Below, piece by piece: positions 1 to 64,000 of a stretch of 64,000 bases of DNA. The notes beneath the pieces were generated by a model that was given only the letters and a program-made list of their open reading frames with translations, did no database searches and was not told the origin of the DNA. Source of the DNA: Desulfobacula sp. (lineage in GTDB: Bacteria; Desulfobacterota; Desulfobacteria; Desulfobacterales; Desulfobacteraceae); assembly GCF_030145145.1 (NCBI RefSeq), contig NZ_JAQYWD010000012.1, forward strand, positions 1 through 64,000, in the 5' to 3' direction. Numbering within the stretch: the first letter of the stretch is position 1; every line of letters starts with the position of its first letter. The position numbers were made by a program, and so were the translations under genes.

Positions 1-2
1 TG

Positions 3-95
3 ACAAAGGAAGCTATGAAAAAAATAGAAAACACTATCTGGCGGATAGAAGGAATTGGGAAATGGGCAGTTGATATACTGTGCTATGATGAATAA
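3..95 (+). other. possible C-terminal end of an unrecognised gene
   Basis: An open frame enters from the left edge and stops at a TAA at 93-95. The visible end reads like a real protein tail (IEGIGKWAVDIL followed by CYDE), vaguely like the helix-hairpin-helix GIGxW motif of DNA glycosylases, but about 30 residues are too few to decide. A second frame over the same bases also stays open to 73. I cannot assign a function. Confidence 0.2.
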
Positions 96-224
96 AATGG
101 CCGATTTAATTTTGACTCATTGCCTAACTCAACTTTCGGGATTCAGATTCATAAAGACAAAAAAAGCATAACAAATTGAAATTATATTAAAAAATAGTTG
201 AAGAGCTCAGACATTTGATATAAT

Positions 225-536
225 ATGGATTTGCGAAAAATACAATAATATCAGACAGTAAGGGCTCAAATTATTCATAACAATATTGACACAGAAGCAC
301 AAGCGGACATTCAAATTCTTGGTAAAATTGATGATTTTTTTGACCAATTTAAAATTGCTACTTCCCTACATCAATGTGGCGTTCGAAAACGGCATGGGCA
401 TATTGTACGCTCCTTGATTATTGCCATTTTCACATTGCCTTTTGTGGGGAAGAATTTTTTCAGAGGCATTGCGATTAACGATAGTTTAGCATTTGGTAAA
501 GACGTTGCAATTCCGGAGCAATTCCGGGGACAGTAA
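225..536 (+). pseudogene. N-terminal remnant of an IS4-like transposase
   Basis: From an ATG at 225 the frame reads MDLRKIQ, hits an in-frame TAA at 246-248, then continues as a recognisable transposase head: KIDDFFDQFKIATSLHQCG, RKRHGHIVRSLIIAIF, LPFVGKNFFRGI and LAFGKDVA. These are the opening motifs of the IS4-type transposases that begin with a short helical domain before the DDE catalytic core. The reading frame then runs into the GGGGACAG repeat at about 518 and stops at 534-536, so the whole catalytic domain is absent. A TATAAT at 219-224 just upstream could be the old promoter. The gene is dead by both nonsense mutation and truncation. Confidence 0.5.
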
Positions 537-644
537 ATTCCGGGGACAGTATATTAAATTCCAATCGGGTAGCTGGCAATTTTAATCCCACAGCCTCCGC
601 AGCACACTGCATGCTGACCCGCACAGGTCGAAAAATTGTACTTG
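518..644. repeat. dispersed repeat, copy A (GGGGACAG type)
   Basis: Begins with ATTCCGGGGACAGT motifs in tandem and continues with about 100 bp that recur almost unchanged at 961-1069, including AATTCCAATCGG, TTTTAATCCCACAGCCTCCG and CCGCACAGGTCGAAAAATTG. The GGGGACAGTATAnTnAATTCC motif is familiar as a REP-like sequence near Y1 (REP-associated) transposases and intron scraps in many proteobacteria; that link is from memory. The copy cuts off the transposase remnant on its left. Confidence 0.6.
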
Positions 645-780
645 CTAAGCAATGAAAACAAAATAAACTGAACATAATCATGCTTTTTCTGGTATTGCTC
701 TAAAATTCCGGAAATTCCGGGTAGAGTAGAGCACTGATTCAGCAGGTTTCTTCCGGCTCTTTTATTTAACGCCTTGCCGC

Positions 781-880
781 ACGCGGCTACTACGTGCTCC
801 GGATTCCTTATCTTTCCTCAGTGCTCCCTCATCAAACCGTGCATACGGTTTTCCCGTACACGGCTTTCCGATGTTCTTCA
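781..880 (-). repeat. probable group II intron fragment
   Basis: On the minus strand the stretch contains a hairpin AAGCCGTGTACGG, a GAAAA loop, then CCGTATGCACGGTT, followed by TGATGAGG. This GCCGTGTACGG-GAAA-CACGGTT hairpin is a hallmark seen beside the reverse transcriptase gene in many bacterial group II introns. No reverse transcriptase frame and no recognisable domain V are present, so at most a scrap remains. It lies between the two copies of the GGGGACAG repeat. Confidence 0.35.
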
Positions 881-885
881 TTGTA

Positions 886-1069
886 CAAAAATTCTGGGAG
901 TAAAATTCTGGGGACAGAATTCTGGGTAAATTCTGGGGACAGTAAAATTCTGGGGACAGAAATTCTGGGGACAGTATATTAAATTCCAATCGGATTGCCA
1001 GGGGTTTTAATCCCACAGCCTCCGCAACATACTGCCTGCGGACCCGCACAGGTCGAAAAATTGTACTTG
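886..1069. repeat. dispersed repeat, copy B, with tandem ATTCTGGGGACAG units
   Basis: From 886 to about 975 the motif ATTCTGGG(GACAG) occurs five to six times at short irregular spacing, then the sequence goes into the same 100 bp unit seen at 538-644 (AATTCCAATCGG, CCCACAGCCTCCG, CCGCACAGGTCGAAAAATTG). Copies A and B are in the same orientation and about 420 bp apart, so they form a direct repeat around the intron-like scrap. Copy B uses CTGGGG where copy A uses CCGGGG. Confidence 0.6.
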
Positions 1070-1086
1070 TTAAAATGATTCACCTT

Positions 1087-1154
1087 TTTTACAAAAATTC
1101 TACCACAAAAACCGAGATTTTTTTTACTGGAAAGTGTGGAATGCAGTGAACGAT
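1087..1154 (+). repeat. degraded duplicate of 69 bp of trpE
   Basis: This stretch aligns to 2537-2605 inside trpE with two long identical blocks (23 bp starting TTTTACAAAAATTC and 22 bp starting TTTTTTACTGG) plus GTGAACGAT. I count about seven mismatches and one 1-bp deletion, roughly 88 percent identity. The deletion breaks the trpE frame, so it cannot code. Nothing flanking it on either side resembles trpE. It is in the same orientation as trpE and lies just beyond the end of the toxin gene. Confidence 0.75.
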
Positions 1155-1210
1155 AAGCTGTGTGACAACAAAACCAGGTCCATTACCAGCGATAGATTGG
1201 ACCCCCCACA

Positions 1211-1541
1211 TTAAAATGCAAATAATCTCTGTAGGATTGAAATAACGTCCAACTGGGCTCGTGAATCTATCGTGCCAAGTTTTTTTAATAAGTCGTGCCT
1301 TATCTATTGTGCGTATTTGATCTATAACAATTTGGCCACGTTTCTTTCTAAAAGTACAGGAAACAAGGGTGGGGTATTCTTTTTGGGCAGGGGTCATGGG
1401 AGCTATAATCACTGTCCGAATGTTACGATTCATTTCATCCGGTGAAATAACCAGACACGGCCTTGTTTTTTGAATCTCCGACCCGATAGTAGGATCAAGG
1501 GTTACCAAAAAAATGTCAAAACGGCTCACTACCATTACCAT
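1211..1541 (-). pseudogene. MazF/PemK-family toxin, frameshifted in an A7 tract
   Basis: Growth-inhibiting mRNA interferase of the MazF/PemK family, the toxin of a type II toxin-antitoxin pair. The head is canonical: RFDIFLVTLDPTIGSEIQKT, RPCLVISPDEMN, TVIIAPMT, RKKRGQIVIDQIRTIDKARL. After LIKK the frame changes at a run of seven A (T7 at 1280-1286). The uninterrupted frame gives an unrelated tail to 1089, whereas the +1 frame gives the expected MazF ending KKLGTIDSRAQLDVISILQ followed by RLFAF and a TAA at 1211-1213. With one A removed the protein would be 109 residues, the family's normal length. The start ATG overlaps the end of the antitoxin gene. Either a pseudogene, a sequencing slip, or a slippage-controlled toxin. 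Confidence 0.75.
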
Positions 1542-1780
1542 TCTTCTTCATCCCACGGGTGCGGAATGGTTTCGTCAATGATTGGTACATCATCACCTAT
1601 TTCGGCCATAATTTTAAACGCTGCCTCCCAACCCTCCCGAAGATTTTTAACAGGTCGAATGATTATTTGATTTTTTCCAACCTCAATTTCAACATCATCC
1701 AAAATCCCCGTTTGCTCAAGAATAGGCTTTGGCATACGCAATCCTTGGGAATTACCAATTTTTATTACACGTGCCCTCAT
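1535..1780 (-). CDS. MazE-like AbrB-family antitoxin
   Basis: 81-residue antitoxin. The N-terminal half is a swapped-hairpin AbrB DNA-binding domain (RARVIKIGNSQGLRMPKPIL, then VEIEVGKNQIIIRPVK), and the acidic C-terminal tail ending HPWDEEEW is the kind of disordered segment that wraps and neutralises a MazF toxin. The end overlaps the start of the toxin gene by 7 bp (1535-1541), which couples their translation, and its own ATG overlaps the stop of the upstream Phd-like gene by one base (TAATG). Family members autoregulate their operon by binding its promoter. Confidence 0.85.
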   Translation of the reverse strand: MRARVIKIGNSQGLRMPKPILEQTGILDDVEIEVGKNQIIIRPVKNLREGWEAAFKIMAEIGDDVPIIDETIPHPWDEEEW

Positions 1781-2001
1781 TACATGTATGCCTTAAAATC
1801 TTCCAGGGAAGTGTCAAAGTCGTCAGACATTTTAATCAATCCTTTTGCTGAGCCAAACTCGCGTTGTTTTTTATTTTTTGATATGCCGACGATTTTGGCA
1901 ATCGGTAAACCCTGTTTTGTTATGATAATAGTCTCGTCAATGCTCTGTTCAAGAATTTGTGGCAAGCTCTGTTTCAGCTGGTTAATATCTATATTTTTCA
2001 T
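1780..2001 (-). CDS. Phd/YefM-like antitoxin
   Basis: 73-residue protein that matches the Phd/YefM antitoxin fold: N-terminal MKNIDINQLKQSLPQILEQ, then the ETIIITKQGLPIAKIVGI strand pair, and an acidic C-terminal tail. It is first in an operon with mazE- and mazF-like genes, overlapping mazE by one base. Phd-type antitoxins normally sit next to Doc, RelE/YoeB or PIN-domain toxins; no such partner is present here. It may add operator binding to the module or be left over from a lost toxin. The upstream region 2002-2133 should contain its promoter, but I see no convincing boxes. Confidence 0.8.
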   Translation of the reverse strand: MKNIDINQLKQSLPQILEQSIDETIIITKQGLPIAKIVGISKNKKQREFGSAKGLIKMSDDFDTSLEDFKAYM

Positions 2002-2133
2002 TGTATATCCCCATGTTTAATTATTTTGCATCATCCATTGAATTGACTAAATCCGATCTTACTCTTTCCTTTTTTTAAGATCATAACACTCGTCCGAGAA
2101 TAGAAAAACTATAAAATCAGTGAGTTTTTATTT

Positions 2134-2153
2134 TGTTTCTGTTTATAGAAACA
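2134..2153. promoter_or_regulatory. 7-bp inverted repeat upstream of the trp promoter
   Basis: TGTTTCT at 2134-2140 and AGAAACA at 2147-2153 form a perfect inverted repeat with a 6-bp centre, ending six bases before the trp -35 box. The position fits an operator, but it could equally serve the divergent toxin-antitoxin operon or be chance in AT-rich DNA. Confidence 0.3.
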
Positions 2154-2159
2154 TTTTTC

Positions 2160-2188
2160 TTGACACCCGATTTCATTTGGGTTAATTT
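2160..2188 (+). promoter_or_regulatory. trp operon promoter
   Basis: A perfect -35 box TTGACA at 2160-2165 is followed 17 bp later by a weak -10 TAATTT at 2183-2188. Transcription from here would begin about 20 bases before the leader peptide ATG, the usual layout for an attenuated amino acid operon. Confidence 0.55.
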
Positions 2189-2216
2189 ATCGCAAACAAT
2201 AAAGAACACAAGGGCT

Positions 2217-2300
2217 ATGACAAAAGACAATATACATATGAACGAAACAATCAACTGGTGGTGGCAAAGCTGGACCTGGCCCTTGCTGCCGTCAGACTAA
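2217..2300 (+). CDS. trpL: trp operon leader peptide
   Basis: A short frame directly upstream of trpE encodes a peptide with five tryptophans in nine positions (NWWWQSWTWPLLPSD). Two in-frame starts are possible: 2217 gives 27 residues and has AAGGG just before it; 2238 gives 20 residues but no clear ribosome binding site. The stop is TAA at 2298-2300. It is the sensor of transcription attenuation: ribosomes stalling on the Trp codons when charged tRNA-Trp is scarce let transcription read through into trpE. It is too short for routine gene calling and would be missed. Confidence 0.85.
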   Translation: MTKDNIHMNETINWWWQSWTWPLLPSD

Positions 2301-2363
2301 TCGTTCAATTGACATAAAAGAACCTTAAGGCTGCGGCAGCAACACATTGTCGCAGCCTTTTTG
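2283..2363 (+). terminator. trp attenuator: terminator with competing antiterminator
   Basis: Terminator: AAGGCTGCGGCA (2327-2338) pairs with TGTCGCAGCCTT (2348-2359), 12 bp with one G-U, a 9-base loop and a TTTTTG tail. Antiterminator: TTGCTGCCG (2283-2291), the codons directly after the last Trp codon, is perfectly complementary to CGGCAGCAA (2334-2342), which overlaps the 5' arm and loop of the terminator. A ribosome stalled on the early Trp codons leaves 2283-2291 free to block the terminator; one that reaches the stop codon covers it and lets the terminator form. Confidence 0.85.
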
Positions 2364-2424
2364 TTGTAAAAGGCTGCATCGTGATACACGCTTGCATGCC
2401 TTTTTTTGATTTTAAGGAACCCCA

Positions 2425-3915
2425 ATGATATTACAACAATTTCCGGACAGAGAAACCTTTTTAACTGCTGCCGACACCTGCACGGTCATCCCGGTGTGCA
2501 CCCGGATCCTGGCGGATACGGAAACACCGGTGTCCATTTTACAAAAATTCTACCACAAAGACAAAGAATGTTTTTTACTGGAAAGTGTGGAAGGTGGTGA
2601 ACGATGGGCCCGGTATAGTTTTTTAGGGGTGTCTGCCTTTGGCACCATTAAAATTTTCGCCCACCATGTTGAGATCCGGACAAAGAATGACACCCGGCAC
2701 ATTGCCCACCACAATGATCCCCTGGATGTCATCCGGACCGTTTCAAAGGAATTTATTCCGGCTCAAATTCCTGAACTGCCCAGGTTCTGGAGTGGATTTA
2801 CCGGATACTTCACCTATGAAATGGTGTCATTTTTTGAAGACATTCCCGTGTCTTTGCCCGAAGATATGCCCTATGCCCATTTTATCATTCCCCAGGAAAT
2901 GATCATTTTTGATAATGTAAAACAGACCCTGACCTGCCTGGAAATGATCTACCTCCAGGCAGGAGATGACCATGATGCCCTGTTTGACCAGGCCCAAACA
3001 GACCTTGACCGGATGATCGACACCATTCACCAGCCGTTTGTACCCCAGAAACCTTTGCCTGCCGTGGCGGTTCAACTGGCATCGGAAACACCGGCCCAGG
3101 AGTATCTGCAAGGGGTGAAAAAGATTAAAGAGCATATTGTTGAAGGAGATATTTTCCAGGCAGTGTATTCCCAGGCCTTTTCCTGCCATACCCCGGTGGA
3201 TCCCCTCCAAATCTACCGGGCCCAGCGGTATATCAATCCGTCTCCTTACATGTTTTTTATGAATTTTACGGATATCACCATTGCCGGATCTTCGCCGGAA
3301 ACCATGGTGAGGCTTGAAAATGATATTGCCACCCTGCGGCCCATTGCCGGCACCCGGCCCCGGGGGAAAACCGAGCAGGATGACCGACGACTGGCCGATG
3401 AGCTCTTGAACGATGAAAAGGAACGGGCCGAACACGTCATGCTCATTGATCTGGGTCGAAACGACCTGGGCCGGGTGGCCAAAGCCGGTACCGTCCAGGT
3501 CACGGACACCATGGTGATTGAGCGTTACTCCCATGTCATGCACCTGGTGTCCAATATCACCTGTGACATGAAAAAAGATACCGATGCCTATGACCTGTTC
3601 AAGGCCACGTTCCCGGCAGGTACACTGTCCGGGGCACCCAAAATCCGAGCCATGGAAATCATTTCCGAACTGGAGACCCCACCCCGAAGAGTTTATGGGG
3701 GGGCTGCAGGGTATATCTCCTTTACCGGAAACATGGATTTTGCCATCACCATTCGAACGGCGGTCATGGAAAAAGGCAAACTCACGGTGCAGGCCGGGGC
3801 CGGGATTGTGTATGATTCTGACCCGGAAACAGAATTGTTGGAATGTAAAAACAAGGCGAAAAGTGTGGAAATGGCATTAAAACTTGCCCTTGGCAAACCC
3901 AGCGGAGGCCGATAA
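2425..3915 (+). CDS. trpE: anthranilate synthase component I
   Basis: 496-residue chorismate-using subunit of anthranilate synthase, which makes anthranilate with ammonia passed from TrpG; first step of tryptophan synthesis. The C-terminal chorismate-binding domain is complete: EGDIFQAVYSQAF, SPYMFFMNF, AGSSPETMVR, RPIAGTRPRG, DLGRNDLGRV, and the closing GAGIVYDSDPETE. An LLES motif near residue 50 matches the tryptophan feedback site of TrpE. The start has AAGGAA eight bases upstream. The stop codon is followed immediately by the trpG ATG. Expression is controlled by the leader attenuator. A 69-bp piece of codons 38-60 is duplicated at 1087-1154. Confidence 0.97.
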   Translation: MILQQFPDRETFLTAADTCTVIPVCTRILADTETPVSILQKFYHKDKECFLLESVEGGERWARYSFLGVSAFGTIKIFAHHVEIRTKNDTRHIAHHNDPLDVIRTVSKEFIPAQIPELPRFWSGFTGYFTYEMVSFFEDIPVSLPEDMPYAHFIIPQEMIIFDNVKQTLTCLEMIYLQAGDDHDALFDQAQTDLDRMIDTIHQPFVPQKPLPAVAVQLASETPAQEYLQGVKKIKEHIVEGDIFQAVYSQAFSCHTPVDPLQIYRAQRYINPSPYMFFMNFTDITIAGSSPETMVRLENDIATLRPIAGTRPRGKTEQDDRRLADELLNDEKERAEHVMLIDLGRNDLGRVAKAGTVQVTDTMVIERYSHVMHLVSNITCDMKKDTDAYDLFKATFPAGTLSGAPKIRAMEIISELETPPRRVYGGAAGYISFTGNMDFAITIRTAVMEKGKLTVQAGAGIVYDSDPETELLECKNKAKSVEMALKLALGKPSGGR

Positions 3916-4494
3916 ATGTTAGTTGTTGTCATTGATAATTATGATTCATTCACCTTTAACCTGGTTCACCACCTGCTGCATACAGGGGTGGAGGTACAGG
4001 TGTTTCGAAACGACAAGATTTCCATTGATGACCTTGGGGCGCTGAAACCGGGCGCCATTGTCATCTCCCCGGGACCCGGCCGGCCCGAAGATGCCGGTAT
4101 TTCCCTGGATGCTGTCCAGGCGTTTTCCGGCACGGTTCCCATCCTGGGGGTCTGCCTGGGTCACCAGGTCATTGCCCAGCGCTTTGGCGGAACCATCTGC
4201 CATGCCCAACAGATCATGCACGGAAAGACCTCGAAGATCACCGCTGACGGGCAGCACATCTATTCGGGCATTAACAAGCCCTTTTCCGTGATGCGATACC
4301 ATTCCCTGGCCGTGGCAAGAGAGGACCTCCCTGACTGCCTGACCATTACAGCCGCGACACAGGCGGGAGACATCATGGGAATTCGACATAAAACCCACCC
4401 CACCCAGGGGGTCCAGTTTCATCCGGAATCTTTCATGACCCCCATGGGCAAACGGTTGATCAGAAATTTTATCAAAGGAGCAAAAACACCATGA
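3916..4494 (+). CDS. trpG: anthranilate synthase component II (glutamine amidotransferase)
   Basis: 192-residue class I glutamine amidotransferase that hydrolyses glutamine and feeds ammonia to TrpE; related enzymes also serve para-aminobenzoate synthesis. Visible motifs are DNYDSFTFNLVHHL at the N-terminus, the oxyanion strand SPGPGRPEDAG, the nucleophile loop GVCLGHQ with Cys at residue 80, and the catalytic HPESF near the end. It starts on the base after the trpE stop and overlaps trpD by ATGA, so the three are translationally coupled. It is a separate subunit, not fused to trpE or trpD as in some bacteria. Confidence 0.96.
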   Translation: MLVVVIDNYDSFTFNLVHHLLHTGVEVQVFRNDKISIDDLGALKPGAIVISPGPGRPEDAGISLDAVQAFSGTVPILGVCLGHQVIAQRFGGTICHAQQIMHGKTSKITADGQHIYSGINKPFSVMRYHSLAVAREDLPDCLTITAATQAGDIMGIRHKTHPTQGVQFHPESFMTPMGKRLIRNFIKGAKTP

Positions 4495-5510
4495 CCTTTA
4501 CCCAGAATTTACAAACGATTATTGCCGGACAAAACCTTGACCAGGACAGCAGCGCTGCCATGCTCATGGATATTTTTTCAGGACAGATCACGGATGCCCA
4601 GATCGGGGCATACATGGCTGCCCTGGCCACCAAGGGGGAAACCTTTGAAGAACTGGCCGGTGCTGCCAGGGCCATGCGGCGAAAGGCCGTCAAAATCCAG
4701 ACCCTGTCCCAGAATGCCATTGATATCGTGGGGACCGGCGGGGATGCCACGGGAACTTTCAATATCTCCACCACCACGGCCTTTGTGGTGGCCGGGGCCG
4801 GTGTCACGGTTGCCAAGCACGGGAACCGGAGCATATCCAGCCAGTGCGGCAGTGCAGACGTGCTGGAAGAACTGGGGGTGAACCTGGCCACCGACCCTGA
4901 AATCGTTGAGGAGGCCATTAATGAAATCGGCATTGGGTTCATGTTTGCCCCCCTGTACCACGGGTCCATGAAATATGCGGGCCAGGCCAGGCAGGACTGC
5001 GGTATCCGGAGTATGTTCAACATGCTGGGGCCCCTGACCAACCCGGCAGCGGCCAGTTGCCAGCTGCTGGGAGTATATGCCCCACAATTAACGGAAATGT
5101 TTGCCCAGGCCCTGAAATTGTTGAAGGTGAAAAAAGCCTTTGTGGTCCACGGCCACGACGGCATGGACGAAATCACCACCACGGCCCCCACACGGATCTG
5201 TGAACTCCATGACGGTCATATCCGGTCCTATGACCTGGACCCGTTGGATTTTTTTGACGATTATGCCGATCCAGAAGACCTGAAAGGCGGGGATGTGCGA
5301 ACCAATGCCGCCATTACCCGGGCCATCCTCAACCGAGCGACCGGGCCCAAACGGGATATTGTTGTTCTCAACGCAGGGGCAGCCCTGGTGGCCGCACAAA
5401 TCGCTGACACCATTAAAAGCGGAATTGAACTGGCCGAAGCATCCATTGATTCCGGCCGGGCCCTGGAAAAGCTGGACCTGCTGGTGGGGTATACCCGGGA
5501 GAATGGCTGA
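4491..5510 (+). CDS. trpD: anthranilate phosphoribosyltransferase
   Basis: 339-residue enzyme that joins anthranilate to phosphoribosyl pyrophosphate. The PRPP-binding loop DIVGTGGDATGTFNIST and the following VAKHGNRSISSQCGSADVLE are textbook, as are GIRSMFNMLGPLTNPA and the C-terminal NAGAALV. Length and domain order (small helical domain, then the large alpha/beta domain) match the family. Starts in the ATGA overlap with trpG and ends two to eight bases from the trpC start. Confidence 0.97.
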   Translation: MTFTQNLQTIIAGQNLDQDSSAAMLMDIFSGQITDAQIGAYMAALATKGETFEELAGAARAMRRKAVKIQTLSQNAIDIVGTGGDATGTFNISTTTAFVVAGAGVTVAKHGNRSISSQCGSADVLEELGVNLATDPEIVEEAINEIGIGFMFAPLYHGSMKYAGQARQDCGIRSMFNMLGPLTNPAAASCQLLGVYAPQLTEMFAQALKLLKVKKAFVVHGHDGMDEITTTAPTRICELHDGHIRSYDLDPLDFFDDYADPEDLKGGDVRTNAAITRAILNRATGPKRDIVVLNAGAALVAAQIADTIKSGIELAEASIDSGRALEKLDLLVGYTRENG

Positions 5511-5511
5511 T

Positions 5512-6309
5512 ATGAGAATTGACGGATTTTTAAAAAGTGTACGGGAAAGCACCGCCCTGGCAATCGCGAAAAGCAACGCCATCCTTCCGTTGAATACCCT
5601 TCGAAGGGAAGCAGAACAGACCGCACCGCCAGCCAGTTTTTTAACGGCCATGGAAACCAGCCATGCCGGGGACATCGGCATTATTGCCGAAATTAAAAAA
5701 GCCTCGCCCTCCCAGGGGGATATCCGGCCGGACCTGGATCCGGCACTGTATGCCCAAGCCTATACCCGGGCCGGGGTGAGGGCGATTTCCGTTCTCACGG
5801 AACCCCGATATTTTAAAGGCAGTTTAACTGATCTGGAAACGGTTTGTGCCCATACCGACCTGCCGGTTTTGAGAAAAGACTTTACCATCAGTTCCTACCA
5901 GATTTATGAGGCCAAACGAGCCGGGGCTGCTTCCATCCTGCTCATCACCACCCTGTTGTCCAAAGACCAGTTGACGGCATATATCCATCTTTGCCGGGAG
6001 CTGGGCCTGGAGCCGCTGGTTGAAGTCACCTCGGAAAAAGAATTTGAAATGGCCCATACCTGTGATGCCCGGGTGGTGGACATGAACAATCGAAACCTTC
6101 AAACCCTTAAAACCGATTTGACGATTTCCAAACGCATTGCCGCCATTCTTCCCCCGGGTATCATACCCGTAGAGGCCAGCGGCATCGCCGGCCCGGCTGA
6201 CATACAAAACGGCCTTGCTGCCGGTATCCATAATTTTCTTGTGGGGGAAAGTATTGTCCGGGCCAATGACACGGAATCGTTTATCAAGGCACTGCGACAT
6301 GTCCAGTGA
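5512..6309 (+). CDS. trpC: indole-3-glycerol phosphate synthase
   Basis: 265-residue TIM-barrel enzyme that closes the indole ring. Motifs in order: IIAEIKKASPSQGDIRPD with the catalytic Lys, ISVLTEPRYFKGS, LRKDFTI with the second catalytic Lys, AGAASILLITTLL, LVEVTSEKEFE, NNRNLQTLKTD and EASGI near the end. The ATG at 5512 is chosen; an in-frame ATG at 5503 overlapping the trpD stop would add three residues and is equally possible. It is a stand-alone protein, not fused to trpF, but overlaps it by 11 bp. Confidence 0.95.
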   Translation: MRIDGFLKSVRESTALAIAKSNAILPLNTLRREAEQTAPPASFLTAMETSHAGDIGIIAEIKKASPSQGDIRPDLDPALYAQAYTRAGVRAISVLTEPRYFKGSLTDLETVCAHTDLPVLRKDFTISSYQIYEAKRAGAASILLITTLLSKDQLTAYIHLCRELGLEPLVEVTSEKEFEMAHTCDARVVDMNNRNLQTLKTDLTISKRIAAILPPGIIPVEASGIAGPADIQNGLAAGIHNFLVGESIVRANDTESFIKALRHVQ

Positions 6310-6970
6310 TCCGGCCGTCATCCCCTGCATGTCCCAAACCAGACCCTGGATCAAGATCTGCGGACTGACAGACCCGGAAAATGCCCTGGGGTGTGCCCGC
6401 CTGGGCGCTGATGCCCTGGGGTTTGTGTTTTTTGAACAAAGCCCCCGGAATGTGTCAATAAAAACAGCGGCCCATATCGCAAGTGTCTTGCCGGACCATA
6501 TCCTGACCATTGGGGTATTTGTGAATGAAACCTATGATACGATCATGGAAACCGTCCATGAGTGCCGGTTAAAGGGGGTTCAATTGCATGGCAATGAACC
6601 CCCTGAACTTGTCAACTGCCTGTTAAAAGAAAACCTGTGGGTCATTAAAGCGCTGTTTGCAGCAAAACCCCCTTTTTTAAGCCAGGCCCCCCAATACGAA
6701 ACCGCTTCCTTTGTATTGGTTGAATATGGAAAAGGCCCCCTGCCCGGCGGGAACGCAGAATCCTGGACCTATGAACACGCCCTTGACGCGGCGACAACCC
6801 CACCGGTGGTGATTGCCGGCGGTCTGCATCCTGACAACATCTGCCAGGCCATCCGGGCTGCTCACCCGGCCGGGGTGGATGTCTCCTCCGGTGTTGAAAA
6901 AGCCTATGGCATAAAAGATTTAAAAAAGGTCAACGCGTTTATCACCCGGGTTCATAACCAGCAATTCTAA
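6299..6970 (+). CDS. trpF: phosphoribosylanthranilate isomerase
   Basis: 223-residue isomerase acting between TrpD and TrpC. IKICGLTDPENAL carries the catalytic Cys, followed by LGADALGFVFFEQSPRNVS, the VQLHGNEPPEL segment, VVIAGGLHPDNI and GVDVSSGVEKAYGIKD. The start at 6299 lies inside trpC; an ATG at 6329 would give a 213-residue form closer to usual length. The last codons (CAG CAA TTC TAA) lie within the left terminal repeat of a palindromic element (6957-7101), so the element has either supplied or come to sit on the C-terminus. No trpB or trpA follows. Confidence 0.95.
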   Translation: MSSDPAVIPCMSQTRPWIKICGLTDPENALGCARLGADALGFVFFEQSPRNVSIKTAAHIASVLPDHILTIGVFVNETYDTIMETVHECRLKGVQLHGNEPPELVNCLLKENLWVIKALFAAKPPFLSQAPQYETASFVLVEYGKGPLPGGNAESWTYEHALDAATTPPVVIAGGLHPDNICQAIRAAHPAGVDVSSGVEKAYGIKDLKKVNAFITRVHNQQF

Positions 6971-7101
6971 CTATGAAACATCAGGATGGGGTCAGGCTTG
7001 CTTTATGGCGCTTTTAGCCCCTTCAAGAATCGATTTGTATAAAAAGCACAATAAAACAAGCCTGACCCCTTCACGAAAATACCAAAATGAGAATTGCTGG
7101 T
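6957..7101. mobile_element. 145-bp palindromic MITE-like element, copy 1
   Basis: Perfect 12-bp terminal inverted repeats: ACCAGCAATTCT at 6957-6968 and AGAATTGCTGGT at 7090-7101. Inside is a second perfect 13-bp inverted repeat, GGGGTCAGGCTTG (6988-7000) and CAAGCCTGACCCC (7057-7069), then looser pairing of CTTTATGGCGCTTTT with AAAAAGCACAATAAAA. The whole unit can fold into one long hairpin. It encodes nothing. Related copies are at 7469-7615 and 45241-45304. It forms the end of the trp operon. Confidence 0.75.
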
Positions 7102-7115
7102 CAATAACACCTTCC

Positions 7116-7325
7116 CTAACCCTTGTACTTAAATGACAACCGCAGATTTGTCCTGAATTGTGCGGGCTTGCCGGCTTCAATTTTAATGTCCAGTTTCTGA
7201 ACTTCTGCAATCCTTAAATCTTTTAATGACGCTGAAGCCTTTGCAATGGCGCTCGTGGCTGCATCTTCCCAGGATGTCTGGCTTGAACCGACAAGATCAA
7301 TAATTTTGTAAACACTGTCACTCAT
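7116..7325 (-). CDS. dodecin
   Basis: 69-residue flavin-binding storage protein that assembles into a hollow dodecamer. The sequence is typical throughout: VYKIIDLVGSSQTSWEDAA with the conserved Trp that stacks on flavin, IAKASASLKDLRIAEVQKLD and a final RLSFKYKG strand. It has a GGAGG ribosome binding site and a consensus promoter 100 bp upstream (7425-7452). It stands alone between two copies of the palindromic element. Its job is thought to be buffering free flavins. Confidence 0.9.
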   Translation of the reverse strand: MSDSVYKIIDLVGSSQTSWEDAATSAIAKASASLKDLRIAEVQKLDIKIEAGKPAQFRTNLRLSFKYKG

Positions 7326-7424
7326 AATACCCTCCTGTAATCAATGAAAAAATTAATAAAAAAGCGGGAAAAGAACATCAGATCTTTGAAACGCAGAACA
7401 AAATCAAGAAATGGAATAGTATTG

Positions 7425-7452
7425 ATTATATAAAAATATAAACAATTGTCAA
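7425..7452 (-). promoter_or_regulatory. consensus sigma-70 promoter of the dodecin gene
   Basis: On the minus strand a perfect TTGACA (7447-7452) is separated by 16 bp from a perfect TATAAT (7425-7430). Transcription would begin about 90 bases before the dodecin ATG. The region 7326-7424 holds nothing else I can recognise. Confidence 0.75.
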
Positions 7453-7468
7453 ACCTATTTTTTCACCA

Positions 7469-7615
7469 TCAGCAATTCTCATTATGGCGATAACCAAACC
7501 GGTTCCGGCTGCGCTCAAAACCACAATATGCCTGGGGTCAGGCTTTCTTTATGGCACTTTTTACCCATCGGGTCATGGAATCAGGAAAAAAAGCACCATA
7601 AAAAAAAACCCTGCC
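7469..7615. mobile_element. palindromic MITE-like element, copy 2 (degenerate)
   Basis: The left end TCAGCAATTCTCATTATGGC and the next bases match copy 3 at 45241 in 28 of 30 positions. The middle carries GGGGTCAGGC at 7534-7543 and CTTTATGGCACTTTTT with a loosely complementary AAAAAAAGCACCATAAAA further on, as in copy 1. No right terminal repeat is visible, so this copy is truncated or diverged. Confidence 0.6.
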
Positions 7616-7638
7616 ATTAAAGCTGAAGAGCAGTTGAA

Positions 7639-8322
7639 TCAGTTACGAATCCGAATGGTATTTCCCGGATAAATTTTCGCCGTAGCGGACAGTTGATTCA
7701 GTTTTCGCAAGGTTTCAACACTGGTGTTATACTGCTTGCTGATCTGATACAAGGTTTCTCCCTTTTGCACGGTATGCAACAACGCCGATGCCGGCTCTTT
7801 TTTTAACGACTTTTTTACCGGTATGACAGGGGGGGGTGTTTGTTTTGGCGGCACTGCCGCAATGGGGTTGCGGTTTATCCGGGATATCTGTTGTTCAATG
7901 CTCCCCATTCGTTCGGTGATGGAATCGAATTTCACTGAAAAAGCCGTTTCAAGCCGTGTCATCCGACCCTTCAGCGTGTCCATATCGCCCCGCTCCTTTG
8001 CTGCGGCATCATCTGCCGACCCCAGGGACGGTTCCCGGGTTTCAAGGGCGTTTTCCAGTCTGTCCATCCGCTTTTCAAGATCTGCAACCAAGACATTTGA
8101 CGAATTTTTTTGAAGCGATTCAGATGTTGGACCGGGGGATTTGAAAAAAAGGAAAAATATCACCAGGGTCAATACCAGGGCCCCCACCAGAATCAAGGCA
8201 AATTCATTTTTTTTTAACAGCACCGTATCCATCCGTTTCTGGCTGCCCCGGGCTTTGGATGGCTTTTCTTTGCTGATCTTTGGGGTCTTTAGGGGGGATC
8301 CGGGTTTTTCTTTGGGGGTCAT
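7639..8322 (-). CDS. membrane-anchored LysM protein
   Basis: 227 residues. A basic N-terminal tail of about 40 residues is followed by one membrane segment (FALILVGALVLTLVIFFLFF), a periplasmic coiled-coil stretch (repeats of DLEKRMDRLENAL and GRMTRLETAF type), a Pro-rich linker (PPKQTPPPVIPVKK), and a single LysM domain at the C-terminus (HTVQKGETLYQISKQYNTS ... IYPGNTIRIRN). The layout suggests an inner-membrane protein that reaches out to bind peptidoglycan. No catalytic domain is present. It is transcribed away from the neighbouring SUMF1-like gene. Specific role unknown. Confidence 0.8.
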   Translation of the reverse strand: MTPKEKPGSPLKTPKISKEKPSKARGSQKRMDTVLLKKNEFALILVGALVLTLVIFFLFFKSPGPTSESLQKNSSNVLVADLEKRMDRLENALETREPSLGSADDAAAKERGDMDTLKGRMTRLETAFSVKFDSITERMGSIEQQISRINRNPIAAVPPKQTPPPVIPVKKSLKKEPASALLHTVQKGETLYQISKQYNTSVETLRKLNQLSATAKIYPGNTIRIRN

Positions 8323-8521
8323 GGCAACACTCCTGCTTTATTTTTTTTATCCAACGTTCGGTCATTGGCTTTGGTGTTTCATCTGTTCACTTCATATCAT
8401 TTTAACCGTTATTTTCAACCTGTAAACATAAAAAATGCAGACTTTCAGTGTTGAACAACCGATCCGTTGTATGATAGAGTCCTGGACAATACTTGGGGTG
8501 CACACTACTGAGGATGCGGTC

Positions 8522-9382
8522 ATGAACCTTTATGTTAAATTTGTTGTCATTGGTATTTTTGTTGCTTTGTTGGCGTGTTTGAATCCGTTGGTTTTTGCCC
8601 AGACACAGGTCTATACCAATAAACTGGGGATGCGGTTTGTCCTCATTCCCCGGGGAAACTTTTTAATGGGAAGCCCGGAATCCGAACCCGGTCGCCAGTG
8701 GAATGAGAAGCGCCACCGGGTTGTCCTTTCAAAAGCGTTTTATATGGGAGAAACAGAAGTCACCCAGGGACAATGGAAAAAACTGGTGGGATTTAACCCG
8801 TCATCCTTCTCCGCCCTGGGCAAAACCTTTCCAGTGGATACGGTTTCCTGGAACGACTGCATGGAATTTATCCGGGTATTAAACGAATGGGAGGGAACCC
8901 AGAAGTATCGTTTGCCAACGGAAGCGGAGTGGGAATATGCGTGTCGGGCAGGCTCCGACGAGGCGTTTGCCGGCGGTCCCATTACCACGGTTTCCTGCAA
9001 TGACCCCGAACCCGCCCTTTTTAAGATGGCATGGTATTGCTACAATTCAGGACTGACAGATCCCCCCCGGGATTTTAAACCCCATCCTGTCAAAACCCGA
9101 GCCCCCAACCGCTGGGGCCTTTACGATATGCACGGCAATGTCCAGGAATGGGTCCTGGATGCCTGCAAGTGGCGTAGTTTCTGGAGAGCCAAGGTCGGTG
9201 TTGTCACAACGACTTACACGGATAATATTGTGGACCCCTTGAATAAAACCGGAGACCGCAGAATCATCCGGGGCGGGGGATGGTACCAGACAAGCAAATA
9301 TCAACGAAGTGCTTACAGAAGTTATTATAAGCCGGGGGTTAAACGAAACAGCCTGGGATTCCGCATTGTCAGGATGCCCTGA
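8522..9382 (+). CDS. secreted SUMF1/formylglycine-generating-enzyme-like protein
   Basis: 286 residues with a signal peptide (VKFVVIGIFVALLACLNPLVFA) and one FGE-sulfatase domain: MRFVLIPRGNFLMGS, YMGETEVTQGQWKKL, FPVDTVSWNDCMEF, YRLPTEAEWEYACRAG, GLYDMHGNVQEWV, RIIRGGGWY and NSLGFRIV. Family members include true formylglycine-generating enzymes, but most bacterial paralogs have no known substrate and I see no sulfatase nearby. Start chosen at 8522 because of GAGGA eight bases upstream and the signal peptide. Its stop overlaps the end of the convergent MauE-like gene by 14 bp. Confidence 0.85.
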   Translation: MNLYVKFVVIGIFVALLACLNPLVFAQTQVYTNKLGMRFVLIPRGNFLMGSPESEPGRQWNEKRHRVVLSKAFYMGETEVTQGQWKKLVGFNPSSFSALGKTFPVDTVSWNDCMEFIRVLNEWEGTQKYRLPTEAEWEYACRAGSDEAFAGGPITTVSCNDPEPALFKMAWYCYNSGLTDPPRDFKPHPVKTRAPNRWGLYDMHGNVQEWVLDACKWRSFWRAKVGVVTTTYTDNIVDPLNKTGDRRIIRGGGWYQTSKYQRSAYRSYYKPGVKRNSLGFRIVRMP

Positions 9383-9797
9383 TGAATCGCCATGCCACCA
9401 TCCCAAATCCCAGCAGGAAGACATCCCGGACCAGCAGAAAAATGTTTGATGCGGCATGACCCTGACTGGGGATGGAAAAACAGCCGCAATCAAATTGATG
9501 ACCCCGCAGCAGGTTAAATCCAATGACAAGGATAAACCCGGCAAGCAATGCATTGATGATCAAAAGCGCCGACCGGGGATATACCCCCATAATCAAACTG
9601 AACCCGGCCACCAGTTCGATAAAGGGAAGGGTCATGGCCATGAGATTGATACTGGCACCCGGAAAAATCCCATATCCATATATGATCCTGGCAAATCCGG
9701 CAGGATCTTCAATCTTATGCCAGCTGGCATAAATAAAGGTGATCCCCAGCACCAGCTTGATGATAAACACAAGCATTGTTGAAACTTCAGTCTTCAT
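9369..9797 (-). CDS. MauE/DoxX-like membrane protein
   Basis: 142 residues with four predicted membrane helices. Features of the MauE/DoxX family: an opening VLGITFIYASWHKIEDPAGF, LPFIELVAGFSLIMG in the middle, and the FDCGCF pair of cysteines after FNLLRGHQ. MauE in methylamine users helps disulfide formation in a secreted partner; here there is no methylamine dehydrogenase, and the gene instead follows a periplasmic rhodanese, so a role in periplasmic sulfur or thiol chemistry is inferred. An internal ATG at 9776 is an alternative start. The gene overlaps the rhodanese end. Confidence 0.85.
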   Translation of the reverse strand: MKTEVSTMLVFIIKLVLGITFIYASWHKIEDPAGFARIIYGYGIFPGASINLMAMTLPFIELVAGFSLIMGVYPRSALLIINALLAGFILVIGFNLLRGHQFDCGCFSIPSQGHAASNIFLLVRDVFLLGFGMVAWRFIRAS

Positions 9798-10287
9798 TTT
9801 TCTCTATTTCATACCCCTTTTCCTGCCATTGCCGGAATCCGCCTGAAAACACCTTGACACTCGTATACCCCAGATTTTTCAACCGCCCGGCAACAGTATG
9901 ACTGTCGGTGCACTCAATGCTGGCGCAATACACCAGAATGTCAGATGACCGTTGGGTTGACGTTAAGAATTGGGGCAGGGCCTCATCAAACGCCATGAGG
10001 GGAAAAGATACGGCATGGGGCAGGTGACCTTGATCATAGATCTCCCCGGGCCTGACATCCAGAATAATCCACTCTTTTTTTTGAACCATCTGGCGGACGA
10101 CATCCGGATTCAGTATCTCCATGCTGCTGTCCGCATCCCGGGTTGGAACCGCTTTGACCACCCCCTGGTCAGGGTCCCATTGACCCTGCAAGGCCATTCC
10201 CGGGGAAAGAAACGAGTGATAGAAAAAGGCCGTTACCAGCGCAAAGGACACCAGCAAAAAGATACCTGTCACGTCTTTTCGGGTCAT
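9787..10287 (-). CDS. membrane-anchored rhodanese-like protein
   Basis: 166 residues. One N-terminal membrane segment (VTGIFLLVSFALVTAFFYHS) and a single rhodanese domain: WIILDVRPGEIYDQGHLPHA, ILVYCASIECTDS as the active-site loop with Cys, and VFSGGFRQWQEKGYEI. The loop is CASIECT rather than the common CxxGxR, so sulfurtransferase activity is uncertain. The start is in an ATGA overlap with the upstream TPR-like gene, which makes it the fourth gene of the murJ operon. The pairing with a MauE-like protein suggests the two act together outside the cytoplasm. Confidence 0.85.
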   Translation of the reverse strand: MTRKDVTGIFLLVSFALVTAFFYHSFLSPGMALQGQWDPDQGVVKAVPTRDADSSMEILNPDVVRQMVQKKEWIILDVRPGEIYDQGHLPHAVSFPLMAFDEALPQFLTSTQRSSDILVYCASIECTDSHTVAGRLKNLGYTSVKVFSGGFRQWQEKGYEIEKNED

Positions 10288-10565
10288 ACAGACAACCGCT
10301 GGGCAGCCATTTTTTTCATTGTATCCACCCGGTGTTGCAGAACCAGCAGTTTCACCCATTTTTCAAAAACCTGGGACAGGGGGCTGTCGGGAGAGACGGA
10401 CGGTTCTTTTTTTTCCATCCTTTTTTCCATCCGGTCTAAACCGGCTCGTGTTTCAATGGACGGTTCCCGGTCGTCCAGAACGGTATACGTTTCCAAGGCC
10501 TCTTTAACATATCCCTGGCGCTCATAAAGCTTTGCCAGTTCCAGCGTTTGTATATCCTGTGTCAT
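10284..10565 (-). CDS. small TPR-like protein
   Basis: 93 residues, soluble. The N-terminus reads as one tetratricopeptide-like helix pair (LELAKLYERQGYVKEALETY, then LDDREPSIETRAGLDRMEKR), followed by a charged linker and a second helix (LSQVFEKWVKLLVLQHRVDT). I do not recognise a specific family. It is translationally coupled to ftsB upstream and the rhodanese downstream by ATGA overlaps, so it is a real member of the operon. It may be a small adaptor for the cell-envelope proteins next to it. Confidence 0.7.
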   Translation of the reverse strand: MTQDIQTLELAKLYERQGYVKEALETYTVLDDREPSIETRAGLDRMEKRMEKKEPSVSPDSPLSQVFEKWVKLLVLQHRVDTMKKMAAQRLSV

Positions 10566-10864
10566 GGTATTTCCTTTTTCCTGGCGGATTTGTCTTTGAA
10601 GATGAGTTCATCTGATTCTGCCATATCATGTTCATGCTTTGCCACATGTTTAATATAATCCATATCGGTTTTCAACCGTTGAATTTCATTTTCCAGGTTT
10701 TGATTTTCAAGGTCAATGACCCGTATCTGATCCTGGATGGCCCGTTCCTTACCCCTTAACACCTTATAGTCTAACAGCCCGTTCTTTGAAAAGACAATCA
10801 GGCACAAGACTGCCAGGAGAATGACCAGGGAGGCGTAAAGTCCTGTTTTTTCCATGCGTGTCAT
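10562..10864 (-). CDS. FtsB/DivIC septum-formation protein
   Basis: 100 residues with the FtsB/DivIC layout: short cytoplasmic tail, one membrane helix (LYASLVILLAVLCLIVFS), the conserved GLLDYKVLRGKERAIQDQI turn, then a coiled coil (LENQNLENEIQRLKTDMDYI) and KHVAKHEHDMAESDELIFK. The family links FtsL and FtsQ in the divisome. It follows murJ by three bases and overlaps the next gene. A second ATG at codon 4 is possible. Confidence 0.85.
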   Translation of the reverse strand: MTRMEKTGLYASLVILLAVLCLIVFSKNGLLDYKVLRGKERAIQDQIRVIDLENQNLENEIQRLKTDMDYIKHVAKHEHDMAESDELIFKDKSARKKEIP

Positions 10865-10867
10865 CTG

Positions 10868-12409
10868 TTATTCCCGCCCTATCCCTTGTTTCAGCATCTT
10901 GAGTTCAGGACTCGACACAAGGCAGTTTACACTCCAATACACCACCATTCCAAAACCGATACAGCCGATCACACCGGCTCCAAACCAAAACCCATTGGCT
11001 TTTTCCATCACGATAAGGCCCGCTGCCTGTCGAACAAAAATAAACATTATAGCAGATAAAAAAACGGATCTGCAAGCAGAAACAATGATCTGGGTTTTAT
11101 CAATCCTCACGATTCCCGGAATATTGACAAACAAAAAAACAAACCCTGCCATGGCAGACAGGGAAACAGACAGGGCAAGCCCCCGGAGCCCCAGACAATC
11201 CACCAGCAGCGGACACAGGACCAGGTTCATCCCCATGGCCAGGATGCCGGAATAAAAGGGAATTTTGATACACGACAGGGCATAGTACAAGGTAACAAAC
11301 AGCCTTACCCCGGTGAAGGCCCACAAGCCTGACACCAGAAAAAACAGGCTGTCTGCTGTCTGTTGAACGGCCAGGTCATTAAAGGCCCCATGGCCGAACA
11401 ACACGGCAACAATGTTTTCACCCAGGGCCATCAATCCCGCCATTGCCGGGATGGTGATAAACAGCACCAGCTTTACCCCGTTGGAAAATAAAACGGCAAT
11501 GTCATCCAGTTGCCCCTTCACCGCTTTTCTGGATAACGCGGGTAAAAAAACCGTTGCCGCGGAAACCGCAAAAAGGGCCATGGGAAACTGTACCAGCCGA
11601 TCGGCATAATAGAGAAATGACACGCTGCCGTCATCCAGGGTTGACGCGAAAAATGAGGCCACCATGATATTGACCTGATAAGATGCCGCCCCGATCATAC
11701 ACGGTATCATTGTTCGAAGGACCGTCACCATTTCCGGTTGAAAAAAAGAAAAAAAAGCGGGATTTAACATGCCCAGGCGAATCATAAAAGGGATCTGGAT
11801 GGCCAGCTGAAGCACCCCGCCAATGGTCACACCCACGGCCAGTCCCATCACGGGAATTTTAAAATAATGGTCGACAAGCAGGGTAAATACGATCACCACC
11901 AGATTAAACACAATGGGGGCACTGGCGGGAACACCAAAATTCCCCACGGCATTTAACACCCCCATGCACAGTGCGGTAATGAGAACCAGCCAGAAATACG
12001 GCAGCATCAATTTTAACAATAAAATTGTCAGGTCATATTGAACCGGGTCTGCCCTGAATCCCGGGGCAATGATCTTGATCACCAGCGGGGCAAAAACGAT
12101 CCCGGCCAATACCACCAGAACACCGGCCAGGGAAAGAAAACAAAAAAAAGAAAACCCTAAAGCAACGGCCCTTGATTTGCCTTTCCGTTCCATTGTCTCA
12201 GAAAAAACCGGCACAAAGGACATACTCAAAATCCCTTCGGAAAACAATTTTCGGACCAGGTCAAAGGGTCTGAACGCGACAAAAAACGCATCACTCTGGG
12301 AAGATGTCCCAAAACACATGGCAATAAGGGCATCCCGGACAACCCCGAGCACCCGGCTGAAAAACGTTAAACCGCTGAGCAATGCGGTTTTTTTAAATAT
12401 CTTTCTCAC
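10868..12409 (-). CDS. murJ: lipid II flippase MurJ
   Basis: 513 residues, 13-14 membrane helices, MOP-superfamily flippase that moves lipid II across the inner membrane for peptidoglycan synthesis. Diagnostic pieces: GLTFFSRVLGVVRDALIAMC at the N-terminus, DAFFVAFRPFDLVRKLFSEG, APGF, and LVQFPMALFAVSAATVFLPA. Start is GTG at 12409 with AAGGA ahead of it. First gene of a minus-strand operon with ftsB, a TPR-like gene, a rhodanese and a MauE-like gene; divergent from rpsT, the two starts about 100 bp apart. Confidence 0.95.
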   Translation of the reverse strand: MRKIFKKTALLSGLTFFSRVLGVVRDALIAMCFGTSSQSDAFFVAFRPFDLVRKLFSEGILSMSFVPVFSETMERKGKSRAVALGFSFFCFLSLAGVLVVLAGIVFAPLVIKIIAPGFRADPVQYDLTILLLKLMLPYFWLVLITALCMGVLNAVGNFGVPASAPIVFNLVVIVFTLLVDHYFKIPVMGLAVGVTIGGVLQLAIQIPFMIRLGMLNPAFFSFFQPEMVTVLRTMIPCMIGAASYQVNIMVASFFASTLDDGSVSFLYYADRLVQFPMALFAVSAATVFLPALSRKAVKGQLDDIAVLFSNGVKLVLFITIPAMAGLMALGENIVAVLFGHGAFNDLAVQQTADSLFFLVSGLWAFTGVRLFVTLYYALSCIKIPFYSGILAMGMNLVLCPLLVDCLGLRGLALSVSLSAMAGFVFLFVNIPGIVRIDKTQIIVSACRSVFLSAIMFIFVRQAAGLIVMEKANGFWFGAGVIGCIGFGMVVYWSVNCLVSSPELKMLKQGIGRE

Positions 12410-12418
12410 AAGTTTTCC

Positions 12419-12447
12419 TTGACAAAAACCAATAAACCCTATATGTT
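12419..12447 (+). promoter_or_regulatory. rpsT promoter
   Basis: Perfect TTGACA at 12419-12424, 17-bp spacer, TATGTT at 12442-12447. Predicted start near 12454, giving a leader of nearly 60 bases before rpsT, long enough for the translational control by free S20 known in enterics. Confidence 0.7.
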
Positions 12448-12510
12448 ATCGAATTTGAAATATGGTAAAAATTTTAAATTTAATCCACTTATATAAGGAG
12501 CTATACCAAC

Positions 12511-12765
12511 TTGGCTAACCATAAATCTGCAAAAAAACGGGCTAAACAGAGTCAGGTAAGACGGCTTAGAAACAGATCTGTAAAAACCACGCTCAAAAAC
12601 CTGGAAAAAAAGGTTCGTGCCGCAAAAGAAGACAATAGTGAGAATAAAGATGAGATCATGAGAAAAACGCAGTCAGCAATTCAAAAAGCCGCTAAAAAAG
12701 GCGTTCTCCATAAAAAAACGGCTTCCAGAAAAATTTCACGACTATTCAAATTCATGAACACCTAA
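12511..12765 (+). CDS. rpsT: 30S ribosomal protein S20
   Basis: 84 residues, highly basic and helical: ANHKSAKKRAKQSQVRRLRN, SVKTTLKNLEKKV, KKGVLHKKTASRKISRLFK. Binds 16S rRNA early in small-subunit assembly. Translation starts at TTG (12511) behind AAGGAG; a weak start codon is typical of S20 genes and is part of their autoregulation in E. coli. A single-gene unit with its own promoter and terminator. Confidence 0.97.
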   Translation: MANHKSAKKRAKQSQVRRLRNRSVKTTLKNLEKKVRAAKEDNSENKDEIMRKTQSAIQKAAKKGVLHKKTASRKISRLFKFMNT

Positions 12766-12798
12766 AAATTGCATCGTTTGCTTTAGGGTATACCCGTT

Positions 12799-12848
12799 AA
12801 GACAGGATTTACTTGAGTAACCCTGCAAATCCTGTCTTTATTCTTTTC
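12799..12848 (+). terminator. rpsT terminator
   Basis: AAGACAGGATTT (12799-12810) and AAATCCTGTCTT (12827-12838) form a perfect 12-bp stem with a 16-base loop and a T-rich tail. It can act in both directions and also ends the convergent leuS-lptE unit. Confidence 0.8.
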
Positions 12849-12861
12849 TATTCTTTTCCGG

Positions 12862-13380
12862 TTAAAAATTGGTCAGCAGTTTACTGACCAGTTTTTCAGC
12901 AGTCCTGGTGGCAATTTTAGCGACTGCCTCTCGTTTGTTTTGTTCATCCTCGACCTTGTCTTCAGATACTGTATAGTCTTCATGGGACGTAAAATCCTTG
13001 ACAGACCAGATCACCTCTCCATCCGTGCGGATCAGTTTCACATCAACGGTGGCCCACGCCCGCCTGCCCACAACAGACTCGGTGGTTGACCGGGACAAGG
13101 TTGAAAAGGTGATGGACTTGATGGTGCCTTCCAGCACGACCGTTGCCCGGGACGGGTCAACAACCGTTGTATCGGTCCGTTCAAGGATTTCCTCAATGAA
13201 TGCATTGGTAAAAGTGATGCCGGCCCCTGTTTCAGAGCTGTTATTTTTCAGAATGGTCACCCCAACCCGTGTCACATCCTGGTGAAGGTATCCGCCCCCT
13301 TCAAACTGGTAACCACAGGATGCAAAAAACACAAGTCCGCACACCAGCCCTCCCCATAAAATCCTGTTTAACCGATTCAT
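12862..13380 (-). CDS. lptE: LPS-assembly lipoprotein LptE
   Basis: 172 residues with a lipoprotein signal ending FFASCGYQF (Cys at residue 22), then the LptE fold starting FEGGGYLHQDVTRVGVTILK and FTNAFIEEILERTDTTVVD. LptE plugs the LptD barrel that inserts lipopolysaccharide into the outer membrane. ATG at 13380 is chosen, two bases after the leuS stop; an upstream in-frame TTG would add four residues. The leuS-lptE order is common in Gram-negatives, which supports the call despite low family conservation. Confidence 0.85.
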   Translation of the reverse strand: MNRLNRILWGGLVCGLVFFASCGYQFEGGGYLHQDVTRVGVTILKNNSSETGAGITFTNAFIEEILERTDTTVVDPSRATVVLEGTIKSITFSTLSRSTTESVVGRRAWATVDVKLIRTDGEVIWSVKDFTSHEDYTVSEDKVEDEQNKREAVAKIATRTAEKLVSKLLTNF

Positions 13381-13381
13381 A

Positions 13382-15985
13382 TCACACCACAATATTCACA
13401 AGTGTCTGTTTCTTTATGATGACAATCACCTTTTTGGGAGGTTTGTCCCCCATATGTTTTTTAATCTTTTCATCGGCCAGGGCCATTTCCTTGATCACCG
13501 CCTCTTTTGCGCCAACACCCATGGTAAATTTAGATCGAAGTTTCCCGTTGATCTGGACCACCACCAGGACTTCATCGGTTTTAAGCGAGTCTTTTCTGTA
13601 ATCCGGCCAGGGGTGCTCAAGGATTGAACCGGTCTTACCCAGTCGTTCAAACAGTTCTTCACAAAAGTGCGGAATAATGGGGGACAGCAGCAAAAGGATA
13701 TTCTCGAGGCTGAACCGGATCACGGTTTTCATCTCAGTGTCTGTTGCCTCGGCATCAATGGCATACATCTCATTTACCAGCTCCATGACCGCGGAGATGG
13801 CCGTATTAAAATGAAAACTTTTATCAATATCTTCCGTCACCTTTTGTATGGTCTGGTTTGCCTTGATATAAAGCGCTTTTGCCGGTTCTGAGCTAAGATC
13901 GGAAGCTGGGCCGGCAAATGGCTTGGAATCTTCAATTTTTTCCAGCCATTCCAGGACAAGCCGCCACACCCGGTTTACAAATCGATTGCTGCCTTCAACC
14001 CCATCCTCACTCCATTCCAGATCCCTTTCCGGAGGCGCCGCAAACAAAGAGAACAACCGGGTCACATCGGCCCCGTATTTTTCAAGCAATTCATTGGGGT
14101 CCACAACGTTTTTCTTGGATTTGGACATTTTGATCACCCGTCCCACTGCCACATCCTGGTTGCACCGGGTGCACACAAGATTTCCGTCAGCGGTTTTCAC
14201 GGCTTCTTCCGGGAAAAGATACCCATGTTCAGGACAGGTCATGGTCTCCTTGCACACCATTCCCTGGGTGAGGAGCCGGGTAAACGGTTCTTTAAAATCG
14301 ATCATCCCAAGGGTATGCAGCACCCGCATAAAATACCGGGAGTATAATAAATGAAGCACAGCGTGTTCCACCCCACCGATGTACTGGTCCACGGGGGCCC
14401 AATACCTTACGGCCTTTGGGTCAAACATGCCGTCATCATACCGGGGAGAACAATATCTTAGATAATACCATGATGATTCAACAAACGTGTCCATGGTATC
14501 GGTGTCTCTTTTCGCATCCTGCCTGCCGCATTCAGGGCAGGTCACCGTTGCAAAATACGCAAGGGTCGACAGGGGTGACCCCCCTTTGGCAAGGAGATTC
14601 GCCTCTTCAGGAAGTCGGATGGGAAGATCCGCCTCGGGAACCGGAACCACACCACAATCCGGGCAATGGATCACCGGAATCGGTGCGCCCCAGTATCGTT
14701 GCCTGGAAATGCCCCAGTCCCTTAATCGATAGGAAATGGTTTTCTTTCCCCGGCCCTTTTGTTCCAGCCAGTCGGTCATGATGTCCATGGCTGCTTTACT
14801 GTCCAGCCCATTGAATTCACCGGAATTCACCATGATACCGGCACCGGTGTAGGCTTCAGACATGGTATTTGCATCAAGGGTCTCCCCTTCGGGTTGGACC
14901 ACGATCCTGATGTCAAGCCCGTATTTCCGGGCAAAATCAAAGTCCCGCTGATCCCCTGCCGGTACCGACATGATGGCGCCGGTCCCATATTCCATCAACA
15001 CAAAATTGGCTGTATACACGGGAATCTTTTGTTCCGTTGCCGGATTGATACAATATGCACCGGTGAAAACCCCTTCTTTTTCATATTTTTCCAGTCCCTC
15101 GGCAGATCTTTCCTGGCGGGAGACCTTTTGAACAAAGGCCGCGACCTCATCTTGCTGTTTGTTCCCCTTTGATAGGCTTTCAACCAGGGGATGCTCCGGG
15201 GCAAGGCACATGAAGGTGGCCCCAAAAACGGTGTCCGGCCGTGTGGTAAACACCACGATATCCTCATTTCGGCCATCAATCTTAAATTTCAATTCCGACC
15301 CAACGCTTCGACCAATCCAGTTTTTCTGCATGACCGTTACTTTATCCGGCCAACCAGGCAGTTGATCACAATGGACCAGAAGGTCCTGGGCATAATCTGT
15401 AATCTTGAAAAACCATTGCCACAGCTTTTTCTGCTGAACCGTCTGGGAGCATCGCCAGCACTTGTCCTGTTCAACCTGTTCATTGGCAAGAACCGTCTGG
15501 CATTTCTCACACCAGTTCACATAGGATTCTTTGCGATAGGCCATGCCTTTTTCCAGCATTTTAAGGAAAAGCCATTGCTCCCATTTATAATATTCCGGCC
15601 GGCAGGTGGCGATTTCACGGTCCCAATCATAGGAAAATCCCATCTTTTTAAGCTGCACCCGCATGGCGCTGATATTGTCATATGTCCAGGCTGCCGGATG
15701 GGTATTGTTATCAATGGCGGCATTTTCAGCGGGCATGCCAAAGGCATCCCACCCCATGGGATGGAGAACGTTAAACCCTTTCATCCGTTTGTACCGGACC
15801 ACCACATCACCAATGGTATAATTGCGCACATGACCGATATGTATTTTACCGGACGGGTAAGGAAACATCTCGAGCAGGTAATATTTTTCTTTTGAGGGGT
15901 CTTCAGTGACCTTAAAAACGTGGTTTTCTTTCCAGTATGCCTGCCATTTAGGTTCTACCAATTCCGGTTGATACCGCTCCTCCAT
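13382..15985 (-). CDS. leuS: leucyl-tRNA synthetase
   Basis: 867 residues, the usual bacterial length. HIGH motif at residues 49-52 inside [16 protein letters not shown], editing domain with [14 protein letters not shown], and the [15 protein letters not shown] signature near residue 620. Two Cys clusters (WCEKCQTV...CWRCSQ and CPECGRQ, CPEHGY...CTRC) are the zinc sites of the family. It has an AAGGAG ribosome site. A possible promoter TTGATT-17-TTAAAT lies about 70 bp upstream. Followed by lptE with essentially no gap. Confidence 0.97.
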
Positions 15986-16184
15986 TAGACTTACTCCTTG
16001 TGAAAATATCCTGTATAGGGCGTTGCTATTTCATTATTTAAATCTTATTAAATGCCATAATCAACGGTAAATAGCAAGAAGATCGAGGCTGCCCGTTATA
16101 TTTTTCTTTTCTTGTTTCATTTTTCTTTTTTTGGTATTTTAATCTACTTTGATCACCATGGTTAACCCGCTTTAAGGATATAAA

Positions 16185-17840
16185 ATGGCTGACAATAAAA
16201 AATTTTCTAAAAACCCCAGGATCAATATTGTCATTGAAAACTTTATTGATGAACTGAGTCTTCACCTTCAAGAGCAGGCAAGGGAAATATCGGAATTGAC
16301 CGCCATTGGCAAGGCCATTGGTACGGGAAAAAATATCAACAATCTCCTTGAAATGATCCTTACCATTGCCCGACGGTTTACCAAAGCAGATGGCGGCACC
16401 CTTTACCTGGTTGATCAAACAAGCCAAAATTTAGATTTCAATGTAATCCATAACGAATCATTGAATATCAAAAAAGGGGGCAGTGCAATAGATCTCCCCA
16501 GCGTCCCTTTATATGATGACAACCATGCCCCTAACCTGTCCAATGTTTCCTCATACGTGTTTCATACCGGGGAAATTGTGAATATAAAAAATGTTTACAC
16601 CACCAAAAAATTTGATTTTGAGGGAACCAAAAAATTCGATGCTGCCTTGCACTACAAAAGTCAGTCCATGATCGTCATTCCCATGAGAAATCATGAGGAT
16701 GAAATTATCGGCATTCTGCAGTTGATTAATGCAAAAGACCTGCCATCCAACAGCATCATCCCCTTCAGCAGTGAGGACCAGGAAAAAGCAGTGGCCTTGG
16801 CCAGCCAGGCCTCTGTAATTTTAACCCAGCAGACGCTCATTCTTGAAATGAAGGCATTGTTTGAGGCATTTATCAATGCCATTGCCGTATTAATAGATGA
16901 AAAATCAAAACATACCGGCGGTCATATCCAGCGCGTCACAGAACTCAGTATGATGATCGCCCAAAAAATAAACCAGGATCCAACCGTATTTAAAAAGTTC
17001 TGTCTTTCCCCGGATCAAATGGATGAACTCAGGATCGCCGCGTTAATGCATGACACCGGGAAAATAAGCACACCCGACCATATCATTGATAAATCCTCAA
17101 GATTAGAAACGGTTCATGACAAAATAGAACTGATTGAAACACGATGGGAATTGTTTAAAACCCAGCAGAAACTCATGGCGGCACAAACCAAACTGGCCCT
17201 TTTCGATCAAACCGAAAAACAAATGGAACTGGCCCGGATTGATACGATTTATAATGAAAAAATCCAGGTCCTGGAAACAGAATTTGAAACCCTTTCGTTT
17301 ATCAATGCAAGCAAAAAACGCCTGGAAGAAGAACATTTTGACGCGTTAGCAGCCATCAATAAAAAATCCTGTCATGTTTCCGGCAAAGACGTGCCCTACC
17401 TGACTGAAAATGAATTTGAAAATCTGTGTATTTTAGAGGGGACCTTAACCGCCGCAGAAAGGGACATCATTAACAACCATGCAGATTTGACTGAAAAAAT
17501 GTTAAACCAACTCCCCTGGCCCAAGAAACTGGCCCACATCCCTTCCATTGCCGGCGCACACCATGAAAAACTTGACGGATCAGGATATCCATTGCACCTG
17601 ACAAAAGAAAACCTGACGATCCAGGCAAGAATTTTAGCCATTGCCGATATTTTTGAAGCCCTCTCGGCCCCGGACCGTCCCTATAAAAGCCCCATGACAT
17701 TAAGCCAGGCAGAAGCGATCCTTCAAAGAATGGGAGAACAGGGAATGTTGGATAAAGATATTATCACCCTCTTTTTTCGATCTGGAACCCACCTTGAATA
17801 TGCCCAAAAACACCTGTCCGACTTTCAGATGGATCTGTAA
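16185..17840 (+). CDS. GAF and HD-GYP domain phosphodiesterase
   Basis: 551 residues. A GAF sensor domain (about 40-215: TADGGTLYLVD style core, FHTGEIVNIKNVY) is followed by an HD-GYP domain: HTGGHIQRVTELSMM, HD at residues 289-290 in LMHDTGKIS, and HHEKLDGSGYP at 459-469. HD-GYP proteins usually hydrolyse cyclic di-GMP. Between the HD pair and the GYP motif there are about 170 residues, roughly 110 more than usual; the extra part is mostly coiled coil (about 300-390). No membrane segment, so a cytoplasmic sensor. Good AAGGA site before the ATG. Monocistronic. Confidence 0.9.
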   Translation: MADNKKFSKNPRINIVIENFIDELSLHLQEQAREISELTAIGKAIGTGKNINNLLEMILTIARRFTKADGGTLYLVDQTSQNLDFNVIHNESLNIKKGGSAIDLPSVPLYDDNHAPNLSNVSSYVFHTGEIVNIKNVYTTKKFDFEGTKKFDAALHYKSQSMIVIPMRNHEDEIIGILQLINAKDLPSNSIIPFSSEDQEKAVALASQASVILTQQTLILEMKALFEAFINAIAVLIDEKSKHTGGHIQRVTELSMMIAQKINQDPTVFKKFCLSPDQMDELRIAALMHDTGKISTPDHIIDKSSRLETVHDKIELIETRWELFKTQQKLMAAQTKLALFDQTEKQMELARIDTIYNEKIQVLETEFETLSFINASKKRLEEEHFDALAAINKKSCHVSGKDVPYLTENEFENLCILEGTLTAAERDIINNHADLTEKMLNQLPWPKKLAHIPSIAGAHHEKLDGSGYPLHLTKENLTIQARILAIADIFEALSAPDRPYKSPMTLSQAEAILQRMGEQGMLDKDIITLFFRSGTHLEYAQKHLSDFQMDL

Positions 17841-18002
17841 AGGAAGCCGCATGCTCGACCGTGACAGCGATATGAAGCCCAGCCTTTGACAGCATAATTA
17901 CTCCTCCCTGGAACGTTGTATCTTCTTAACTATTTTAGCGATTTTTTCCATCATTTTTTGAGTCCGCACTCAGATAACGATTACAACGTTCTGTTAACCT
18001 TT

Positions 18003-18494
18003 TCATCCAAATTGATCAAACAGGTCTCCGTCTATTTCTACTATCAAATCTTTATGTTCAAGGTCCATCAGCCAATTCTCAGGAATAATATCAAGCCCAT
18101 ATAATGCACCTAAAATATTTCCTGTAATTGACCCGGTTGAATCACTGTCAACAGAATGATTTACCGATAACGAAACCCCTTTTTTGAAATCATGGCCGGC
18201 AACTACTGCACAACAAAGGCTTATAGCCAAAGCTTCTTCAGCCACCCAAATGTAATCGGCCTCTTTAACATATTTCTGAGATGGGATATTCAAAGTGTAT
18301 GCCTTGCTTTGAACAATACAATCATAGCTGTATGTGGCTTTACGCAATGACACAGTTACGCATGGCGGCTTGGAACAACAAATACCACCCCAAGCGGCGG
18401 TCATAGCATTGGCTTTCCCATCCTTATCGTATGTGGCTACTATAAGGACAGGTGCGGGGTAAACTATGGTTTTGGCTCCTATTGATCTTTTCAT
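18003..18494 (-). CDS. chimera: flavin reductase head fused to ADP-ribosylglycohydrolase tail
   Basis: 163 residues in one open frame with an AGGAG site. Residues 1-80 match flavoredoxin-type flavin reductases ([46 protein letters not shown]). From about residue 82 the sequence is the C-terminal third of an ADP-ribosylglycohydrolase: [17 protein letters not shown], then [20 protein letters not shown] with the metal-binding DSDSTG, and [10 protein letters not shown]. Neither half is complete: the first lacks the rest of the FMN-binding barrel and the second lacks the N-terminal metal residues. The likely origin is a deletion joining two remnants, so a functional product is doubtful. Confidence 0.75.
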
Positions 18495-18537
18495 TTATAA
18501 TCTCCTGAAAAATAATAATGTGCTTAACTGAACTTCC

Positions 18538-18996
18538 TTACCAATCAATGCTTTGAGATAGTTTTTCTTCCACCCTGCCCTCAATCTCACTATCCAGAAC
18601 GGTTAAAAAATCAAGCCCTGTGAGACCTTCAATTCTGTCAATTGAAGTCAGGAAATGATTCAGATTTGCTTTGGATTTCGGCAAAATATTTGGAATGATA
18701 AACGACAAAGTTTCAACCTTGTCATGGTTGCCAGTTTCTCTGATCACTATTTTAAACAATGCATCCGGTATCGCTCTTTATTTTCACCATCTTGACCCAA
18801 CCACATTGCTGGGGATTTATCAAAAAAGACAGGGCCTTATATCACCCAGGCCTGGTCATATTTATCTGCCCAATCGTTTCAGAGTTGTTCAAGTTTTTTC
18901 CAAATACCATTATTTTGCCACTGAAGTTGAGGTACTGCATTTAAAACTGTGTGGGTATTGTAACCGATATTTTTTTCATTATGATCTTGCCTCTTA
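18538..18996 (-). pseudogene. DNA/RNA non-specific endonuclease (NucA type), broken
   Basis: Translating the minus strand in pieces gives a NucA/EndA-family endonuclease C-terminal half: LNAVPQLQWQNNGIWKKLE, stop, NDWADKYDQAWVI, stop, GPVFFDKSPAMWLGQ with GENKE, frameshift, IPDALFKIVIRETGN, SFIIPN, then FLTSIDRIEGLTGLDFL. There are two in-frame stops and one frameshift, and the N-terminal half with the catalytic His region is not visible. The last 73 codons (18538-18759) form an open frame that might be mistaken for a gene. Confidence 0.65.
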
Positions 18997-19054
18997 AATT
19001 TTTGCTGATCAGATTTATTTCTACTCTTTTCTGTTTCTTGAAATTTTATTTGTT

Positions 19055-19426
19055 CTATTCAAGTTGATCAAGAAAAGTATGGGATTCAGCAAGAAGCTTA
19101 CTGCGTGATTCAACATCTTTTACAGTCTTCAGTTCACCATAAATTTCAATATACCTTTTTTTGATACGCCGAAAAACAAATGAATCATACAATTCTTTGA
19201 TCCAATTTTTATCCTCTGTGGTTAAAGCATTCAAAACCTCCTCAGGGGTATAATCTAAATAATTCATATCCCCATCAGAAGAAGAGTGCCAGATTGGCCC
19301 TGCCTTTTTGTAGAGAGTCACAAAGAGGTCCCACAAATCCCATCTAAAATCTCACGCAGTTAGCCCTATGTAATATTTTTCAATGCATTCCCGGATCTCT
19401 GTTCGTTTTTCTTCAGAAAGGTACAT
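19055..19426 (-). pseudogene. unknown protein with in-frame TGA at codon 25
   Basis: From an ATG at 19426 with a good GGAGA site the frame reads MYLSEEKRTEIRECIEKYYI then GLTA, meets a TGA at 19352-19354, and continues cleanly for another 99 codons (DLWDLFVTLYKKAGPIWHSS ... ESHTFLDQLE). The part after the stop alone forms a 93-residue open frame but has no good start. I do not recognise the family; it is soluble and mostly helical. Most likely a nonsense mutation in island DNA. Selenocysteine decoding seems unlikely because nothing around suggests a redox role. Confidence 0.5.
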
Positions 19427-19511
19427 GAAGTCTCCTATTTCAGATTATGGAACCCTATTAAACTCAAAAAGAGATTTTTCAAAATTTAAAATAAAAAAAC
19501 CGGTGCCATCA

Positions 19512-20129
19512 TTAAAAATCCAAATTGGATTCAATCACGATATAACCATTCTTTATTTTCAAGCCTGTTTTTTTCCACTGCGGAAATTCTTTTAAATATT
19601 CTATAAATGGGACGGCATCTTTCAACAATTCTCCTTGGGGTCCTTTCTCTAATAAACGAGTGATTAAATCTGAAAATGCAATTTTACCACCTGATGATCT
19701 AACGATCCGCTCTGTTTGTTCAATCAAAGGATCAAGCCGAATTCCGTAAATGGGTCTAAGACCTGTCATCTTTAATTTTTTAACAATCATTCTTACGCGT
19801 TCTCTTGAAATATCATATTTCAAAGCTATTTGTTCATATGTTTGGGGTAGTTTTCCAAGCATTCCCATGCGTAACATAAAGACGTTTTTATTTCTCTTTG
19901 ATTTTTTTGAAATACTTAAAATCCAGACGTCAAGTGAAAGGAAAGGTTTTGTTGGATCGACGGCATCTCCGATATCAAACAATTCCCGCGTCTTTTTATC
20001 AAACTTTATCATTGATTTAAAATCAGTCATTTCCATAGCGTTTTGGGATTGAATTATTTTGACAACCTGGTTAACTGTATTTTGTATTCGTTTAATCTCT
20101 CCAATTTTTTTGTAACCGCAATTTTTCAT
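19512..20129 (-). CDS. unknown protein with sigma-region-4-like helix-turn-helix
   Basis: 205 residues, basic, no membrane segment or signal. The middle (about 95-130) reads MLGKLPQTYEQIALKYDISR followed by ERVRMIVKKL, which is the sigma-70 region 4 recognition helix pattern. The C-terminal part (SGGKIAFSDLITRLLEKGPQ and later) may be another winged-helix-like unit. No sigma regions 2 or 3 are present, so it is not a working sigma factor. Possibly a regulator carried by the island. No AGGAGG-type site is visible before the ATG. Confidence 0.5.
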   Translation of the reverse strand: MKNCGYKKIGEIKRIQNTVNQVVKIIQSQNAMEMTDFKSMIKFDKKTRELFDIGDAVDPTKPFLSLDVWILSISKKSKRNKNVFMLRMGMLGKLPQTYEQIALKYDISRERVRMIVKKLKMTGLRPIYGIRLDPLIEQTERIVRSSGGKIAFSDLITRLLEKGPQGELLKDAVPFIEYLKEFPQWKKTGLKIKNGYIVIESNLDF

Positions 20130-20177
20130 ACGGATAAGATCCCCCTGTGTCAGGATAGATGTCGCCTCAATTAAAAA

Positions 20178-21287
20178 TTAAATAAACATCTGTATCAAGA
20201 AAGCAAAAGTGGAATCTGGAATTTTAAAAAAAAGGTTAGAGGTCTTAACAAACCATATAAATTTTCTTTGGAAACAACCTCTGTTCTTGAAGCAAGAAGA
20301 AAACGAGATGAGTATCTCCTTGATATAGCCGTCAACGGTAAAATTACCGACAGAGACATTCCGGTTGAAGACCCAGAAAAAAAAAGTTTTTGGTGAGGTA
20401 GCAGTAGAGTGGTCAAAAATAAAATATCCAAATCAACAATGGAAGAATATAAAAAGGATATGAACGCTCACGTACTTCCAAAATTTGGGAACAAGTCCAT
20501 AGCATCAATCACTGGTCTTGATATTGAACGATTTATCAGTCGGCTCAAATGTAGTGGCAAAAGAAAAATTAATATTCTGACTCCGTTTAGGGATGTGATG
20601 AAGTTTTCCTTGAAGCACAAGTTGATTGATTCCAATCCGATGGATGATGTTGATGGTATTAAAAAGGAAATATCAGAAAAGCACCCTTTGAACCTTGATG
20701 AAATTAAAACTTTTCTGGAAGCAGTGCCGGTATATTACAAACCGCTGTTTATGTTTTTGTTTTTCACTGGGGTACGATTCGGTGAGGCAGCCGCCTTGAA
20801 ATGGAAGAGAGTCCACTTTAAGGACGGCAGAGTTCATATCCGTAAAACCCTTGTCAGAGGAGAATACAAAGAGCCAAAAACAAAAAGTTCTGTCAGGTTT
20901 GTGAAATTATCACCGATGGCAACGAAAGCTCTTCAAATACAGAAGGAACATACTTTTGGTAAATCCGAGTTTGTTTTCTTGAATAGGTTCGGTCGCAACA
21001 TTCACCAGCACAGTGTGAACATTCATGTGTTCAAACCTACGTTGTTAAAAGCTGGTCTATCATCAGGCAGCAGTTGTAAAGATACCCGGTCATCCTATAT
21101 TACAAATTCCCTGGATAATAATGAACGGATGGGGTTTGTCCAAAAACAGGTCGGGCATACTACAACGAAGATGATTGTTGAACATTATTACAATCACATC
21201 CCTGCCCCAGATGATGGCAATGGGCTTGAAAAAGCATTTACAATGACATTATCAGGTGATGATACGATACCGGAGGCCACAGAATAG
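20178..21287 (+). pseudogene. tyrosine-recombinase integrase, N-terminus frameshifted
   Basis: From 20409 an open frame of 292 residues carries the core-binding and catalytic domains: STMEEYKKDMNAHVLPKFGN, TGVRFGEAAALKWKR with the first catalytic Arg, TKSSVRFVKLSP, and VGHTTTKMIVEHYYNH with His and the nucleophile Tyr. The HxxR motif reads KDTR, so the usual His is Lys. Upstream, 20178-20397 encodes the missing arm domain (SGIWNFKKKVRGLNKPYKF, SVLEARRKRDEYLL) and the GEVAVEWSK segment lies in yet another frame, with shifts at A-runs near 20380 and 20415. So the gene is broken in its first third. It points toward ssrA, its probable target. Confidence 0.7.
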
Positions 21288-21330
21288 TGCTGTGTAATGA
21301 ATTTTTGACATTTAACCATAAAAAACAGAA

Positions 21331-21367
21331 AAGACCCTTGTCAATCTTGGGTCTTAATGTTTTTTTA
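21331..21367 (+). terminator. terminator after the integrase gene
   Basis: AAGACCC (21331-21337) and GGGTCTT (21349-21355) form a 7-bp stem with an 11-base loop, followed shortly by a run of seven T. Confidence 0.55.
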
Positions 21368-21453
21368 CAAGTTTTAATAAATTTGAAATTCTACCAGTAT
21401 TCTACCAGAGCAACCAATGTTTTTTTTAAGTTATTGATTTTATTGATAAAAAT

Positions 21454-21810
21454 TGGTGGAGGCGGCGGGAGTTGAACCCGCGTCCGAAAACAATCAACCT
21501 AGGCTTCTACATACTTATCTCAAAATTTATATTCATTGAATTGTCTCCTTTGAGATGGATACAAAACAGTATAGTCTGAAAAGTTTAGCCTTTAAGGTTC
21601 AGAAACCCTTAAAAAGCGATCTTGCAAAGTCGACGCCCTGACCTGAAATCTGCAAGAAAAATTTCAGCAGGACGGAAGCTGCTCTACGCAGCTACAGCGT
21701 AATTATAATCATCTGCGATTATGTTTATGCTTTGCCAAGTTTACGAGCTGACAAAAGACTCGGTATGCTACCATGGGCCTCAGAATCTCCGTCGAAGCCA
21801 TTTCGCCCCC
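21454..21810 (-). ncRNA. ssrA: tmRNA
   Basis: 357-base transfer-messenger RNA that rescues stalled ribosomes. The 5' end GGGGGCGAAATGGCTTCGAC and the 3' end with CGGGTTCAACTCCCGCCGCC and an encoded CCA form the tRNA-Ala-like domain; GGGGGCG pairs with CGCCUCC in the acceptor stem. The tag frame at 21716-21684 encodes ADDYNYAVAA then TAG. One-piece form, not permuted. It has a strong promoter at 21838-21866. Its partner smpB lies just upstream on the same strand, and an integrase faces its 3' end. Confidence 0.95.
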
Positions 21811-21837
21811 AAATTGTAAAAGATCAATTGTTATTAA

Positions 21838-21866
21838 ATAATAAGCCTAAAAACGTAAAAAGTCAA
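21838..21866 (-). promoter_or_regulatory. ssrA promoter
   Basis: Minus-strand TTGACT (21861-21866), 17-bp spacer, TATTAT (21838-21843). The mature 5' end lies 27 bases downstream of the -10, so a short leader must be trimmed off, as expected for RNase P processing. ssrA can therefore be transcribed independently of smpB. Confidence 0.75.
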
Positions 21867-21918
21867 TATTGAAGGTTAGGGGCTCGGAAATAAATAATGA
21901 CTCCAGCTTGTTTGTCTT

Positions 21919-22383
21919 TCAGAAGGATTGTTTTTTTCTTTCCCTGTCAAGGTCACGCTTCATATCTTTTTTCTTAATGGTTTCTCTTTTGTCAAATAAT
22001 TTTTTACCCCTGCCAAGACCGATGAGAACCTTAATTTTATCATTTTTAAAATATATTTTTAAGGGAATCAGGGTATATCCCTTTTGTTTGATCTTTGACC
22101 AGATTCTTTTAATCTCATATCCGTGAAGCAATAGCTTTCTTGTTCTCAAGGGCTCATGATTGGTATAGTATGCTTCTTTGTAGGGTGAGATATGCAATTG
22201 CCTTAAAAAAAGTTCCCCATTTTTAATATCGGCATAGGCATCCTGGAAACTGACTTTTCCCTGCCGAATCGATTTAACTTCGCTCCCTAGCAGAACGATT
22301 CCTGCTTCATATTCCGACTCAATGGCATAGTTGTGCCAGGCTTTTTTATTGGTGGCAATGAGTTTCGTATATTCTGAATTCAT
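21919..22383 (-). CDS. smpB: SsrA-binding protein SmpB
   Basis: 154-residue partner of tmRNA in trans-translation. Motifs: NKKAWHNYAIESEYEAGIVL, LLGSEVKSIRQGKVSFQDAY, LRQLHISPYKEA, RTRKLLLHGYEI, and a basic C-terminal tail (KRDLDRERKKQSF) that enters the empty mRNA channel. The ATG overlaps the ptsI stop (ATGA). The tmRNA gene lies 108 bp downstream on the same strand. Confidence 0.96.
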   Translation of the reverse strand: MNSEYTKLIATNKKAWHNYAIESEYEAGIVLLGSEVKSIRQGKVSFQDAYADIKNGELFLRQLHISPYKEAYYTNHEPLRTRKLLLHGYEIKRIWSKIKQKGYTLIPLKIYFKNDKIKVLIGLGRGKKLFDKRETIKKKDMKRDLDRERKKQSF

Positions 22384-24155
22384 ATGGTTTCATCCGCCTC
22401 TTGAAAAGGAAGTATCTCTTTATATTCCTGTGAAATAAAATCAGATATTTCCTGCACGGTTTTGAGTGTCATGATTTTTTTTACGCTCTTTTTCGCTTTT
22501 TTAGTATCAAGATCACGAATTATTTTTTTAACGGCTGGAATGGCGGCAGAGTTCATGGAAAAATTAGTCAATCCCATACCCACAAGAACGGGCAGATTCA
22601 TAGGATCTCCGGCCATTTCTCCGCACATGACAAAGTCAATTCCTTTTTTCTTTGCTGCATCATAGGCCATTTTTATCATTTTTAATACCGCTGGATTTAA
22701 TGCCTGATAAAGATGAGCAACCCTTCTGTTCCGCCGGTCAATGGCCATGGTATATTGAATCAGGTCGTTTGTTCCAATACTGAAGAAATCCACATGATCT
22801 GCCAGGCTTTCTGCGATAATGACCGCAGACGGCACCTCAATCATGGCACCAAGGGGGATATCCTTATTAAAAATTTTATCTTCCCGTTCCAGTTCAAGGA
22901 TCGCTTTATTCATGACCTGTTTAACTTGAATAATTTCTTCGACACAAGAAATCATTGGAATCAACAATTTGATATTTCCAAAGGCAGCTGCCCTTAAAAT
23001 GGCTTTCAGCTGGGTAATAAAAACATCCTCATTTTCAAGGCAGAACCTTACCGCCCGCAATCCCAGGGAAGGGTTGGCCTCTTCAACTATAGACAGATAC
23101 GGGTTAACCTTGTCACCATTAATGTCAAGTGTCCTGATGGTGACACTTTGCGGACTCATTAATTCGACCAGTTCCTTGTATTTGCATAAAAGTTCATCTT
23201 CTGTGGGGAACCGCTTTAAATCAAGGTATAAAAATTCGGTCCGGAAAAGGCCGATATCAATTGCGCCATAGTCTTTGACGGCAACAACCTCTTCTACCAG
23301 TTCAATATTGGCCATCAGGTTTATTAAAATGCCGTCTTTTGTGACAGACGGCAGATGACTATCTCTTTCCAAGCCGGCTCTGTATTGTTCAAACCTTGCC
23401 AGACGTGCTTCATATTTGAAAAGCGTATCTTCTTCCGGATTAATGATCAATATCCCGGAAGAGCCATCAACAATTAAAATATCATCATTTCTAACATTGA
23501 TGGTTGCCCGGCCTAATCCTAACACGGACGGAATTTTCAAGGATTTGGCGATAATACTGGTATGGGAATCTTTGCCACCACGGTCCGTAACAAATCCTTT
23601 GATCCGTTCAAGCTGTATTTGACTGGCATCAGCAGGCGATAAATCATGGGCAACAATAATCACACGCTTGTTTATATCAGAAATCTTAATATCCTCGGCA
23701 CCAACAAGATACGACATAATCTTGTCTGAAACCTGGACAATATCATTTACTCGGGCCTGCAGATATTGATCATCGATTTGCTGAAACATGGCTTTGACTT
23801 TTCTTGAGACCTTTCTTAACGCCCATTCAGCATTTATTTTTTCATTGGTAATGGTATCGATGGTCTTGCCATAGAGCATTTTATCTTTAAAAAGCACCAT
23901 GTGCGTCTCAAGGATATTCAAATTTTCACCGATATCATCCTCAAGGGATTCAATGACCTTGGCATGGTCATTTTTTGCTTTTAACACCGCATGTTTGAAC
24001 CTGTCGATCTCTTTGGGTACCAGGGCATCACTGATTGGATATCGTTTCGTGAGATTAACCCCTTCTCTATCAACGACATATGCCTTACCAATGCAGATAC
24101 CCGGTGAACCACTGATCCCTTTGATACTTATCTGCCTTGACGTTGAAATGCTCAT
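22380..24155 (-). CDS. ptsI: phosphoenolpyruvate-protein phosphotransferase (enzyme I)
   Basis: 591 residues, first enzyme of the PTS relay: takes phosphate from PEP and gives it to HPr. Features: GSPGICIGKAYV at the N-terminus, phospho-His 198 in DRGGKDSHTSIIAKS, GLFRTEFLYL, the PEP-binding GAMIEVPSAV and FFSIGTNDLIQYTMAIDRRN, and FVMCGEMAGDP with the catalytic Cys. Overlaps ptsH and smpB by ATGA on each side. No sugar permease (EII) is present, so the pair may act in regulation rather than uptake. Confidence 0.95.
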   Translation of the reverse strand: MSISTSRQISIKGISGSPGICIGKAYVVDREGVNLTKRYPISDALVPKEIDRFKHAVLKAKNDHAKVIESLEDDIGENLNILETHMVLFKDKMLYGKTIDTITNEKINAEWALRKVSRKVKAMFQQIDDQYLQARVNDIVQVSDKIMSYLVGAEDIKISDINKRVIIVAHDLSPADASQIQLERIKGFVTDRGGKDSHTSIIAKSLKIPSVLGLGRATINVRNDDILIVDGSSGILIINPEEDTLFKYEARLARFEQYRAGLERDSHLPSVTKDGILINLMANIELVEEVVAVKDYGAIDIGLFRTEFLYLDLKRFPTEDELLCKYKELVELMSPQSVTIRTLDINGDKVNPYLSIVEEANPSLGLRAVRFCLENEDVFITQLKAILRAAAFGNIKLLIPMISCVEEIIQVKQVMNKAILELEREDKIFNKDIPLGAMIEVPSAVIIAESLADHVDFFSIGTNDLIQYTMAIDRRNRRVAHLYQALNPAVLKMIKMAYDAAKKKGIDFVMCGEMAGDPMNLPVLVGMGLTNFSMNSAAIPAVKKIIRDLDTKKAKKSVKKIMTLKTVQEISDFISQEYKEILPFQEADETI

Positions 24156-24439
24156 CTTTCTACTTCCCCAAAACCGGTTTCAAAAAAATCAACAATCTGA
24201 TCAAGTACCACACTGTCCGCTTGATTTTCAATTTCGATCACAATCTGAGTTCCTTTCACAGCACACAGGGTCAGGATATCAATAATACTGGTTGCATCAA
24301 CTTTTGTTGAGTTGACACACAGCCATACGTCCGAGTGAGCCAATTCAGCCATTTGTGCAATTTTGGATGCCGGTCTGGCATGCATGCCAAGTTCATTTAT
24401 AACCGATGTTTTGCGAGTAATTGTTCCGCTGTTTTTCAC
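24152..24439 (-). CDS. ptsH: phosphocarrier protein HPr
   Basis: Small PTS carrier. LGMHARPASKIAQMA holds the phospho-His (residue 20 in this numbering) and VDATSIIDILTL holds the Ser that HPr kinase modifies in organisms that have it. The open frame extends to 24517, but only through TTG codons; a promoter inside that extension (24471-24499) argues for the GTG at 24439, giving 95 residues, near the normal length. The ribosome site is weak either way. Overlaps ptsI by ATGA. Confidence 0.85.
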   Translation of the reverse strand: MKNSGTITRKTSVINELGMHARPASKIAQMAELAHSDVWLCVNSTKVDATSIIDILTLCAVKGTQIVIEIENQADSVVLDQIVDFFETGFGEVER

Positions 24440-24470
24440 TGTTGTTCTTTCTCTGAATTTTTTTTCCTTT

Positions 24471-24499
24471 TCTTTATCGCTTTTCCCTGAAAATGTCAA
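24471..24499 (-). promoter_or_regulatory. candidate promoter of the ptsH-ptsI-smpB operon
   Basis: Minus-strand TTGACA (24494-24499), 17-bp spacer, TAAAGA (24471-24476). It lies between the longest possible HPr start and the GTG chosen. Confidence 0.5.
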
Positions 24500-24657
24500 T
24501 GTAGAGAAAAGCAGCAATTAAAAGGTGTATAATTGACAGCTATCTTAATGTATGGTAGGTCCTTGATTTATCGGTCAATGAATACATATGCCATTGGCTT
24601 GTAAGCGTCTGTTACTTTAACGATTTTAAATATAAGAAGGTTATTGAAATTATCAAC

Positions 24658-25332
24658 ATGGAAAAACTATATCCCAACGGGAAATATCCCATTAATGATT
24701 TTAAACCCGGTGAGTCCTGGCGGTTGTTCAAAATTATGGGAGAATTTGTCGAAGGCATTGACGAGTTGTATCATCTGGGTCGGGCAGTCTCTATTTTCGG
24801 GTCTTCAAGAACGGATGCACAACACCCGTACTATAAAAAAGCTGAAAACCTTGCTGCATTGTTTGCCCAAAATGGGTACGCAGTCATCACGGGTGGCGGC
24901 GGTGGCATTATGGAGGCTGCCAACAAAGGCGCTGCAGCAGAAAATGCAACTTCAGTGGGATTGAATATTACGCTTCCGTTTGAACAAGCACCCAATCCCT
25001 ATGCGAACAAACAAATTGAATTCAAGTATTTTTTTGTCAGAAAGGTGATGTTTTTAAAATATGCCCAGGCTTTCATTATTATGCCGGGGGGATTTGGAAC
25101 CCTTGATGAGTTGTTTGAAACCATTACGTTGATCCAGACGAAACGGATCAAAAAATTCCCGGTCATCCTTGTGGGGAAAGACTACTGGCAAGGCCTTATC
25201 CAATGGATAACAGATAAATTTTTAACAGAAAAAATGATTTCCGAAAAAGACCTGGACCTTTTTCATCTGCTGGATGATCCAGAGGATATTATCAAGGTGG
25301 TGATGGATTTTAATGACTCCCAAACAAGCTAA
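24658..25332 (+). CDS. LOG-family nucleotide phosphoribohydrolase
   Basis: 224-residue Rossmann-like protein of the LOG (lonely guy, TIGR00730) family, which removes the ribose phosphate from cytokinin-type or other purine nucleotides. Diagnostic motifs: VSIFGSSRTD, GYAVITGGGGGIMEAANKGA, and PGGFGTLDELFE with the catalytic Glu at about residues 142-153. In bacteria the true substrate is often just AMP-like. AAGG lies about ten bases ahead of the ATG. Single gene; ends four bases before the convergent adenylate cyclase. Confidence 0.88.
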   Translation: MEKLYPNGKYPINDFKPGESWRLFKIMGEFVEGIDELYHLGRAVSIFGSSRTDAQHPYYKKAENLAALFAQNGYAVITGGGGGIMEAANKGAAAENATSVGLNITLPFEQAPNPYANKQIEFKYFFVRKVMFLKYAQAFIIMPGGFGTLDELFETITLIQTKRIKKFPVILVGKDYWQGLIQWITDKFLTEKMISEKDLDLFHLLDDPEDIIKVVMDFNDSQTS

Positions 25333-25335
25333 CGG

Positions 25336-28300
25336 TTATCTGGCAATCCCTTTTGAAAAATAAAAAGCAGTGTTTTTCGGCAGTTTTTTGACCCCAATGG
25401 TGGTCATGATATGTTTTTTTGCCTGCTCCATTGTTAACACCCCCTGATCCGAAGAATAGGACCTGCAAAACATTTCTCCCCATGAGTTCAAATAAACAGC
25501 GGTATATTCAGACACGTTTCGTTGTTGCCGGGGGGCATAAAAATTGATGGAAATAAACAGGCAGACCATTGTATTTTTCTTTAACAACTCATCAAAACCG
25601 ATCACGCGTTCGAGTACAGGGCTGAAAAAATCATGCATGACATTATAGAGTTTGCGGATATCATCAATGGTCACTTCTGTGGGATTGGGGACCAGATTAA
25701 GAATGGTACTCGCATTATAAAGACAATTGTTGATCAACCAGGCACCAATTTCTTCAATGGTTTCTGTCTTGATCAAAACATCTTCCTGGTGATTCAGTGT
25801 CCTGGACTTTTTGTGCAATAGGGCCCAGGACCCGATGCCGTTCTCACGTTTAAAATAGTTAAGCTGTAACCCATTAAAATGCCGGTCACTTCGGGATATG
25901 AGCAGCACCTTTTCAACTTTACCCGGTTGTTTTGAAAATTCAATCAACACTTTTCGTCCCAGGACTGTCCGATCTTCAGGACTGATTCTTGACTGGTCAT
26001 GGAACCGTCTTTCAAATGCATTATTTACGATTTTATACGTTTTAAGCATATAGGTTTTAATGGTATTGGAAAGTGTTGCGATATCACTATATGCCCAGGT
26101 TTTAAAACTCCCGATTTCAAAAATTTTGTCTTTATTCCAGCCCCATTTGGTCAGGCATTTTTCAAGCAGTATTTTTCTAAGGCCAAAAACCGTATTCTCA
26201 ATCTGGGCCTCTTGTGAAATCTCAAGTTTGAGAAAAAAACAGGTCAGTAAAAGATGAACCGACGACGCATCTCCTGCTGTCTGGTAATACGTGATTAAAT
26301 TTTCTATCAATATATAGTAGGCATCATTCTGGGCCAGTTTTAAATGGGTGCCGGAATTCATCCATTCATCCTTATATTGATTGCAGAGCAATGACGATTT
26401 ACCATACTCATAAATATATTTTTCAAGAAGGGACATTTTGATCACGGATTTAAAGGGACTTTTCAGCCATTTAAACATCTGCCATATGGATGCACCAACA
26501 TATTCACTCGTTGATATGGCATGGATATCTCCCAAATCAATATATCTGCCAAGATCTGGAAAACTTGAAACATTTTTTAAAACACTATTATAATAATGGA
26601 GACTGATGGTCGTGGGTAATACAGCCCATAGGGGTAATTTCCCAGCAATATAAATCATGGTACGGTAAAATTCTTCTTTTAAAAGTCTTGTTTGAGCAGA
26701 ACCTGAGCTTTCAACGGTTGACCCTCCAAAATCATTATTCCTTGCTTTGAAAATGTCCACTAAAAAGAACGTCACCTTGGTGTTAAACTGATACCCGGCC
26801 ATGCGCTCGAGTGTATCCAGTTTTTGTTTAAATAATTCAAGCCCCCTGGGGCTGAAATTATCCTCATTGATACAGACCCAGTAATCGATATCTGAGTCTG
26901 ATGTCTGGGCAATGGAACCGGTACTCCCAATGGTAAAAAGGCCTTCAATTGAAGGATGCTGACTGCGTCTGACAAGGATCGTATCCAGGCGGATATATTT
27001 TTTTAAGATATCCTGGGCTTCAAGGCTTGGCATATAATCGCAGATGCCATGGGGGGTTTCATCATGGAAGGATGGTGTATTGGGAAACCCAATATTTTCA
27101 TGAAGTAAAAACGGGATGAGTTGAAACAAATCCGCTTGTTTGGTCTTAAAAACATCAAACGCCGTCAACAGGCTGAGCTGATTTTGTCTCACAAACTTCA
27201 TCTCCCCATAATGAATGAATTCACAGAAAATCAGCAGATTTATCTGCGCGACAATCGTTTCATCCAATGGCGGCATGTCCGTTAAAGACAACTGGAATTC
27301 TCTGGCATTGCAATCCATATCACTGTTTTGAAGAAGGGATCTTGCCGTGGGAGGAAATCTGCAAAACCGTGCACCCACACCTGAAAAATCAGCCTGTTCA
27401 ACATTTGAATTGACAAACGATACCGCTGAAATCTTTGAATACGCAAAACAGGCGCAGGAAAGATTTGTCTGATTAAAAGAGGTTTTTGAAATAATGGCGC
27501 TCAAGAACGATACGTCCATCATCCCGGCACCATTGAAATTGCAATTATAAATAGACACCTGTTGAAAACTGCAGTTTTTAAACGTGGCTCTCTGGGCATT
27601 AACATTGATGAAAACGGCATTATCAAAATTAACACCATCAAATTGCGCATCCCGCATATCAATATTGTAAAAAAGGCTATTCTTGAAAAAAACCCCGGAA
27701 AAGGATGCCTTGGACAAATCACAATTATGCATTCGGCAGTTACTGAAAAAAAGAGAGGCAGAAAAAAACCCCCCGGCTGAAAGATCAACATCTTGAATGG
27801 TTTCATTTTCAAAATCAATGGCATTTGACAGGGTTTTGTTTTTAAGGGCCTCTATCTTTTTTTCAACCGGGCTTAAAAAAAAATTCTGCATAAAGCCTTT
27901 GTTTATTTTTGATTCCTGTTTGACCCCCTGGACAAAGGCATCAAATTCGGTTTCAATACTCTGTTTTTCCTTTGAGAGCTGGTGTTTTGTTTTTTCTATG
28001 AACCGGTTGATATCCTTCCGCAAAGAATTTTTAGGATCGGTCCCATATTTCTTTAAGATCTTGACAACCCGCTCCGGCCTTTTTTTAATCATGCCCAGGA
28101 TACAGGCAAGATTTACCTCAACGTTGGCGGTTCTATATTTTTCTTTGTTCAGGGCAATATCCTGGATAATGAAAAAGGATATTCTGGATAAAGCGGCCAT
28201 TTCATTCTGGATAACCGGCATAAGGGTGGGGTATTGTTTCTTTATGGTTTCCAACAGGGTATACAACGGCAATTTCCCCGATACAACCATTGCTTTGAAA

Positions 28301-29205
28301 GCGGCAAAGGCTTCATGTTGATCACAGGTATACAACAGGTCCATCATCGGAGAAAACAGTTCAGGATACATTCCCATGGAAGAATTTTCAACAATCTGAT
28401 AAATGGCCAGTCTAACGTTTTTGTCGTTCTGTGCTGTCAGAATATTGATCAATATCTCCGGGGGAATTTTAGTCACCATCATGGCAAGTGCTTTGAGCCC
28501 AGTAATGGCGATGTCACTTGACCGAGACCGGAGTTCATTGGAAATGATCTGATCAGGATCTCGTAAATCCGCATTGATATTCCCTAAAAACGGATCCACA
28601 TCCCTTTGTCGATCAAAAAGTCCGGCATAGAATTCAACAACGGGTTTTCGTTGCTTAAGGGATCTTAAAATCCGTATAAACGAGACATTGAATTTCATTC
28701 GGACACTTGGCTCGGTTTGAAGATATTGATCCACAAAAGATAGACGGGCAGGTTCAGAAACCGTGAAAATAATTTTTTCCATGGCCGTCACACTGACCTT
28801 TCCCCTGTAGACAAGCTTGTACGCAAAGAACGCCCCTTTACCATCAAATTCAAGTAAGGTTCTATAAAAATAACTCAGATCATTGAAGTGCATTTCCGGA
28901 TGGATATGCGCCGATATCCTGGCACAGATTGAGGCAGACGCTTTTGCACCTTCCAACCATTCCAGGGTATCAGAAGGGGCGGATAACAGTCTACGAATGT
29001 CATCCTGGAGGACCTCAAGGCTTTTTCTGGCATTATTTCTCAGATAAAAATGGTAGGATGAGATCCCCGCCAATATAGGCAGAATGGCATGTCTTGGATC
29101 TAAATTCCCCACTTTTTTGACAACAATGGCCTTTTCTTCTTCAGATAATTTTTCCCATTGGGGTTCAAACCGGTTGAAATCGAAATCTTTGACTAAAAAG
29201 TCCAT
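25336..29205 (-). CDS. class I adenylate cyclase with pentapeptide repeats
   Basis: 1289 residues. The N-terminal 450 are helical and HEAT-like (FTVSEPARLSFVDQYLQTEP, FSPMMDLLYTCDQHEAFAAF). Residues about 455-617 are pentapeptide repeats of A(D/N)LxF type (CDLSKASFSGVFFKNSLFYN, AQFDGVNFDNAVF, NCNFNGAGMMDVSF). From about 660 on it matches class I adenylate cyclase: HPSIEGLFTIGSTGSIAQTS with DSDIDYWVC (nucleotidyltransferase GS and DxD, about 758-772), FFLVDIFKARNNDFGG, and ESSGSAQTRLLKEEFYRTMI. It should make cAMP from ATP. Class I enzymes are best known from enterics, where the pentapeptide region is absent. No membrane segment. Confidence 0.88.
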   Translation of the reverse strand: MDFLVKDFDFNRFEPQWEKLSEEEKAIVVKKVGNLDPRHAILPILAGISSYHFYLRNNARKSLEVLQDDIRRLLSAPSDTLEWLEGAKASASICARISAHIHPEMHFNDLSYFYRTLLEFDGKGAFFAYKLVYRGKVSVTAMEKIIFTVSEPARLSFVDQYLQTEPSVRMKFNVSFIRILRSLKQRKPVVEFYAGLFDRQRDVDPFLGNINADLRDPDQIISNELRSRSSDIAITGLKALAMMVTKIPPEILINILTAQNDKNVRLAIYQIVENSSMGMYPELFSPMMDLLYTCDQHEAFAAFKAMVVSGKLPLYTLLETIKKQYPTLMPVIQNEMAALSRISFFIIQDIALNKEKYRTANVEVNLACILGMIKKRPERVVKILKKYGTDPKNSLRKDINRFIEKTKHQLSKEKQSIETEFDAFVQGVKQESKINKGFMQNFFLSPVEKKIEALKNKTLSNAIDFENETIQDVDLSAGGFFSASLFFSNCRMHNCDLSKASFSGVFFKNSLFYNIDMRDAQFDGVNFDNAVFINVNAQRATFKNCSFQQVSIYNCNFNGAGMMDVSFLSAIISKTSFNQTNLSCACFAYSKISAVSFVNSNVEQADFSGVGARFCRFPPTARSLLQNSDMDCNAREFQLSLTDMPPLDETIVAQINLLIFCEFIHYGEMKFVRQNQLSLLTAFDVFKTKQADLFQLIPFLLHENIGFPNTPSFHDETPHGICDYMPSLEAQDILKKYIRLDTILVRRSQHPSIEGLFTIGSTGSIAQTSDSDIDYWVCINEDNFSPRGLELFKQKLDTLERMAGYQFNTKVTFFLVDIFKARNNDFGGSTVESSGSAQTRLLKEEFYRTMIYIAGKLPLWAVLPTTISLHYYNSVLKNVSSFPDLGRYIDLGDIHAISTSEYVGASIWQMFKWLKSPFKSVIKMSLLEKYIYEYGKSSLLCNQYKDEWMNSGTHLKLAQNDAYYILIENLITYYQTAGDASSVHLLLTCFFLKLEISQEAQIENTVFGLRKILLEKCLTKWGWNKDKIFEIGSFKTWAYSDIATLSNTIKTYMLKTYKIVNNAFERRFHDQSRISPEDRTVLGRKVLIEFSKQPGKVEKVLLISRSDRHFNGLQLNYFKRENGIGSWALLHKKSRTLNHQEDVLIKTETIEEIGAWLINNCLYNASTILNLVPNPTEVTIDDIRKLYNVMHDFFSPVLERVIGFDELLKKNTMVCLFISINFYAPRQQRNVSEYTAVYLNSWGEMFCRSYSSDQGVLTMEQAKKHIMTTIGVKKLPKNTAFYFSKGIAR

Positions 29206-29310
29206 GATGGCTATAATTTTCCTATTTTTACATTTACCAATAAAAATGCTATAGGGGTTGTTTGAAATTTTATATTGTTAATTAACTTTTATATCACAAC
29301 AGAATAATTT

Positions 29311-31251
29311 ATGAAATTATTTGAGCCGAGCACTGAAAATAAAAAAACAGCATCTGTTTACAACGCTGAATCCATTGAAGTCCTAAAAGGACTGGATCCG
29401 GTCAAAAGAAGGCCCGGGATGTATACCGACACGTCCAGTCCGGATCACCTGGCGTTTGAAGTTATTGACAATGGTGTGGATGAAGCCATAGCAGGATATG
29501 CCACCCGGATTGATGTGGTGCTGAAAACAGATCAATCCATTGTTGTTTCGGATAATGGGCGGGGGATGCCCGTGGATATTCATCCGGAAGAAAACATATC
29601 CGGTGTGGAATTGATCATGTCCAAACTTCATGCCGGCGCAAAATTTTCCAACAAAGATTATAGTTATTCAGGCGGACTGCACGGTGTCGGGGTGTCTGTT
29701 GTCAATGCCTTGTCCATACGGTTGATCATCCATATAAAACGAGACGGGCAGGAATACCGTATTGGGTTCGAAAACGGGATTAAAACCGAAGAACTGACCA
29801 TTGTCAGATCCATTGGTAAGTCAAACTCCGGAACCTCGCTTCAGTTCTATCCTGACGTGTCTTATTTTGACACCCCTTTTTTTTCAAAAACCGCCTTGAA
29901 AAAAGCCTTGAAATCAAAAGCCATTCTCTGTAAGGGGCTTGCCACAAGCTTTTATGATGAAGCATCCGGTGAAAAAGAAACCTGGGAATATGATCATGGC
30001 ATTGATGCGTATCTCAATGAAACATTAAAAGAAAAAAAATGTATTTTTTCTGCGCCGTTTACCGGTGAACTTCATGGAGAGGATATCCACCTTCTGTGGG
30101 CGGTTACCTGGACCCTGGACGTGGGCCAGAACCCCCAGGAAAGTTATGTTAACCTGATTCCGACAAGTCTGGGGGGAACCCATGTCAACGGTTTCAGATC
30201 AGGCCTGTTAGAGTCTGTCAGAGAGTTTTGCAAATTCAGGTCCCTCCTGCCCAAAGGCTTGTTCCTGGCGCCCGAAGATATCTGGGACAGTGTCAGCTAT
30301 ATCCTGTCTGTCAAACTGTCCGATGCCCAGTTTTCAGGGCAGACAAAAGAAAGGCTGTCCTCCCGTCATTGTGCCAATCTTGTGAATATCCAGATCAGAG
30401 ATACGTTCAGTTTATGGTTGAATCAACATATCGAGGAAGGGGAAAAGCTGGCCACCCTGGCCATTGAAAATGCAAAAACACGGCTCAAAAAAGCCAAACA
30501 GGTCACAAAAAAAAGGGCCTCAAACGGCATTACACTGCCGGCCAAATTGTCAGACTGCACCAGTGTTGACCAGGCACGACGGGAATTGTTTTTTGTGGAG
30601 GGAGATTCTGCCGGCGGCTCGGCAAAGCAGGCAAGAGATCGGCGGTTTCAAGCCATTATGCCGTTGCGGGGTAAAATATTAAATACCTGGGATATCGATT
30701 CTTCCGCCATTTTTCAATCCCGGGAAATCAGGGATATTTCCCAGGTTTTAGGTGTGATACCCGGATCTGATGACATTTCCAAACTCAGGTATAATCGAAT
30801 CTGTATTCTGGCGGATGCGGATTCTGATGGACTGCATATTGCCACGCTGATGTGTGCCTTGTTTTTAAGACATTTCCCCCAAATTGTAAGCCAGGGACAT
30901 GTGTATATTGCCATGCCGCCATTATACCGGATAGATGTGGGCAAAGAAGTTTTTTATGCGCTGGATGATTCGGAAAAAGAGAATATTATCAAACGGATCA
31001 ATCGACGCAAAAGGCATGGCAAAATTAATATCCAACGATTTAAAGGGTTGGGCGAGATGAATCCGGCACAGTTGAAAGAGACGACCATTTCACCGGATTC
31101 CCGGCGACTTGTCCAGTTATCCGTAGATGATGGTTGCGAAGCATCTGTCAAAGAGGTGTATGCCATCATGGATATGCTCCTGGGCAAAAAAAGATCCAAA
31201 GACAGAAAAATATGGATCGAAACCAACGGCAATATAAAAGAGATTGAATAA
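29311..31251 (+). CDS. parE: DNA topoisomerase IV subunit B
   Basis: 646-residue ATPase subunit. GHKL motifs [26 protein letters not shown] and [16 protein letters not shown], then the TOPRIM part with [17 protein letters not shown] and [12 protein letters not shown]. The short length and the ParE-like opening ([18 protein letters not shown]) favour topoisomerase IV over gyrase B; gyrB would normally be near dnaA. Overlaps parC by one base (TAATG). Confidence 0.92.
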
Positions 31252-33530
31252 TGAAAGACCTTCTGCCATCTGCGATTGAAGACCATGAAACCATGCCGTT
31301 TCAGGAATTTACCCAGAAAGCGTATTTAAACTACTCCATGTATGTCATCCTGGACCGTGCCCTGCCCCATATTGGTGACGGCTTAAAACCGGTCCAGCGC
31401 AGGATTATTTATGCCATGAGTCAATTGGGGTTATTGTCCACTGCCAAGTTTAAAAAATCGGCCAGAACCGTGGGGGATGTACTGGGTAAATTTCACCCCC
31501 ACGGAGATTCCGCCTGCTACGAGGCCATGGTTTTGCTGGCCCAGCCGTTTTCTTTGAGATATCCCCTGGTGGAGGGTCAGGGGAACTGGGGAGATCCCAA
31601 TGATCCAAAATCCTTTGCCGCCATGCGGTATACCGAATCCAGGTTATCACCGTATGCCCAGATTTTTCTTCAAGAACTGGATCAGGGAACGGTTGACTGG
31701 GTGCCGAATTTTGACGGAACCCTCAAAGAGCCCACACTTCTTCCGGCCCGGCTGCCCAATATTTTACTGAATGGGTCCACCGGCATTGCCGTGGGGATGG
31801 CCACCAATCTTCTGCCCCATAATCTGCGGGAAGTGTCAAAGGCCCTGATCCATTTAATCGATAATGAAGACGCAGACCTGGCAGATATCTGTCACTTTAT
31901 CAAAGGTCCTGACTTCCCGACAGATGCTGAAATCATCACCCCGATTTCGGAAATTATGGAGAGTTACAGGACAGGGTACGGAAGGATAAAGATGCGGGCC
32001 AAATTCCATGTGGAAGATTCGGAAATTATTTTTACGGCCCTGCCCCATCATGCTTCCACGGAAAAAATCTATGAACAGATTGCCGCCCAGATGGAAGCCA
32101 AAAAACTGCCCATGGTCATTGATATCAGGGATGAGTCCGACCACGAAGACCCCACGCGGCTTGTGGTGATACCAAAATCAGGTAAGATTGATGTCAGTGC
32201 ACTGACCGATCATCTGTTTGCCACCACTGATCTTGAAAAATCATACTCCGTTAACATGAATATGATTGGCATCAACGGCCGGCCCCAGGTTAAAAATCTG
32301 CTGGATTTGCTGACAGAATGGCTTGAATTCAGGGCAGAGACCGTCAGAAAAAAATTGACGTTCCGGCTGGAAAACCTTTTAGATCGTCTGCATATCTTGG
32401 ACGGTTTTCTTATCGCATTCCTGAATCTGGATGAAGTGATTAAAATTATCAGGGGATCTGACCATCCCAAAAAAGACCTGATCAAGGCCTTTTCATTGAC
32501 GGAGCGCCAGGCAGTGGCCATTCTGGAAATCCGGCTGCGCCAGCTGGCCAGATTAGAAGAAATAAAACTGCAGTCTGAAAAACAGGACCTGGTATCCCAA
32601 AGGGAAACCCTTGAAAAAATCCTGGGCAATGAAACCGCATTTAAAGCCTATATAAAAGACAACATCCGATCCGATGCAAAAAAATATGGGGACAAAAGAC
32701 GATCCCCCATAAAAAAGCGCAAAGAAGCAGAAAAATTTTCAGTTACCGATGTCATGGACATTGAACCGGTCACCGTCATTTTATCAAAAAATGGCTGGAT
32801 TCGATCGGCCAAAGGCCATGAGATTAATCCGGCAACCGTTAAGTTTAAATCCGGTGATGCGCTGTTAGGGTATTTAAGGACCAGAAGCGACAAACCCATT
32901 GTTTTCTTAGACAGTACCGGCAGAAGCTACCGGTTGTTCGCCCATTCACTGCCGTCGGCAAGGGGGAATGGCGAGCCGCTGACCGGTCACCTGTCCATCA
33001 CACCCAATGCCCATATCAAATTTATGGTATCAGGCGAAGATCACCACCATTTTCTGGTCGCCTCTGACAGCGGGTATGGGTTTATCATTAAATTTGCCGA
33101 TTTTCTAACCCAGTATAAAAATGGCAAAGCCATTATCTCTTTGAAAAAAAATCATGAATTATTAACACCTGAAAGGGTTGTTGCCCTTGAAACAGACAAC
33201 ATCGCTTCAATCACATCCAAGGGAAGGCTCTTGATATTTGCCTTGAACCTTCTGCCCTACCTGAAAAAAGGACAGGGGAATAAAATTATCTCTATCCCGA
33301 AAAAAGAACGCCATTCAACAGATCCCGAAAGACTTCAGTTTCTTAAGATATTACCATCAAACGCGAATCTGATCATCCATTCCGGTAAGCACTCACTCAA
33401 ATTAACCCCTGGAAATCAAATGGATTATACAGGCATGAGGGGCCATCGGGGCAAAAAACTCCCCCGGGGATACCAAACCGTCGATCGTGTTGACATTGTG
33501 CCCATTGAAACGGGTAATCATAAAAAATGA
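31251..33530 (+). CDS. parC: DNA topoisomerase IV subunit A
   Basis: 759-residue DNA-cutting subunit. [39 protein letters not shown], and [14 protein letters not shown] with the catalytic Tyr at 127. The C-terminal beta-pinwheel is present but short, and the gyrase box is not evident, which agrees with ParC. Translationally coupled to parE and overlapping mltF by four bases, so chromosome decatenation genes and a murein enzyme share one operon. Confidence 0.92.
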
Positions 33531-34909
33531 AAAAATTTTTTGTTAATTATTTTATTTTAATCCTCCTGTTAGGGTTATGCTCTTTTTTTATTTTTTTATG
33601 TGTAAAAATCCATCATAAGGACTTTAATCCCTATCGCGACAGTGTGGAAAAGATAAAAAAAACAGGAGCCCTCCGGCTGATCACAACGAATGGCATCAAT
33701 ACCTATTACCAGTATAACGGTGATCCTTCCGGATTTGAGTATGACCTTGCCAGGGAATTTGCCAACTTTCTCAATGTTGATCTTGATATTATTACCCCGG
33801 GCTGGAACAATATGGTGCCCTTTCTTGAGCAGGGAAAGGGTGATTTTATCGCATCAGGACTTGCCATAACAAAGGAAAAACTTGAAAAGGTCAATTTTTC
33901 AATTCCCTATATGACCGTTCAACAGCGCATCATTCACCACAAACTCATTTTAAATCCCAAGAATATTGAAGATCTTGCCAATAGGATCGTGCATGTCCGC
34001 CGGGGAACCTCTTATCATTCTCGACTCAAGGAAATTGAAACATCGGGTGTCAAATTTAATTATATTCTTCATAACAATCTCCCCACGGAAGAATTGATCC
34101 GTATGGTCAACACCCGGCAAATAAAATTTACCATTGCCAACAATACGGTTGCCTATCTGAATCAACGACATTATCCGGATATCCGCGTCGGGATTCCTTT
34201 GCAGAAAAAAGAACACCTTGCCTGGGCGGTCAACAAAAAGGATTCACACCTGCTGGAGCAGATGAATAAATTTTTTCTGTATGCCAATCAAACCGGCCTG
34301 TTAAAACAGATATCCGACAAATATTATGCCGACATTGAAAACATAGACCCCTTTGATTTGAAAAAATTTCATCAAAGGATCCGGACCCGGCTGCCCAGAT
34401 ACAAAAAAATAATTATCGAAGAGTCCATGAAATATAATTTTGACTGGAGACTTATGGCAGCTGCTATTTACCAGGAATCCCATTTTAATTCCAACGCAAA
34501 AAGCTTTACAAACGTCAGGGGGTTGATGCAACTCACAATGGACACAGCAGAAGAAATGGGGATCGAAGATCGACTGATCCCTTCACAAAGCATTAAGGCC
34601 GGAATAAAATATCTTGATAAAATGGTAAAAAAATTCGATTATCTTAAAGATGATTATGAAAAGATTCTGTTTGCTCTGGCCAGTTACAATATCGGCTACG
34701 GACACGTGCTGGATGCCATTCAGATTGCCAGAGACATGGGGATGGATGAAACAAAATGGCAAAATTTAAAGACAACGCTGCCATTATTATCAAAATCAAA
34801 ATACTATGAAAAGACCCGATATGGTTTTGCAAGGGGGTGGGAGCCGGTTCAATATATTGCACGGATTCTTACCTATTTTGACATTCTCAAACAAAAAGAT
34901 ATTCACTAA
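33527..34909 (+). CDS. mltF: membrane-bound lytic murein transglycosylase F
   Basis: 460 residues. N-terminal membrane anchor ([20 protein letters not shown]), a solute-binding-protein-like domain (about 45-270: [48 protein letters not shown]), then an SLT transglycosylase domain with catalytic Glu 317 in [12 protein letters not shown] and [25 protein letters not shown]. This two-domain order is diagnostic of MltF. It trims peptidoglycan; the first domain senses muropeptides in known homologs. Starts in an ATGA overlap with parC. Confidence 0.93.
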
Positions 34910-35077
34910 GGACCAGGACCCTTTTTCATTAAAGATATCTTGCGAAAGCACAATTTTGGTGATCAACAAAATAAAAAAATTGACTTGCCTCGTTCAATTT
35001 ACTACTTAAAACGGCAACACTGCTAATTGAAACGGCAATTAACAAAGTATAAAACCAATGATTCAAGAGAAAAATCA

Positions 35078-36550
35078 ATGACACAAAAAATTCTGATCAA
35101 TGCTTTAGATTCTGATGAACACAGAATTGTCGCGCTAAAAGATAACAAACTGGAACAATTTCATATTGAAACGACAGCCAAACAAGTCACACAAGGCAAT
35201 ATTTATAAAGGGATTGTGACAAGAGTTGAACCCAGTCTTCAGGCTGTCTTCGTGGATTATGGCGCGCCCAAGAATGGGTTTCTTCAAAAAAATGAAATCC
35301 ATACAGACTATTTTCAAGATGTAGAGGCGGGTGAAAAAGCCCTGTTTAAGCTCATCAAAAAAGGACAGGAACTGATTGTTCAAGTGACAAAGGACCCGAT
35401 CAGTCAGAAAGGGGCCATGCTGACAACCTTTATCTCGCTGCCGGGAAGGTTATCGGTACTCATGCCGGGAAACGCCACAAAAGGGGTTTCCCGAAAAATC
35501 GGTGATGAGGATGAAAGAAAACGACTCGCCAATATCATAAAAACAATGAAGATCCCCCCAGGATTTGGCATGATCGTTCGGACGGCCGGTGAAAATTCCA
35601 CGAAAACCCTGTTAACAGCGGATTTAAAGTATTTGATGCGGGTATGGAACAACATTGACAAAACCGCCATCAAAAACACTGCCCCGTCATTGCTCTACCA
35701 GGAGCAGACCCTTGCCGTGAGATCTTTAAGGGATTATTTTACGTCTGATGTCAAAGAAATCCTGATTGACAGTCCTGAAATTTTTAAAGAAGTACAAGAG
35801 TTCATCAGTGTGATCGCTCCGAAACAAAAAAAAATAGTCAAACAATTCAAGGGTGAAAAACCCATCTTTACCAAATATCAGGTGGAAGACCAGATCGCAT
35901 CTATTTATAAAAAAGAAGCGACCCTTAAATCAGGCGGATCCCTTGTCATTGAACAAACAGAAGCCCTGGTGTCCATTGATGTAAACTCAGGAAAATCCAC
36001 TAAAAAGAAAAACATTGAAGAAACCGCTTATCATACAAACCTTGAGGCCTGTGAGGAAGTTGCCCGGCAATTGAGACTTCGGGATATGGGCGGATTGATT
36101 GTGGTTGATTTTATCGATATGAGGGAAAGCGGACACAAGGCAGATATCACGAAAACCCTGAAAAAACATTTAAAATCAGATAAGGCTAAAACAAAAGTGG
36201 GCGGCATCACCAAATTTGGATTATTGGAAATGTCCCGGCAACGGATCCGGCACTCCATCACTTTTGGAAGCCATGAGACGTGCCGGCATTGTAAAGGCAG
36301 GGGTCAGATCCCTTCAGTGGAAACCCAGGGACTGGCTTTTTTACGGCAGTTGAACTTGAAAACCTTAAAACCTGACATCAAGGAAGCAACCGGTATTGTC
36401 CCCCATGAAGTGGCCGGGTATCTGTTAAACAAAAAAAGAGAGGAACTCACTGAAATTGAATCGAAAAGAAAGGTATCCATTACCATTGAGGGCGATCCCC
36501 ATATGGTTTCCGGGGAAAGCCAAATCAGGGTCAACTCCCATACTGATTGA
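35078..36550 (+). CDS. rng: ribonuclease G
   Basis: 490 residues from the ATG at 35078 (an in-frame start at 35027 would add a non-conserved 17 residues). S1-like domain near the N-terminus (NIYKGIVTRVEPSLQAVFVD), then the catalytic core with metal-binding Asp residues in SIDVNSGKS and VVDFIDM, and the Zn-link CRHCKGRG. Length and lack of a long C-terminal tail point to RNase G rather than RNase E. It trims 16S rRNA and degrades mRNA. Confidence 0.93.
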   Translation: MTQKILINALDSDEHRIVALKDNKLEQFHIETTAKQVTQGNIYKGIVTRVEPSLQAVFVDYGAPKNGFLQKNEIHTDYFQDVEAGEKALFKLIKKGQELIVQVTKDPISQKGAMLTTFISLPGRLSVLMPGNATKGVSRKIGDEDERKRLANIIKTMKIPPGFGMIVRTAGENSTKTLLTADLKYLMRVWNNIDKTAIKNTAPSLLYQEQTLAVRSLRDYFTSDVKEILIDSPEIFKEVQEFISVIAPKQKKIVKQFKGEKPIFTKYQVEDQIASIYKKEATLKSGGSLVIEQTEALVSIDVNSGKSTKKKNIEETAYHTNLEACEEVARQLRLRDMGGLIVVDFIDMRESGHKADITKTLKKHLKSDKAKTKVGGITKFGLLEMSRQRIRHSITFGSHETCRHCKGRGQIPSVETQGLAFLRQLNLKTLKPDIKEATGIVPHEVAGYLLNKKREELTEIESKRKVSITIEGDPHMVSGESQIRVNSHTD

Positions 36551-36623
36551 AGACCTTTCTTGACATAAATGGTTCTATTGTGTATCTGAATCAATTTTAA
36601 TCTTAAGAAAAACTGTAAACCCT

Positions 36624-37445
36624 ATGCGCCCGAAAAAAAATAATAGCAAAAGAGGTTTCATAACGATTGCCGTGGTTTTGCTTGGGGTGTTTTTTTTCAG
36701 GACCCTGTATGTGAATAAGTTTCGAGAAAAGCCCCTGCTATCCCTGAAAAATGAAATCGGGGCAGTGAAAAAACCCGGGGACAATAAAACAGACATGACG
36801 ACGAATGAAGACGGCATCGTTCAAGGGGATATTGTTGTTATGCCGACCATTGATTATAACCATCTTAATGAAGACAAAAAACTCAAGCACCTCATGGCAT
36901 CCCGCAAAGCACCCCTGGGAATCAAAAAAAGTCTTGACATGATTGTCAGGTCTGATGAGACCGTTCAAATTGGTGATACGCAAATTTCCATGAGAGATAT
37001 CCTGGAAAAAGCCTTTGTTAAAGAGGGAGCTGTTTTCCAGGAACGCATCCATGAATCCGGGGCTGTCCTGCCGCAACAGATAAAATCCTACGGGATTTAT
37101 GTGATTCGGCCCGGGGATAATATATGGAATATTCATTTTAATATTTTAAAAGAATTTTATGAGCATCAGGGGATAATAGTTTCAGCAGAGGCAGATGAAC
37201 CCATTGATAAAGGCATGAGTTCCGGGATCGGGAAAATTTTAAAGTTTTCCGAAACCCTGGTGATTATTTACAATCTTATTGAAAAAAAGGTGGACTCAGA
37301 CATTGACCTGGTTGAGCCGCTGAGTAAAATTGTCGTTTACAATATGGAGGAGATATTTTCGCTTCTCCAGGAAGTTGACTATCATAATATAAACAGAATC
37401 CACTTTGATGGAAAAACCATCTGGATTCCTGCAAAAAAATCATAA
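36624..37445 (+). CDS. unknown membrane protein with LysM-like segment
   Basis: 273 residues. A basic start (RPKKNNSKRG) and one membrane helix (FITIAVVLLGVFFFRTLYV) are followed by a periplasmic part. The middle holds YGIYVIRPGDNIWNIHFNIL, which looks like the opening of a LysM domain (xVxxGDxLWxIA), and the end closes with NINRIHFDGKTIWIPAKKS, like the last strand of LysM, but the stretch between is about 90 residues instead of 25. I do not recognise the family. It sits between rng and yajC on the same strand. Confidence 0.6.
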   Translation: MRPKKNNSKRGFITIAVVLLGVFFFRTLYVNKFREKPLLSLKNEIGAVKKPGDNKTDMTTNEDGIVQGDIVVMPTIDYNHLNEDKKLKHLMASRKAPLGIKKSLDMIVRSDETVQIGDTQISMRDILEKAFVKEGAVFQERIHESGAVLPQQIKSYGIYVIRPGDNIWNIHFNILKEFYEHQGIIVSAEADEPIDKGMSSGIGKILKFSETLVIIYNLIEKKVDSDIDLVEPLSKIVVYNMEEIFSLLQEVDYHNINRIHFDGKTIWIPAKKS

Positions 37446-37479
37446 CTATGTATTTTATTTATTTTAAGGAGGATTTGCT

Positions 37480-37815
37480 TTGATTAGTACTGCTTATGCA
37501 ATGGGACAAACAGGTGGACAAGCGGGTGGAATAGCCGGTTTCTTACCGATTATTATTTTATTTGCCATTTTTTATTTCCTTTTGATTCGACCCCAGCAAA
37601 AAAAGGCCAAGGAGCACAGGGAAATGATCGCAAATTTAAAAAAAGGCGTTAGAATCGTTACATCGGGTGGTATTTATGGAACGATCCAAAGTCTAGATGA
37701 CACGACCATCGGGCTTGAAATTGCTGAAAAGGTAAAAATAAAAATTTCCCGGGGAAATGTTGCTGCGGTAATTTCTGATACGCAACCGGTACAGAAAGAA
37801 GATAAAAAAAAATAA
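37480..37815 (+). CDS. yajC: preprotein translocase subunit YajC
   Basis: 111 residues: Gly-rich opening, one membrane helix (FLPIIILFAIFYFLLIRPQQ), then KKAKEHREMIANLKKGVRIV and TSGGIYGTI. Accessory component of the SecDF complex. Translation starts at TTG behind AAGGAGG. Followed 21 bp later by secD. Confidence 0.95.
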   Translation: MISTAYAMGQTGGQAGGIAGFLPIIILFAIFYFLLIRPQQKKAKEHREMIANLKKGVRIVTSGGIYGTIQSLDDTTIGLEIAEKVKIKISRGNVAAVISDTQPVQKEDKKK

Positions 37816-37836
37816 ATCCATTAGGAGTAATTCGAT

Positions 37837-39408
37837 TTGAAACCATTTACCGTTAAAACTGTATTGATTCTTATTGTTGTTTTGACAGCCGTTGTCTGTT
37901 TGCTTCCGACCTTCTTTAATTGCTGGCCCCATAAAAAAATCAATCTGGGGCTGGATCTCCAGGGAGGAATGCATCTTGTACTTGAAGTTCAAAATATCAA
38001 AGCAGTTGAAGCAGAGGTGGAAAGAACCATACAAGAGATTAAAAAAGAGATTAGAAATGAAGGTGTGAAGCATTTGGGAATTTCCCGTCTGAATGACAAC
38101 TCTATTCTTGCTAAATTTCAAGGGGATAAAAACAAATCCGGCTTTGAGACAGTTCTTTCAAAAAACTTTAAAAATTTGATCACCCAACGACCTCAAACCA
38201 GCAACAATATCATTTCCTTTAAATTGGCCTTGCCGGAAAAAGAGGTTGCCTCCATTAAGAAAATGGCCACGGAACAGGCCCTTGAAACCATCCGCAACAG
38301 GATTGATGAGTTTGGGGTAAGTGAGCCCGATATCCGTATACAGGGTGAAAACAGAATTCTTTTGCAGCTGCCGGGGATCAAGGACCCTGAAAGGGCAAAA
38401 AGTCTTATCGGAAAAACCGCCCAATTGACATTCCAACTGGTGGATGATGATGCAGATGTTAATCTGGCCTTAAAAGGAACCCCTCCCGTGGGAGATGAGG
38501 TTCTTTATCAAAACAAATACAATCCCGCATCCGGCACATCCACTAAAATTCCTTTTTTAATCAAAAAAAGAGTCCTTTTGGATGGCAGTCTATTAACCGA
38601 TGCCAGGGTCGAGTTTGACCAATTTCAACAACCCCAGGTGGGGATTGAATTTGATCGAAAAGGGGCCAGAATTTTTGACCGTGTCACCGGGGAAAATATC
38701 CATAAACGCCTGGCCATTGTCCTGGATCAATCGGTGTATTCCGCACCGGTCATCCAGGACAGGATTGCCGGGGGAAAAGCCCGAATAACCGGTAACTTTA
38801 CTTTGAATGAAGCAAAAGATCTGGCCATTGCCCTGAGAGCCGGTTCTTTGCCGGCACCGGTGAATATCATTGAAGAACGGACCGTGGGTCCCACACTGGG
38901 GTCTGATTCCATCCGTACCGGGCTTGTTTCAATGGCGGTTGGCGGACTGCTTGTGATCCTGTTCATGGCGATTTATTATAAGGGTTCCGGTTTGATTGCG
39001 GATCTGGCACTGATTATCAATATCATTCTTATTGGTGGTGGACTTGCAGCGTTCCAGGCCACCTTAACGCTGCCCGGAATAGCCGGTATCATTCTGACCA
39101 TCGGTATGGCGGTTGATGCCAATGTGATTATTTATGAAAGGATCAGAGAAGAACTCAAGTCCGGGAAAACAGCCCTGGCATCAGTTCATGCCGGATTTGA
39201 CCGTGCAACCCTGACAATTCTGGATGCCAATGTGACCACCCTGATTGCCGCCCTGGTGCTTTACCAGTTTGGTACCGGTGCGATCAAGGGATTTGCCGTT
39301 ACCCTTTGCCTGGGAATTGTGGCAAGTCTTTTTACGGCCCTGGTCCTTTCAAAAAACATTTTTGATTTTGTTCTCAAGAACAAAGTATCGTCAAAATTAA
39401 GTATATAA
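37837..39408 (+). CDS. secD: protein translocase subunit SecD
   Basis: 523 residues with six membrane helices and the large P1 periplasmic domain between the first two. GLDLQGGMHLVLEV after the first helix, TIRNRIDEFGVSEPDI, and the C-terminal LTLPGIAGIILTIGMAVDAN, which carries the conserved Asp needed for proton use. Starts at TTG with TAGGAG ahead. Works with SecF and YajC to pull exported proteins across the membrane. Confidence 0.97.
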   Translation: MKPFTVKTVLILIVVLTAVVCLLPTFFNCWPHKKINLGLDLQGGMHLVLEVQNIKAVEAEVERTIQEIKKEIRNEGVKHLGISRLNDNSILAKFQGDKNKSGFETVLSKNFKNLITQRPQTSNNIISFKLALPEKEVASIKKMATEQALETIRNRIDEFGVSEPDIRIQGENRILLQLPGIKDPERAKSLIGKTAQLTFQLVDDDADVNLALKGTPPVGDEVLYQNKYNPASGTSTKIPFLIKKRVLLDGSLLTDARVEFDQFQQPQVGIEFDRKGARIFDRVTGENIHKRLAIVLDQSVYSAPVIQDRIAGGKARITGNFTLNEAKDLAIALRAGSLPAPVNIIEERTVGPTLGSDSIRTGLVSMAVGGLLVILFMAIYYKGSGLIADLALIINIILIGGGLAAFQATLTLPGIAGIILTIGMAVDANVIIYERIREELKSGKTALASVHAGFDRATLTILDANVTTLIAALVLYQFGTGAIKGFAVTLCLGIVASLFTALVLSKNIFDFVLKNKVSSKLSI

Positions 39409-39420
39409 AGGAAAACCATA

Positions 39421-40452
39421 ATGCAACTTATCAAGTCTGGTATTAACATAGACTTTATCGGTAAACGAAAAATCGGATTTGTTTTATCCATTGCCCTGAT
39501 CCTCCTGAGCATCGGGTCCCTCATTGTTCATAAGGGACCCAACTATGGCATCGATTTTGTGGGGGGGACCATCATCCAGCTCAAATTTTCAGAATCGGTC
39601 CCCATTGGCGACATCCGATCCGCCATATCCAATATCGGCTTTAAAGATGCTTCCGTACAGAACTTTGGACAGGATATGGACCATGAATATCTCATCCGGA
39701 CCAGCAACCTGGAAATGACCAGTAAAGGATTGTCTCAATCCATATCTGATGCGGTCAAAGCAGCCACCGGGATTGTGCCTGAAATCCGAAGGGTGGAGAT
39801 GGTTGGCCCCCAGATCGGCCAGGACTTAAGGAACAAAGCCCTTTTGGCTATTTTTTATTCCCTGTTATTTATCACCATCTATATTTCCGGCAGGTTTGAA
39901 TTAAAATGGATGATCTCCGGTGTTACTGCCGGGTCATTAATGACTGCTGTTTATTTTCTGTCCATATTCAATGTCGGTATTGGTGTGCTCATCGCAGCCG
40001 CGTTGGTGATCTCTCTAGCCTTGTTCTGGGTATTACAATTCAGATATGCCATGGGTGCCATTGTGGCTCTCCTGCACGATGTGTTGATCACGGTGGGGGT
40101 ATTCTCAATTTTAAACCTGGATTTTTCTTTGCCGATTATTGCCGCCCTGTTGACCATTATCGGGTACTCATTGAATGATACCATTATTGTCTTTGACCGG
40201 ATCCGGGAAAACCTGAAAGGGATCAAAACAACGGACAAATTGTCAGTGCTGTTTAATAAAAGCATCAATGAAACCCTTTCCAGAACAATTTTAACATCAA
40301 CAACCACGTTGATCGTTCTGCTGGCGCTTTACTTTCTGGGGGGAGAAATCATCCATAATTTTGCCTTCGCCATGATTATCGGTGTCCTTATCGGCACGTA
40401 TTCTTCCATATTTGTGGCAAGCCCTATTGTTCTGGCCGCCACCAAAAGGTAA
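39421..40452 (+). CDS. secF: protein translocase subunit SecF
   Basis: 343 residues, six membrane helices. NYGIDFVGGTIIQLKF after the first, VGPQIGQDLRNKALLAIFYS, TIIGYSLNDTIIVFDRIREN and SRTILTSTTTLIVLLALYF. Partner of SecD, encoded 12 bp after it, as separate proteins rather than one fusion. Confidence 0.97.
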   Translation: MQLIKSGINIDFIGKRKIGFVLSIALILLSIGSLIVHKGPNYGIDFVGGTIIQLKFSESVPIGDIRSAISNIGFKDASVQNFGQDMDHEYLIRTSNLEMTSKGLSQSISDAVKAATGIVPEIRRVEMVGPQIGQDLRNKALLAIFYSLLFITIYISGRFELKWMISGVTAGSLMTAVYFLSIFNVGIGVLIAAALVISLALFWVLQFRYAMGAIVALLHDVLITVGVFSILNLDFSLPIIAALLTIIGYSLNDTIIVFDRIRENLKGIKTTDKLSVLFNKSINETLSRTILTSTTTLIVLLALYFLGGEIIHNFAFAMIIGVLIGTYSSIFVASPIVLAATKR

Positions 40453-40456
40453 GGGA

Positions 40457-41146
40457 ATGATTGATTTCAAATCTCATTTGTGTCACCTTGTTTTTCTGTT
40501 GATGTCAACAATTTTCTTTGTTTCCTGCGGTGCTATCCATTCAACGGATGGACCCGCAGGAAACCTTGAAAAGAAAACGGCCGCTGAGACCCGGATATCC
40601 AGGCTGGAATCGGAACTCTCAGCAGTCAAGCAGGGCCAGGCAGAATTGGTCGTTCAAATGGAAAACAAAAATACCACCTTGGAAACGCTTGAAGAAACCC
40701 TTTTGACCATGGAAAAAAAGATATCCGCCCTGGAAAAAAAACCGTCCGCTGCCCGGTATACCGCCCCCTCTGTCAACCCGACATCGCTGTATAAAAAAGC
40801 AAGAAACGTTTTAATTGAGGGAAACTATGAAACGGCGGCAGACCTGTTCACTGAGTTTATCAACACCTATCCCCAGGACCACCTGGCCGACAACGCCGTC
40901 TACTGGCTGGGGGAGTGTTACTATTCTCTGGGAGAGTATCACCGCGCCATTTCTGTGTTCAAAGATCTGGAACTAAAATATCCAACATCAGATAAAACCC
41001 CGGATGCACTGCTAAAATTAGGCTATTCATATTTATCCCTGGCAGATGCCAATCGGGCAAATCACTATTTAAAACAAGTCTTAAAAAAATATCCTTTTTC
41101 TTCGGCCGCAGAAAAAGCCCAGGAAAAACTGGAAAAATTTGAATAA
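40457..41146 (+). CDS. CpoB/YbgF-like TPR lipoprotein
   Basis: 229 residues. Lipoprotein signal ending FFVSCGAIH (Cys 24), then a coiled coil (RISRLESELSAVKQGQAELV), then three tetratricopeptide repeats in the CpoB pattern: YKKARNVLIEGNYETAADLF, AVYWLGECYYSLGEYHRAIS, ALLKLGYSYLSLADANRANH. CpoB coordinates peptidoglycan synthesis and outer-membrane constriction with the Tol-Pal system; no tol or pal gene is in the window, and most CpoB proteins are not lipoproteins, so the name is a family-level call. Start at 40457 with AAGGG, four bases after secF. Confidence 0.82.
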   Translation: MIDFKSHLCHLVFLLMSTIFFVSCGAIHSTDGPAGNLEKKTAAETRISRLESELSAVKQGQAELVVQMENKNTTLETLEETLLTMEKKISALEKKPSAARYTAPSVNPTSLYKKARNVLIEGNYETAADLFTEFINTYPQDHLADNAVYWLGECYYSLGEYHRAISVFKDLELKYPTSDKTPDALLKLGYSYLSLADANRANHYLKQVLKKYPFSSAAEKAQEKLEKFE

Positions 41147-41160
41147 TATCCATTTTAAAC

Positions 41161-42291
41161 ATGCAGACGTCCTTTGAAAAATATCTACCTTGGTTTACGT
41201 TGCGGGAAATTCCGTTTTTGGGCAATACCCTGTATAAACGTCTCATCCATGAATTTAACTCCCCGGAAAACGTTTTAAAGGCATCTGAAAATCAACTTCA
41301 ACGGGTGAACACCCTCTCTTCAAGGATTTTAACCGGCATTCTCCATCATACAGCAGCGCTTTCCAGGGCAAAAAAAGAATTAGATCTTATTTTAAGCAAC
41401 CATATTCAAATTGTAACCTTGACAGATGCGGCCTATCCTGCGTTACTCAAACAAATTCCAGACCCTCCCCCTTTTTTGACCTACCTGGGCATCCTTGATA
41501 ACACCGCGCCGAGTATCTCTGTTATCGGCTCAAGGACGGCAACCGCCTATGGCTTAAGTACCTCTGAGAATCTTTCCTATAAATTGGCCATAAACGGATT
41601 TCAGATTGTCAGTGGGCTGGCAAGGGGAATTGATACCATGGCCCACAAGGGTGCCTTAAAAGCAAACGGGAAAACCATCGCTGTGATGGGGTCCGGATTG
41701 AATAAGATATATCCCAGGGAAAATCAGGGCCTGTTCCAGGCCATTGCGGAAACCGGCACTGTTTTTTCAGAATTCAGAATCAATACCCATCCATTACCCT
41801 CAAATTTTCCCATTCGAAACCGGATTATTGCCGGGCTGTCCTGTGGCAGCATTGTTGTTGAAGCTGCCAGAAGAAGTGGATCTTTGATCACGGCTCGACT
41901 GGCCGGTGAATATAACCGTGAAGTATTTGCAGTTCCCGGAAGCATCACATCAAAAAAAAGCGAAGGCACCCATTCGCTGTTAAAACAAGGGGCCAAACTA
42001 GTTGAAACCGAAATGGATGTGATGGATGAACTCCATCATTTTGTTCATAAAAAACGAGAAACCCGTCCAGCGACCCCTTTAAAACCGACAACCCACCATG
42101 AAAAATTCAAACAGCATCCATCTTTAATGATGAATTTTCTTGACCCCTACCCTGTCCATATCGATGTTTTGATCGAGAAAAGCGGAATGGACAGTTCCCA
42201 GGTGACATCACAATTACTGGATTTGGAACTGGAAGGTAAAGTGACACGCCATCAGGGCAATTATTATTCGATCTCGGAGGAATACCATTGA
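41161..42291 (+). CDS. dprA: DNA-processing protein DprA
   Basis: 376 residues. Rossmann-like DNA-binding core: VIGSRTATAYGLSTSENLSY, VSGLARGIDTMAHKGAL, TIAVMGSGLNKIYPRENQGL, FPIRNRIIAGLSCGSIVVEA, GSLITARLAGEYNREVFAVP. The C-terminal winged helix (HIDVLIEKSGMDSSQVTSQL) is also present. Loads RecA onto incoming single-stranded DNA in transformation. Overlaps the topA start by four bases; dprA-topA is a very common pair. Confidence 0.95.
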   Translation: MQTSFEKYLPWFTLREIPFLGNTLYKRLIHEFNSPENVLKASENQLQRVNTLSSRILTGILHHTAALSRAKKELDLILSNHIQIVTLTDAAYPALLKQIPDPPPFLTYLGILDNTAPSISVIGSRTATAYGLSTSENLSYKLAINGFQIVSGLARGIDTMAHKGALKANGKTIAVMGSGLNKIYPRENQGLFQAIAETGTVFSEFRINTHPLPSNFPIRNRIIAGLSCGSIVVEAARRSGSLITARLAGEYNREVFAVPGSITSKKSEGTHSLLKQGAKLVETEMDVMDELHHFVHKKRETRPATPLKPTTHHEKFKQHPSLMMNFLDPYPVHIDVLIEKSGMDSSQVTSQLLDLELEGKVTRHQGNYYSISEEYH

Positions 42292-44555
42292 GCAAACCCC
42301 TAATTATCGTCGAGTCTCCAACCAAAATTAAAACCCTGAAAAAATATGTGGGAAAAGAATTCAATGTAGCTGCCAGTGCCGGCCATATAAGGGACCTTCC
42401 CGTTAAAACCCTTGGGATTGATCTTGAAAAAAATTTTAAAGCCCAATATGTCAACATAAAAGACAAATCAAAAGTGATCGCTAATTTAAAGAAACTGGCC
42501 AAGGATGCGGATGAAGTCTATCTTGCACCGGATCCGGATCGTGAAGGGGAAGCCATTGCCTTCCACATCATGGATATTTTAAAGAAAAAAGACCGGGTGT
42601 TTCATCGTGTTCTTATTCATGAGTTAACGAAAAAAGGCATTCAAGAGGCATTACAGCAGACCCTGGTACCGGATGTTCACAAATATGATGCGCAACAGGC
42701 AAGAAGAAAACTGGATCGGCTGGTGGGGTATCAGATTTCTCCGTTGCTATGGCAAAAAGTCCAGAGAGGATTAAGTGCAGGAAGGGTTCAGTCTGTTGCG
42801 GTTAAAATTATTTGTGACCGGGAAAGAGATATTCGAAAATTTATTCCGGAAGAATTTTGGACGATTACAGCAGACCTTGTTTCAGAAGCGCCCCCTCAGT
42901 TTAATGCCAGCCTCATTAAGATTAACAATAAAAAAGCCAAAATCATTAACGAGAAGCAGGCCACAGGTATTTTAAAAGATCTTGAAGCCGCCCAGTTTGT
43001 TATTCATGAAATAAAGACCAAAACCATCAAGCGAAACCCCTTACCCCCCTTTATTACCAGCAAACTTCAACAGGATGCCATTAACCAGCTTAGATTTTCA
43101 GCACGAAAAACCATGGTGGTTGCCCAGCAGCTCTATGAAGGCATTGAGATTGGAACAGAAGGCCCGGAAGGCCTGATCACCTATATGCGGACCGATTCCA
43201 TCAGAATCGCACCGGATGCCGCCCAGGAAGCACAGTCATTTATCCTGCAAAACCTGGGAGAAGAATATGCATTGACCACCCCCCGGTCCTTTAAAAACAA
43301 AAACAAGGTCCAGGATGCCCATGAAGCCATTCGTCCCACTTCGGTTTTTCACACACCTGAAAACCTTAAAAAATTTCTATCACCGGATCAGTTCAAACTC
43401 TATGACCTGATATGGAAACGGTTTGTGGCATCACAAATGGCCCAGGCCATCATAGACCAGAAGACCATCTTGATTCAGGCAACCGAGACATACCTGTTTT
43501 CAGTCAGCGGTTCAACCGTGCGGTTTCCGGGTTTCATGACGCTGTATTCCCAGGATGAGGAAGCAAATGGGAAAGACATACAGGCGCTGCCGGATGCCAA
43601 AGAAGGCACCCTGCTGGAAACATTGGGAATTATTCCCAAACAGCATTTTACAAAGCCACCCCCACGATTTTCCGAGGCATCCCTTGTCAAAGAGCTTGAA
43701 AAAAACGGTATTGGTCGACCCAGTACCTATGCGTCTATCCTGTCCGTGATCCGGGATAAAGGATATGTGGACCTTGTGAATCGGTATTTTATTCCCAGTG
43801 AACTCGGGTTTATTGTCAACGATCTGTTGGTCGCTTCTTTTCCAACGGTTTTAAATATCTCTTTCACCGCCCAGATGGAAACCAACCTTGACGATGTTGA
43901 AACCGGTAACTTAGAAGAAGTGCAGCTGTTAACTGATTTTTACACGTCCTTCAAGACATACCTGGATGCGGCAAGTGAACACATGACCAGTGTCAAAGGG
44001 GTTGGCATTGAGACAGGCTTGACGTGTCCGTCCTGTGAAAAGCCATTGAATATCAAAATTGGCAAAAACGGTCATTTCCTTGCCTGTACCGGATATCCAG
44101 AGTGTTCATTTACCAGCAATTATCTTCGAGATGAACGCGGCAATATTTCAATTGTTGAAAAAATCATTGATAATACCAAGGTCAAAGACTGCATCAAATG
44201 TGGTAAACCCATGGTTCAAAAAGAAGGCCGTTTCGGCCCCTTCCTCGCCTGTACCGGATATCCGGAGTGTAAGCATACCGAATCCGTCAATGGGGAATTC
44301 AGTGGCAAGGATATCGGCGTAAAATGCCCTGAAACCAATTGCCAGGGAACCATTGTGGAAAAAAAGACCAAAAGAGGAAAAATCTTTTTTGGCTGCTCAA
44401 CCTATCCGGATTGCACCTTTGCATCATGGGACAAACCGGTTGACAGGGTTTGTCCGGATTGCAACTCACCCTATCTGGTGGAAAAAGAGACCAAAAAGGA
44501 AGGAAAATTTTTAAAATGCCCCAACCGGAAGTGTAATTTCAAAGAACCGATATAA
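42288..44555 (+). CDS. topA: DNA topoisomerase I
   Basis: 755 residues. TOPRIM at the start (LIIVESPTKIKTLKKYVG, YLAPDPDREGEAIAFHI), the strand-passage core with catalytic Tyr in TYMRTDSIRIA, and FTAQMETNLDDVE. The C-terminus has four zinc-ribbon units (CPSCEKPL, CIKCGKPM, CPETNCQG, CPDCNSPY and their partner Cys pairs), of which the first three have a GF/FxxC(T/S)xYPxC closing motif. Start is TTG inside the dprA stop. Relaxes negative supercoils. Confidence 0.96.
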   Translation: MSKPLIIVESPTKIKTLKKYVGKEFNVAASAGHIRDLPVKTLGIDLEKNFKAQYVNIKDKSKVIANLKKLAKDADEVYLAPDPDREGEAIAFHIMDILKKKDRVFHRVLIHELTKKGIQEALQQTLVPDVHKYDAQQARRKLDRLVGYQISPLLWQKVQRGLSAGRVQSVAVKIICDRERDIRKFIPEEFWTITADLVSEAPPQFNASLIKINNKKAKIINEKQATGILKDLEAAQFVIHEIKTKTIKRNPLPPFITSKLQQDAINQLRFSARKTMVVAQQLYEGIEIGTEGPEGLITYMRTDSIRIAPDAAQEAQSFILQNLGEEYALTTPRSFKNKNKVQDAHEAIRPTSVFHTPENLKKFLSPDQFKLYDLIWKRFVASQMAQAIIDQKTILIQATETYLFSVSGSTVRFPGFMTLYSQDEEANGKDIQALPDAKEGTLLETLGIIPKQHFTKPPPRFSEASLVKELEKNGIGRPSTYASILSVIRDKGYVDLVNRYFIPSELGFIVNDLLVASFPTVLNISFTAQMETNLDDVETGNLEEVQLLTDFYTSFKTYLDAASEHMTSVKGVGIETGLTCPSCEKPLNIKIGKNGHFLACTGYPECSFTSNYLRDERGNISIVEKIIDNTKVKDCIKCGKPMVQKEGRFGPFLACTGYPECKHTESVNGEFSGKDIGVKCPETNCQGTIVEKKTKRGKIFFGCSTYPDCTFASWDKPVDRVCPDCNSPYLVEKETKKEGKFLKCPNRKCNFKEPI

Positions 44556-44582
44556 AAAATCCGACCCGGTTATTTACCCTTT

Positions 44583-45146
44583 TTATTCATTAACCCTTTC
44601 GACATATTCTCGGGTCCGGGTATCAATTTTTATCATCTGTCCCTGGTCTATAAAGGGGGGCACCTGGACTTCTAATCCGGTTTCAAGGATTGCCGGTTTG
44701 GTGCTTCCGGTGGCGGTATCCCCTTTTGCCCAGGGTTCTGATTCCACCACCTGCAAATTGATAAAATTGGGCAGGGTAATCCCAATGGGCAGGCCATTAT
44801 ACAAGAGAATGGTACAGACGGTATTATCCTTAAGCAAATCTGTTGCATCCCCTACCTGGTCTTTGTTCAGGAAATGCTGTTCATAGTTGGCGGTATTCAT
44901 AAAACAATAACTGTCTTTATCCGAATATAGATATTCCATTTCCTGTTCTTCAAGATCCGCTCGCTTAAACTTGTCACCGGATCGATAGGTCCGTTCGAAC
45001 AAGTTACCCGTAATCATATTTTTTAATTTGCATTTATAAAGGGACTGCCCTTTGCCGGGTTTTTTAAATTCAAATCCAATAACGATATAGGGTTCACCAT
45101 CTATTTCAAACTTTAACCCCTTTTTTAAATCACTTGCTAAATACAT
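44583..45146 (-). CDS. efp: elongation factor P
   Basis: 187 residues, three beta-barrel domains. The loop KKPGKGQS places Lys 32 where the post-translationally modified Lys sits in enterics (Arg in the EarP type), so an EpmA/EpmB-like or unmodified form is expected. FERTYRSGDKF, MEYLYSDKDSYCFMNTANYE and GLEVQVPPFIDQGQMIKID are family hallmarks. Relieves ribosome stalling at polyproline. Convergent with topA, no strong terminator between them. Confidence 0.96.
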   Translation of the reverse strand: MYLASDLKKGLKFEIDGEPYIVIGFEFKKPGKGQSLYKCKLKNMITGNLFERTYRSGDKFKRADLEEQEMEYLYSDKDSYCFMNTANYEQHFLNKDQVGDATDLLKDNTVCTILLYNGLPIGITLPNFINLQVVESEPWAKGDTATGSTKPAILETGLEVQVPPFIDQGQMIKIDTRTREYVERVNE

Positions 45147-45240
45147 GTAATGCTCCTCATTTATCTTTCGAATATAATTGTTGCCATCATTTCCTTCTCT
45201 TTAATCATATTAGGGGCCAATTGGCAACCTCCGGATACAC

Positions 45241-45304
45241 CAATTCTCATTATGGCAATAACTAAACCGGGTCAGGCGACCATTGCGTTTTATGATGAGA
45301 ATTG
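45241..45304. mobile_element. palindromic MITE-like element, copy 3 (short form)
   Basis: 64 bp with perfect 10-bp ends CAATTCTCAT (45241-45250) and ATGAGAATTG (45295-45304). Its first 30 bp match copy 2 at 7473-7502 in 28 positions, and it carries GGGTCAGGCG in the centre. Compared with copy 1 it lacks most of the inner hairpin. It sits in the efp-guaA intergenic region. Confidence 0.65.
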
Positions 45305-45391
45305 CGGCACCAGATAAAAACAACTTGCTTTTTTGTCTGTATTATAGGAAAAAATATGATTTAGAAATTTTATCAATACAGGGAAAGTGTT

Positions 45392-46921
45392 ATGATCATC
45401 GTTATTGATTTCGGTTCACAATTTAACCAGTTGATTGCCAGAAGGGTTAGAGAAAACAACGTTTATTGCCAGGTAGAACCCTCAAATATTTCCGTTGACA
45501 AGATAAAGGCCCTCAATCCAAAAGGCATTATTCTTTCCGGAGGCCCTTCCAGCATATATGAAGAAAACAGCCCCCGTATGGACCGATCCCTTTTCGATCT
45601 TGGGATCCCCATCCTTGGGATCTGTTACGGGATGCATTACATGGTCCATACCCTGGGCGGGACGATCAAAAAAGCGGCCAAGCGGGAATATGGGTTTGCA
45701 AGCCTTGATATCAAGGAACCCGACCCTTTATTCAAAGATATGGACACCGGGTTTCAATGCTGGATGAGTCATGGGGATTCTGCCCTGGAATTGCCGGATA
45801 ATTTTGTGGTTACCGCTTCCACCAAAAATACGGCCATCGCTGCCATTGCAAATCATGAAAAAAAATTTTACGGGCTCCAGCTTCACCCTGAGGTTGAACA
45901 CTCAATAAACGGCGCATTGATGATCCGTCATTTTCTATTTGATGTCTGCCAGTGCCAGGAAAACTGGACGATGCAATCATTTTCTGATGGCGCCATTGCC
46001 CAGATTAAAGCAGCCGTTGGCGACAAAAAAGTTATTATGGGGCTTTCCGGCGGTGTGGATTCATCCGTTGCCGCGACCCTTATTCATAAAGCCATTGGCA
46101 AAAATCTATTTTGTATTTTTGTTGACAACGGGCTGTTGAGAAAAAACGAAAGAGAAACACTTGAAAAAAGCCTGATTGCCAACCTGGATTTAAATATCCG
46201 CTTTGTTGATGCAGCAGATAAATTTTTAACCGCATTAAAAGGTGTGACAGATCCTGAAAAAAAACGAAAAATTATCGGGACCCTTTTTATAGACGTGTTT
46301 GATGCTGAAGCAAAAAAAATAGATGGTGCCGAGTTCCTGGGACAGGGAACCTTGTACCCGGATATTATTGAATCCAAATCCGCCTTTGGGGGACCCACTG
46401 ACATCATCAAATCCCATCACAATGTCGGGGGGTTACCGGAAAAAATGAAGCTGAAACTCATCGAACCCCTGCAGCTTCTTTTTAAAGATGAAGTCAGGAA
46501 ACTCGGCGCCGAACTGGGGATTATTGAGGATCTGATATGGCGGCAGCCTTTTCCCGGGCCGGGACTGGCCATCAGAATCATGGGAGAGATCACCCCGGAA
46601 CGACTTGAAATTATAAGGGCGGCAGACGCTGTTTTGCTTGAAGAAATAAAAGCTGCCGGACTTTATAGAAAATTATGGCAGTCTTTTGCGGTTCTGCTGC
46701 CCATAAAAAGTGTGGGCGTGATGGGAGATAAAAGAACCTTTGCCAATTGTATTGCCATCCGGGCTGTCACCAGCAATGATGCCATGACGGCGGACTGGGC
46801 TAAATTACCCCATGACCTTTTAGGTCAGATTTCCAACAGGATTATCAATGAAGTCGACCATATTAATCGCGTCGTTTTTGATATCACTTCAAAGCCTCCC
46901 GGAACCATTGAATGGGAATAA
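45392..46921 (+). CDS. guaA: GMP synthase (glutamine-hydrolysing)
   Basis: 509 residues. Amidotransferase domain with Cys 78 in GICYGMHYM and HPEVEHS, ATP pyrophosphatase domain with the P-loop IMGLSGGVDSSVAATLI, and a C-terminal dimerisation domain ending in PPGTIEWE. Makes GMP from XMP. The GICYG loop reads GMHYM where GxQ is usual after Gly. It has AGGGAAAG before the ATG. Confidence 0.96.
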   Translation: MIIVIDFGSQFNQLIARRVRENNVYCQVEPSNISVDKIKALNPKGIILSGGPSSIYEENSPRMDRSLFDLGIPILGICYGMHYMVHTLGGTIKKAAKREYGFASLDIKEPDPLFKDMDTGFQCWMSHGDSALELPDNFVVTASTKNTAIAAIANHEKKFYGLQLHPEVEHSINGALMIRHFLFDVCQCQENWTMQSFSDGAIAQIKAAVGDKKVIMGLSGGVDSSVAATLIHKAIGKNLFCIFVDNGLLRKNERETLEKSLIANLDLNIRFVDAADKFLTALKGVTDPEKKRKIIGTLFIDVFDAEAKKIDGAEFLGQGTLYPDIIESKSAFGGPTDIIKSHHNVGGLPEKMKLKLIEPLQLLFKDEVRKLGAELGIIEDLIWRQPFPGPGLAIRIMGEITPERLEIIRAADAVLLEEIKAAGLYRKLWQSFAVLLPIKSVGVMGDKRTFANCIAIRAVTSNDAMTADWAKLPHDLLGQISNRIINEVDHINRVVFDITSKPPGTIEWE

Positions 46922-46934
46922 CTAACATATAAAA

Positions 46935-47924
46935 ATGGATTCAATGAATTTAAAAGATTTCAGACCTGATCATCCGAATTTCGATACGGGGAAAAAGGCC
47001 GGGAAAATGAGTGACAGAGACATCCCAGCATCAGCGTATCACGAAGAAATCAATACCCTGAAAATCGATAAGCTTTCCAACCGGGTCACCATTATTTCCA
47101 TCATTATTCCCTGCCTGATCGGTGCTATTTTTATCTTTGCCTACCTTGATATCACCGAACGTATGGTGGATGTGGATCAGACCAAACAAAGCCAGGTGGA
47201 AAGGGTTTCTCAACAAGTAGAAGAAAAATTAAATGCCCTGGATGTAAAAATAGCAAGGAACCGGTATGATCTTGATAATCAGCTGCCGGTATTGAACACG
47301 AAAACGACTTCACTTGAAGGCCAGATGGTAAAACTAACCCATTCAAAAGCAGATGCGAAATCTATTGCCGACCAGTTCGATAAACTTAGCAAGCAGGTTG
47401 CCAACAACGCGAATCAAGACAAAACAACCCTTCAGACCTTTGAAAGGATCAACAAAGAAACCCTTTCCACCATAAAAAAAAATCAAACCCTGTTTGATAC
47501 CACATCACAGCAGATAAAAAACGAGATCACCCTGTTTAAAGAAGAATTTGATGTCAGACTTTTGGAGCTTTCCCACTATGACGAGCAAATCGGAGCGCTT
47601 CAAAAAGAGTTAAGTCTTCTGGTGAAGAAATATAACCGGTTGGAACAGGAGACCCTCTCATCTGCCACACTTGATGAGCGGTTAACGCCATTAAAAACCG
47701 ATTTAGACCATCATATAAAGACGATTGATGCGCAGGTAGACGTCTTGAATCGAAAACTTACTGCCAATATATCCCGGCTTCAAAAAGATCTTGACCTGTT
47801 GATGAACACGTCTTCGCCCAAAACGCCACCCCAGAAAACACCCCCCCTTTTTAAACCAGAACCACAAATCAATATTGATTCATCTGATGCCGTTAAGATT
47901 GAACAAGAATCTCTGGACCAATAG
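46935..47924 (+). CDS. unknown membrane-anchored coiled-coil protein
   Basis: 329 residues. A polar cytoplasmic part of about 50 residues, one membrane helix (VTIISIIIPCLIGAIFIFAY), then about 230 residues of periplasmic coiled coil rich in Gln, Lys and Asp (QVERVSQQVEEKLNALDVKI, TFERINKETLSTIKKNQTLF, ELSLLVKKYNRLEQETL), and a Pro-rich end (PKTPPQKTPPLFKPEP). No enzymatic motif. It lies 13 bp after guaA and 20 bp before the SidJ-like gene, so it may share a transcript with both. Function unknown. Confidence 0.7.
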   Translation: MDSMNLKDFRPDHPNFDTGKKAGKMSDRDIPASAYHEEINTLKIDKLSNRVTIISIIIPCLIGAIFIFAYLDITERMVDVDQTKQSQVERVSQQVEEKLNALDVKIARNRYDLDNQLPVLNTKTTSLEGQMVKLTHSKADAKSIADQFDKLSKQVANNANQDKTTLQTFERINKETLSTIKKNQTLFDTTSQQIKNEITLFKEEFDVRLLELSHYDEQIGALQKELSLLVKKYNRLEQETLSSATLDERLTPLKTDLDHHIKTIDAQVDVLNRKLTANISRLQKDLDLLMNTSSPKTPPQKTPPLFKPEPQINIDSSDAVKIEQESLDQ

Positions 47925-47944
47925 AGGGTGAGTGCCGGGTTCTT

Positions 47945-49549
47945 TTGATATCATTTGCAGACAAACAAGAAGGTCGACTTCAGACGGAACATCAGCTGTT
48001 ACATCAAACCATTGGGTTTTCCGCAGCGTATCTGGCCGTTCAATATCTTTTTTCTCACATAAAAAAAACACCGGAATCCATCACCGAACAAACCGTCACA
48101 GCACTCTTGATGCTGATTCAATCCAACCGGTACGCTGCCAAACGACAAGCCTATTTCCTGTATAAAGAGACGGCCTGTGCCCTGATCCATCTGTCCTTTG
48201 ACAGGACACACCCTTTGGCCGGGTTTAGCATTTTTAAACTTCAGGAACTCTTACTCTCAAGTCACGGGAAAAAACATCGAGCGGTTTCAGAAGCGCTTGG
48301 ATCTTTGCCCTTAACCATCACCGGCCCGGATATCCAGGCCATAAACCTGAATGACCGGGTGGACGTATCATTTGATACCTTGTTGTGTCAGCTGGAGGAT
48401 CTGGATATCACCGCTTTTCACTGGCATGGCAGAACCCTCAGGGGCGAGATGCCCAATGGACACATCGCTTGTATTAAATTTGCCCGATCAAAAGAAAATG
48501 GGGCTGACCTCATCATGGAATCCCATTGGCTTCATTTTTTAAGGGACAATCCCCCCTGCCGGCAGTCGACATTTAAAATCCCTATTCCTGTCTGCATCAA
48601 CAATACGGCCTTGTTTAAGTTAACCCATCTGCCGAATGTCATCCGGGAAAACCCCCATATATCAAAAGAATATCTGGCCATTGTTTTTATCGCAGAAAAA
48701 GATTATTTCTTTTATCCCAATGCCCCGGATTTTTTTAAAGACCAACGCATGGCTGTGAAAGAAATATTCAGGCGAAATGCATGGCTTCTGGGAAAGTTAA
48801 CGTCCCAAGGGATTATCCATACCGCCCTTATTCCTTTATTTCATAACCGGGTCCAGCAATCCCGGCGTGATGATCACGGCGTCTACGTCTGGGAACAGGG
48901 CGGCAGGCTGGACAAATGGCTTGAATCCAGCCAGTTTCCGAATTTTGCAAAATCCGGTTTAAGGGATTTTGAACATTTGATAGCCATTAAAGATACCAAA
49001 AAACTACACCATTTTATTGGAGAACACATTTTAGGCTTTGTGCTGGTTGTGGGAAGTGTTTTTCGAAACAAAGCCCCGGAACGACTCGGATGGGATGAAA
49101 ACGGTCACCCGATTGATACCCGGAGCCTTTTTGACAGGTCCGTGTTTTCAGAACTGTTCCAGGATATTGTGCGTCTTTATTATCAAGGCATGACCGGTGT
49201 TCCCTTAAAGACCATCAACCAATTTTTTGATGACCGTTTGATCGACCGTCTCATTGAAACCATGGGGATGGACCATCACATGGAAGAAACCCTTCGGATC
49301 CGGGATCAAGACAACATGACGGAAACTGAGTTTCATGATTTTTTAATTTCCCGGGGATATGACACCTCCCTGCCGGCTCATATTAAAAAAGGCGACCAGG
49401 ATATCGTTTTAAATACCGGCCCTCATTTAGGCGGCTTTAACCAACCCATTTCAGTCCCGGAATTGATGGAATTTCTCTTTTGTCTCTCTTCCCTGTGCAT
49501 ATCTGACCGGTACCTCATGGAAAATGGGTTGAAAGCTTCTTCAAATTAG
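47945..49549 (+). CDS. kinase-fold protein resembling SidJ-type pseudokinases
   Basis: 534 residues, soluble, TTG start with a weak site. The N-terminal third is helical. Residues about 158-185 read FHWHGRTLRGEMPNGHIACI then KFAR: a strand-loop-strand and a Lys (178) placed like the VAIK lysine of protein kinases. Around 310-345 follow RRDDHGVYVWEQGGRLDKWL and NFAKSGLRDFEHL, where D341-F342-E343 resembles a DFG-like metal site. I recall this segment as the signature of proteins named SidJ-related pseudokinase in sulfate reducers; SidJ of Legionella is a calmodulin-activated glutamylase. No secretion signal. Substrate and activity unknown. Confidence 0.5.
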   Translation: MISFADKQEGRLQTEHQLLHQTIGFSAAYLAVQYLFSHIKKTPESITEQTVTALLMLIQSNRYAAKRQAYFLYKETACALIHLSFDRTHPLAGFSIFKLQELLLSSHGKKHRAVSEALGSLPLTITGPDIQAINLNDRVDVSFDTLLCQLEDLDITAFHWHGRTLRGEMPNGHIACIKFARSKENGADLIMESHWLHFLRDNPPCRQSTFKIPIPVCINNTALFKLTHLPNVIRENPHISKEYLAIVFIAEKDYFFYPNAPDFFKDQRMAVKEIFRRNAWLLGKLTSQGIIHTALIPLFHNRVQQSRRDDHGVYVWEQGGRLDKWLESSQFPNFAKSGLRDFEHLIAIKDTKKLHHFIGEHILGFVLVVGSVFRNKAPERLGWDENGHPIDTRSLFDRSVFSELFQDIVRLYYQGMTGVPLKTINQFFDDRLIDRLIETMGMDHHMEETLRIRDQDNMTETEFHDFLISRGYDTSLPAHIKKGDQDIVLNTGPHLGGFNQPISVPELMEFLFCLSSLCISDRYLMENGLKASSN

Positions 49550-49595
49550 GGTAGTATATTCCATTCTTTGGGGATACCATTAAAAAGGATTAGAA

Positions 49596-49763
49596 ATGTC
49601 TAAACAATACCCGGAATGCCCGCTCTATAATCACGCAACCTGCAGAGAATTGCATAACCCAAAGCTTTGTGCCATCATACGAGAGGACAAAATCTGTTTT
49701 AAAAAGCAACAAAAACCCAAAAAAGAGACGTCCAAACAAGATTCCACCGAGATCCCCTCGTAA
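49596..49763 (+). CDS. small cysteine-containing protein
   Basis: 55 residues with AAGGA nine bases before the ATG. The first half has four or five Cys in a tight pattern (CPLYNHATCRELHNPKLCAI, then ICFKKQQ), the second half is Lys-rich and probably disordered. The Cys spacing (C-x7-C-x8-C-x8-C) suggests a metal or iron-sulfur site. It follows the SidJ-like gene by 46 bp on the same strand and ends two bases before the convergent mltD-like gene. I do not know the family. Easily missed because of its size. Confidence 0.65.
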   Translation: MSKQYPECPLYNHATCRELHNPKLCAIIREDKICFKKQQKPKKETSKQDSTEIPS

Positions 49764-49765
49764 TC

Positions 49766-50881
49766 CTATTCAATCAACAGCCTGTCACCTGGATAAATTT
49801 TACCGTTTACAGAAAGATTATTTGATTTTAACAAAGAAAAAAGAGAGATCTGATATGCTTTGGCAATCCCCGTCAGATTTTCGCCACGTTTAACTGTGTG
49901 AAATTTTGTGTTAGCTGTTTTTTTCCAGTGTTTATAATATGCTGAAAACCGGTCGTTAAATCCTTTTGCGGTTCCTTTGGGTACCAGGATATGACGTTTC
50001 CCTTTTCCCAGGTAATACCCCCGCAATTCCGGGTTGTAATCTTTAATTGTTTTAAAGGGTAACCCGGCAACCTGGGCAATGAATGAGATGGGAAGTTCAG
50101 CACCGGATGTGAACGTGACGCGATCAAATGCAAAAACAGGGTATAGGTCTGATTTTTCCAAAAAGAATCCGTATGATGCGGGATTTTCAAGAATTAATTT
50201 GGCACAAATAAGTTTAAAGATATACCGTTGCGTTTCCAGCGGAAGATACAATGAAAAAAAATCATTGCTTTTTTGAAGTTCGATTTCACCTTTCAATCCA
50301 TATTCGCCCATATTATAAGCAGACAGCGCCAGCAGGTAGGATCCAAACTGGGTCTTTAACGCCTTTATATAGTCACAGGCCGCATGGGTTGATTTAAAAA
50401 TATTCCGTCGTTCATCCACCTGGGAATCAATCCTGAGGCCATGTCGTTTACCCGTGGACTTTAAAAACTGCCAATACCCCACAGCACCTTTGGCAGAACC
50501 GGCATGGGGCCTTAATGCGCTTTCAATGAGGGGAACATATTTCAAATCAAGGGGTAACCCATGGTGGTGTAAAATATCTTCCACATGGGGGAAATATTTT
50601 CCCGCCCGTTTCATCCAGAGAATCACCTGGGGTCGATCCCACACGGCCAGTAACATCTCTTTTTCAAGTCTTTCTTTTATATCCTGATGTTCCAGGGGAA
50701 TGTTAACGTTACAATATTGAATATTTGTTTTAAATTGAATACTTTCCATTAATGAAGGGAACGCCTGTTGGACGGGCTGAGACCGCAATGGCTCTGTGCC
50801 GGAACACAGAAAAGGGAAAACCGCCGCCCCCAGGATTAAAATAAAGCCAGCAATACAGGAAGTCTTAAATGTCATAGCCAT
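49766..50881 (-). CDS. MltD-like lytic murein transglycosylase
   Basis: 371 residues with a signal peptide (FKTSCIAGFILILGAAVFPF). SLT domain with catalytic Glu in LKYVPLIESALRPHAGSAKG followed by AVGYWQFLKSTGKRHGL and LALSAYNMGEYG, then one LysM at the C-terminus (FHTVKRGENLTGIAKAYQIS ... IYPGDRLLIE). E. coli MltD has two LysM and is a lipoprotein; this one has one LysM and a Cys (FLCSG) at a possible lipobox. A second ATG at codon 3 is possible. Confidence 0.88.
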   Translation of the reverse strand: MAMTFKTSCIAGFILILGAAVFPFLCSGTEPLRSQPVQQAFPSLMESIQFKTNIQYCNVNIPLEHQDIKERLEKEMLLAVWDRPQVILWMKRAGKYFPHVEDILHHHGLPLDLKYVPLIESALRPHAGSAKGAVGYWQFLKSTGKRHGLRIDSQVDERRNIFKSTHAACDYIKALKTQFGSYLLALSAYNMGEYGLKGEIELQKSNDFFSLYLPLETQRYIFKLICAKLILENPASYGFFLEKSDLYPVFAFDRVTFTSGAELPISFIAQVAGLPFKTIKDYNPELRGYYLGKGKRHILVPKGTAKGFNDRFSAYYKHWKKTANTKFHTVKRGENLTGIAKAYQISLFSLLKSNNLSVNGKIYPGDRLLIE

Positions 50882-51066
50882 ATCCAGATGTTAAAAAATT
50901 TTGGTTAAAGAATCATCTCAAAATCAAATTTCAAAGTCAATGCACCATTCATGGGAATTGATGACATGGGGCGTTTTCCTTTGAAAAGACGTCCCTGATA
51001 TGCCATACTTCCCAAAACCGTTATTCACATAACTGCCATGCCCTGACGGGCACAGCAAAATATGAA

Positions 51067-51132
51067 CGTTATGAGAGGTGAGTCATGAGTATTGAGGGAG
51101 GCATAACTACTCACTACTCAAAACTCATAACG
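51067..51132. repeat. imperfect 66-bp palindromic repeat
   Basis: Ends CGTTATGAG (51067-51075) and CTCATAACG (51124-51132) are perfectly complementary, and the inner parts GGTGAGTCATGAGT and ACTCACTACTCA also pair loosely. It lies in the 282-bp gap before the phosphatase gene, which holds no gene. It could be a REP-like element or the site where a small insertion sat. Confidence 0.45.
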
Positions 51133-51163
51133 CATTACTTTCATATAACATTCAGGTGAGGCA

Positions 51164-51925
51164 ATGATCTCCTTTTTAAAAGTTCTTATTCGACAGGCAG
51201 GGGCGATCTGCATGAAAGAGCAACCGCTTTTAACGCTTTCAGATGTGGCATTCAAAAACCAAAAAGATCTGGTCACCCTTACCGATAAAAAAGTTGAAAA
51301 TTTTATCGTTCACCAGATTAGAACCGCATATCCCTCCCATGATATTTTGGGAGAGGAAACAGGACGGACCCATTTTTCGTCAGATTACCTCTGGATAATT
51401 GATCCCATAGACGGAACCACTTCCTTTTTCCATCAACAGCCGTTTTATGCCGTCAGTATCGCTGTGCAGCACCAGGGTCAAACGATCTGTGGTGCAGTTT
51501 ATGTCCCCTGTATGGATGAGCTGTTCTATGCGGATAAAGGCGGGGGGGCTTTTTTAAACGATGAGCCAATTTGTGTTTCAAAAACCGACCAGCTGATCAA
51601 TGCTGTCATGGCAACGGGATTTGCATGTTTGAGAGCAAACCTTGAAAAAAACAATCTACCCTATTTCAACCGGATTGTTCCCCAGTTAAGAGACATTCGA
51701 CGGTATGGTTCAGCCGCCATTGACCTTTGCTATGTGGCATGCGGCAGGCTTGACGGTTTTTGGGAAATGAATTTAAATGTGTATGATATTGCCGCAGGGG
51801 TATTTATCGTTGAACAGGCCGGTGGAAGCGTCTGTGATTTCAAAGGAGCATTGAATTTCCCTGAACAGGGAATTATGGCAACCCCTTTGTCCCTTCAAAA
51901 GAAACTACTTGAAAATTTTGGATAA
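51164..51925 (+). CDS. inositol monophosphatase family protein
   Basis: 253 residues. The metal-binding motifs are complete: ILGEETG, WIIDPIDGTTSFFHQQPFYA and the C-terminal YDIAAGVFIVEQAGG. The family includes inositol-1-phosphatase/SuhB, CysQ (PAP phosphatase) and fructose-bisphosphatases, and I cannot tell them apart safely here; the FFHQ after DPIDGTTS is close to the SuhB-type NFxH. GGTGAGG before the ATG. Confidence 0.88.
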   Translation: MISFLKVLIRQAGAICMKEQPLLTLSDVAFKNQKDLVTLTDKKVENFIVHQIRTAYPSHDILGEETGRTHFSSDYLWIIDPIDGTTSFFHQQPFYAVSIAVQHQGQTICGAVYVPCMDELFYADKGGGAFLNDEPICVSKTDQLINAVMATGFACLRANLEKNNLPYFNRIVPQLRDIRRYGSAAIDLCYVACGRLDGFWEMNLNVYDIAAGVFIVEQAGGSVCDFKGALNFPEQGIMATPLSLQKKLLENFG

Positions 51926-51999
51926 ATCCATATCATATGGAGACGGATGTACCGGAAAAAACATGAAATTACCCCATTCAAGGAAAAGACATCAATAAA

Positions 52000-52851
52000 A
52001 TGACGATTCAATGGTTTCCCGGGCATATGCTTGAAACGGAAAAACAGCTTAAAAAGGCCATATCGAAAGTGGATGCTGTTTTAGAAATTTTAGACGCAAG
52101 ACTCCCCCATGCCAGTGCCAATCCCTTTGTAAATAAAATCTGTACGGGTAAATTTCGAATAAAAGTCTTGAACAAAACCGATCTGGCAGATCCTGAACAA
52201 ACCGCCTTATGGCTGAAATATTTTGAAACAAAACAAGTGCCTGCCATTGCCATTTGCGGCACTCAAAAATCAGATGCCAATGCGGTATTAAAGTATTGTG
52301 TGAACCATACTGATCGAAACAGGGCCAGAAAATTAAAGGTCATGGTATTGGGTATCCCCAACACAGGCAAATCCACTATTTTAAATACCCTGGCAGGGAA
52401 AAAAATTGCCAAGACAGGGAATGAGCCGGCCATCACCCGGCAGCAGCAACGAACCAGTTTAAACAATAACATTGATATGTATGATACACCCGGAATATTA
52501 TGGCCGGTGATAGCGCCCAGGCAAAGAGCCTATATCCTGGCAGCCAGCGGTGCCATATCCGATACAGCCATTGATTATACCGACATTGCATTTTTTACCG
52601 CTGCCCTTTTAATTGAACGTTATCCTGATTTGTTGATGGGGCGGTTTCCTTTTCTGGAAACCTTACCCACAGATGAACTCACATTGATCGAAAAGATAGG
52701 GACTGCCAGAGGCCATTTAAAAAAAGGGGGCCACGTGAATTTACACAAAGCATCTGAAGTCTTGATTCGTGAACTTCGGTCCGGTAAAATAGGAAAAATA
52801 AGTTTTGAAACGCCAAAGGATATTGAAAACGATGAAACCTTTAAAGACTGA
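52000..52851 (+). CDS. ylqF: ribosome biogenesis GTPase YlqF/RbgA
   Basis: 283 residues with circularly permuted GTPase motifs: DARLPHAS, then G4 NKTDLAD, then the P-loop GIPNTGKSTILN, TGNEPAITRQQQ and DTPGILWP. That order and the MTIQWFPGHMLETEKQLKK start identify RbgA/YlqF, which helps late 50S assembly. Overlaps the following protease gene. Confidence 0.93.
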   Translation: MTIQWFPGHMLETEKQLKKAISKVDAVLEILDARLPHASANPFVNKICTGKFRIKVLNKTDLADPEQTALWLKYFETKQVPAIAICGTQKSDANAVLKYCVNHTDRNRARKLKVMVLGIPNTGKSTILNTLAGKKIAKTGNEPAITRQQQRTSLNNNIDMYDTPGILWPVIAPRQRAYILAASGAISDTAIDYTDIAFFTAALLIERYPDLLMGRFPFLETLPTDELTLIEKIGTARGHLKKGGHVNLHKASEVLIRELRSGKIGKISFETPKDIENDETFKD

Positions 52852-54898
52852 TCGTATGAGATGGTCGAGACTGCTGACACCCCTTTTATGCGTGTTCCTC
52901 TTTTTGCCATCCGCAACCTGTTCAGGGGCAGATACGGGTACCCCCCTCAAACCGAAGCCGGAACACGCGTCGCAATGTGTAAAAATCATCCGCGCCCTTG
53001 AACAATATCATTATCTTGAAAAAAATCTGGATAATGCAATGTCTTCGATGATTCTGGATCGATATATAAAACTGCTGGATCCGGGAAAATTGTTGTTCAC
53101 CCTGGAAGATATGAACCAATTAAAACAATCTCAATTTCGACTGGATGATCAACTGAAAAGAGGAAACCTGAATACGGGTTTCGAGATATTTAATCTATAC
53201 ATGGCAAGATCCCGGGAACGGCTGACGTATATTTCCACCCTGATAGCAGATTGGGAAAACGTGTTTGATTTCAGCAAAAACGACGTCATCATCTTAGACC
53301 ATGACCTGCGGCAATGGAAACCCAATAAGCAGGCGCTTTATGCCCTATGGAAAAATGATCTGAAAAATCATATTATTTCCATGATCCTGGATGATCAGGA
53401 AAAAACGTCCATCCGCCAGACGCTTGACAAAATCTATTCAAGCCGGTTGAACCGATTATTGCAAACCAATTCAAATGATATTTTTCAAATTTTCATCAAT
53501 AGTGTTACGGCCAGTTTTGATCCGCATACCCAGTTTTTTCCCCCCAGGGCTTCCGAGGATTTTGATATCCATATGAGTTTATCCCTGGAAGGGATCGGCG
53601 CCGTCCTTCAAAACGAATATGAATATACCAAAATTGTGCGGTTAATTTCTAAAGGACCTGCTGACAAATCTAACCTGCTCATGCCCGGAGATAAAATTAT
53701 TGGTGTGGGACAAGGCGAAACAGGGGAAATTAAAGATACCATAGGGCAGCGGATTGATGATGTGGTCAAACTGATCAGAGGCCCCAAAAATACCGTGGTA
53801 CGACTAAAGATCATCCCTGCTAAAAAAAGCAATTCAACCCAGACCATTCAAATAAAACGAGACCGGGTTAAATTAGAAGAACAATCTGCCCAGAAAAGCA
53901 TTATCACCCTTGATCATCATACCGGCCCATTGAAAATCGGCGTGATTGAGATTCCCAATTTTTATATTGATTTTAATGCGTATCACAGGGGAGACAAAGA
54001 CTATAAAAGCACAACAAAAGATGTTAAAAAATTATTGGCTGAATTAAAACGAGAAAATATTGACGGATTGATTGTTGATTTAAGGGACAATGGTGGCGGG
54101 TCCCTGAAAGAAGCCAAGCAACTGACCGGGCTGTTTATTAAATCCGGTCCAATGGTTCAAATCAAGTCCAAATACCGGATTACACGATTATATGATGATG
54201 ACCCGACCATGGCATATGACGGCCCCCTTATCGTGTTAATGAATCGGATGAGTGCCTCGGCGTCGGAAATTTTTGCCGGGGCCATTAAAGATTATCATCG
54301 CGGCGTGATTGTCGGTACCAGAAGTTTTGGCAAGGGGACTGTTCAGGAATTACAGCCACTGGGAGAAGGAAAACTCAAACTGACCAGTGCAAAATTTTAT
54401 CGGGTATCCGGGGAAAGCACTCAAAATCTGGGGATTGTACCGGATTTGAATTATCCCCAGCTCTATAACATTAAAGATACCGGTGAAAGTTCTTTGGATG
54501 GCGCCCTGCCCTGGGATCAAACCGTCAAAACATTCTATAAGGCCTATCGGTCACTTTATGCGATGAACAAACGATTAGATGCCGATTATCAGGAAAGATC
54601 GCTGAAGGACCCGGGGTTGACCTATCTTAAGAAAAAAATAGAACTTGCCGCTAAAATAAACAATCAAACAACGCTCTCATTAAATCTGGATGTGCGAAAA
54701 TCAAGGAAAAAAACATATGAACAATTGGAACTGGATATTGAAAATAATTATTTGAGGTCCAGGGACAAAGCCCCCCTGGAAAAACTTGAACAGGAAGATA
54801 CAGAAATCAAGGACTTCAAAGAGATCTTGATGAATCAAACCCATCTTGTAATGGCAGACTTTATTGATCTTTCCCATGAATTTAATTTTTCATGGTAA
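52832..54898 (+). CDS. prc: tail-specific (C-terminal processing) protease Prc
   Basis: 688 residues with signal peptide (LLTPLLCVFLFLPSATCSGA). N-terminal helical domain, PDZ (EGIGAVLQNEYEYTKIVRLI, LMPGDKIIGVG), S41 protease core with DLRDNGGGSLKEA, catalytic Ser 478 in MSASASEIFAGAI and Lys 501 in SFGKGTVQEL, and a C-terminal helical extension. Length and layout match E. coli Prc (Tsp). It degrades periplasmic proteins with apolar tails. The ATG at 52832 sits 20 bases before the ylqF stop; 52856 is an alternative. Confidence 0.93.
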   Translation: MKPLKTDRMRWSRLLTPLLCVFLFLPSATCSGADTGTPLKPKPEHASQCVKIIRALEQYHYLEKNLDNAMSSMILDRYIKLLDPGKLLFTLEDMNQLKQSQFRLDDQLKRGNLNTGFEIFNLYMARSRERLTYISTLIADWENVFDFSKNDVIILDHDLRQWKPNKQALYALWKNDLKNHIISMILDDQEKTSIRQTLDKIYSSRLNRLLQTNSNDIFQIFINSVTASFDPHTQFFPPRASEDFDIHMSLSLEGIGAVLQNEYEYTKIVRLISKGPADKSNLLMPGDKIIGVGQGETGEIKDTIGQRIDDVVKLIRGPKNTVVRLKIIPAKKSNSTQTIQIKRDRVKLEEQSAQKSIITLDHHTGPLKIGVIEIPNFYIDFNAYHRGDKDYKSTTKDVKKLLAELKRENIDGLIVDLRDNGGGSLKEAKQLTGLFIKSGPMVQIKSKYRITRLYDDDPTMAYDGPLIVLMNRMSASASEIFAGAIKDYHRGVIVGTRSFGKGTVQELQPLGEGKLKLTSAKFYRVSGESTQNLGIVPDLNYPQLYNIKDTGESSLDGALPWDQTVKTFYKAYRSLYAMNKRLDADYQERSLKDPGLTYLKKKIELAAKINNQTTLSLNLDVRKSRKKTYEQLELDIENNYLRSRDKAPLEKLEQEDTEIKDFKEILMNQTHLVMADFIDLSHEFNFSW

Positions 54899-54945
54899 TG
54901 GCGGCAATCTTCATTATCACTTGAAAATTACCAGATGATTTACTA

Positions 54946-54961
54946 CAACTCCCAGGAGTTG
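54946..54961. promoter_or_regulatory. 7-bp inverted repeat before the parvulin gene
   Basis: CAACTCC (54946-54952) and GGAGTTG (54955-54961) separated by two bases, followed by AAGGAG and the ppiC start. It could be an operator or a stabilising hairpin; the evidence is only the symmetry. Confidence 0.25.
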
Positions 54962-54987
54962 ACATGATAACATTAAAGGAGAAACAA

Positions 54988-55266
54988 ATGGCAAAAGCCA
55001 GTGCTAGACACATACTTGTTGAAAAAGAAGACTTTTGTACTGAACTGATTGATCGAATAAAGAAGGGCGAAGACTTTGGTGAATTGGCCCAAAAACACTC
55101 TAAATGTCCTTCCGGAAGAAATGGGGGAGATCTGGGGGAATTTGGCCCGGGTCAAATGGTACCTGAGTTTGATACCGTGGTTTTTAATGAAGCCGTCGGC
55201 ATCCCCCATGGACCCGTTAAAACAAATTTTGGATTTCATATTGTTGAAATCACAAGCCGCAGCTGA
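54988..55266 (+). CDS. ppiC: parvulin-type peptidyl-prolyl isomerase
   Basis: 92 residues, single parvulin domain without a signal peptide: ASARHILVEKED, IKKGEDFGELAQKHSKCPS, GGDLGEFGPGQMVPEFD, FGFHIVEI. Cytoplasmic PpiC-type enzyme. ATG at 54988 chosen for its AAGGAG. Confidence 0.95.
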   Translation: MAKASARHILVEKEDFCTELIDRIKKGEDFGELAQKHSKCPSGRNGGDLGEFGPGQMVPEFDTVVFNEAVGIPHGPVKTNFGFHIVEITSRS

Positions 55267-55330
55267 TCGTTCAGGAAAATAACCTTCTACGGCACGGGGG
55301 TTTTTTAACCCGTGCCATTGACCCAATGGT

Positions 55331-58300
55331 ATGATATCTTTGCTGAAAATTGGGATGAAACGACCTGTTTTTTACGGCATTTTTTTCAGTCTTATTCTAT
55401 TCTTATCGATTCTTTTGTTTATTAATCCCCTCGTCAATACGGCGTATATAAAAAATAGAATCGCTTCTGTTGTTTATGAAAAAACAGGAATCCCTATTCA
55501 CGCGTCAACGTTTTTTCTTACCGTATTTCCCCGGGCAAGCCTTATGATCGATAAGGTTCATTTCGCCTATGACAAACGAACAACGATCACCATTGATGTC
55601 TTAACAGTTGATATGGATATCCAGGCGCTTTTACGGGGTAGACTTCATATCCGTCAAATAACACTGGATCATCCCCGGATTCAATCCAGTATCCTGAACA
55701 AAAAACACGCCCCGGCACCCATTGATGTTTCCATTTTCAAGGATCTTTCGGGGGTAAAAAAAATATTTGAGTTTTTACCCGAAGACCAGACATCTGTCAA
55801 CCTGACGGTCAACCACCTGATATCCCCGTTCTTTAAATGGATGGATGGGGATTTTTATCTGTCAAAAGAAGAAGAGAGCCGTTTCCATGCAACCCTAAAA
55901 GGGATCAAATACCAGTCATCCGAACGTTCTTTTGCCGATTTTGATTCATATCTTGATTTAGATACCATTGCACTTGATCAATTGGAAATAAGGGCAACCA
56001 TCACCCCAAACAATGAAATCCACGGGCAGTGTGAGGGGATTTCTCCAACGCTGACATCAGAAACTAATGATATCCTGATGGACGCAAACCGCATTAAGGC
56101 AGTCTTTAACCTGTCGGAAAAGCGGTATCAAATTGATATCCCGCCATTTGCCGTAAATTACCCCAAAGGGAAGATTGGCATTCATTTTTCAAACGATCGG
56201 GTCCACCACCAAACCAAACTGCAATTCACCGGAACCCAGATCCATATCGATGAGGCACGAGAAATGTCTTCAGCGGTTTTCAAGGACAATGCCATCACCC
56301 AAACCCTGTTTGAAATTCTACCCAGGGGAATGGTTCCCACGGTCACGGTCTTTTTCCAGAGCCGTTCGTTGAAAGATTTGTTTCATGGCGAGCATTTTAA
56401 ACTTGAGGGAACGCTTGAAGACGGGTGGGTAAATATTCCGAAGACAGATCTGGCAGCATCCCAGGTATCTGGAGAAGCCCGAATCGAAAACGGCCGTCTT
56501 GATATTACCACCAGCACAGCGGTGATTCAAAACTCGGACATCAAAAAAGGACAACTCTTTGTAGACCTTTTAAATTATGATGACCACCCGTTTGAAGGGG
56601 AATTTTTGCTTGATATTGATCTTTCAATGATGCCGCAAACCTTGATCTCACTTTTACCCGGCACGCTTTTATCCCGGGAATTATTACGGGTTAACGATGT
56701 TGTCGGACGCGCAACTACCCAATTGAATCTTTCGCTGGCCCCAGGCGCCCATGACCTTAATGTTCACGTCCAAACAGGTGATTTTTCCGTCACGGGTTTC
56801 TATGATCGTATTCCCGGCGCCATTTCCCTTGATACGATAACACTTGGATATACCCCCGCTACCCTTCAACTCAGTCATGTCAAAGGCGGGATTAATGGCG
56901 CCAGGATTGATGATCTGGATGCGGTAATTGATATGAAAGAAGCCCCCTGGATCACCATCCAATCGGGCACTGGGGTTCTTGACCTGGAGACAATCATCCC
57001 CTGGTTGATGTCCTATAAAAAAACCCGGGACATGCTTTCTCCCGTCAAAACAGCCAGCGGTAACCTGCAGATAACATCAATGGATCTATCCGGACCGCTT
57101 TTAACATCGGACCTGTGGACCTATGACGTCATCGGTACCGGTCTGGGCATCAATGTGACAACAGTGCCAGATCAACGACAAATGGAAAATCTGTCCTGTC
57201 AATATCGATTGTCAGAAGACTTTTTGAGTTTGAAAGACATTCAAATGAAAATAAGTGATCTTTCTTGGTTACACCCCTTGATTGATAAAAAATATCTGGA
57301 TAGCCTTCTGGTTCCGTTCTACCTGGAAAACGGTCATTTTCAAACCAACCCAAACCACTGTTTTTTCACCAGTGATCTTATGTTCCCTGCCGGACCCAGG
57401 CTGACCATTGATCTAACGGGTAAAACAGCAGCGTCACTGCGCTTCGACACCATACGCTTTTTTGACCAGGACGTCTCAAAGGGCTTGATAACGGTTTCTC
57501 ACGACCTTGAAAAACCCTTGTTTGATTTTACCGGAATGCTCCACACAGAAACCATCAACAAAATCGTGATGCCCGCCAGTTTCTGGGCAAAGCAAATGAA
57601 TGCCGTTACACAAGGAAAGCCCGTACGAATCTATATGGATGCAGCGGCTCATTTAAATATCATCACCCAGCAGGTATCGTTAAATTCACTGGTTTCCCCG
57701 TCCAGGCGCTTCCCATGGGAACCCCGGCTGTTACCCGCTGGCAGGATCAATTTTAAAGCCGATACACTGACTATTAAAGACCTGACCCTTACCCAAATTG
57801 ACAGCAAGGTGTCTTTAAACAAAGACCAGTCTCATATCCGACTGGACAATGCGTTTTTATGTGATGTAAAGGTAACCGGGGATATGAATTTGGAAAAAGA
57901 CGGGATGGATGCCACCGTTGCTTTTGAAGCCCACGATAACGCCAATATTCAGACCCTGTTGACCTGTCTGCTTCAAAAAAATGCCTTTATGGAGGGTCGG
58001 TATTCTCTGTCCGGCACGTTGGTGTCCCATGGCCCAAAAAAAAAGAACGCAGCCCCTTTGGGCGGGTCATTTACATTAACCGCGGAGGAAGGGCGTATTT
58101 ACAAATGGACACTTCTTTCACGAATTCTGTCGGTGTTAAATTTTTCAACGGTTTTCGAGGGAACCCTGCCCGATGTGACACAACAAGGGTTTGCGTATAA
58201 AAAGATTACCATTGAAGCGGACATCAAGGACCATAGAATTTACCTGACCAAAGCCATTATTGATGGACAGGATATGATGCTGATCTTCAGCGGCTGGATC

Positions 58301-58567
58301 GATCCGGTAAAGGATGAAATGGATCTGACCTGTCTTGTGGCGCCGTTTAAAACCATTGATCGCATCATCGAGAAAATCCCCATTGTCAGTACACTGCTGG
58401 GCAATCGTCTTATATCGGTTCCCATGAAAGCCAGTGGAACCCTTTCCGATCCAGTGGTGATCCCGTTACATCCTTCCGCAGTGGGGACCGGCCTTATCAA
58501 TATGATGGCCACTATTTTAAACACACCTGTTAAATTATGGGATAAACTAACAGGAGACGGATCATAA
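55331..58567 (+). CDS. AsmA-like outer-membrane maintenance protein
   Basis: 1078 residues with one N-terminal membrane anchor (FYGIFFSLILFLSILLFINP) and a long beta-rich periplasmic part. The opening (IASVVYEKTGIPIHASTFFL, LRGRLHIRQITLDHPRIQ) is typical of AsmA/TamB/YhdP relatives, which form bridge-like grooves that carry phospholipids to the outer membrane. The C-terminal VEADIKDHRIYLTKAIIDGQ-like region and GLINMMATILNTPVKLWDKL close match the DUF3971/AsmA2 type. Eleven bases before recX, probably co-transcribed. Confidence 0.8.
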   Translation: MISLLKIGMKRPVFYGIFFSLILFLSILLFINPLVNTAYIKNRIASVVYEKTGIPIHASTFFLTVFPRASLMIDKVHFAYDKRTTITIDVLTVDMDIQALLRGRLHIRQITLDHPRIQSSILNKKHAPAPIDVSIFKDLSGVKKIFEFLPEDQTSVNLTVNHLISPFFKWMDGDFYLSKEEESRFHATLKGIKYQSSERSFADFDSYLDLDTIALDQLEIRATITPNNEIHGQCEGISPTLTSETNDILMDANRIKAVFNLSEKRYQIDIPPFAVNYPKGKIGIHFSNDRVHHQTKLQFTGTQIHIDEAREMSSAVFKDNAITQTLFEILPRGMVPTVTVFFQSRSLKDLFHGEHFKLEGTLEDGWVNIPKTDLAASQVSGEARIENGRLDITTSTAVIQNSDIKKGQLFVDLLNYDDHPFEGEFLLDIDLSMMPQTLISLLPGTLLSRELLRVNDVVGRATTQLNLSLAPGAHDLNVHVQTGDFSVTGFYDRIPGAISLDTITLGYTPATLQLSHVKGGINGARIDDLDAVIDMKEAPWITIQSGTGVLDLETIIPWLMSYKKTRDMLSPVKTASGNLQITSMDLSGPLLTSDLWTYDVIGTGLGINVTTVPDQRQMENLSCQYRLSEDFLSLKDIQMKISDLSWLHPLIDKKYLDSLLVPFYLENGHFQTNPNHCFFTSDLMFPAGPRLTIDLTGKTAASLRFDTIRFFDQDVSKGLITVSHDLEKPLFDFTGMLHTETINKIVMPASFWAKQMNAVTQGKPVRIYMDAAAHLNIITQQVSLNSLVSPSRRFPWEPRLLPAGRINFKADTLTIKDLTLTQIDSKVSLNKDQSHIRLDNAFLCDVKVTGDMNLEKDGMDATVAFEAHDNANIQTLLTCLLQKNAFMEGRYSLSGTLVSHGPKKKNAAPLGGSFTLTAEEGRIYKWTLLSRILSVLNFSTVFEGTLPDVTQQGFAYKKITIEADIKDHRIYLTKAIIDGQDMMLIFSGWIDPVKDEMDLTCLVAPFKTIDRIIEKIPIVSTLLGNRLISVPMKASGTLSDPVVIPLHPSAVGTGLINMMATILNTPVKLWDKLTGDGS

Positions 58568-58572
58568 CCACC

Positions 58573-59079
58573 ATGAATGATTTTCTTGACCCTGCTGAAC
58601 AAATCAAACAGCCTTTAAATATGGCGATAGCCCATCTGAGCTATCAACCCAGAACCATTTATCAAATGCAGGAATACATAAAAAAAAAAGGATTTAGTGA
58701 AGATATTGCTCTGGAAATTATTCAAATTTTAGTCAAAAAAAATTATTTAAATGATGAAAATTTTGCCAGACTTTTTGTAGAAACAAAGGTAAAATACAAA
58801 GCAAAATCGAAATTTGCCTTTCGATATGACCTCAAAAAAAAGGGAATCTGCTCTTCGATCATCGATAAAATTCTATTGCCCTATGATGACCAGGATCTGG
58901 CATTCGCATCGGTAAGGCGTAAAATAAAAACCTGGCAAACACTTGATGTGGAAAAATTTAAAAAAAAAATGACCGGGTTTTTACGCTACAGGGGGTTTAC
59001 GTATGATGTGTGTCGATCAACGGTGAACCATTTTATAACATCAAAACAAGAGATTAGAGAGGATATAAATGAAAATTAA
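58573..59079 (+). CDS. recX: RecX regulator of RecA
   Basis: 168 residues, three-helix repeats of the RecX family: HLSYQPRTIYQMQEYIKKKG, LVKKNYLNDENFARLFVE and YRGFTYDVCRSTVNHFI. RecX blocks RecA filament extension. recA is not in the window. Its end overlaps the asparaginase-like gene by 11 bp. Confidence 0.88.
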   Translation: MNDFLDPAEQIKQPLNMAIAHLSYQPRTIYQMQEYIKKKGFSEDIALEIIQILVKKNYLNDENFARLFVETKVKYKAKSKFAFRYDLKKKGICSSIIDKILLPYDDQDLAFASVRRKIKTWQTLDVEKFKKKMTGFLRYRGFTYDVCRSTVNHFITSKQEIREDINEN

Positions 59080-59563
59080 ATTTATTGCTGTCGGGGGAAC
59101 CATTGATAAAGTATACTTTGATGCGTTGAGTAAATATGAAATCGGAGAATCCAGCATTCATGATATTTTAAAGTGTGCCCGGGTAAATTTTGACTATGAT
59201 GTATCTTCCCTGTTGAGAAAAGATTCCCTTGATATGACGGATCAAGACCGATCCATCATCCACCAGGCGGTGCAAGGGGATCCCCATGATAGAATTATCA
59301 TTACCCACGGCACTGACACCATGATTGAAACAGCAAAAGTACTTGCTGACATTAAAAACAAAGTCATTGTTCTCACCGGCGCCATGGAGCCGGCTAAATT
59401 TACGTCCAGTGACGCCATCTTTAATGTTGGTTCTGCGGTTGCCGCCGTTCAAACCTTACCCCCGGGGGTTTATCTTGTCATGAGTGGCAGGGTTTTTTCA
59501 CCGGATAATGCAAGAAAAAACAGGGTGTTAAAACAATTCGAGGAAAAAAATGTAACTTTTTAA
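59069..59563 (+). CDS. single-domain asparaginase-like protein
   Basis: 164 residues corresponding only to the N-terminal domain of type I/II asparaginases. Both catalytic threonine motifs are present: FIAVGGTIDKVYFD and IIITHGTDTMIETAK, plus KVIVLTGAMEPAKFTSSDA. Ordinary asparaginases are 320-350 residues with a second domain; here it ends naturally with NVTF and a TAA. It forms a known short variant in proteobacteria, probably dimeric in a way that rebuilds the active site. Overlaps recX by 11 bp, which suggests coupled translation. Confidence 0.83.
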   Translation: MKIKFIAVGGTIDKVYFDALSKYEIGESSIHDILKCARVNFDYDVSSLLRKDSLDMTDQDRSIIHQAVQGDPHDRIIITHGTDTMIETAKVLADIKNKVIVLTGAMEPAKFTSSDAIFNVGSAVAAVQTLPPGVYLVMSGRVFSPDNARKNRVLKQFEEKNVTF

Positions 59564-59836
59564 GAAATTTAATACCTAATATTATAACTATTTTTTCCGT
59601 TAATCTGTTTATACCCTGTCAAAATTCAAAAATATCCCCCGTCCATTGACCTCCTTTTGAAAAAACGAGCAAAAACCCCATAGATATCTTGATTTCCCCT
59701 GGCAGATATCATAAGTATTCATAAAATATACTGCAAAAGACAATGGACTTTTTTACTGGTATAATTTGTGCATCTATCGTTTTGAGTTTTGAATCTTTTT
59801 TTAAAGATGTGAATATGAACTAAGGAAAAATTGATT

Positions 59837-60247
59837 ATGGTAGGTAGGAAAAGAACCGTTGAAAGACGAAAAAACAAACGTTACAAAGCCGTGGAAGGCG
59901 CCTACGCTGCCATAAGTCCCAATTCTCACAAGTTAGGACAGATTATTGATATCAGCATGGGAGGCCTTGCCTTTAAGTATATTGATACCGGCAATGGGGA
60001 TGCAGATAACGAAACCCAACAGGAAGAATCGATTTTTTTGAGCAGTATGGGATATTATGTGGGGGATCTCCCTTTTAAAACCATTGCCGATTATGAACTG
60101 ACCAATGCCCCCTCATTCAGTTCAATGAAGGTAAGGAAAAGGCACGTTCAGTTTAAGGACTTAAGTTTTAAACAATTGTTTGACCTGGATTATTACCTTA
60201 GAAACAATGTTTCTGATCAAATAGACAAACTTCCCCAACAACAATAA
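59837..60247 (+). CDS. PilZ-domain protein
   Basis: 138 residues. The cyclic di-GMP binding motifs are present: RxxxR at R11-R15 in RRKNKRYKA and DxSxxG at D38-G43 in IIDISMGGLAF. The rest folds as the PilZ barrel with a helical end. A TTG two codons upstream of the ATG is possible. AAGGA lies nine bases before the ATG. Together with the HD-GYP gene at 16185 it shows that this organism uses cyclic di-GMP. The 273-bp gap upstream (59564-59836) holds no gene that I can see. Confidence 0.85.
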   Translation: MVGRKRTVERRKNKRYKAVEGAYAAISPNSHKLGQIIDISMGGLAFKYIDTGNGDADNETQQEESIFLSSMGYYVGDLPFKTIADYELTNAPSFSSMKVRKRHVQFKDLSFKQLFDLDYYLRNNVSDQIDKLPQQQ

Positions 60248-60335
60248 AGATGCCCGCCTTTTAACTGTTTTTTTTCCTTTGATTCTCTGACCAATCTATC
60301 GAAAAACTGGACTTGGTAATAACTTCGCCCACTTG

Positions 60336-63176
60336 TCATATTGATGGTTCAATCGTAATCAATGCACTGTTATCCATTGACAGATATTTTTTTGCAAGGG
60401 CGGTTAAATCCGCATGGGTGATACTCGTATAGTCTGCCATCATAGTGTTGGCCCAGTTAAATTTTTGTGGATACTTTGATGCATTGGCCATTACAGCATT
60501 TAACCAGTAGCCATTGTTCTTCTGAAGGACCTTCAGGTGATTTAAAACCGGTTTTAAGGCAAGGCCGGCCTCTTTTTTTGAAATACCGGTTGAGGTCATG
60601 TCTTGGACAATCTCTTTAATTTTCCGGTAAACAAATTGATGACTTTCAGACTTGACAGCGGCCACCACATGTAACACGCCATAGCCATTAAAATTCTTTG
60701 AGGGATCATTATATGCATAGGGAGAATAGGTTTCACCCAGGTCTTCTCTTATGACACGTCGCAGCCGTTCTGAAAACACTCTGGATAAAATCGACAGACG
60801 GCGTGTTTGCATAATATCCCAGTAATCATCCGTTAAAAATGCGACATGAACAACACCGGTATCAATTTTTGTATCTATTTTCAGTTCAAGCTGTTCCCCT
60901 TTTGGGAAATAAATTTTTTCCGGGCGGGTCCCTTGAATCGAAAATTTTTCCCTTTCGTTAAATGCACCGATATATGGTGAGGCCAGTTGAATCATGGTTT
61001 CAAGATCAAAATCCCCCACAATGGAGATATCAACCGGCGCCGTTTGAAAATAGGGGGTCAGCCAATGCTGAATATCGTCCAGGGTATACGGATTAATTAT
61101 CTCAGGTTGCGGCATCCCAAACCGGGGGTCCTTTCCGGCAAGAAAAGCATCCCCTTTTATGTGCATGATCCCTTCGGGGGTCCGGACATGGCTGTCATAG
61201 CTTTGTTTATAAAGCCGCTTTGCCAGGTCCAAAGCGGTCTGCCGGTATCCGGGATCATTCAAATAATGATAGATGAGTTGAAAAACCAGGGCGGCTTCGT
61301 TTGAGGTGCTGGAACCGGACAAAGAAAAATAATTCTCCTTGATTTCAAACCCGATACGGGTCTCTTTGCCGGCCAGGGCTTCTTCCAGTTCGTCCATATC
61401 AAGTGTTCCAAGGCCACTTGTCTTGATAACCGCCTCACTCAAACGGCTTAAACCAGGTGTTGACAGCGGTTCAGATTTCTTTCCGTCTCCAAAACAAACA
61501 TTAAAAAGAACTTCATTCTGCTTATGATCTGTTTGTTTTAACGTCAATCGAATATTATTTTGAAACTCAAGGCGGGTAATGCCAAGACCGTTCACATCAT
61601 CTTGTCTTGACCGGATTCCCTGAACAGAAGCGGGCAATTCCAGATAGGGGAATATTTTGGCTTCCCCGTCTTCAATCCGTGTGACCGGTGTATTGAGACT
61701 GGCCTGATAGACATCCCGGATGGTGGCTTCCGGTTCTTTTGTATGGATATCGGCATTGCCGGTGATGAGGATAAGCCGGTGATCTTGTGACCATAGCGCT
61801 TTGAATGCCCCATGAACCTGCTGTAATGAAATCGATTGAATATAGGGTTCCAGGATCGCTTTCTTTTGTTCGGCCGATAAAAGCAATCCCCTTTGATTAA
61901 TGGTGGTTAAAATTTGACGGGAAAGATCCGAGCTCTTTTGGGAAGCTGCCTGAGCTTGCCGCTGTTCAAGTGACGACAGAACATCAGCGGTCACCCTGTC
62001 CAGTTCCTGTTGAGTGAACCCATATTCCAGGGCCTGCCGCAAGGTCGTTTCAATCTGACCCAGCACTTTTTCCCATTTATCAGGTTCACATGTCGCACGG
62101 ATAGCAGACACTGCCATATGGTGCAAAAATGATCCTGAAAAAATGGACGCATCCGAAAAATCGGCAGTCTGCTTGCTGATCCGTCGCGACAATCGATTTT
62201 GTACCATGGCATTGGCAATATGCCTTAACATTCTTTGTTTCAGGATATCCACGGTTTCCCTGTCAAAGGGTTCCCAGGAAATGGTTTCGATTGTAATCTC
62301 CGTGCTGCCGGCTTCAGGTTCATGATAATAAAACGGTTTTATTCCCTGATGATCTTTCCATTGGACAGATACGGGTTTGTTTACGAAAAAGCCATGGGGC
62401 CTCAGTCGGGAAAATCTTTTTTCGATCATGGGCAAAACGGTTTGGGTCTCAATATCCCCCACAACAATCAAGACCATGTTATCCGGTCGATACCACTGGT
62501 CATAATAGGCTTTTAACAAGTCTCGATCTGCTGTTTTCAGGAGGGTGTCAATCCCGATGGGAAATCTTTGATTAAACAATGAACCTGGCAGTTCAAATTC
62601 CAGGGTTTTTTTAAAGGTCCGGTAATCGACAGAGTCCCGCTCCCGTTTTTCAGCCAGGATAATACCGCGTTCCCGATCCACTTCGGTTTCCAGGAGACTG
62701 GCGCCCCGGGCATAGTCCTGGATAACAACAAACGCCTTGTCCAGATGCTGATAATCTGCTTTGGGCAAAGACAGATCATACACGGTATTGAAAAAACCGG
62801 TACTGGCATTGGCATCTGCACCAAAGTCCATGCCAATGCTTTGAAAATATTCGATTAATTCTCCGGGCTTAAAATGCGCTGATCCATTAAACAAAAGGTG
62901 TTCCAGATAATGGGCAACCCCCTGCTGGTCATCTGTCTCATTCATTGAACCGGCAAAAACATTCAGATGAATACTCACCTTGTCTTCTGGCAGGGAATTC
63001 CCCATGAGGACATATTGAAATCCATTGGGAAGCGTGCCGTAAACAATACCAGGATCGATTTGGCTGCCATTAATGGGCGGCGCAACAATCGGATGTTTCG
63101 GGGCACAGGCAAACAGGCACAAGAGGCCGAAAAACAATATCCTGGCCGCATTGACAGAACAGGTACGGTGGATCAT
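60336..63176 (-). CDS. M16-family zinc peptidase, lipoprotein
   Basis: 946 residues. Lipoprotein signal ending FACAPK (Cys 24). First M16 domain with the inverted zinc motif HYLEH at 89-93 and the third ligand in RGIILAEKRERDS; the second, inactive half has the R/Y pair region (LGETYSPYAY). The two-half architecture matches pitrilysin/PqqL-type periplasmic peptidases. It follows the PpiD-like gene by eight bases on the same strand, so the two share a transcript. Confidence 0.9.
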   Translation of the reverse strand: MIHRTCSVNAARILFFGLLCLFACAPKHPIVAPPINGSQIDPGIVYGTLPNGFQYVLMGNSLPEDKVSIHLNVFAGSMNETDDQQGVAHYLEHLLFNGSAHFKPGELIEYFQSIGMDFGADANASTGFFNTVYDLSLPKADYQHLDKAFVVIQDYARGASLLETEVDRERGIILAEKRERDSVDYRTFKKTLEFELPGSLFNQRFPIGIDTLLKTADRDLLKAYYDQWYRPDNMVLIVVGDIETQTVLPMIEKRFSRLRPHGFFVNKPVSVQWKDHQGIKPFYYHEPEAGSTEITIETISWEPFDRETVDILKQRMLRHIANAMVQNRLSRRISKQTADFSDASIFSGSFLHHMAVSAIRATCEPDKWEKVLGQIETTLRQALEYGFTQQELDRVTADVLSSLEQRQAQAASQKSSDLSRQILTTINQRGLLLSAEQKKAILEPYIQSISLQQVHGAFKALWSQDHRLILITGNADIHTKEPEATIRDVYQASLNTPVTRIEDGEAKIFPYLELPASVQGIRSRQDDVNGLGITRLEFQNNIRLTLKQTDHKQNEVLFNVCFGDGKKSEPLSTPGLSRLSEAVIKTSGLGTLDMDELEEALAGKETRIGFEIKENYFSLSGSSTSNEAALVFQLIYHYLNDPGYRQTALDLAKRLYKQSYDSHVRTPEGIMHIKGDAFLAGKDPRFGMPQPEIINPYTLDDIQHWLTPYFQTAPVDISIVGDFDLETMIQLASPYIGAFNEREKFSIQGTRPEKIYFPKGEQLELKIDTKIDTGVVHVAFLTDDYWDIMQTRRLSILSRVFSERLRRVIREDLGETYSPYAYNDPSKNFNGYGVLHVVAAVKSESHQFVYRKIKEIVQDMTSTGISKKEAGLALKPVLNHLKVLQKNNGYWLNAVMANASKYPQKFNWANTMMADYTSITHADLTALAKKYLSMDNSALITIEPSI

Positions 63177-63184
63177 TGGTGCCC

Positions 63185-64000
63185 TTAATTCAACATTTCA
63201 GGATCATAATTGATCGTATAGTGTTTTTTCACTTCTTTCATCCATGCCTGAAAAGATTCTCCCTGTTTTCTCCAGGTAACTTCCTCTTTTACACGTTTAA
63301 AATTTTCTGAAATTTCAGATTCTTCCGGTAATGCCTGTTCTTTAAAACCGATAAGATAAAACCCGGCCGGGGTTTCAATTGTTTCCGGATAAATTTTATT
63401 GGTTTCATTTAAAGAAAAGCTTGCCCGAATAAATTCAGGAGAACTTCCCACGTCTTCAATGGTCGCGTTTCTGGTGAATAATTCTGTGGACTTGACGGTT
63501 AGCGAATGATCCTTGCCGGCCAGATCCAGTGTTTGTGCATCAACCGCTTTGGCAAGGGTTAATTGAGCCGCTTCTTTTGCCCGTTCGTGTTGCAGCTTTG
63601 CGGTCAGTTCTTTGATCACCCTGTCTTTCACCAGATCAAGTTCCTGAACAACCGGATCAATCTTTTTGAACACTTTGATCAAATAATACACACCACCCAA
63701 GTCTATGACATCACTGATATCATCCAGGGGAAGTTCAAAAGCCGTTTTTGCAAAACCCGCAGGATCTGTCATATCAAGCCCTTCTCCCGCCAGGGTGAAT
63801 TCTTTGGTCGTCAGGATCTTTTTATTAGCGATAAGGGCAACTTGTTCTAAATCATCCCCGTCAATCACTGCATCAAATGCTTCCCCTGCTTTATAATACG
63901 CCAGATTCTGCAATTCCTTTTGTTCAAGTTCTTTTTTTATTTTTGCTGAACTCTCAGCCAGGGTCTGGGTGGCAGCATCAAATCGGGCGATCACTTTAAT
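63185..64000 (-). CDS. PpiD/SurA-like periplasmic chaperone, C-terminal part
   Basis: 272 codons are visible; the gene runs off the right edge. The fragment contains a second parvulin-like unit (FELPLDDISDVIDLGGVYYL followed by IKVF) and helical segments (LVKDRVIKELTAKLQHERAK), ending RKQGESFQAWMKEVKKHYTI. This is the C-terminal layout of PpiD, a membrane-anchored chaperone at the Sec exit. The anchor and first domains lie beyond 64000. Confidence 0.82.
   Translation of the reverse strand: MKVIARFDAATQTLAESSAKIKKELEQKELQNLAYYKAGEAFDAVIDGDDLEQVALIANKKILTTKEFTLAGEGLDMTDPAGFAKTAFELPLDDISDVIDLGGVYYLIKVFKKIDPVVQELDLVKDRVIKELTAKLQHERAKEAAQLTLAKAVDAQTLDLAGKDHSLTVKSTELFTRNATIEDVGSSPEFIRASFSLNETNKIYPETIETPAGFYLIGFKEQALPEESEISENFKRVKEEVTWRKQGESFQAWMKEVKKHYTINYDPEMLN

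What the first reader, a model, noticed from the sequence alone, without database searches (positions are those of the whole stretch)
46935..49763. SidJ-like kinase-fold protein with a coiled-coil membrane partner and a small Cys protein
The 534-residue protein has a VAIK-like Lys 178 and a DFE at 341-343 within a kinase-like layout and resembles proteins labelled SidJ-related. In Legionella this fold performs glutamylation, an unexpected chemistry; a free-living bacterium with the same fold and no secretion signal suggests a native, uncharacterised modification system. The adjacent coiled-coil membrane protein and 55-residue Cys protein could be its anchor and partner or target.
Basis: partly seen in the sequence, partly recalled or inferred. 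Interest (0 to 1): 0.75.

Follow-up and report, generated by a model that had tools for sequence, protein, structure and literature searches.

The report
Native SidJ-type glutamylase in sulfate reducers
A sulfate-reducing bacterium carries on its own chromosome a protein built like the Legionella enzyme SidJ, with almost every residue that SidJ uses to attach glutamate to proteins, which suggests that this odd chemistry is native to bacteria and still waiting to be tested; the two neighbouring genes do not look like its partners.

Summary
The 534-residue protein (47945-49549 +) belongs to NCBIfam NF033874, 'SidJ-related pseudokinase' (637 bits, cut-off 300). Its model (pLDDT 87.7) finds SidJ in the PDB: all 15 matches with E<=0.001. 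Nine residues of SidJ's two nucleotide pockets fall on identical residues here; nine are invariant in 39 of 39 relatives, eight in a second set of 76, the ninth in 75 of 76. H492, R500 and R522 belong to the second, glutamylating pocket, so the chemistry guess becomes a specific prediction. SidJ's calmodulin motif is absent (0 of 105). Activity is not shown.

The proposed partners are not supported. Both neighbours occur in genomes without the enzyme, where the enzyme gene has decayed or gone from between them; the Cys gene has a promoter-like site of its own. Outside one clade the coiled-coil gene is not upstream.

The family is named in NCBIfam, and homologues with the key motifs were noted in 2019 (PMC6858067); I saw no assay of one. 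New member of a known, uncharacterised kind.

The parts
47945..49549 (+). SidJ-related kinase-fold protein, 534 aa, TTG start: helical N-terminal domain (aa 4-119), kinase-like core (from about aa 138)
   Evidence: NF033874 637 bits; model pLDDT 87.7; Foldseek SidJ E 9.7e-13
48431..48433 (+). codon of R163, at the place of SidJ R352 (Gly-rich loop, PPi contact)
   Evidence: start of the phmmer match sets residue 162 on SidJ chain position 351; 39 of 39 and 75 of 76
48476..48478 (+). codon of K178, at the place of SidJ K367 (beta-3 Lys)
   Evidence: 39 of 39 and 76 of 76; 15 after R163 as in SidJ
48518..48520 (+). codon of E192, at the place of SidJ E381 (alpha-C Glu)
   Evidence: 39 of 39 and 76 of 76; 14 after K178 as in SidJ
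48842..48868 (+). codons of H300 to R308: loop of the second (migrated) nucleotide pocket, H300 = SidJ H492, R308 = SidJ R500
   Evidence: H300 and R308 invariant; lies without a gap on the SidJ bridging peptide 480-503 as printed in PMC8548325
48884..48886 (+). codon of Y314, at the place of SidJ Y506 (wall of the second pocket)
   Evidence: 39 of 39 and 76 of 76; spacing as in SidJ
48905..48907 (+). codon of R321, at the place of SidJ R522 (free-glutamate contact)
   Evidence: 39 of 39 and 76 of 76; 12 before N333 as R522 is before N534
48941..48943 (+). codon of N333, at the place of SidJ N534 (metal ligand)
   Evidence: 39 of 39 and 76 of 76
   Evidence: 39 of 39 and 76 of 76
49529..49557 (+). 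sigma-70-like site (TTGAAA, 17 nt, TAGTAT) spanning the last codons and stop of the SidJ-like gene; probably drives the Cys gene
   Evidence: number of such sites in this region not above shuffles; a like site in 15 of 23 loci, background 1 of 556
46935..47924 (+). coiled-coil membrane protein, 329 aa; neighbour, not shown to be a partner
   Evidence: 36 of 40 genomes have a homologue, with or without the SidJ-like gene
49596..49763 (+). 55-aa protein with four Cys; neighbour, not shown to be a partner
   Evidence: 31 of 40 genomes have a homologue, with or without the SidJ-like gene

Best explanation
The protein is a chromosomal, calmodulin-independent enzyme of the SidJ kind. Step 1 (inferred from conserved R163, K178, E192, N333, D341): the kinase-like cleft binds ATP and metal and transfers AMP to a carboxylate, most likely a Glu side chain of a bacterial protein. 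Step 2 (inferred from conserved H300, R308, Y314, R321): the acyl-AMP moves into the second pocket, where free L-glutamate held by R308 and R321 attacks it, leaving a glutamyl isopeptide and AMP. The helical, HEAT-like N-terminal domain would hold the substrate. Shown here: predicted fold, residue conservation, distribution, and loss in relatives. Inferred: activity, donor, substrate. Probability that it ligates an amino acid through an acyl-adenylate: about 0.65; that the donor is glutamate: about 0.55. The target is unknown and is probably not one of the two neighbours.
For: NF033874 637 bits; the SidJ effector model NF033873 also rings below its cut-off (E 1.3e-4 for the window protein; 51 of 76 sequences at E<=0.1, best 2.7e-9). 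Profile of 39 sequences against PDB sequences: SidJ 5.8e-18, next molecule 0.03. Foldseek: 15 SidJ chains at 9.7e-13 to 4.8e-10, next fold 7.6e-3. All nine mapped SidJ residues are identical here; 9 of 9 invariant in A1 (52 invariant columns of 534; hypergeometric 4e-10) and 8 of 9 in A2 (54 columns; 6e-8). Six of eight intervals equal SidJ's, and the other two (3 and 9 shorter) account for the 12-residue difference in match length. Published mutants: K367A, D542A and H492A abolish and N534A severely impairs glutamylation; D545A, the metal ligand not kept here (H344), has little or no effect (PMC6858067, passages). R500 and R522 coordinate free glutamate (PMC8548325 citing Osinski et al., passages). 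The only segment of three or more residues under pLDDT 50 (301-303; block mean 52 for 301-310) is the counterpart of SidJ loop 492-501, which is disordered after catalysis.
Against: No activity was tested. Identity to SidJ is 14-15% in the structural alignments, TMq 0.48-0.56, rmsd over 12 A, so domain arrangement differs. SidJ needs calmodulin; IQxxxRxxRK is in 0 of 105 relatives, so how this enzyme is switched on is open. SidJ E565, a second-pocket residue, has no clear counterpart (positions 360 and 364 are E in 8 and 0 of 39). E381A has little or no effect and R352A and Y506A only a slight one in SidJ, so three of the nine residues say little about activity. The loop that would form the second pocket is the least certain part of the model, and no coordinates were available to measure the pocket. 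H292 sits where a kinase has the His of HRD (motif recalled), so phosphotransfer or Ser/Thr/Tyr AMPylation is not excluded. The gene is missing from many close relatives, so it is dispensable.
Confidence: 0.62

Rival explanations
1. It is a plain AMPylase (SelO-like): the AMP adduct is the end product and no amino acid is added.
For: SidJ itself auto-AMPylates (PMC6858067, PMC8548325, passages); the first-step residues are kept.
Against: The counterparts of the glutamate-binding arginines (R308, R321) and of H492 (H300) are invariant, which a pure AMPylase would not need. The genome has a separate SelO (413 bits, cut-off 22.8). SidJ, and no SelO, is in the 50 best folds listed.
Confidence: 0.17
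2. It is an acyl-adenylate amide ligase for a different donor or a small-molecule acceptor, rather than a protein glutamylase.
For: No neighbour recurs across clades that could be a substrate; patchy spread (29 of 395 genomes).
Against: Both arginines that hold free glutamate in SidJ are kept; a helical N-terminal domain and, in two distant relatives, a long repeat array suggest protein partners.
Confidence: 0.13
3. It is a catalytically dead scaffold or an ordinary kinase.
For: Called a pseudokinase in NCBIfam; no activity known; absent or broken in many relatives.
Against: Residues of both pockets are invariant in relatives at 35-71% identity; the sequence has H292-T-A where kinases have HRD (motif recalled), so the kinase's catalytic Asp is missing.
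Confidence: 0.08
4. One reading: membrane anchor, enzyme and Cys target.
For: The coiled-coil gene is directly upstream in 17 of 105 relatives, all 17 in one 22-row clade, with 20 nt between the two genes here. The clade's gene order is old enough to span several genera.
Against: Homologues of both neighbours occur in genomes without the enzyme, where it has decayed or gone from between them. Outside the clade the enzyme lies elsewhere. The Cys gene has a promoter-like site of its own.
Confidence: 0.06

Closest known systems
NCBIfam NF033874 'SidJ-related pseudokinase' (hypothetical equivalog)
   Same: Nearly full-length match, residues 25-524 on 3-507 of 507, 637 bits; 76 of 76 aligned sequences match
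   Different: Nothing; this is a member. The library gives the family a name but no function.
SidJ, calmodulin-dependent glutamylase of Legionella (NF033873; PDB 6oqq, 7mir and others)
   Same: Kinase-like core, key residues of both nucleotide pockets, spacing
   Different: 534 against 873 aa; no calmodulin-binding IQ motif; HEAT-like N-terminus; H in place of D545; 20.5 bits against NF033873's cut-off of 400; no SidE phosphodiesterase domain found in the genome (where all control genomes also stayed silent, so absence is not shown)
SelO (PF02696), kinase-fold AMPylase
   Same: Atypical kinase fold that moves AMP (PMC8548325 and PMC12599244, passages)
   Different: The window protein does not match PF02696; the genome has a separate SelO on another contig
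Aminoglycoside phosphotransferases and protein kinases
   Same: Next-best folds; 4 of 76 sequences touch Pfam APH at E<=0.1, best 3.2e-4
   Different: At least seven orders of magnitude weaker than SidJ in Foldseek E-value; the window protein itself has no Pfam match

Membership tests
NF033874 SidJ-related pseudokinase | Whole-protein score over the curated cut-off of 300 bits | tested here: met
   637.5 bits
SidJ glutamylase (as a fold and catalytic type) | Kinase-like fold closest to SidJ | tested here: met
   All 15 PDB matches with E<=0.001 are SidJ chains, on a predicted model
SidJ glutamylase (as a fold and catalytic type) | First-pocket residues K367, N534, D542 (with R352, E381) | tested here: met
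   K178, N333, D341, R163, E192; mutants in PMC6858067. D545 is not kept (H344).
SidJ glutamylase (as a fold and catalytic type) | Second-pocket residues H492, R500, Y506, R522 | tested here: met
   H300, R308, Y314, R321, invariant in 39 of 39 and 76 of 76; placed by spacing and by the printed peptide in PMC8548325. E565 has no clear counterpart; pocket geometry not measured.
SidJ_poly_Glu effector subfamily NF033873 | Score over 400 bits | tested here: not met
   20.5 bits
SidJ_poly_Glu effector subfamily NF033873 | Calmodulin-binding C-terminal IQ motif | tested here: not met
   IQxxxRxxRK in 0 of 105 relatives; the shorter IQxxxR occurs in 14 of 105, not at one C-terminal place
SidJ_poly_Glu effector subfamily NF033873 | Translocation by a Dot/Icm type IVB system | tested here: inconclusive
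   DotB model: nine matches in the genome, none over the cut-off; 13 of 14 control genomes also ring below it; one component tested
Protein glutamylase | ATP-dependent addition of glutamate to a protein | not testable with these tools
   Needs the bench
SelO | PF02696 match | tested here: not met
   No Pfam match of the window protein at E<=10; the genome's one SelO lies elsewhere

The most novel reading that the evidence does not exclude
A family of chromosomal HEAT-domain glutamylases, found in 14 families of the window's phylum (the 29 of 395 genomes with a match), carries out SidJ chemistry on the cell's own proteins without calmodulin; SidJ would then be a late, host-regulated offshoot of a native bacterial protein-modification enzyme. 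Proteins with a long helical-repeat array (L094, L095), about equally near to NF033874 and to SidJ (56 and 48 bits for L095), would be a third branch of the same enzyme class.
Probability: 0.5. Interest if true: 0.78.

Novelty: new member of a known kind. Interest (0 to 1): 0.55.

Why it matters
The kinase-fold glutamylases with known chemistry (SidJ and its paralogue SdjA; PMC12599244, passage) are injected effectors, and SidJ is switched on by a host protein. A free-living relative that keeps both pockets would show that the chemistry is native to bacteria, would offer an enzyme that works without calmodulin, and would open the search for a bacterial protein-glutamylation system separate from RimK (known to me from a search listing and recall). 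The residue map makes this directly testable with one purified protein and labelled glutamate.

Tried and rejected
Partner hypothesis: tested by homologue searches in 40 genomes for each neighbour, by gene order in 107 non-redundant loci of 119 and by a quick tree of 105 of these (those of at least 480 aa); not supported. Mobile-element hypothesis: no match among 72,556 plasmid or 50,697 phage records at E<=1e-5, and none in the viral contigs with a single-sequence query that reaches close relatives only. Defence-system hypothesis: no PADLOC match for the enzyme or the Cys protein at E<=0.1; the coiled-coil protein gives six weak matches, best 0.0017, of the kind coiled coils give. First guess that H292 is the counterpart of SidJ H492: dropped, because H300 gives equal spacing to R500 and Y506 and matches the printed SidJ peptide. 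A recurrent inositol-monophosphatase neighbour (upstream in L066, L166, L174, downstream in the window's clade) was judged too weak; the three lie in one small clade. Genome size: same-genus genomes at least 90% complete with an intact gene are larger, 6 against 12, one-sided p 0.0013; 6 against 10 after dropping G013 and G023, whose contigs end at the place, two-sided p 0.0047. The sizes are rounded, copied by hand, and the genomes are not independent, so I do not lean on it. The neighbour table rests on a crude longest-ORF gene caller; in L061 (G002) it missed the coiled-coil gene that one search finds upstream. No species tree was built, so the number of losses is not counted.

Literature: searches (listings; one search listed 20 of 55). 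In the listings and passages that I saw, no paper reports an assay of a non-Legionella SidJ relative. PMC6858067, PMC8548325, PMC12599244 and PMC9758233 were seen as passages only; PMC8571041, PMC6767918 and PMC6855250 are not held, so their content is known to me only through citations or recall.
Full report
What is there. Three same-strand ORFs lie between guaA (45392-46921) and a LysM lytic transglycosylase gene on the other strand (49766-50881): a 329-aa coiled-coil membrane protein, a 534-aa protein with a TTG start, and a 55-aa protein with four Cys. The window is part of a genome of 5.66 Mb in 89 contigs, G000; the nearest named relatives are Desulfobacula and other Desulfobacteraceae.

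Family. The 534-aa protein has no Pfam match but matches NCBIfam NF033874, 'SidJ-related pseudokinase', with 637.5 bits (cut-off 300), and weakly the SidJ effector model NF033873 (20.5 bits, cut-off 400). phmmer against the PDB finds SidJ (E 0.0027-0.018; residues 162-348 on 351-549 of the 873-residue chain). A profile of 39 sequences finds it at 5.8e-18; the next molecule, PP2A scaffold (HEAT repeats), comes at 0.03 on profile positions 23-122. The model (76 sequences, pLDDT 87.7, pTM 0.89) has six helices within 4-119, then a kinase-like N-lobe with K178 in strand 174-179 and E192 in helix 183-201. Foldseek against the PDB: the 15 matches with E at most 0.001 are all SidJ, 9.7e-13 to 4.8e-10; the next are aminoglycoside phosphotransferases and protein kinases from 7.6e-3. 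The SidJ alignments have TMq 0.48-0.56 and rmsd over 12 A, so the domains are placed differently.

Active-site residues. If the 873-residue chain is numbered as SidJ itself (assumed from its length), the ends of the phmmer match put R163 on SidJ R352 and D341 on D542. Spacing then gives K178=K367, E192=E381, R321=R522, N333=N534. H300=H492, R308=R500 and Y314=Y506 follow from equal spacing and from the SidJ peptide 480-503 printed in PMC8548325, which lies on window residues 288-311 without a gap. Six of eight intervals equal SidJ's; the other two (3 and 9 shorter) add up to the 12-residue difference in match length. All nine are the same amino acid as in SidJ. They are invariant in 39 of 39 aligned sequences (A1: the window and 38 loci; the two distant loci L094 and L095 were left out). 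In A2 (the window and 75 of 80 loci; five dropped for a stop or frame problem in the cut) eight are invariant and R163 is kept in 75 of 76. Against 52 invariant columns of 534 in A1, nine of nine has a hypergeometric probability of 4e-10; eight of nine in A2 6e-8. A1 and A2 share members. Not kept: D545 (H344 here, invariant), whose mutation has little or no effect in SidJ (PMC6858067, passage); E565 of the second pocket (variable here); the IQ motif (0 of 105). Of the nine, E381A has little or no effect and R352A and Y506A a slight one in SidJ, so the weight lies on K367, H492, R500, R522, N534 and D542.

Mechanism. In SidJ, K367A, D542A and H492A abolish and N534A severely impairs glutamylation (PMC6858067, passages). 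The cryo-EM work places the adenylylated glutamate in the second pocket with R500 on the alpha-phosphate, and cites R500 and R522 as the residues that hold free glutamate (PMC8548325, passages). The same residues here predict AMP transfer to a carboxylate followed by attack of glutamate. The least certain part of the model (301-310) is the counterpart of the SidJ loop 492-501 that becomes disordered after a cycle. This fits a mobile loop, but it also means that the second pocket is not shown by the model. A SelO AMPylase is present separately in the genome.

Distribution. 22 of 58 near relatives, the own genome included, have a match, fragments included. Of 395 genomes drawn evenly from the phylum 29 have one (27 over the cut-off), in 14 families, and 0 of 14 control genomes do. 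In the genome collection 203 of 226 pattern-matched stretches encode relatives; the best 80 were kept. No copy was found among plasmids, phages or, with a query for close relatives, viral contigs. Two genomes of another family of the phylum (G147, G176) carry longer proteins (1139 aa in L095; 916 aa in the L094 frame) with a helical-repeat array (Pfam HEAT-type matches in L095 below their cut-offs) and a distant core that, in L095, matches NF033874 (56 bits) and SidJ (48 bits) about equally.

Neighbours. The coiled-coil protein has homologues in 36 of 40 genomes tested and the Cys protein in 31 of 40, with or without the enzyme. In the five order-level genomes tested that have the enzyme (G036, G038, G042, G050, G057) the coiled-coil homologue is on another contig in 5 of 5, and the Cys homologue in 4 of 4 that have it; these are draft genomes. 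Among 105 relatives in the tree, 17 have the coiled-coil gene directly upstream, 76 do not and 12 begin at a contig edge. All 17 fall in one 22-row clade (support 100). The other five of that clade are L061, where the gene caller missed it, and four Desulfotignum rows (three without it, one at an edge); the tree needs three changes of the label. So the arrangement looks like one old gain with later change. Elsewhere only clade-specific sets recur, such as seven loci with a PilT-like, a zinc-ribbon and a sugar-transporter gene (names by eye). A same-strand ORF lies within 100 nt upstream in 50 of 94 loci and downstream in 31 of 104 (crude gene calls).

Loss in place. I compared the stretch between the coiled-coil and Cys genes in 14 genomes of the family without an intact enzyme gene. 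G005 holds a broken copy with stops. G006, G007 and G025 keep about the last 40 codons. By DNA comparison G004, G008, G010, G011, G014, G021, G022 and G024 keep a match over about 50-130 bases, of which roughly the last ten codons (more in G008) are coding and the rest is the leader of the Cys gene; for these eight the match alone could also be a conserved promoter. G001 matches only weakly (E 0.019), and G026 has one short match elsewhere in the gene (E 0.064). The kept piece includes a TTGAAA / 16-18 nt / TATAAT-like site 66-83 bases before the Cys gene: 15 of 23 loci match a loose pattern (5 of 9 with an intact gene, 10 of 14 without), against 1 of 556 stretches of the window, which may be this very site. 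In the window region alone the number of promoter-like sites is not above shuffles. The simplest reading is that the Cys gene has its own promoter inside the end of the enzyme gene, which would explain why that end is kept, and that the enzyme is dispensable.

What is known. Sulpizio et al. 2019 (PMC6858067, discussion passage) already mention SidJ homologues in Elusimicrobia, Desulfovibrio hydrothermalis and Waddlia chondrophila, with the key motifs, and call for tests. NF033874 names the family. I saw no assay of any such homologue (listings; most subscription papers are not held).

Check against the calls. In this version I corrected the wording on losses (no count), on the scars, on the limits of the viral search, on the clade and on the weight of single residues.

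Noticed in passing
L095:5178-8597 (+), L094:41-2791 (-): 1139-aa (and 916-aa) proteins with a long array of helical repeats of about 40 residues fused to a SidJ-like core; the profile alignment keeps K, E, LFHN, RR, GRL, PN and D; L095 is about equally distant from NF033874 and SidJ.
   Followed up: partly
window 49529-49595: Promoter-like site and leader of the Cys gene overlap the last codons of the SidJ-like gene and are still present in relatives without the gene.
   Followed up: yes
window 49596-49763: The 55-aa four-Cys protein is better conserved (83-89% identity in most of the genus; 50-58% in four other families of the order) than either neighbour; function unknown.
   Followed up: partly
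L066, L166, L174 upstream of the gene; window 51164-51925: An inositol-monophosphatase-family gene sits directly upstream of the SidJ-like gene in another clade and just downstream in the window's clade; possibly chance.
   Followed up: no
G000:C89:36590-37975: The same genome carries a SelO, so two atypical kinase-fold proteins that may move AMP coexist.
   Followed up: no
window 21454-21810 (-): tmRNA gene with tag ADDYNYAVAA.
   Followed up: no
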